From: a virus
DNA length: 20,130 nucleotides
IMG/VR virus record: IMGVR_UViG_3300030116_006645
Span: 1-20,130 of that record
Strand: one strand, 5' to 3'
A program made the position numbers and the translations under genes. Below are positions 1 through 20,130 of the stretch, piece after piece (within the stretch, counting starts at the first letter, position 1; each line of letters opens with the position of its first letter). The notes under the pieces are model-generated. The model had not been told where the DNA came from. It made no database searches and worked only from the letters and a program-made list of their open reading frames with translations.

Positions 1-1136
1 AATAATTGTTGCAGTTTCGTGGTCCAATCTCTAGGGTTCAAAGCATTTGGTAAAATATTAATTCTACCCATACATGCTTTCCGAAACAAGTTTTGATCAT
101 ACAGTTCATTATTAGACAAACTTAAACGTTTACCATCAACAGTAATAAACCATTGTGATTCATCTGATTGATATTTTGTTAAGTCATCAAACTCATTTTC
201 AAAGCCATCACCAATGCCAAACTTTTTTGTTCTACACACACTACTGTTACAAAATTGACACATAGGTTCAACTTTGCATGTGTAATTGTAATCTTTTTCA
301 GCATGTTGATTTATAGTTTTAGTAACTTCTGACATTGATAATTTTTTAGCCATATATTTTTCGTTAAACTCATTAACTTTATCTTGCCATTCCTTTGGAT
401 ATTTTTTCTTGGCATACACCGCATAATGAAATAATACATTGTCCCTACCACCCTCTTGAACTTTTTGAGACATAAGAGTTTCTAAGCAGGGTGGACCATC
501 TGACATTTCTTTAAAATTTTTCTTTTTAGAAAGTTTTATCTTTTCAAAATCTTCTTTAGATACTCTATATTTAGTAACAAGATCGAGGAACTCGTCCAGA
601 GTAGCAGCACTGCCATCATCAAGAAAAGCATACCTATTGTTATCAGTGCCACCAAAGTAAGGGAGATTAAGGAAATTGCCAACATCTCCACGTTCCTTTT
701 CAATCTTCTCTTGTTTTGGAAATATTTCTGAACCGGCATAACCTAACTCCCCACTAATTTGTTGTAATTTTGAACGCATAATTTTAGCAGGTATAAAAGA
801 TTGAACAAAAGAAAAAATATGTGCTCCACCTGATTTAGACCTGCAAACTATTAATGGAAATTTTTCTTGTCTTATTTGTTGTACTATTTTTTTATGATCT
901 AAAGGGTATTGATCTATATCAATACAACCCCACTGACATTCATTGTTATCGTTTATTGGTATGATACCTAAACTATTTATACCAGATAAATGATCTGTCC
1001 ATAAACTATCCGGTTGAGGATGTAATCTAACAATGCGAGACTCACCTGTTTGCTTGCCTTTTTCATTGATGTCACCTTTAATGTAACATCCATGAGCACG
1101 CTCCTGTCCTCTAAAAATTTCTCTAAACTTCTCCAT
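1..1136 (-). CDS. Archaeo-eukaryotic-type (PrimPol-like) DNA primase, 3' end beyond window
   Basis: A reading frame from ATG at 1136 stays open for 378 codons to the window edge, so the C-terminus is missing. It carries marks of the archaeo-eukaryotic primase fold: the metal-binding acid pair CIDID (D73, D75), the nucleotide-binding motif SKSGGAHIF (residues 100-108, H106), and SEIFPK followed by NFLNLPYF (136-161) in the motif III region. A GPPC motif (C217) and a cysteine cluster C287-x5-C293-x2-C296-x4-C301 follow, a possible zinc or Fe-S site. Such proteins make primers, and some also polymerise DNA, during phage replication in the cytoplasm. It is the last visible gene of a minus-strand replication block. 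No Shine-Dalgarno sequence precedes the ATG; a hairpin terminator sits there instead. Primase family is well supported; added polymerase or helicase activity cannot be judged. Confidence 0.85.
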   Translation of the reverse strand, partial: MEKFREIFRGQERAHGCYIKGDINEKGKQTGESRIVRLHPQPDSLWTDHLSGINSLGIIPINDNNECQWGCIDIDQYPLDHKKIVQQIRQEKFPLIVCRSKSGGAHIFSFVQSFIPAKIMRSKLQQISGELGYAGSEIFPKQEKIEKERGDVGNFLNLPYFGGTDNNRYAFLDDGSAATLDEFLDLVTKYRVSKEDFEKIKLSKKKNFKEMSDGPPCLETLMSQKVQEGGRDNVLFHYAVYAKKKYPKEWQDKVNEFNEKYMAKKLSMSEVTKTINQHAEKDYNYTCKVEPMCQFCNSSVCRTKKFGIGDGFENEFDDLTKYQSDESQWFITVDGKRLSLSNNELYDQNLFRKACMGRINILPNALNPRDWTTKLQQL

Positions 1137-1160
1137 AAAAAAAGGCGCCCGAAGGCGCCT
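1137..1160 (-). terminator. Rho-independent terminator with UUCG loop
   Basis: Read on the minus strand there is a perfect 7-bp GC-rich stem, AGGCGCC and GGCGCCT, around a TTCG loop, followed by an unbroken T tract of seven. It lies five bases after the stop codon of the 1166-1924 gene. The T tract runs straight into the ATG of the primase at 1136, so the terminator also occupies the place where a ribosome binding site would be expected. It probably ends or attenuates transcription between the two genes. GC-rich DNA of this kind stands out in such an AT-rich sequence. Confidence 0.85.
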
Positions 1161-1165
1161 ATCTA

Positions 1166-1924
1166 TTAGTATGGTGAACTTTGTTTTTCTACATCTTGCT
1201 CATGTTTGACAGTAGCTGTCCCATCAGAAACAAAATTAGAAAAGTCTTTAGCCATTGCATAAAGGTTTTTATCTTTATCTGATAAAAAATCTTCTGCAGT
1301 AATGTCCCAATTGTACCAAAAACCTTGATCATTTTCTTCTCTTACAGTTTTAAGTTTGTAAAATTTTGAAAACATAGGTGGTGTAAAAGGACCATTTTGC
1401 CCGTTTATTTTTACAGACTTCATCATCGTATTCCATTTACGACTCTTTTTTAAAGCTGTGGACTTCATGGTAATTACACATGGTTCAGCAAGATCATCTT
1501 TAACTAAAAGAACATAATGATTACCACATGTTTCAACGTAGTTACCATTAGGTAGTCTATCTTTACTCCCATCTCTTTTTGTTTTGGTAATGATATCACT
1601 GCTTGCGTCGTAAATATTTACAGGCGCTCCCGTGCTACCTTTACCTCTGTCAACCCATTCAACATATTGTCTTACATATCCACAGGGTATAACAGTTACT
1701 CCCTCTTCGCCTTTAAAGGTTTCTCTAGATACATCATTAAATATATCACCTTCTGTGGCTCCAAGTTCTTTCTTTTCTTCTGACAAAGGTTGCAACACTT
1801 TTAATCTTGGTGTTGCTGTGTCCTGATTGTCAACCGTTTCAAATCCTTTGTTTGAATCTTCTTCAAACATTTTATTGAAAGGTATTACTTCTGCATTTTT
1901 CTTTTTACTTACAGCATTACTCAT
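1166..1924 (-). CDS. Conserved phage protein, possible single-stranded-DNA-binding or replication accessory protein
   Basis: A 252-residue soluble protein with no signal peptide or membrane segment. The start ATG at 1924 has GAGG five bases upstream. The N-terminus is charged and probably flexible (residues 1-35), followed by a compact region beginning TPRLKVLQPLS, with GDIFNDVS and GVTVIPCGYVRQYVEW, and later aromatic residues (FYKLKTV, FWYNWDIT). The C-terminal tail is polar and acidic-to-neutral, as in many single-stranded-DNA-binding proteins. I do not recognise a catalytic motif. Position between a primase and a coiled-coil protein makes a replication role, such as ssDNA binding, likely but unproven. 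It ends just before a strong terminator, so it is probably the last gene fully transcribed from the promoter region near 2800. Confidence 0.7.
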   Translation of the reverse strand: MSNAVSKKKNAEVIPFNKMFEEDSNKGFETVDNQDTATPRLKVLQPLSEEKKELGATEGDIFNDVSRETFKGEEGVTVIPCGYVRQYVEWVDRGKGSTGAPVNIYDASSDIITKTKRDGSKDRLPNGNYVETCGNHYVLLVKDDLAEPCVITMKSTALKKSRKWNTMMKSVKINGQNGPFTPPMFSKFYKLKTVREENDQGFWYNWDITAEDFLSDKDKNLYAMAKDFSNFVSDGTATVKHEQDVEKQSSPY

Positions 1925-1938
1925 TTTTTCCTCGTTTC

Positions 1939-2481
1939 TTATTTTTTACTCAATTTAGTCTTTGAACCAACAAAGACGCCAAATTTGTCCATGGGTATTT
2001 CGTTACCTTTAGTAACTTGCTCACGAACAAAAGCTTTTAGGGTCATAGGTTCGACCCAAACCTTTTGCTGAACGGGTAATCCCAGTTCTGAAACCTTGTG
2101 TTTAAAATCTTCAGCTTTTTCATCTTCACCTCTACCAAAAGATGCTGACAATTGATTCTTTATTAAATCACCATGGCCGTGGTCCCTTAACCAATCAAAA
2201 GCCTCCTCTTTATATTTAGCAGGTATAGAAGCATAAATAGCTGGAACAACTTCTAATTTTGATCCATCTTTTAAAGATAAACTTGTTAAATTCATTTCAT
2301 TCATCTTTTCAGGTATAATTTCTTCACTAATTTTTCTAGCATTCTCTTTTACTTTCTTTAACGCTTTTTCAAGCATAGCAGACTCTTCTTCAAGATCAAC
2401 TAATTTTTGTGACAACTCACTAATATCTTTTAATGCATCGTCTTTTACATCAATACTTACATCTTTTTCAAAATCAATCAT
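1939..2481 (-). CDS. Coiled-coil protein of unknown function, replication block
   Basis: A 180-residue acidic protein. ATG at 2481 has a strong AAGGAG Shine-Dalgarno with about seven bases spacing, located inside the end of the upstream gene. Residues about 15-60 are a heptad-rich helix (DISELSQKLVDLEEESAMLEK and onward), likely coiled coil. The C-terminal part contains AFDWLRDHGHGDLI, LSASFGRGED and KVWVEPMTLKAFVREQ, which look like a conserved folded domain. The helical N-terminus recalls Gam-type DNA-end proteins only superficially, and I do not claim that identity. The neighbours (primase, possible ssDNA-binding protein) suggest a replication or recombination accessory role. It overlaps the upstream gene by eight bases, so translation is probably coupled. 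Confidence 0.72.
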   Translation of the reverse strand: MIDFEKDVSIDVKDDALKDISELSQKLVDLEEESAMLEKALKKVKENARKISEEIIPEKMNEMNLTSLSLKDGSKLEVVPAIYASIPAKYKEEAFDWLRDHGHGDLIKNQLSASFGRGEDEKAEDFKHKVSELGLPVQQKVWVEPMTLKAFVREQVTKGNEIPMDKFGVFVGSKTKLSKK

Positions 2482-2800
2482 CTATTTCTCCTTTCTCAAA
2501 TAGATTAAATTTAACAGGATAGTATTTTAATTCCATTCTATCCCATTTTAAACATTGTATTCTACCACGATTTACGTCAGATGCAATAGCACATGCTATT
2601 CCCATCGCTACAGGATCACCCATCAACAAAAGATAATCATCATCACAGAAATCTTTAAGCTTTCTGCGTAATTTATTAACTGTTGGCTGTGAACTTAATA
2701 CCACTTGAGATCCCTCCGGTAGTAATAATTCAAGATTACCAAAGTCTTTTGCTGAAAGAATATTTCTACCTGTTACTTCCTGTACTACGTAAACCGTCAT
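2474..2800 (-). CDS. Conserved hypothetical phage protein, 108 residues
   Basis: A small soluble protein, first gene of the minus-strand replication block, starting at ATG 2800 next to the divergent control region. A purine-rich AGAAAGA lies just upstream of the start, with AGGG further away. Visible segments are VLSSQPTVNKLRRKLKDFC, the acidic turn DDDYLLLMGDPVAMGIACAI, and RIQCLKWDRMELKYYPVKFN. The pattern is alpha/beta-like and resembles short unknown proteins of other marine phages from memory; no function is known to me. Its eight-base overlap with the following gene and place at the head of the block suggest early expression with the replication proteins. Confidence 0.72.
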   Translation of the reverse strand: MTVYVVQEVTGRNILSAKDFGNLELLLPEGSQVVLSSQPTVNKLRRKLKDFCDDDYLLLMGDPVAMGIACAIASDVNRGRIQCLKWDRMELKYYPVKFNLFEKGEIDD

Positions 2801-2823
2801 TCTTTCTAATCCCTAAATAACTC

Positions 2824-2852
2824 TTGTTTATACATAAAGCAAGTATTATACA
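2824..2852 (+). promoter_or_regulatory. Weak candidate promoter for the helicase gene
   Basis: TTGTTT (2824-2829) and TATACA (2847-2852) are separated by 17 bases, the usual sigma-70 spacing, but match the consensus only 3/6 and 4/6. If real, the TTG at 2824 would be part of the -35 box and could not be the helicase start codon, which agrees with choosing ATG 2881. Confidence 0.22.
2845..2850 (-). promoter_or_regulatory. Candidate -10 element for the minus-strand replication block
   Basis: On the minus strand the six bases read TATAAT, a perfect sigma-70 -10 box, 45 bases upstream of the ATG at 2800. No good -35 box lies at the right spacing (CTATTA at 17 bases is weak), so this is a candidate only. 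It lies in the single divergent gap 2801-2880 and overlaps a weaker plus-strand candidate, so the two transcription starts could compete. Confidence 0.35.
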
Positions 2853-2880
2853 TCAAATTAGAAATAATAATAGGTTAGTA

Positions 2881-4314
2881 ATGGATTATAAATTTAAAAC
2901 AAAGCCATACGACCATCAAATAAAAGCATTAGGTGCTTGTCATAACAAGGAAAATTTTGCTTTATTTATGGAAATGGGTACAGGAAAATCAAAAGTATTA
3001 ATTGATAATATTGCCATGTTGCATGATAGAGGCAAAATTAATAGTGCGTTGATAGTGGCTCCAAAAGGTGTTTATAGAAACTGGGAAAAACAGGAAATAC
3101 CAACTCATATGCCAGAGCATGTGCCATACAAAATAATAGTATGGAATCCATCCTCAACAAAGTTTGTTAAAGATTACGGTGCTTTTATTAAAGACCAGGA
3201 CAATCTTAAAATATTTTTAATTAATATTGATGCGTTCAGCACCTTAAAAGGTCAAGAAATTGCAAAACGATTTTTGATTTCTACACAGTGCTTGATGGCC
3301 ATTGATGAATCAACAACAATAAAATCACCAACAGCGAAAAGAACAAAAACAGTATGCAATTTAAGAACTTTTGCAAAGTACAGAAGAATACTAACTGGAT
3401 CGCCAGTAACAAAAAGCCCTTTAGATTTGTATACACAATGTTATTTTCTTGATCCAGAGCTTTTGGGTTTCTCTTCTTATTATTCTTTTAAGAATAGATA
3501 TGCTGTAATGATTAGCAGAAGCGTGGCTACTCATTCTTTTAAACAAATAGTTGATTATCAAAGACTTGATGAACTTGAAGCAAAATTAAATCAATTTTCT
3601 TATAGAGTATTAAAATCAGAGTGTCTTGATTTACCAGATAAAGTTTATACTAAACGTTATATTGAAATGACACCTGAACAAAAAAAGGCATACATTGAAA
3701 TGAAAAATTTTGCTATTTCCGTTTTAGAAAAACAAACAGTTACTGCAGCTGGTATATTAACACAGATGATTAAGTTACATCAAATTACCTGTGGGCACTT
3801 AATTACGGATGAAGGTAAAACTGTTGAATTAAAAAATAACAGAATTAATGAACTTATGAATACTTTGGAGGAGATTGATGGAAAAGTTATTATTTGGGCG
3901 GTTTACCGACATGATATTAAAAAAATTGAAAAAGCGATTGCACAAAGATACGGAGAGAACTGTGTTAAATCTTATTTTGGTGATACACTTGATGTGGATC
4001 GCCAGGATATCGTTAATGCTTTTCAAGATAGAGAAAATGATCTTAGATTTTTTGTCGGTAATCCGAGGACCGGAGGGTATGGTCTCACTCTTACTGCTAG
4101 TAACACTGTTATCTATTACAGCAATAGCTACGATTTAGAAGTTCGCATGCAATCAGAAGATAGAGCGCACAGAATTAGTCAAGAAAAGAAGGTAACGTAC
4201 ATAGATTTTATTGCTGAAAAGACTATTGATGAAAAAATAATTAAGTCGCTTAGAAACAAAATTAATATAGCTACAAAAGTTTTAGGTGAGGATTTTAAAG
4301 AATGGCTGATTTAA
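2881..4314 (+). CDS. SNF2-type superfamily 2 DNA helicase/ATPase
   Basis: A 477-residue protein with the helicase motifs in order: Walker A MGTGKS (about residues 32-37), motif II as DEST (142-145) rather than DEAH, motif III TGSP (172-175), motif V GGYGLTL (about 398-404) and motif VI QSEDRAHRISQ (424-434) with its two arginines. This is the two-RecA-lobe SNF2 layout used to translocate on or remodel double-stranded DNA, common as a phage replication or recombination helicase. It is shorter than chromatin remodellers and has no accessory domain visible. The frame extends back to TTG 2824, but ATG 2881 is preferred: it has AGG about seven bases upstream and the text before it looks non-conserved. 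It is the only plus-strand gene in the left 13 kb, and it overlaps the convergent nuclease gene by 20 bases. Confidence 0.88.
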   Translation: MDYKFKTKPYDHQIKALGACHNKENFALFMEMGTGKSKVLIDNIAMLHDRGKINSALIVAPKGVYRNWEKQEIPTHMPEHVPYKIIVWNPSSTKFVKDYGAFIKDQDNLKIFLINIDAFSTLKGQEIAKRFLISTQCLMAIDESTTIKSPTAKRTKTVCNLRTFAKYRRILTGSPVTKSPLDLYTQCYFLDPELLGFSSYYSFKNRYAVMISRSVATHSFKQIVDYQRLDELEAKLNQFSYRVLKSECLDLPDKVYTKRYIEMTPEQKKAYIEMKNFAISVLEKQTVTAAGILTQMIKLHQITCGHLITDEGKTVELKNNRINELMNTLEEIDGKVIIWAVYRHDIKKIEKAIAQRYGENCVKSYFGDTLDVDRQDIVNAFQDRENDLRFFVGNPRTGGYGLTLTASNTVIYYSNSYDLEVRMQSEDRAHRISQEKKVTYIDFIAEKTIDEKIIKSLRNKINIATKVLGEDFKEWLI

Positions 4315-4600
4315 GACTGCCGTAAATTATTTGTTCCTCTGTAACATACACTAAATTTACTTTTAATTTTTTTTGTAGTGGTGACAAAATTCTACGAATA
4401 AAATGACCTTTGTGCATGCCAGACTTTCTAATAGATTGTGTTTTCACATCAAACAAATGAAGTTTTCCTTTAGGTGATATCGCTACAATGTCTACAGGAC
4501 ATTGCCTGTGTAATGGTGTAAAAACAAAAAAACCTTTCTTTAAAAGATCTGTAATGACAAGTTGTTCACTTACAACTCCTTTAATCTGTTTTAAATTCAT
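4295..4600 (-). CDS. Small PD-(D/E)XK nuclease (resolvase-like)
   Basis: A 101-residue protein with a compact PD-(D/E)XK core: E12 in the first helix (KGVVSEQLV), D37 in PVDIVAI, and D51-V52-K53 in LFDVKTQ, with Q55 following, an arrangement seen in archaeal Holliday-junction-resolvase-like and intron-endonuclease-related folds. It probably cuts branched or recombination DNA. TTG at 4603 directly precedes ATG 4600; the ATG is preferred. No clear Shine-Dalgarno is seen. It overlaps the upstream membrane-protein gene by 20 bases and, tail to tail, the helicase gene by 20 bases, with no terminator between the opposing genes. The family is well supported; the precise substrate is inference. Confidence 0.75.
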   Translation of the reverse strand: MNLKQIKGVVSEQLVITDLLKKGFFVFTPLHRQCPVDIVAISPKGKLHLFDVKTQSIRKSGMHKGHFIRRILSPLQKKLKVNLVYVTEEQIIYGSLKSAIL

Positions 4601-4805
4601 CAATTAGAATTTCTATTTTTGTTTCTAATCTTATAATTCTTTCTTTTATTTCTGGTATGTCCTTTAAAATTGCTTGTTCCATCATAACTTGTTTTGATTC
4701 GAGGGCCGTGACACGTTGTGAAAGCATACCGTATACAGAACCTGCTGATACAAGTATCATGCTAAGCCAAACGATATTTCTTAAATTAAAATCTTTTTCC
4801 ATCAT
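4581..4805 (-). CDS. Small one-pass membrane protein with coiled coil (possible lysis protein)
   Basis: A 74-residue protein. A hydrophobic stretch at about residues 10-28 (NIVWLSMILVSAGSVYGML) can span the inner membrane, followed by a charged heptad-like helix from 30 to 70 (LESKQVMMEQ, IKERIIRLETKIEIL). This layout fits a phage inner-membrane spanin or a small holin-like protein, and lysis is a reasonable guess, but no lysin gene lies next to it and the match is by architecture only. Two consecutive ATG codons occur at 4805 and 4802; there is no clear Shine-Dalgarno. The start lies four bases after the stop of the upstream virion gene, so translation may be by reinitiation. Confidence 0.65.
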   Translation of the reverse strand: MMEKDFNLRNIVWLSMILVSAGSVYGMLSQRVTALESKQVMMEQAILKDIPEIKERIIRLETKIEILIDEFKTD

Positions 4806-4809
4806 TTAT

Positions 4810-5685
4810 TTAAAAAAAGAAAAATTGTTTTTTCTTTTTTTCCTCTGGTTCTTCCTCAACGACTTCTTCCTCTGCTCCAATATTAAACAAGTTTCTAAAT
4901 GGTGTGAGAAGTAAATCATCACCCATTTGACCTGCCTCACTTAAAACTGCTCTTAAAGGTGCAGGCACGGCAAGTTTTGCTAACTTCTCTAAAGTTGCTC
5001 CGTAATCTCTAAATCCTTGTTCTCTTGTAAAGTCTAAACCAGCTTGTCCAAATTCAGGTAAGTTAGCTATTCCTCCACCGGGCATATCTCTAATGTTTAC
5101 GACACCAGGATTAGTGACAAACGGTAATAAAGATTTTAAATTTTCTGCAAAGCTGACATTTACATTTGGATCTCTAAATAAATTTCTACCAAGTCTTCTC
5201 ATGCCTGCCACATCGCCTTGAGCTAAAGGTTGAGCTCCTCGCATTTGCTCTCTGTCTCCTTGAAACATTTTATTAATTAACAATTGATAAACATTTCTAC
5301 CTTCATTAGGATCTGTAGTAAAAGCCCCAATCCCTGTTAATGGAGCTTTAATATAATTTAAAACTTCTCTATCCAACAATCCTGCAGGGTTAGTCTCATT
5401 TAAAGTGTTTATAAATTGAAAAGCTTCATCTTGATTACGTAAATCTTTCAATTGTTCGTTAAGTGGGTTTTTATCGACTTGTAAAGTAAAAGAACCATCA
5501 TCACTAGGAGGTCCACTCAAATTTATTTGATCTTTAAAAACTTCAGGCCTATTTTCCTGAGTTCTACTTGAACCAGCAGAGAATGCTGCTACTTGTCTTT
5601 CTGCATCTGAAGCTGAGGTACCTTTAGTTACAGTATATTCTTTAGCACCTGATAAACCTGCTATGTATGCTTCTCTTGCACTCAT
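4810..5685 (-). CDS. Putative virion-associated protein, 291 residues
   Basis: The last of five large minus-strand genes linked by one-base overlaps. It starts at ATG 5685 inside TAATG shared with the stop of the 987-codon gene. The N-terminus is Ala/Ser/Gly-rich (REAYIAGLSGAKEY, AAFSAGSS); the middle has helical segments (AFQFINTLNE, RNVYQLLINKMFQG) and a Pro/Gly loop NIRDMPGGGIANLPEFG. The C-terminus is strongly biased: acidic (AEEEVVEEEPEE), then KKKKQ, then four phenylalanines. No enzyme motif is seen. Operon position and composition suggest an internal or structural virion protein, but I do not recognise the family. The odd tail is encoded by a perfect hairpin at 4812-4841. Confidence 0.7.
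   Translation of the reverse strand: MSAREAYIAGLSGAKEYTVTKGTSASDAERQVAAFSAGSSRTQENRPEVFKDQINLSGPPSDDGSFTLQVDKNPLNEQLKDLRNQDEAFQFINTLNETNPAGLLDREVLNYIKAPLTGIGAFTTDPNEGRNVYQLLINKMFQGDREQMRGAQPLAQGDVAGMRRLGRNLFRDPNVNVSFAENLKSLLPFVTNPGVVNIRDMPGGGIANLPEFGQAGLDFTREQGFRDYGATLEKLAKLAVPAPLRAVLSEAGQMGDDLLLTPFRNLFNIGAEEEVVEEEPEEKKKKQFFFF
4812..4841 (-). repeat. Perfect A/T hairpin at the 3' end of the 291-codon gene
   Basis: Positions 4812-4824 and 4829-4841 are perfect 13-base inverted arms (seven A, G, five A against the complement) around a four-base loop. It lies inside the last codons of the 4810-5685 gene, where it encodes a lysine run, one glutamine and a phenylalanine run before the stop. The RNA would form an A-U hairpin immediately before the next gene. 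It may slow or stop transcription in either direction or protect mRNA ends. The symmetry is certain; the function is not. Confidence 0.6.
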
Positions 5686-8648
5686 TACGCTACTACCTGC
5701 CTTCCAACATTTGTATTTGTAATGCCGCTAAAAATAGGATCGTCAGTGCCAAAAACAGTTTGACCAGCAAGAGCAGTATTAGGATTTATTCTGTTTGCAC
5801 TTGCAACATTTACATTTGATAGCGTGCTTGAAGCTACAGGTGCTTGTAAATTTACAGGTAATTGTGATGTTTCTTGAAGCGGTGTTTCTCTAATTTCTTG
5901 AGAAGTTGGTATGCTAGATTTTTGTTCAAAATCACTTGAGCCCATTGAACTTATTGGTTTTAAATTTTGTACTTCTTCCTCAGATAAAAACTCAGCACCA
6001 ACATATTCCGTGTCAACATCAATACCATAACTTTTAGCTAAATTATTTATGGCTAAATTTAAAACATTAAATGAACCAGATTGAGAAACATCTACTATTT
6101 GAGCGAGTTCATTGGGTTTAACACCTTTTGCTAAAAGTGCTGATAATATATCGTATCTTATTGAAGTGCTAAATAACTGTATTAATGCATCTGGTGCAAA
6201 AATAGAATCGGCTAGTAAAGATCTTTGAGCTCCACCCGCCATTGCACCTCCTACGTCAGTGCCTGACCCTAATCTTCCTGCATATTTAATAAAATTATCT
6301 ATCATCTCAATGTCTTCTGGTCTGTCAAAAAACTTCATAAGATTTTCATTACGTTTTAAATTTTCTAATTCAGTTACAAGTTTGTTAGCATTTAACACTG
6401 TACCTACTGCTCCCTCTTTTGCTTCAGTAGATGTTCTTGATAAAATATTTTGTATTAAACCTTGACGAACTGATTCTTTAAAAGGAACACCAGCTCCATC
6501 ACCTTGTGCAATTAAGTTGTCTATTGCAGCACCACCTTGCCCAGGTTTTGATTTTCTTATAACTTCTTGAACAAGATCTGCGTTTGCTAATCCCTTCTCA
6601 TTAATTTCTTTAAAAACTGAATTGTCTAGAGCTTTGTATTGTTTTTCAATGTTTAATAAGTCTGCAACTTTTTGACGATAATTACCACCAAGATATGCTT
6701 TCAATGAGTCTTCATCAAACTTTCTCCATTTATTTATAGCTGTAGATATTTGATCTGGGTTTTTAAGAATGTCATTAATAAATAATCTTTGCACCACATT
6801 AAATAAATTATCAGATAATTCTTTTGAAACCTCTCCAGAACTACTTATCATCTGTCTTATAGTTTGTGCATTTACTCCACCTTCAGGATCAAAAGCTGCT
6901 CTAACAAAATCATTTACATCACCTTGACCTGCCATAATTTGCCTTACTTTGTTATTTCGTAAGACAATATCTGTGTTTGTCATTTGAGAGTCTAACATTC
7001 GTAAGGCTGCTTTTGCTTGAGCGCTGCCCATAAACAAGTCAGTTTCACCTCGCATAATTAATTTTACATTATCTAAAACTGCTTTAGCAATAGCTTGAGT
7101 GTTTGGATCGGTGCTATCAGCTAAAGTGGTTGCGTTCTTTCTTAAATTAACAAGTGCTTGAATAGAATTTTTAAAACCATATTTTCCTTTACCTTGTGAA
7201 TTTATAACTGGTCTAAATTTGTTTATATCATTTAATAATTTTAAAGCTTTAGGATCAATAAATTGTTCTACGGGAACGTTTTTACCACGCAAAAATATTT
7301 CATTGCCACCCTCTAATTTTATTTTTATATCTTGTCCTTGAACATAGGTTTTTTTGTTAATAGCATTTAAAAATTTTTGTACATCTGATTTTAAAGGTAC
7401 AAAATTTACTGACGCTGGATTAGCAGGATTTATTTGTCTCTTTACTGTTTCAACTAATTTTTTTGTAGTTGCATCTGAATTTGTGTTGTACATTCTTAAT
7501 AGCTCTGGCAAAAATTCTTTTGCATTCTTTGCTCTTGCGCCCGTAGGAAATATGTCAAACATATTTTCCATTTGACTTTTTACTGAGTGATTTAATTGAA
7601 CAAGCTCATCAAGTGACAATTCTCTATTACCACCAAATTTGTTAAGGCTATCAATAAGACTTGTCATTTGTTTTCTTTGTACAACGTCAGGTCTTGACAC
7701 AAATTCTTTTGCTTGGAAAAAAGATTTTCTTAAAAATGGATTACCAGCTAACTGTGCTATAGTTAAGGGCTCTACACCTAGCTTTTCTGCAGCTAGAGCT
7801 AATGCATCTGCATCTTTTATTAAACCAGGTCTTATTTTCCCGGTAATTAATTTACCACCAAGTTCAAACATGCCAAACATGCCTCCAGCTAGTGCTGCCT
7901 CAAAAAATTGACCTCCATCAAAAACAACATCATTAAAAAAATCAAATTGCTCATCTCTTGCTTCATCATATTCTCTTTCACCATATCCCCTAATTCTCTC
8001 TGTTAAATCTTTAAGTTCTAAACCTGTTCTGCTTGCTCCTCCGACAATTGCCGCCCTTCTTAAAAGAGATTGACCTCTAGTTGCAAAAGCTGCAATACCT
8101 TCAAGAGCTAATACCTCTGGATCAAGATATCCCATCACTAAACCTATTTCACCTAAATCTCTACCGTATGGGTTGCTTAATCTAAAATCTGTTTCGTCAG
8201 GGTATCTAAAAACTTCTTGATATTCTGTTTTTTTTGAATTTATTGGTATTTGTAAAAGTTTATATTCTCCGTCCGGATATTCTTTTAAAAATTTTTCACG
8301 TCTCGTGTTAAAACTTTTGCTTCTTGTTATATCAGCTTTTAAAATGGTATCAGTAAACTTAAAACCTTCATTATTTATTTTAATGCCAAGAATATCGCCC
8401 ATATAAGCTAATTTGTTTTGTAGTTTTTGATCTCTAATTGCATTAGCTTGTTGATTAATTTGATATTCTGCAGTGCCTGGAATCAAACCTGATCCAAAAG
8501 GTAAAATATCACCAAGCGTAGGTTCAAAATCTTTAAAAACGTCCTCGTAAATCCCCTTGTAGTCTTCGTCACCAAACGTTATACTTCCTTCTAATGAGGG
8601 AAGCTTGTATAGTTCTTCCGTGTCTAATTGTTCAGTTCTTGTAACCAT
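5685..8648 (-). CDS. Large putative internal virion / DNA-ejection protein, 987 residues
   Basis: The longest gene in the window, starting at ATG 8648 within a TAATG overlap. It is mainly helical and charged, with an acidic N-terminus, a hydrophobic Ala/Gly patch at about residues 246-270 (FFEAALAGGMFGMFELGG) that could contact membrane, long helical regions (LVQLNHSVKSQMENMF, LVETVKRQ), and a Ser/Thr/Gln-rich C-terminal tail of about 120 residues (QETSQLPVNLQAPVASS). No lysozyme, protease or polymerase motif is visible. Size, place among virion-like genes and helical character fit large internal proteins ejected with the genome by short-tailed phages (P22 gp16, T7 gp15/gp16 as functional analogues); homology to these is not claimed. 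Confidence 0.75.
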   Translation of the reverse strand: MVTRTEQLDTEELYKLPSLEGSITFGDEDYKGIYEDVFKDFEPTLGDILPFGSGLIPGTAEYQINQQANAIRDQKLQNKLAYMGDILGIKINNEGFKFTDTILKADITRSKSFNTRREKFLKEYPDGEYKLLQIPINSKKTEYQEVFRYPDETDFRLSNPYGRDLGEIGLVMGYLDPEVLALEGIAAFATRGQSLLRRAAIVGGASRTGLELKDLTERIRGYGEREYDEARDEQFDFFNDVVFDGGQFFEAALAGGMFGMFELGGKLITGKIRPGLIKDADALALAAEKLGVEPLTIAQLAGNPFLRKSFFQAKEFVSRPDVVQRKQMTSLIDSLNKFGGNRELSLDELVQLNHSVKSQMENMFDIFPTGARAKNAKEFLPELLRMYNTNSDATTKKLVETVKRQINPANPASVNFVPLKSDVQKFLNAINKKTYVQGQDIKIKLEGGNEIFLRGKNVPVEQFIDPKALKLLNDINKFRPVINSQGKGKYGFKNSIQALVNLRKNATTLADSTDPNTQAIAKAVLDNVKLIMRGETDLFMGSAQAKAALRMLDSQMTNTDIVLRNNKVRQIMAGQGDVNDFVRAAFDPEGGVNAQTIRQMISSSGEVSKELSDNLFNVVQRLFINDILKNPDQISTAINKWRKFDEDSLKAYLGGNYRQKVADLLNIEKQYKALDNSVFKEINEKGLANADLVQEVIRKSKPGQGGAAIDNLIAQGDGAGVPFKESVRQGLIQNILSRTSTEAKEGAVGTVLNANKLVTELENLKRNENLMKFFDRPEDIEMIDNFIKYAGRLGSGTDVGGAMAGGAQRSLLADSIFAPDALIQLFSTSIRYDILSALLAKGVKPNELAQIVDVSQSGSFNVLNLAINNLAKSYGIDVDTEYVGAEFLSEEEVQNLKPISSMGSSDFEQKSSIPTSQEIRETPLQETSQLPVNLQAPVASSTLSNVNVASANRINPNTALAGQTVFGTDDPIFSGITNTNVGRQVVA

Positions 8649-11134
8649 TAGAACTGATCCGCTGTGAAGTATCTAAGTTCACCACCGCCCATATCAAAAG
8701 CATAAACAGGTTGGTTTGGTGATCCTGCTTGATTATTTGATCCTTTTGGACCATCATAAACAGTGCCCCCCAGCCCAGTGAAAACACCGTCTGAGTCAGT
8801 ATAAGTAACAAAGAAAATTTTATTCTCTGCTGCTAAATCTTTTACATTGTAAGTTTCGTTTTCAATTGTAACTTGATCAGTTTTACTAAAAAACTCTGTC
8901 GTTTTTAAATCACCAAGATTATTTAATTGTGTTATACCATCTTTAAATTCATCTGATGCCTCAAACTCTCTGTACGATCTGTTTTTGTAATCGAGTATAT
9001 AAGCAGCAGCTTCTGCTGGTCTCATAGAATCTTTGCCAGAATCAGTTATAGTGCCAGTCTGTAAAAACTCATTTAAATAATCATTAGCTTGTGATTTTAT
9101 CTCTGCATCTTTTAAATTTAATCCTAAAATAAATTTTTGTGATTCTGCACTAAAGTTTGGAAGTGTATTTTTTTCTCTAACTGATGCAAATTCTGCCATG
9201 TTAAAGTTTCCAGGAATGGCACCACCAGCTGCAGTATCTAATGTAAAAGCATTACTTAATGCAATTAATACGTCAGTTGGTACAGACTTACCACCTGCAA
9301 AGTCTTGTAAACCGGTACGAACAAATTCTGGTAAAGATGCAAAAAAATTAGGAAAATCATTTTGCAAGTTTGCAACAAGGTTTCTACTAATATTAAATGT
9401 TCTGTTAGTAACAGCATCATCAATAGTAGCAAGAGCAGCTTCTATTCTTGGTTTAATTTCTGCTGCGTTTGCTGTATCTTTTTGAATCGTTTCAATTGTG
9501 CTCTCTGCAATTTTTGCAAGAAGTGCTTCATCAGTTGTGTTTTGCAGAAGCTCTCTTTCTTGCTCTAAAGTTAAACCAGTGTTACGTCCGTTAATAACAT
9601 AGTCTACTTGTATTTTTCTTATTTTATCTTCAGTATAAACTTGATTAGTTTCAGGATCTATTTGACCTGTTAAATTTTCTTTTATAAAGTCTACTTTTTC
9701 GTAGAATTCAGAAGGTTCTGACTCACCTTCAAAAACAGTTTTGTAATTTCCGTTAACATTTTCTATTATAGCATTATTGATAACAAAAGTTTGTGGATCT
9801 CTTGCATCAATTATTTGTTTGTATGTGCCATCTTCCTGCAATTCAAAAACTTGATCGTTAACTATAATTCTACCATCCTCCATTGGTGCCACGTCTAAAA
9901 CTTGACTTTTGATATTACCTTGAGTGTCTAAAGTAAAACCAGTAAATACATCTTTGCCGTCAACTGTGCTTTTTTCTATTGACAGGAATTGTGGTTCTCT
10001 TGCGTCTATGATTTGTTTGAACGATCCATCTTGCTGCTCTTCAAAAACTTGATTGTTTATTGTAATTCTACCATCTTTTGCAGGCTCAATATCTAATACT
10101 TGTGATTCAATCTGGCCCGTCTGTTTATTAAAAGAGAAACCTGTGAACACAGTTTTACCGTCAACAGTAGTTTTTTCTAAAGAAATAAATTCTGGCTTTT
10201 CTGTATCTCTTGCATCAACTGACAATGTATATGGTTCATTAGGACCTTTTCTAGTATACAATTGATTATTTAAAATTATTTGATCATTTTCATCTGGCAC
10301 GATGCCTGGAATTGGTCTTGATTCAAAATTACCATTTAAAGTTCCAACTGCCTGGTACTGAACTGAACCATCTTCTGCGTTTTCTACTTTAATAATTTCA
10401 TTAATTTTGAAGCCTTCATTGTCTGTAGCATCTGCAAGTAAAGTTAGTTTCTCTTCATTGTTTTGAGCAAATTTATTATAAAGATAAGCTTTGTTATTTA
10501 AAGTTATAATATTTCCTTCTATATACTTATCACCTATTAAAAAAGAATCTGGTTCACCATCTCTTGTGCCAATAGCAACTAATTCTACACCTGTAGCTTT
10601 TCCAAAATTAGGATTAGGTATTCTAAAACCTGTGTTAGTATCTGTTATAAATTCATTTCTATCTATTTTTTCTCTTTCAATAACGTCTTGAAAAACAAAT
10701 CCATCCGATTCAGTTGCAATTTTTTCTGCTTCAATTTCAAATAATTTAGATGCAGCAAGTCTTGCAGCTTCGTCTTGGTAAGGTCTTATTGCACCTAAAG
10801 CAGGAGCGGCTTGTGCTACACCACCTAATGTATCTAAAAATATGTTTGTGCTTTGACCATCAACAGCTGGTTTACCACCTGCACCTGCAGCCGATAATCT
10901 AGCAAAAAAATCTAATAATGCTGGAGCATTCTGTGAAAAAAATCCTCTTTGTTCTGGAACAACTTCTCTAGCTAAATTTAATAATCTTTGATAGTCTGGA
11001 TTATCAGTAACCCCTACACCACCACCATTAAATTTTCTAATAGGCACTAATCCAGATGTAATTCCAGTTCCTCTTGAATTTATTTTCATTCGCTCAGGTG
11101 CGTTAGAAAACATTCTTCTATTGTAAATTGTCAT
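8648..11134 (-). CDS. Putative virion protein with internal tandem repeats, 828 residues
   Basis: ATG 11134 lies in a TAATG overlap with the 340-codon gene. The N-terminus (residues 1-135) includes a Gly-rich stretch KFNGGGVGV and an Ala/Gly helix LLDFFARLSAAGAGG. Residues about 182-460 are beta-rich repeats: two clear copies (308-377 and 378-443) share EFISLEK/FLSIEK, TTVDGK..VFTGF, SQVLD, DGRI..N.QVFE and KQIIDAR, with two weaker copies upstream and a partial one after. The C-terminal third is helical (AEIKPRIEAALATIDDAV) and ends in a Gly/Asp-rich region. No catalytic motif is seen. Beta repeats between helical ends suggest a structural virion protein, perhaps an adhesion-like or spacer domain, or an internal protein by operon context. 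The product family is unknown to me. Confidence 0.75.
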   Translation of the reverse strand: MTIYNRRMFSNAPERMKINSRGTGITSGLVPIRKFNGGGVGVTDNPDYQRLLNLAREVVPEQRGFFSQNAPALLDFFARLSAAGAGGKPAVDGQSTNIFLDTLGGVAQAAPALGAIRPYQDEAARLAASKLFEIEAEKIATESDGFVFQDVIEREKIDRNEFITDTNTGFRIPNPNFGKATGVELVAIGTRDGEPDSFLIGDKYIEGNIITLNNKAYLYNKFAQNNEEKLTLLADATDNEGFKINEIIKVENAEDGSVQYQAVGTLNGNFESRPIPGIVPDENDQIILNNQLYTRKGPNEPYTLSVDARDTEKPEFISLEKTTVDGKTVFTGFSFNKQTGQIESQVLDIEPAKDGRITINNQVFEEQQDGSFKQIIDAREPQFLSIEKSTVDGKDVFTGFTLDTQGNIKSQVLDVAPMEDGRIIVNDQVFELQEDGTYKQIIDARDPQTFVINNAIIENVNGNYKTVFEGESEPSEFYEKVDFIKENLTGQIDPETNQVYTEDKIRKIQVDYVINGRNTGLTLEQERELLQNTTDEALLAKIAESTIETIQKDTANAAEIKPRIEAALATIDDAVTNRTFNISRNLVANLQNDFPNFFASLPEFVRTGLQDFAGGKSVPTDVLIALSNAFTLDTAAGGAIPGNFNMAEFASVREKNTLPNFSAESQKFILGLNLKDAEIKSQANDYLNEFLQTGTITDSGKDSMRPAEAAAYILDYKNRSYREFEASDEFKDGITQLNNLGDLKTTEFFSKTDQVTIENETYNVKDLAAENKIFFVTYTDSDGVFTGLGGTVYDGPKGSNNQAGSPNQPVYAFDMGGGELRYFTADQF
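9806..10213 (-). repeat. Two tandem ~66-70-residue coding repeats in the 828-residue protein
   Basis: Residues 308-377 (10004-10213) and 378-443 (9806-10003) align with conserved blocks VDGK..VFTGF, SQVLD..P..DGRI, N.QVFE.Q.DG..KQIIDAR. The copies diverge in codons and amino acids, so they are an old duplication and not a recent slippage product. Weaker relatives are seen at residues 182-238 and about 239-307. Confidence 0.7.
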
Positions 11135-12156
11135 TACGCTGATTTAAAAGAGCCTAAACCCTCTAATAATGTTCCTATTCCTGTGCCTAAAGCACCTATA
11201 CCACCAGCAAATTGGAGGAATGGGTTCGCTGGTGTAACAGGTATTTGTGAAATAGTTTGACCACCAAATGGTAAACCTGCAAGAACTTCTGTACCAAAAG
11301 AAATTCTTTGAAAGGGCTCCTGTTGTTGAGCTGCTAGATTTTGTCTTTGTGCCTCAAATCCAGCTTGTAACAATTGTTGTTGTTGAGCACCAACACCTAA
11401 TAAATTACTAATGTCTTGACCAAACATTTGTTGACTTAGTTGTCCAATACCTCCTTGTGTTCTAGCAAGGTTTCCTAATTGACCTGTTAATCCTGACAAT
11501 TGCTGTCCAGCAGCTATTTGTCTTCTTTGTTGTGCCTCCTGTGCTGCTTGAGCCGAGGCTAATGCTTGTTGATAATTTCTGCTTGCATCTTCAAAAATCC
11601 TTCTTGTTTTAATGTCACCTAAATTACGAGCTAACTCTGCTTCTTGAACGCCAAATCTTGAACCACCAAATGCACCAGCTTTTTGTGCGGCAGATGCTAA
11701 ATTAGTCTGAGCTATTGCTCCTTGTCTATCTATCTCTTTTATTGCTTCTTGTGTAACAAATTGTTGATATGGATCTCTAAAAGCACCAATGTTAGCGGTA
11801 GTAGGTACAAAAGCTTGTGTACCACCAGCTAAAGTTTGACCTGCGAGTTCTCCAACAGTGCCAGCAGCATCAGCAGTTTGACTTGCAGCTTGCACAAAAG
11901 GTTGAAAAGCGCCTATGCCTTGTTGTGTAACTGCTTGCTGTGCAGTAACTTGTGGTTGCGTGAACCCTGCAACTGTTTGCTTGGGTATATCTCTTGGAAC
12001 ATTAATTAAACCTTTTACAAAAGCAGGGTTAGGTGATCCATCTGGCAAAAATTCATCGACACCTTGAGTTCCAAATAAAGTAACAAGTAAATCCTTTTGT
12101 CTATCTTGAATATACGGAGGAGGTAGTTGAGTTTGTATTTGTGTTTGTGTAACCAT
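11134..12156 (-). CDS. Gln/Ala-rich putative virion protein (ejection-protein-like), 340 residues
   Basis: ATG 12156 shares one base with the stop of the 303-codon gene, and AGGAG sits six bases upstream, inside that gene's last codons. The protein has a Pro/Gln N-terminus (TQIQTQLPPPYIQDRQKDLL), low-complexity Gln/Thr/Gly regions, and a helical core YQQFVTQEAIKEIDRQGAI then AGAFGGSRFGVQEAELAR (about residues 129-176), a block I recall from other marine short-tailed phages. Gln/Ala-rich helices continue (QQALASAQAAQEAQQRRQ), and the C-terminus is Gly/Phe-rich and hydrophobic (FAGGIGALGTGIGTLLEGLG). It may be a small internal protein delivered with DNA, similar in role to P22 gp7, or a tail-associated factor. 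The function is inference from composition and place. Confidence 0.72.
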   Translation of the reverse strand: MVTQTQIQTQLPPPYIQDRQKDLLVTLFGTQGVDEFLPDGSPNPAFVKGLINVPRDIPKQTVAGFTQPQVTAQQAVTQQGIGAFQPFVQAASQTADAAGTVGELAGQTLAGGTQAFVPTTANIGAFRDPYQQFVTQEAIKEIDRQGAIAQTNLASAAQKAGAFGGSRFGVQEAELARNLGDIKTRRIFEDASRNYQQALASAQAAQEAQQRRQIAAGQQLSGLTGQLGNLARTQGGIGQLSQQMFGQDISNLLGVGAQQQQLLQAGFEAQRQNLAAQQQEPFQRISFGTEVLAGLPFGGQTISQIPVTPANPFLQFAGGIGALGTGIGTLLEGLGSFKSA

Positions 12157-13067
12157 TATGCTCTCCTCTCAAGACTATCCATCATTTCATACATTTTTTT
12201 TGCACCTTCCATTCTGCTTCCATTACCTGCACCTTTTACTGCTTTAGCTGTCATTACAAATTCGCCATCACTTAACATAGCTGGGATACTATCAGAAGTA
12301 CCTGTGCCTGGTCCACTTATTTCACCTGTTTTTCTTGGAAACTCAGTGGTGCCTCCATCAGCAAGACCCATGATGCCCTCCATTCTTTTTAATCCATTAG
12401 TCTCTTCAGCCATACCACCTTCAGCTGCTGTTCTTAAGTTGCCTTCAAAATCAAAAAAGTTACCTTGAATGCCACCACCTAATTGTAAATCTAAAAGTTG
12501 TCCAGGTGTTAAATTAAAAGCTTTGCCTTCGTAATCTGTTCCAGGAAATTGTGTATCAACAACTTCCTGCTCTGGTGTTCTAAACATACCTGTTGGAGCT
12601 AATGCAGCACCAGTTATACCAGCGGCTGTACCGAGCTTTGAAATTATATCTCCTACTGTTGCATCTTTCGGTATGAATCTACCACCTTCTCCAAATAAAC
12701 CTGCAGTCGCTGCTTGTCCTGGAATTGCAGCGCCAGCACCTGCACCTCCTGCAGTTGTTCCAGGTATGGCTTTTTTACCTAAAACAAATTCTGCAATACT
12801 GCCAGCTCCGCCCTTACCTCTTCCTAAAACTGTATCCATGAACGTTCCTTTTTTTGCAGCTCCACTCGTTAAACCTTTTATACCCGGAGCTTGACTTGCT
12901 AAAAAAGCAGCTGTCGCTACTTCGCCAAAACCTGCTTCTGGATCTGCTAAGGCCCCTATCCCTGCAAACAACGGATTACCCGTAGCTAATGCTAGGACTG
13001 TTCCAAGATATTTTTCAGTATCGCCTGGTAAGGCTTTTGCTACTGCTTTACGTAATTTTTTAAGCAT
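12156..13067 (-). CDS. Gly/Ala-rich putative virion protein with GPGTGTSDSIPAMLSDGEF motif, 303 residues
   Basis: The first gene of the minus-strand virion operon. ATG 13067 has AGGAG only three bases upstream. The N-terminus is basic and amphipathic (LKKLRKAVAKALPG); long Ala/Gly stretches follow (TTAGGAGAGAAIPGQAATAG). The C-terminus carries SGPGTGTSDSIPAMLSDGEF at about residues 251-270, then VMTAKAVKGAGNGSRMEGAK. I recall this motif at the ends of tape-measure-like or internal virion proteins of marine phages; that is memory, not a search. The C-terminal placement suggests an assembly or docking signal. No enzyme motif is visible. It heads a five-gene chain with one-base overlaps, so it probably sets the level for the whole operon. 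Confidence 0.72.
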   Translation of the reverse strand: MLKKLRKAVAKALPGDTEKYLGTVLALATGNPLFAGIGALADPEAGFGEVATAAFLASQAPGIKGLTSGAAKKGTFMDTVLGRGKGGAGSIAEFVLGKKAIPGTTAGGAGAGAAIPGQAATAGLFGEGGRFIPKDATVGDIISKLGTAAGITGAALAPTGMFRTPEQEVVDTQFPGTDYEGKAFNLTPGQLLDLQLGGGIQGNFFDFEGNLRTAAEGGMAEETNGLKRMEGIMGLADGGTTEFPRKTGEISGPGTGTSDSIPAMLSDGEFVMTAKAVKGAGNGSRMEGAKKMYEMMDSLERRA

Positions 13068-13076
13068 AATCTCCTA

Positions 13077-13088
13077 ATATTGCAATAT
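13077..13088. repeat. 12-bp perfect palindrome, candidate operator
   Basis: ATATTGCAATAT is its own reverse complement and lies just upstream of the ribosome binding site of the minus-strand virion operon (AGGAG at 13071-13075), thus in its leader. It could bind a dimeric regulator or be a chance product of A/T richness. Confidence 0.3.
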
Positions 13089-13141
13089 ATGTGATTGTAA
13101 AAGGCAAGTAGGCTAATCTTGAATATTTAAAGCCAATTAAT

Positions 13142-13155
13142 CCTATATTTATAGG
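13142..13155. repeat. Interrupted palindrome CCTATA-TT-TATAGG, candidate operator
   Basis: Two perfect six-base arms flank a two-base centre in the middle of the divergent gap, where a regulator acting on both operons would be placed. Only the symmetry is observed. Confidence 0.28.
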
Positions 13156-13207
13156 CAAATAATTGCTATATGACAATAGATAAATACTGAGTTAGAAAGG
13201 AATATAT

Positions 13208-13885
13208 ATGGCAGAACAGACAAAACGTGAATTTCAAGCCTTTAGACCCTTTGGACCTACTATTTTTGCAGGATCATTACCCGAATCATTAATAAAATTA
13301 TTAGATGATAAGGCAACAGAGATTATGACTAATAAAAAAATGTCTAAAGATTGGGATCATTCAATGCATTTAGCAGGTAACGTTAAACAAGAAGTAAGAT
13401 ATCCTCCAGCTTGGATGATATCAACTGAGTTCGCACCCATGAGTAATTCTTTGCAAATGATAATACACAAATATTTAGAACATCCGCCAATGGTAAACAC
13501 TATATCTCCAGATAAAGTAGATAAAATATTAATAACTAGCATGTGGGTTGTATCACAGTGGTCTGGAGACTTTAACCCTTCACATGTTCATGATGGTGAT
13601 TTGTCTGGCGTAATATATTTACGAATACCTCCAAGTTTAAAAGAGGAATATGAAAGAGAAGATCATTTTCCATGTGTAGGAGATATTCAATGGCAGTGTG
13701 GACAAGCTGCTACTTTTAATGGACATACATTTCAAGCAACGCCAAAAGTCGGAGATATTTATCTGTTTCCGTCTTGGCTATCACACATGGTTTATCCATT
13801 TAGAACACAAGATGAGGAAAGAAGATCTGTTTCTTTCAATGTAACTGTTAAAAGAAAAAAAGAGAAAGATGAGCAACAAATCTAA
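13208..13885 (+). CDS. 2-oxoglutarate/Fe(II)-dependent oxygenase-like protein (PF13759/TIGR02466 type)
   Basis: A 225-residue protein heading the plus-strand operon; AGGA lies seven bases before ATG 13208. The C-terminal half shows the double-stranded beta-helix signature of this oxygenase group: NPSHVHDGDLSGVIYL with iron-ligand candidates H126/H128/D129, then VGDIYLFPSWLSHMV with distal H193, and RRSVSFN with R205/R206 as the 2-oxoglutarate carboxylate anchor. The first motif is HxHD rather than plain HxD, as in the relative at 19303. Such enzymes hydroxylate proteins, nucleic acids or small molecules using O2 and 2-oxoglutarate; the substrate here is unknown. The basic tail KRKKEKDEQQ is unusual. 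It overlaps the next gene by 17 bases. Confidence 0.82.
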   Translation: MAEQTKREFQAFRPFGPTIFAGSLPESLIKLLDDKATEIMTNKKMSKDWDHSMHLAGNVKQEVRYPPAWMISTEFAPMSNSLQMIIHKYLEHPPMVNTISPDKVDKILITSMWVVSQWSGDFNPSHVHDGDLSGVIYLRIPPSLKEEYEREDHFPCVGDIQWQCGQAATFNGHTFQATPKVGDIYLFPSWLSHMVYPFRTQDEERRSVSFNVTVKRKKEKDEQQI

Positions 13886-14156
13886 TACACCATTTCCAAT
13901 GGTCAGAATAACATGGCATGACGCAAAAGATACTGAAACAGGTTGGCTACACATAAAAGAAATTGTTTCTGCTCCGTTGGCCGTGTGCCAAGAAGTAGGA
14001 TACATGGTTGTAAACAATGATAACAAAATAGTAATAATGCGATCTTGGTGTATAGACAAAGATGATAATCATGGTGGAGGTGCAATAGCAATACCTCGTG
14101 GTTGGGTTAAAAAAATAGAGTATTTAGAAGTAAGTTATGGAAGAAATAATAATTAA
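13869..14156 (+). CDS. Conserved hypothetical protein, 95 residues
   Basis: A small soluble protein lying between two oxygenase genes, overlapping the first by 17 bases and the second by 20. ATG 13869 is preceded by a purine-rich AAAGAGAAAG. The sequence alternates hydrophobic and polar residues, suggesting a small beta barrel: FPMVRITWHDAKDTETGWLH, VGYMVVNNDNKIVIMRSW, GGGAIAIPRGWVKKIEYL. It has similar short unknown relatives in phages, from memory. Its position suggests co-expression with the oxygenases, but no role can be assigned. The overlaps at both ends and the absence of any better frame support it as a real gene. Confidence 0.72.
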   Translation: MSNKSNTPFPMVRITWHDAKDTETGWLHIKEIVSAPLAVCQEVGYMVVNNDNKIVIMRSWCIDKDDNHGGGAIAIPRGWVKKIEYLEVSYGRNNN

Positions 14157-14658
14157 AAAAATATCAGTTATAAAAACTAAAATAAACATCGACAAATTAC
14201 ATTTAATAGAAAAATACGTAAACATGTATGAAGGTAAATTTAAAAAGAGAACATGGGGCGACAACGTAAAAACATCTCTTAGCTTATGTCAAAATGTTTT
14301 ACATAACGTAGTGGATTTTAAAGATATTAAAAATGAAATAGAAGAACAACTTAGAAATTATTTTGAAAAAAATGAACAAAATATACCTTTTTTAATTAAT
14401 GAATCATGGGTAAATTTATTAGATAAATACGGATATCAAGACTATCACACTCATAAACCTGCATTTGCTGCGGGCACTTTATATATTAATGATGAAAATT
14501 CAGATATAGAATTTGCTACTTTCCCTGAAGATAATACAAAAAAATTAACACCAAAAAAAGGGGATTTGTATTTTTGGCCCGGAGATTTGCATCACAGAGT
14601 TATGGATTCAGACAAAAGAAGAGTATCATTATCATTTAACGTATATGCAACACAATAG
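14137..14658 (+). CDS. 2-oxoglutarate/Fe(II)-dependent oxygenase-like protein
   Basis: A 173-residue protein. Motifs in order: YQDYHTHKPAFAAGTLYI with H104-x-H106, then GDLYFWPGDLHHRVM with distal histidine H152 or H153, and RRVSLSFN with R161/R162, the 2-oxoglutarate-binding arginine region. This is the same general pattern as the 13208 and 19303 proteins but with a different, shorter N-terminal half (helical, Lys/Asn-rich), so it is not a recent duplicate. The HxH in place of HxD leaves open which residue completes the iron triad. It overlaps its neighbours by 20 and 14 bases, so it is probably translated by coupling. Substrate unknown. Confidence 0.78.
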   Translation: MEEIIIKKISVIKTKINIDKLHLIEKYVNMYEGKFKKRTWGDNVKTSLSLCQNVLHNVVDFKDIKNEIEEQLRNYFEKNEQNIPFLINESWVNLLDKYGYQDYHTHKPAFAAGTLYINDENSDIEFATFPEDNTKKLTPKKGDLYFWPGDLHHRVMDSDKRRVSLSFNVYATQ

Positions 14659-15169
14659 TAATACAGAATTTGTTATGTATGTTGATAATTTTTTATCAAT
14701 TGAAACATTAAAATCATTACAAGAAACCTTTACAAAAATTGGTTACATGGAAGTAAAAAACCCAGAGGGTAAGGTTTATGGCCATAGACATACTTTTCCA
14801 GAAAGTTTTCACAATGATCCTTTATTAAAATTAATTAAAAATTATTTTTTTCCTAATAGAAATTTAGAGCCCATATCTGTTAGTGCTCATTTACGACAGA
14901 ATGACAAAGAGCCTTTGTTTCACATTGATACTAATAAAGGAAATGTAGCCAATTTTTTATTTTATGTAAAAGGTAAGCCACTATTAAATAATGGCACTGG
15001 TTTCATTTACAATAATCAATTATCTTCGCATATAGGTTTTGTTGAAAACAGAGCTTTATTTTTTAATGGCAGTAAAATATTACACTCCGACTTACAATCT
15101 TTTGGTGATAGTTCTGAAAGATACACGCTTAATATTTTTTATAAAGAGAATAGTAGTGATAATAAATAA
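14645..15169 (+). CDS. 2-oxoglutarate/Fe(II)-dependent oxygenase-like protein (HxD type)
   Basis: A 174-residue protein with a classical triad: PLFHIDTNKGN giving H93-x-D95, distal H147 in SKILHSDLQ, and R159 in SSERYTLNIFY. The fold is suggested by beta segments FLFYVKG, TGFIYNN and ALFFNGS. The N-terminus VMYVDNFLSIETLKSL is typical of prolyl-4-hydroxylase-like or phytanoyl-type oxygenases. Start choice is uncertain: ATG 14645 gives a 14-base overlap with the previous gene; ATG 14675 (residue 11) fits the family start better. Neither has a good Shine-Dalgarno. It is distinct in sequence from the other oxygenases here. Hydroxylation is predicted; substrate unknown. Confidence 0.75.
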   Translation: MQHNSNTEFVMYVDNFLSIETLKSLQETFTKIGYMEVKNPEGKVYGHRHTFPESFHNDPLLKLIKNYFFPNRNLEPISVSAHLRQNDKEPLFHIDTNKGNVANFLFYVKGKPLLNNGTGFIYNNQLSSHIGFVENRALFFNGSKILHSDLQSFGDSSERYTLNIFYKENSSDNK

Positions 15170-15680
15170 AAAAAATCTATTTGCAACAACATTACAAATA
15201 TTTCAATTTAATGACGAAGAGATAAAACCTTTATTAGATGAAGTGAACAGTAAAAAAAATTTAATTACAAAAACATCAAGCTCACATAATTATTTTACTG
15301 ATTATAAAAACCCAATACAACTTTATGAGTATGAAAAATTAATCAATGAAGTTGCAAATAAATATTCCAATGAAGGGTTAACATTGAATCTTTTAAATTA
15401 TTGGACGGCTGTTTATGGTAATAATTCTATACATGGTGCGCACCAACACGATTCAGTGGGTGTAAACTTTTCTACTGTGCTTTATTTAACAAATGGCGGT
15501 GCCACGACATTTTTATCACCACATAATGCAACAAATCAAAGAGTATATGATGAAGAATCAATATTAGGTAAATTAGTTATTTTTCCTTCTACATTGTGGC
15601 ATTACGTTTCATACAGCGGAGATTTAGAAAGAATAATTATTTCATCTAATATACAAATTTATGGTCAGAACCATGCATAA
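15156..15680 (+). CDS. 2-oxoglutarate/Fe(II)-dependent oxygenase-like protein, GTG start
   Basis: The open frame reaches back to ATG 15039, but the first 39 codons lie wholly inside the previous gene and look like out-of-frame text. GTG 15156 is preferred: it gives 174 residues, the size of its two upstream neighbours, a 14-base overlap like the preceding junction, and an AAGAGA element about six bases upstream. Motifs: IHGAHQHDSVGVNFS with H96-x-H98-D99, LVIFPSTLWHYV with distal H149, and LERIIISSN with R159. The pattern matches the HxHD-type oxygenases. It overlaps the glycosyltransferase gene downstream by 8 to 20 bases, so the two are probably co-translated. Confidence 0.75.
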   Translation: MIINKKNLFATTLQIFQFNDEEIKPLLDEVNSKKNLITKTSSSHNYFTDYKNPIQLYEYEKLINEVANKYSNEGLTLNLLNYWTAVYGNNSIHGAHQHDSVGVNFSTVLYLTNGGATTFLSPHNATNQRVYDEESILGKLVIFPSTLWHYVSYSGDLERIIISSNIQIYGQNHA

Positions 15681-16455
15681 AATTTTTGTCGGAACTCCTT
15701 GTTATGGCGGATTAATCACAACAGAGTATTTCAAAAGTTGTATGCAACTTGTAGCTCTTGCAGCCACTAAAAAAATAGAATTACAATTTGGAACGATAGG
15801 AAATGAATCATTAATAACTAGGGCAAGAAATACTTTAGTTCAACTATTCATGGATGGCGATTACACACATCTTTTATTTGTTGATGCTGATTTAGCTTTT
15901 AATCCTGATTCAGTGATGAGAATGCTTGATTATGATAAAGATGTTGTAACTGGTATTTATCCAAGAAAAACCATAGATTGGATAAAAGTAAAAAAAAGAC
16001 TTAAAGATAATCCAGATATATCAGAAGACGAGCTATTAGCTGCATCACTGCAATATAATTTAAATGTAAAAGATCCTAACAACATACTACTTGAAAAAGG
16101 ATTTATTGAGGTTTTAGATGGTCCTACTGGTTTTATGATGATAAAAAAACAAGTGTTTGAACGAATGGCCAATGTTTATCCAGACTTAAAATTTAAGCCA
16201 GATCAACACATTAATCAATCACATGAAAAAGAATTTGATTATCATAAAACATCTGATTGGAATTATGCTTTCTTTGACACCATGATAGAGTCAGAAACAC
16301 GCAGATATCTGTCAGAAGATTACGCTTTTTGTCGTTTATGGCAAAATATGGGTGGTAAAATATACGCTGATATTCTATCTGGTATGACACACTACGGTAA
16401 TTATGCATTTAAAGGTAATGTTGGAACTCAATTCTTGCCTCAAAACAATAAGTAA
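15661..16455 (+). CDS. GT-A-fold glycosyltransferase-like protein
   Basis: A 264-residue protein beginning with IFVGTPCYGG, a first strand/loop typical of family-2-like sugar transferases. Visible motifs are LITRARNTLV (51-60), the metal and nucleotide-sugar DxD motif LLFVDADLAF (D75, D77), GIYPRK, the acceptor-side LDGPTGFMMI (152-160) and YLSEDYAFCRLW (E219/D220 as catalytic-base candidates), with H244 in THYG. It would move a sugar from a nucleotide donor to an acceptor in the cytoplasm. ATG 15661 gives a 20-base overlap with the preceding oxygenase; ATG 15673 (MHKIFVG) gives an eight-base overlap and a more family-like start. No good Shine-Dalgarno favours either. The acceptor is unknown: hydroxylated protein, DNA base or glycan are possible. 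Confidence 0.82.
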   Translation: MVRTMHKIFVGTPCYGGLITTEYFKSCMQLVALAATKKIELQFGTIGNESLITRARNTLVQLFMDGDYTHLLFVDADLAFNPDSVMRMLDYDKDVVTGIYPRKTIDWIKVKKRLKDNPDISEDELLAASLQYNLNVKDPNNILLEKGFIEVLDGPTGFMMIKKQVFERMANVYPDLKFKPDQHINQSHEKEFDYHKTSDWNYAFFDTMIESETRRYLSEDYAFCRLWQNMGGKIYADILSGMTHYGNYAFKGNVGTQFLPQNNK

Positions 16456-16469
16456 TTTATTATAAAAGC

Positions 16470-18314
16470 ATGCAATTAGTAGACCTTAAATTTCGCCCTG
16501 GAGTAGATAAGCAAGATACTGCATATTCTGCAGGTGATGATAGAAAATACATTGATTCTGATTTTGTAAGATTTCATTATGGAAAACCAGAAAGATGGAG
16601 CGGATGGACAAATCTCCCTAATCCTAACAAAACAATTGTAGGAGTGGTAAGAGATACACACTCATGGGTGGGTTTAGACGGTTTAAGATATTTAGCTTTA
16701 GGAACCAATAGAAAATTATACATTTACAACGAAGGAGCGGTGTATGACATAACTCCTATTCGTGAAACACAAGCTTTAACCAATCCTTTTACAACAAATG
16801 GCACTACCACGGTGTCTGTAGCCGACACTGGTCATAACGCAATACAAGGAGATTTTGTAACTTTTGACTCTTTTTCATCAATTGATGGATTAGATATGAA
16901 TCAAGAATTTGAAATTACATCTATAACTGATGCAAATAATTACACAGTAACCCACACTAGCACAGCATCTGGATCAACATCTGGAGGTGGCGGATCAGGT
17001 AACGCAAAATATCAAATAAATGTTGGTCCAGCTACTTCAACGTATGGTTTAGGTTGGGGCACAGACACTTGGAGTAGTGGCACTTGGGGTACGGCTAGCT
17101 CTGCATCTGATGTTGTCATAGTAGGAAGAAACTGGTCATTAGATAATTTTGGCGAGGATTTAATAGCTACTGTCTTAGATGGTGGCACATTTATTTGGGA
17201 CACTTCAGGAGGTTTAGCTTCAAGAGCAACAGCTTTATCAAACGCACCAACTGCATCAAGATTTAGCATTGTTTCAACAGATACGAGACATTTATTAATA
17301 TTTGGCACAGAAACTACAATCGGCACTCCTGACACTCAAGATGATCTATTTTTTAGATTTTCAGATAGAGAAGATGCAACAAACTACACACCTGTAGCTA
17401 CAAACGAAGCTGGATCTTTGAGAATAACAGATGGGTCAAAAATAGTGGGGGCCGTAAAATCATCAGGACAGATACTTGTTTGGACCGATACCTCATTACA
17501 CGGCATACAGTTTGTTGGTACACCGTTTACTTTTGGTCTTAGACAACTAGGCGCAAACGCTGGCCTTATAGCTCAACATGCAGCCATAGAGGTCAATGGT
17601 GTAGCTTATTGGATGTCTGATGATGCATTCTATCTTTATGATGGTGTTGTTAAAAAAATGCCATGTTCTGTGCAAGATTTTGTTTTTGATGATTTAAGTT
17701 ACACAAATAAAAACGACATAGCTGTAGGATTAAACACAGCGTATAATGAAATAATTTGGTACTATCCTTCAGCTAATGCATCACAAATAGATAGAGCCGT
17801 AGCTTATAACTACTTGGAGGGAACTTGGTATACATTAAGTTTAGGAAGAACTACTTGGCTTGGTGCTTACGTATATGAGAAACCAATAGCCACTGAATAC
17901 AACGCCAGCGCAACAGCTAACGTATCTACCATACTAGGATTAACTGCTGGTTCATCTTTTGTGTATGAGCATGAGTCTGGCAATAACCAAGCAGATGGAT
18001 CAGCTATCACAGCATTCTTAGAAACAGGTTCTGTTGAAATAGCTGACGGTGATCAATTAATGTCCATTAGTAAATTAGTGCCAGATTTTGATAATTTAAC
18101 AAATACGATGACTGCTAGACTTACATTAGAGCAATACCCTCAATCCTCTTCTAATGTTACATCAAACGCAAGTATCACTAGCACGACAGAAAAAGTAAGC
18201 GTTAGGGGTAGAGGAAGAGCTGTTAAAATAAGGTATACAACTAATACAATAGATGATACACCTTGGAGACTTGGTTCACAGAAATTAGAAATTAGACCTG
18301 ACGGTAGAAGATGA
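16470..18314 (+). CDS. P22 gp10-like tail (nozzle/stabilisation) protein
   Basis: A 614-residue protein starting at ATG 16470, 14 bases after the glycosyltransferase stop, without a clear Shine-Dalgarno. The N-terminus LKFRPGVDKQDTAYSAG then YIDSDFVRFHYGKPERWSGW, and later segments (LFFRFSDREDATNYTP, GSKIVGAVKSSGQILVWTD, YWMSDDAFYLYDG, AVAYNYLEGTWYTLS), fit the phage stabilisation family of P22 gp10, a beta-propeller that closes the tail below the portal adaptor. Identification is by remembered pattern. Residues about 162-178 are a Ser/Thr/Gly linker (GSTSGGGGSG), followed by the Trp/Gly/Thr segment YGLGWGTDTWSSGTWGTASS (192-211). It is the clearest virion gene in the plus-strand operon and supports a short-tailed phage. 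It overlaps the next gene by four bases (ATGA). Confidence 0.72.
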   Translation: MQLVDLKFRPGVDKQDTAYSAGDDRKYIDSDFVRFHYGKPERWSGWTNLPNPNKTIVGVVRDTHSWVGLDGLRYLALGTNRKLYIYNEGAVYDITPIRETQALTNPFTTNGTTTVSVADTGHNAIQGDFVTFDSFSSIDGLDMNQEFEITSITDANNYTVTHTSTASGSTSGGGGSGNAKYQINVGPATSTYGLGWGTDTWSSGTWGTASSASDVVIVGRNWSLDNFGEDLIATVLDGGTFIWDTSGGLASRATALSNAPTASRFSIVSTDTRHLLIFGTETTIGTPDTQDDLFFRFSDREDATNYTPVATNEAGSLRITDGSKIVGAVKSSGQILVWTDTSLHGIQFVGTPFTFGLRQLGANAGLIAQHAAIEVNGVAYWMSDDAFYLYDGVVKKMPCSVQDFVFDDLSYTNKNDIAVGLNTAYNEIIWYYPSANASQIDRAVAYNYLEGTWYTLSLGRTTWLGAYVYEKPIATEYNASATANVSTILGLTAGSSFVYEHESGNNQADGSAITAFLETGSVEIADGDQLMSISKLVPDFDNLTNTMTARLTLEQYPQSSSNVTSNASITSTTEKVSVRGRGRAVKIRYTTNTIDDTPWRLGSQKLEIRPDGRR

Positions 18315-18769
18315 TATATATTAAAGACCATGTTTTATCTAACGAAGATATCGATCAATTAAGACCTTTTGTTGAACAACCAGATTGGAATTCTTGGGAT
18401 CAATCACTACAAGTCAACGTTCCACAAACAAATGATATTGTGCAAAAAGTAAAAAATACAATAAATGCTGACTTTAACAATAGTCATCCATTATTTGATG
18501 AAGTAGATTGGTCACAAATAGTAGTATATGATACGGGGTGCTCAAAAAATTTTCATTTAGACCATGCTTCAGACAAAACAACAGGCACATCTGTTACTTT
18601 TTTAAATGAAGATTTTGTTGGAGGTGAGGCTATTGTAGAGGGCGTGCAAATTGCTCCTATTAAAGGTAGAACTTATTACATGGACGGAAAAATGTATAAG
18701 CACGCTGTTTTAAATGTTATAAAGGGTGCGAGATTTACTTTAACGTGTTGGTATAAGAAAAAAGATTAA
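18311..18769 (+). CDS. Prolyl-4-hydroxylase-like 2-oxoglutarate/Fe(II) oxygenase
   Basis: A compact 152-residue protein with a complete triad and anchor: NFHLDHASDK (H82-x-D84), MYKHAVLNV (H131) and GARFTLTCWYK (R141). The segment TSVTFLNEDFVGGEAIVEG, followed by IKGRTYYMDG, matches the core of P4H-type enzymes, where Gly-Gly-Glu precedes the strand leading to the distal histidine. It lacks extra domains, like other phage P4H-like proteins. ATG 18311 overlaps the tail protein stop in ATGA, so it is tied in translation to a virion gene. Protein hydroxylation is the usual role of the family; a virion target is inference. Confidence 0.82.
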   Translation: MIYIKDHVLSNEDIDQLRPFVEQPDWNSWDQSLQVNVPQTNDIVQKVKNTINADFNNSHPLFDEVDWSQIVVYDTGCSKNFHLDHASDKTTGTSVTFLNEDFVGGEAIVEGVQIAPIKGRTYYMDGKMYKHAVLNVIKGARFTLTCWYKKKD

Positions 18770-18936
18770 TGGCTAAAATTACAATCACTAGATTACCTAA
18801 CGCTACACCAGAGTATGATGCTGGTCAGTTTGATCAAATGATTAGATTACTTGATCAAATTATACTTTTATTAAATACTAACTATCAACAAGATTTAAAA
18901 GAAGAAACAGAATCGGAGGGTTTTTTCCTTGGCTAA
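18769..18936 (+). CDS. Small conserved-type protein, 55 residues
   Basis: A short frame with ATG inside a TAATG overlap with the upstream oxygenase stop. The product begins MAKITITRLPNATPEYDAG, has an amphipathic Leu/Ile/Asp helix FDQMIRLLDQIILLLNTNY (21-39) and ends acidic then hydrophobic, EEETESEGFFLG-like. It overlaps the next gene by eight bases and carries that gene's GGAGG Shine-Dalgarno in its last codons. The tight packing at both ends and the lack of any alternative frame make it real. I recall similar tiny proteins next to structural genes in marine phages, but no function is known. Confidence 0.65.
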   Translation: MAKITITRLPNATPEYDAGQFDQMIRLLDQIILLLNTNYQQDLKEETESEGFFLG

Positions 18937-19291
18937 CACATTTAAAAGCGCAATGGTTGATATAACATCAACAGATTTAACAACCATATTAACTGTGCCG
19001 ACAGCTAATCCTGGTGCCACACCTCCTGTGCCACCCACAACGGATGTTGTTAAATCCATTCTAATTTGTAATGACTCAGGTAGCACCACACTTGTTGATT
19101 TAGAAGTTTTAAGATCATCTGCAACTTTTGAATTATTTAAAGCAAAAAGTGTTGCAACTAACACTACAACAGAATTACTATCTCAGCCTCTTGTTTTGCA
19201 AGAATCTGATGTATTAAAAGCGCAAGCCAACGCTGCTAATCAAGTTCACATAATTGTAAGTTTTATGGAGGTTACAAAAGGTCAACTTTAG
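18929..19291 (+). CDS. Putative small beta-rich virion protein, 120 residues, TTG start
   Basis: No ATG exists at the right place; TTG 18929 follows GGAGG (18915-18919) by nine bases and opens a frame beginning ANTFKSAMVDITSTDLTTIL. The sequence is rich in Thr, Ser, Val and Ala with alternating strands (VVKSILICNDSGSTTLVDLE, NQVHIIVSFMEV) and a Pro-rich turn NPGATPPVPPTT, fitting a small all-beta structural protein such as a head-decoration or tail accessory. This assignment rests on composition, remembered similarity and neighbours only. It may be translated partly by coupling with the 55-residue gene it overlaps. Confidence 0.65.
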   Translation: MANTFKSAMVDITSTDLTTILTVPTANPGATPPVPPTTDVVKSILICNDSGSTTLVDLEVLRSSATFELFKAKSVATNTTTELLSQPLVLQESDVLKAQANAANQVHIIVSFMEVTKGQL

Positions 19292-19302
19292 AAAGGATGA
19301 AT

Positions 19303-19878
19303 ATGAAATTACAAGGTATGTTTATTACTCCTGTGTTTACCACAGAGTTAGAAAATAATTATAATCTAGAACAAAAACTTTATGATTTACAAAAACAAGA
19401 TAAAGTTGGATCACCAAAATCAAACGTAAAAGGGTGGCACAGTAAAGAAGATTTGTATCTGCATGAAGGCTTTAAAGAAATAACACAAGATATAATGTTT
19501 CAAGCACAAGAATGTTTTAATGCATTAAGTGTAGAGAGAAAATACGGTCCTGAAATGACAGGGTTATGGGGTATGATAAATCCACCAGGTGCCAGAAACA
19601 CAGTGCACACACATCCCTTAAATTTTTTATCTGGAGTATATTATTTAAAAGTGCCAAAAAATAGTGGCAATCTTGTTTTCATAGAACCAAGACCACAAGC
19701 CGAGGTGCTTGATCCGCCTAAAAACCAAGACTTGTCGGTTCATTTTGCACATAGTGTACAGTGGGAAGCAAAGGAGAATAACTTGATTTTTTTCCCATCA
19801 TGGTTACAACATGAGGTACAACAAAATAATTCTAATCAAGATAGAATTATTTTAAGTTTTAATTTAAGATGGAGATAG
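19303..19878 (+). CDS. 2-oxoglutarate/Fe(II) oxygenase-like protein (PF13759/TIGR02466 type)
   Basis: A 191-residue protein. ATG 19297 directly abuts GAAAGG, leaving no room for the ribosome; ATG 19303, with AAAGGA about five bases upstream, is the better start. Motifs: ARNTVHTHPLNFLSGVYYL with H102-x-H104, LIFFPSWLQHEV with distal H170, and QDRIILSFNL with R181 (numbering from 19303). SGxYYL followed by FFPSWLxH is the signature of this oxygenase group, the same subfamily as the 13208 gene but too divergent for a recent copy. It sits after a probable structural gene. Hydroxylation is predicted; the substrate is unknown. Confidence 0.85.
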   Translation: MKLQGMFITPVFTTELENNYNLEQKLYDLQKQDKVGSPKSNVKGWHSKEDLYLHEGFKEITQDIMFQAQECFNALSVERKYGPEMTGLWGMINPPGARNTVHTHPLNFLSGVYYLKVPKNSGNLVFIEPRPQAEVLDPPKNQDLSVHFAHSVQWEAKENNLIFFPSWLQHEVQQNNSNQDRIILSFNLRWR

Positions 19879-19882
19879 CAAA

Positions 19883-20130
19883 ATGCCAATAATAAAAAAC
19901 GCAGAACAAATTGGAACAGTTACATTAGAAGATGGCAGAGTGGTTCCAAAATACAACGTTAAAACAGAAACTACAATTACAAATATCGATACAGGTCAAG
20001 AATATGATTCTGAGGAGGCTATGCAAGCTGACATAGATGATCCAAACACTTCTACAACCGCAGAAAAAATTAAGCGAGATGTAAAAGTATTTGCTCCATC
20101 ATTAAAAGATATGTTAGGTCAGACTCCTAA
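19883..20130 (+). CDS. Hypothetical protein, 3' end beyond window
   Basis: A frame from ATG 19883, four bases after the oxygenase stop, with GGAGA about eight bases upstream, stays open for 82 codons to the window edge. The visible protein begins PIIKNAEQIGTVTLEDGRVV and contains TTITNIDTGQEYDSEEAMQA and VKVFAPSLKDMLGQTP; it is soluble, with probable beta strands then an acidic helix. The last sequence looks like a tail end, but no stop codon is inside the window. I do not recognise the family. Confidence 0.6.
   Translation, partial: MPIIKNAEQIGTVTLEDGRVVPKYNVKTETTITNIDTGQEYDSEEAMQADIDDPNTSTTAEKIKRDVKVFAPSLKDMLGQTP

Follow-up and report, generated by a model that had tools for sequence, protein, structure and literature searches.

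A module of six divergent 2-oxoglutarate/Fe(II) oxygenase-superfamily genes with fixed and exchangeable slots in virus IMGVR_UViG_3300030116_006645

Few accessory genes recur in ocean phages as often as those for oxygenases dependent on 2-oxoglutarate (2OG) (PMC9602691, PMC9599517), and sets of several such genes are already known. HTVC023P-type pelagiphages have eight distinct types of 2OG oxygenase, often close together (PMC9599517), S-CREM1 has ten oxygenase genes, of which eight form a single run together with a JmjC gene (PMC9964418), and S-SCSM1 has 24 (PMC9602691). These reports contradict the assumption of the first-pass annotation of this DNA that marine phages are known to carry oxygenases only singly, so that the novelty of the set is weaker than first claimed. 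In the literature examined, no substrate was reported for any ocean-phage 2OG oxygenase.

Our window, the whole stretch of 20,130 nt that was analyzed from this virus, harbors a rightward module with six oxygenase-superfamily genes, ox1 to ox6, spanning positions 13208 to 19878; all six predicted open reading frames were found on the + strand, as were the other genes of the module described below. Like this module, those of the HTVC023P-type phages (HTVC023P, HTVC027P and 023Pt_psg01) combine several non-orthologous 2OG oxygenases with a nearby stabilization-protein gene, and HTVC023P and HTVC027P also have a glycosyltransferase-like (GT) gene of the same PHROG (34% identity). However, their stabilization protein is only 39–41% identical and represents a distinct lineage, which places the virus outside that group on this protein alone, and an orthologue of ox6 or sm1 was not detected in them. 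With S-CREM1 and S-SCSM1, the module shares the presence of many divergent PF13759/PF13640 oxygenases per genome. In contrast, these are large T4-like cyanophages in which synteny with the stabilization gene was not seen, and the run in S-CREM1 is located near genes for a collagen-like protein and a tryptophan halogenase.

The genes of the module are separated by −20 to +14 nt, and the module is translationally coupled and of the late type. To its left are leftward ejection/tape-measure-like genes, and the divergent intergenic region between this virion operon and the oxygenase module (13068–13207) is, judging from gene orientation, the presumed promoter region; consensus promoter matches in it were no more frequent than in shuffled sequences or by chance. 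To the right, tail collar/fibre genes follow in relatives. The window stops inside the module, and in relatives additional oxygenases are encoded further downstream. The first-pass annotation had described the oxygenases as interleaved with tail and structural genes. This holds insofar as one recognized virion gene lies within the span, stab (16470–18314; phrog_3287, 2e-78), a virion structural protein whose named homologues are annotated as 'stabilization protein'. It does not hold for ox1 to ox4, which are grouped together with one small gene and the GT gene. The small gene, sm1 (13869–14156; phrog_25889, 3e-11), encodes a conserved 95-aa protein and is kept between slots A and B. The GT gene (15661–16455; phrog_1574, 2e-40) is unvarying in relatives, and its product has a DxD motif at 'VDADLAF', with Anp1/GT2 matches below threshold; because its structure prediction reached a pLDDT of only 48, no fold is proposed for it. 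Downstream of stab, sm2 (18769–18936; conserved, 55 aa) directly precedes p1276 in 70 of 70 loci, p1276 (18929–19291; phrog_1276, 9e-7) encodes a small conserved protein, and a further conserved small protein, truncated at the window end (19883–20128), is kept 3' of ox6 in relatives.

Five of the six oxygenases exceed the Pfam gathering threshold (27 bits for both PF13759 and PF13640). Four are of the PF13759 type, namely ox1 (13208–13885; HVH...H...R; 9e-20, 71 bits), ox2 (14137–14658; HTH...H...R; 8e-12, 46 bits), ox4 (15156–15680, with a GTG start at 15156; HQH...H...R; 3e-7, 31 bits) and ox6 (19297–19878; HTH...H...R; 1e-24, 87 bits). The start of ox6 is the ATG at 19297, and a second in-frame ATG follows at 19303. 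ox6 also passes the NCBIfam cut-off of TIGR02466 (score 120 versus a cut-off of 62.5; 1e-34), ox1 falls just short of it (60.4), and ox2 and ox4 score lower. The fifth, ox5 (18311–18769; HLD...H...R), is of the PF13640 type (3.5e-8, 34.7 bits). The sixth, ox3 (14645–15169; HID...H...R; phrog_274, 2.7e-11), has no Pfam match, its sequence staying below the PF13640 gathering threshold; its profile, however, matched the PF13640 group at 96%. AlphaFold2 predicted a confident 2OG-oxygenase fold for ox3 (pLDDT 89.8), and the top 50 Foldseek matches of the model in the PDB were all 2OG oxygenases, chiefly PHD2 and P4H. Thus, ox3 resembles PHD2/P4H-type hydroxylases in its predicted fold and its HxD...H...R site, but the identity to them is only 11–16%. 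Searches with tblastn found no relatives of ox3 in named phages, although structural relatives do occur in cyanophages; a scan of bacterial genome contigs found no relatives of ox6.

An iron motif, a distal histidine and a following arginine were indeed present in all six proteins. The textbook iron site of 2OG oxygenases consists of two histidines and one carboxylate, and a distal arginine normally binds 2OG. ox3 and ox5 show the HxD/E...H triad, whereas ox1, ox2, ox4 and ox6 have HxH...H, a three-histidine site that departs from it. These residues are almost invariant in relatives: H93, H147 and R159 of ox3 are kept in 64 of 64 sequences and D95 in 63, the PF13759-type sequences have HxH in 179 and HxD in 5 of 184 cases, and arginine occupies the 2OG position in 64/64 (ox3), 11/11 (ox5) and 177/184 (PF13759 type) relatives. 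A double-stranded beta-helix is supported by the model for ox3, by PF13640 for ox5, and for the other four by profile homology to 2rg4 and 3bvc, structures of the same family (PF13759/TIGR02466) with the same HxH...H...R pattern, which are, however, uncharacterized bacterial proteins. The fold or an iron site was not missing from most of the six, and profile and model evidence assigns all of them to the 2OG/Fe(II) oxygenase superfamily. Chance motif matches are excluded by the family scores and the fold. The PHROG names 'DNA endonuclease V' and 'DNA endonuclease' (phrog_274, phrog_2297) were dropped for these proteins because the identical residues match 2OG families.

The view of the six genes as different kinds forming an assembled set was borne out. 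Pairwise identities are 14–28%, the proteins are connected by profiles alone, and the tree consists of slot-specific clades with supports mostly of 98–100. Copies within a genome are not closer to each other than to those of other genomes, and recent tandem duplication was therefore rejected. All six genes are under purifying selection (median dN/dS 0.047 for ox1 and 0.041 for ox6). A synteny survey of about 80 related contigs revealed that the set is kept together in relatives and is not scattered. In all informative relatives, the module starts with ox1 (slot A; 35 of 35 loci), and slot E, that of ox6, is filled in 55 of 55 loci. The remaining slots exchange mostly among oxygenases, with up to 11 in 15 kb: ox2 is present in some relatives only, the slot of ox4 is likewise variable, with its clade confined to slot B or the position immediately 5' of the GT gene, slot D, occupied here by ox5, holds an oxygenase in 11 of 74 loci, and each of the 30 inserts found between GT and stab encodes an oxygenase. 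Thus, ox1 and ox6 are fixed parts of the module and the remaining oxygenases are exchangeable, a distinction by which enzymes whose target is probably constant can be told apart from those that vary.

New here is an insertion in p1276 that tracks the ox6 orthologue. The proline-rich stretch ANPGATPPVPPTT (aa 26–38; 19004–19042), with the constant core PxxPTT, is lineage-specific, and every p1276 homologue within that lineage carries it. Loop-bearing p1276 was followed by an ox6 orthologue in 118 of 118 loci with room downstream, compared to 0 of 118 loopless relatives with such an orthologue, and intermediates with 59–67% identity in stab retain both. At the nucleotide level, the loop occurs in 43 distinct versions among 60 sequences, through synonymous changes that leave its residues constant. 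The association is no more than suggestive because it stems from a single lineage and hence from one origin. The loop is accompanied by sm1 and ox1 as consistently as by ox6. HTVC023P-type phages also encode a p1276 homologue, but without the insertion and alongside several oxygenases. In one relative (L121), slot E holds a PF13759-like gene with 24% identity and p1276 lacks the loop; a search for relatives of this oxygenase returned the L121 protein alone. Two of five tests linked alleles of p1276 to the variable oxygenase slots (p 0.02–0.03), but these weak p-values are uncorrected for ancestry and were set aside. We infer that the insertion is a candidate substrate of ox6.

What the oxygenases act on can be weighed from these observations. 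The most likely reading, which we favor tentatively, is that they act in the cytoplasm as protein hydroxylases and, during particle assembly, modify virion proteins encoded in the same and flanking operons. It is suggested by the embedding of the module among virion genes, the location of ox6 homologues beside virion genes in other phages as well, the constant slots A and E, the variable slots with mainly oxygenases, the prolyl-hydroxylase-like folds nearest to ox3 and the p1276 loop. With Fe(II), O2 and 2OG bound, an enzyme would add one hydroxyl group in each turnover. Constant substrates would be the targets of the fixed enzymes, the best candidate for ox6 being the PxxPTT loop encoded immediately 5' of it, and the exchangeable ones would act on variable surface parts, such as the tail fibres encoded just 3' of the module; the GT-like protein may add sugar to hydroxylated residues, and the particle surface would become stiffer or chemically varied. 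The 'dedicated hydroxylation programme' of the first-pass annotation is plausible as a candidate role with respect to virion proteins, and the p1276 loop with ox6 provides one specific clue. Operon position means co-expression and says nothing of the substrate, and p1276 is a putative virion protein at most. Collagen-like Gly-X-Y repeats were absent from the relatives scanned for them. A more specific version, in which ox6 would be a dedicated, probably prolyl, PxxPTT hydroxylase, possibly followed by glycosylation by the adjacent GT, while its exchangeable sister enzymes diversify other virion proteins, appears quite unlikely. If true, it would mean that a phage structural protein is hydroxylated after translation by an enzyme of the phage itself. 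In this lineage, ox6 and the invariably linked insertion of its neighbor offer a specific enzyme and a specific peptide for testing.

Alternatively, the enzymes could reprogram host metabolism, consuming 2OG or hydroxylating host metabolites or proteins (e.g., ribosomal) and shifting the nitrogen/carbon status during infection, as published for cyanophages (PMC3037559, PMC9602691); SAR11 iron-transport genes are upregulated under HTVC027P infection (PMC12753301). We consider this possible but unlikely: one enzyme would suffice for 2OG drawdown, which poorly explains sets of six to eleven enzymes that diverge from each other and show slot-specific orthology, and the genes lie in a virion module and not among early or metabolic genes. 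Tailoring of a surface glycan, lipid or peptide by the oxygenases and the GT-like protein in sequence is unlikely. The bicyclomycin cluster reportedly contains several 2OG oxygenases that act in this manner. The GT-like gene always adjoins oxygenases, tryptophan halogenase genes do so in S-RIM44 and S-CREM1, and PMC5930311 provides a precedent of oxygenase-rich biosynthetic clusters; but the module has no scaffold-forming synthase or other pathway enzyme, and an exchangeable enzyme set would demand a very tolerant pathway. AlkB- or TET/JBP-like modification or repair of nucleic acids is improbable. In its favor are the PHROG labels of phrog_274 and phrog_2297 and a related family, phrog_2954, whose profile weakly resembles TET-like dioxygenases (E 0.028), whereas none of the six has an AlkB or TET/JBP Pfam match, the closest solved folds to ox3 are protein hydroxylases, many of them prolyl, and natural-product oxygenases, and the genes are grouped with late virion and not with replication genes. 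The HxH majority could, in addition, be non-catalytic or independent of 2OG, its three-histidine site serving another oxidation or mere iron binding. In collagen P4H, an Asp-to-His change, which creates such a site, abolishes activity (PMC2767507), and given the near-constant HxH of the PF13759 proteins, the four oxygenases concerned may work by a different chemistry. The retained arginine and the strong purifying selection speak against a non-catalytic or 2OG-independent role, which we consider highly improbable.

The pelagiphage 'ferrochelatase' partner looks like another oxygenase; should this prove true of such partners, the ecological interpretations published in PMC9599517 and PMC11561400 would both have to be reworded. 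Homologues of the two fixed enzymes were also found in other phages: that of ox6 is located between gp23 and gp3 in P-SSM2 and between tail-fibre assembly and neck genes in S-RIM44, and that of ox1 in the baseplate region of HTVC008M.

All six oxygenase genes claimed by the first-pass annotation were found in the window, which comprises the full 20,130 bases of a record classed in the database as linear and probably a fragment. PF13759 was matched above the curated cut-off by ox1 (13208–13885), ox2 (14137–14658), ox4 (15156–15680) and ox6 (19297–19878), and PF13640 by ox5 (18311–18769). The remaining gene, ox3 (14645–15169; all six on the + strand), had no match in the Pfam search; it matches the phage oxygenase profile phrog_274. 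An AlphaFold2 model of ox3, built from 33 relatives (mean pLDDT 89.8), retrieved only 2OG oxygenases among the best 50 Foldseek matches listed from the PDB, mainly the HIF prolyl hydroxylase PHD2 (TM-scores 0.56–0.68 on the query), and the predicted structure thus agrees with the suggested 2OG-oxygenase fold. At the profile level, the three kinds are tied together: profile-profile comparison gave 96% for ox3 versus the PF13640-type, 89% for ox3 versus the PF13759-type, and 94% for the PF13759-type versus the PF13640-type. In PHROG, 2OG-oxygenase proteins (window 14645–15169 and 18311–18769, L089:5316–5798, and L094) bear the names "DNA endonuclease V" (phrog_274) or "DNA endonuclease" (phrog_2297), which are spreading in phage annotation.

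All 184 PF13759-type rows, taken from the window and its related loci, have the first His; two positions later, 179 have His and 5 have Asp. The distal His is retained in 181 rows and the Arg in 177. The resulting HxH...H pattern, found in four of the six window oxygenases, could form a three-histidine site; collagen P4H loses its activity when Asp is mutated to His at the corresponding position (PMC2767507). In ox3 (64 rows) and ox5 (11 rows), HxD...H...R is nearly invariant. In comparisons with close relatives, the median dN/dS was 0.047 for ox1, 0.15 for ox2 (two comparisons), 0.11 for ox3, 0.24 for ox4, 0.19 for ox5 and 0.041 for ox6, and 0.075, 0.080 and 0.038 for the glycosyltransferase-like gene (GT, 15661–16455), the stabilization protein gene (stab, 16470–18314) and p1276 (18929–19291), respectively. 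These low values indicate that the genes are maintained.

Successive genes overlap by 14–20 nt each from ox1 through sm1 (a small conserved protein), ox2, ox3 and ox4 to GT, and by 1–8 nt from stab through ox5 and the small sm2 to p1276; gaps of 5 nt and 4 nt precede ox6 and the "last" gene. This layout suggests one coupled transcription unit; in a promoter scan, consensus matches were not above shuffles. The module is flanked on the left, in the window, by leftward genes that match ejection and tape-measure-like proteins, and on the right, in relatives, by leftward tail collar/fibre genes. Farther away, the window encodes a primase that matches a TOTE-conflict AEP domain (PF22548; 3–1136, − strand) and, on the opposite strand, a separate SNF2-type helicase (2824–4314, +).

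Among 80 related loci fetched from IMG/VR by the stabilization protein, the order of sm1, GT, stab, sm2, p1276 and "last" is kept. The gene ox1 opens the module (slot A) in 35 of 35 informative loci, and slot E holds ox6 in 55 of 55. The other slots are variable: each of the 30 genes inserted between GT and stab is an oxygenase, and occupants of slots B (after sm1), D (that of ox5) and F include non-oxygenase genes as well. The richest locus, L067, has 11 oxygenases in 15 kb by HMM, plus a JmjC_2 match. In the same module, a DUF6817 (HD-like) domain is fused to a PF13640 oxygenase domain (L067:9439–10320). Recurrent oxygenase neighbours are phrog_7084 or weakly DUF6065-like proteins (L067:10313–10996, L066:7142–8582), a family with 26 ORFs among the related loci.

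In a tree of 91 PF13759-type rows, whose deep forks are without resolution, clades track the slot: the ox1 clade is entirely in slot A, the ox6 clade entirely in slot E, the ox4 clade wholly in or beside slot B, and a 24-row clade wholly in slot F. The set was therefore assembled, as had been supposed from the window, and largely inherited slot by slot; fresh duplication as its source is rejected.

Immediately upstream of ox6, the small conserved protein p1276 (phrog_1276) carries a proline-rich insertion, ANPGATPPVPPTT, which is present in 70 of 70 homologues from the window's relatives (one proline altered in four) and missing from those of DSL-LC04, HTVC023P, HTVC027P, 023Pt_psg01 and CRP-901. 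Counting only loci that extend 1.5 kb or more downstream, an ox6 orthologue lies within about 1.1 kb in 48 of 48 window-group loci and 70 of 70 loci from the loop DNA pattern, two sets of overlapping records, and in 0 of 118 loopless relatives. A scan with a distant ox6 recovered intermediates (stab 59–67% identical) that retain ox6 at 49–59% identity and have diverged insertions, e.g., VPTASPGLTGTAPVFPTT; hence, what stays constant is P[VT]xPTT, corresponding to P33, P36, T37 and T38 of the window protein. Codon changes within the loop are synonymous, with 43 distinct sequences among 60. The co-occurrence spans one lineage only, in which ox1 and sm1 co-occur as well, and the ox6 slot of L121 holds a distant PF13759-like gene in a locus that lacks the loop. 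The loop of p1276, itself a putative virion protein, is a candidate substrate of ox6.

The best-supported reading, if a tentative one, is late hydroxylation of virion proteins: the fixed oxygenases would modify constant virion components late in infection, and the exchangeable ones variable components. Fold and family, conservation of the site, purifying selection, genomic location, the slot pattern and the co-occurrence of loop and ox6 are observed; the substrate class, the modified residue and a role for GT are inferred. Action of the oxygenases on host metabolism, or on a glycan or small molecule, is a less likely alternative, and action on nucleic acid is less likely still.

The first-pass annotation regarded single oxygenases as the known state of marine phages, a view that the literature does not support. 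HTVC023P-type pelagiphages are reported to encode eight distinct, non-orthologous 2OG oxygenases, often close together (PMC9599517), T4-like cyanophages commonly 1–5, S-CREM1 ten (PMC9964418), and S-SCSM1 24 of four subfamilies (PMC9602691); these papers name no tested substrate. The window set is thus of a known kind, in a distinct lineage whose stab shares 35–48% identity with that of named and related groups. S-CREM1 has one run of eight annotated 2OG genes and one JmjC gene (L095:1096–10575, OP535465), located a few genes downstream of genes for a collagen-like protein and a Trp halogenase; this run is a further natural test case for protein hydroxylation.

The pelagiphage "ferrochelatase" phrog_2954 (L088:5295–5915, HTVC023P gp67; L059:9579–10109; L076:9837–10370) is probably another 2OG oxygenase. 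The Pfam search of gp67 gave zero matches, and hence no ferrochelatase match. Among the relatives HxDR is invariant and the distal H-[W/S]-R is kept; the profile matched PF13640-type oxygenases at 75% (GT control, 1%), in an alignment that pairs the His-Asp and the distal His, and did not match the PF13759 profile. The published pelagiphage ferrochelatase/oxygenase pair may be two oxygenases.
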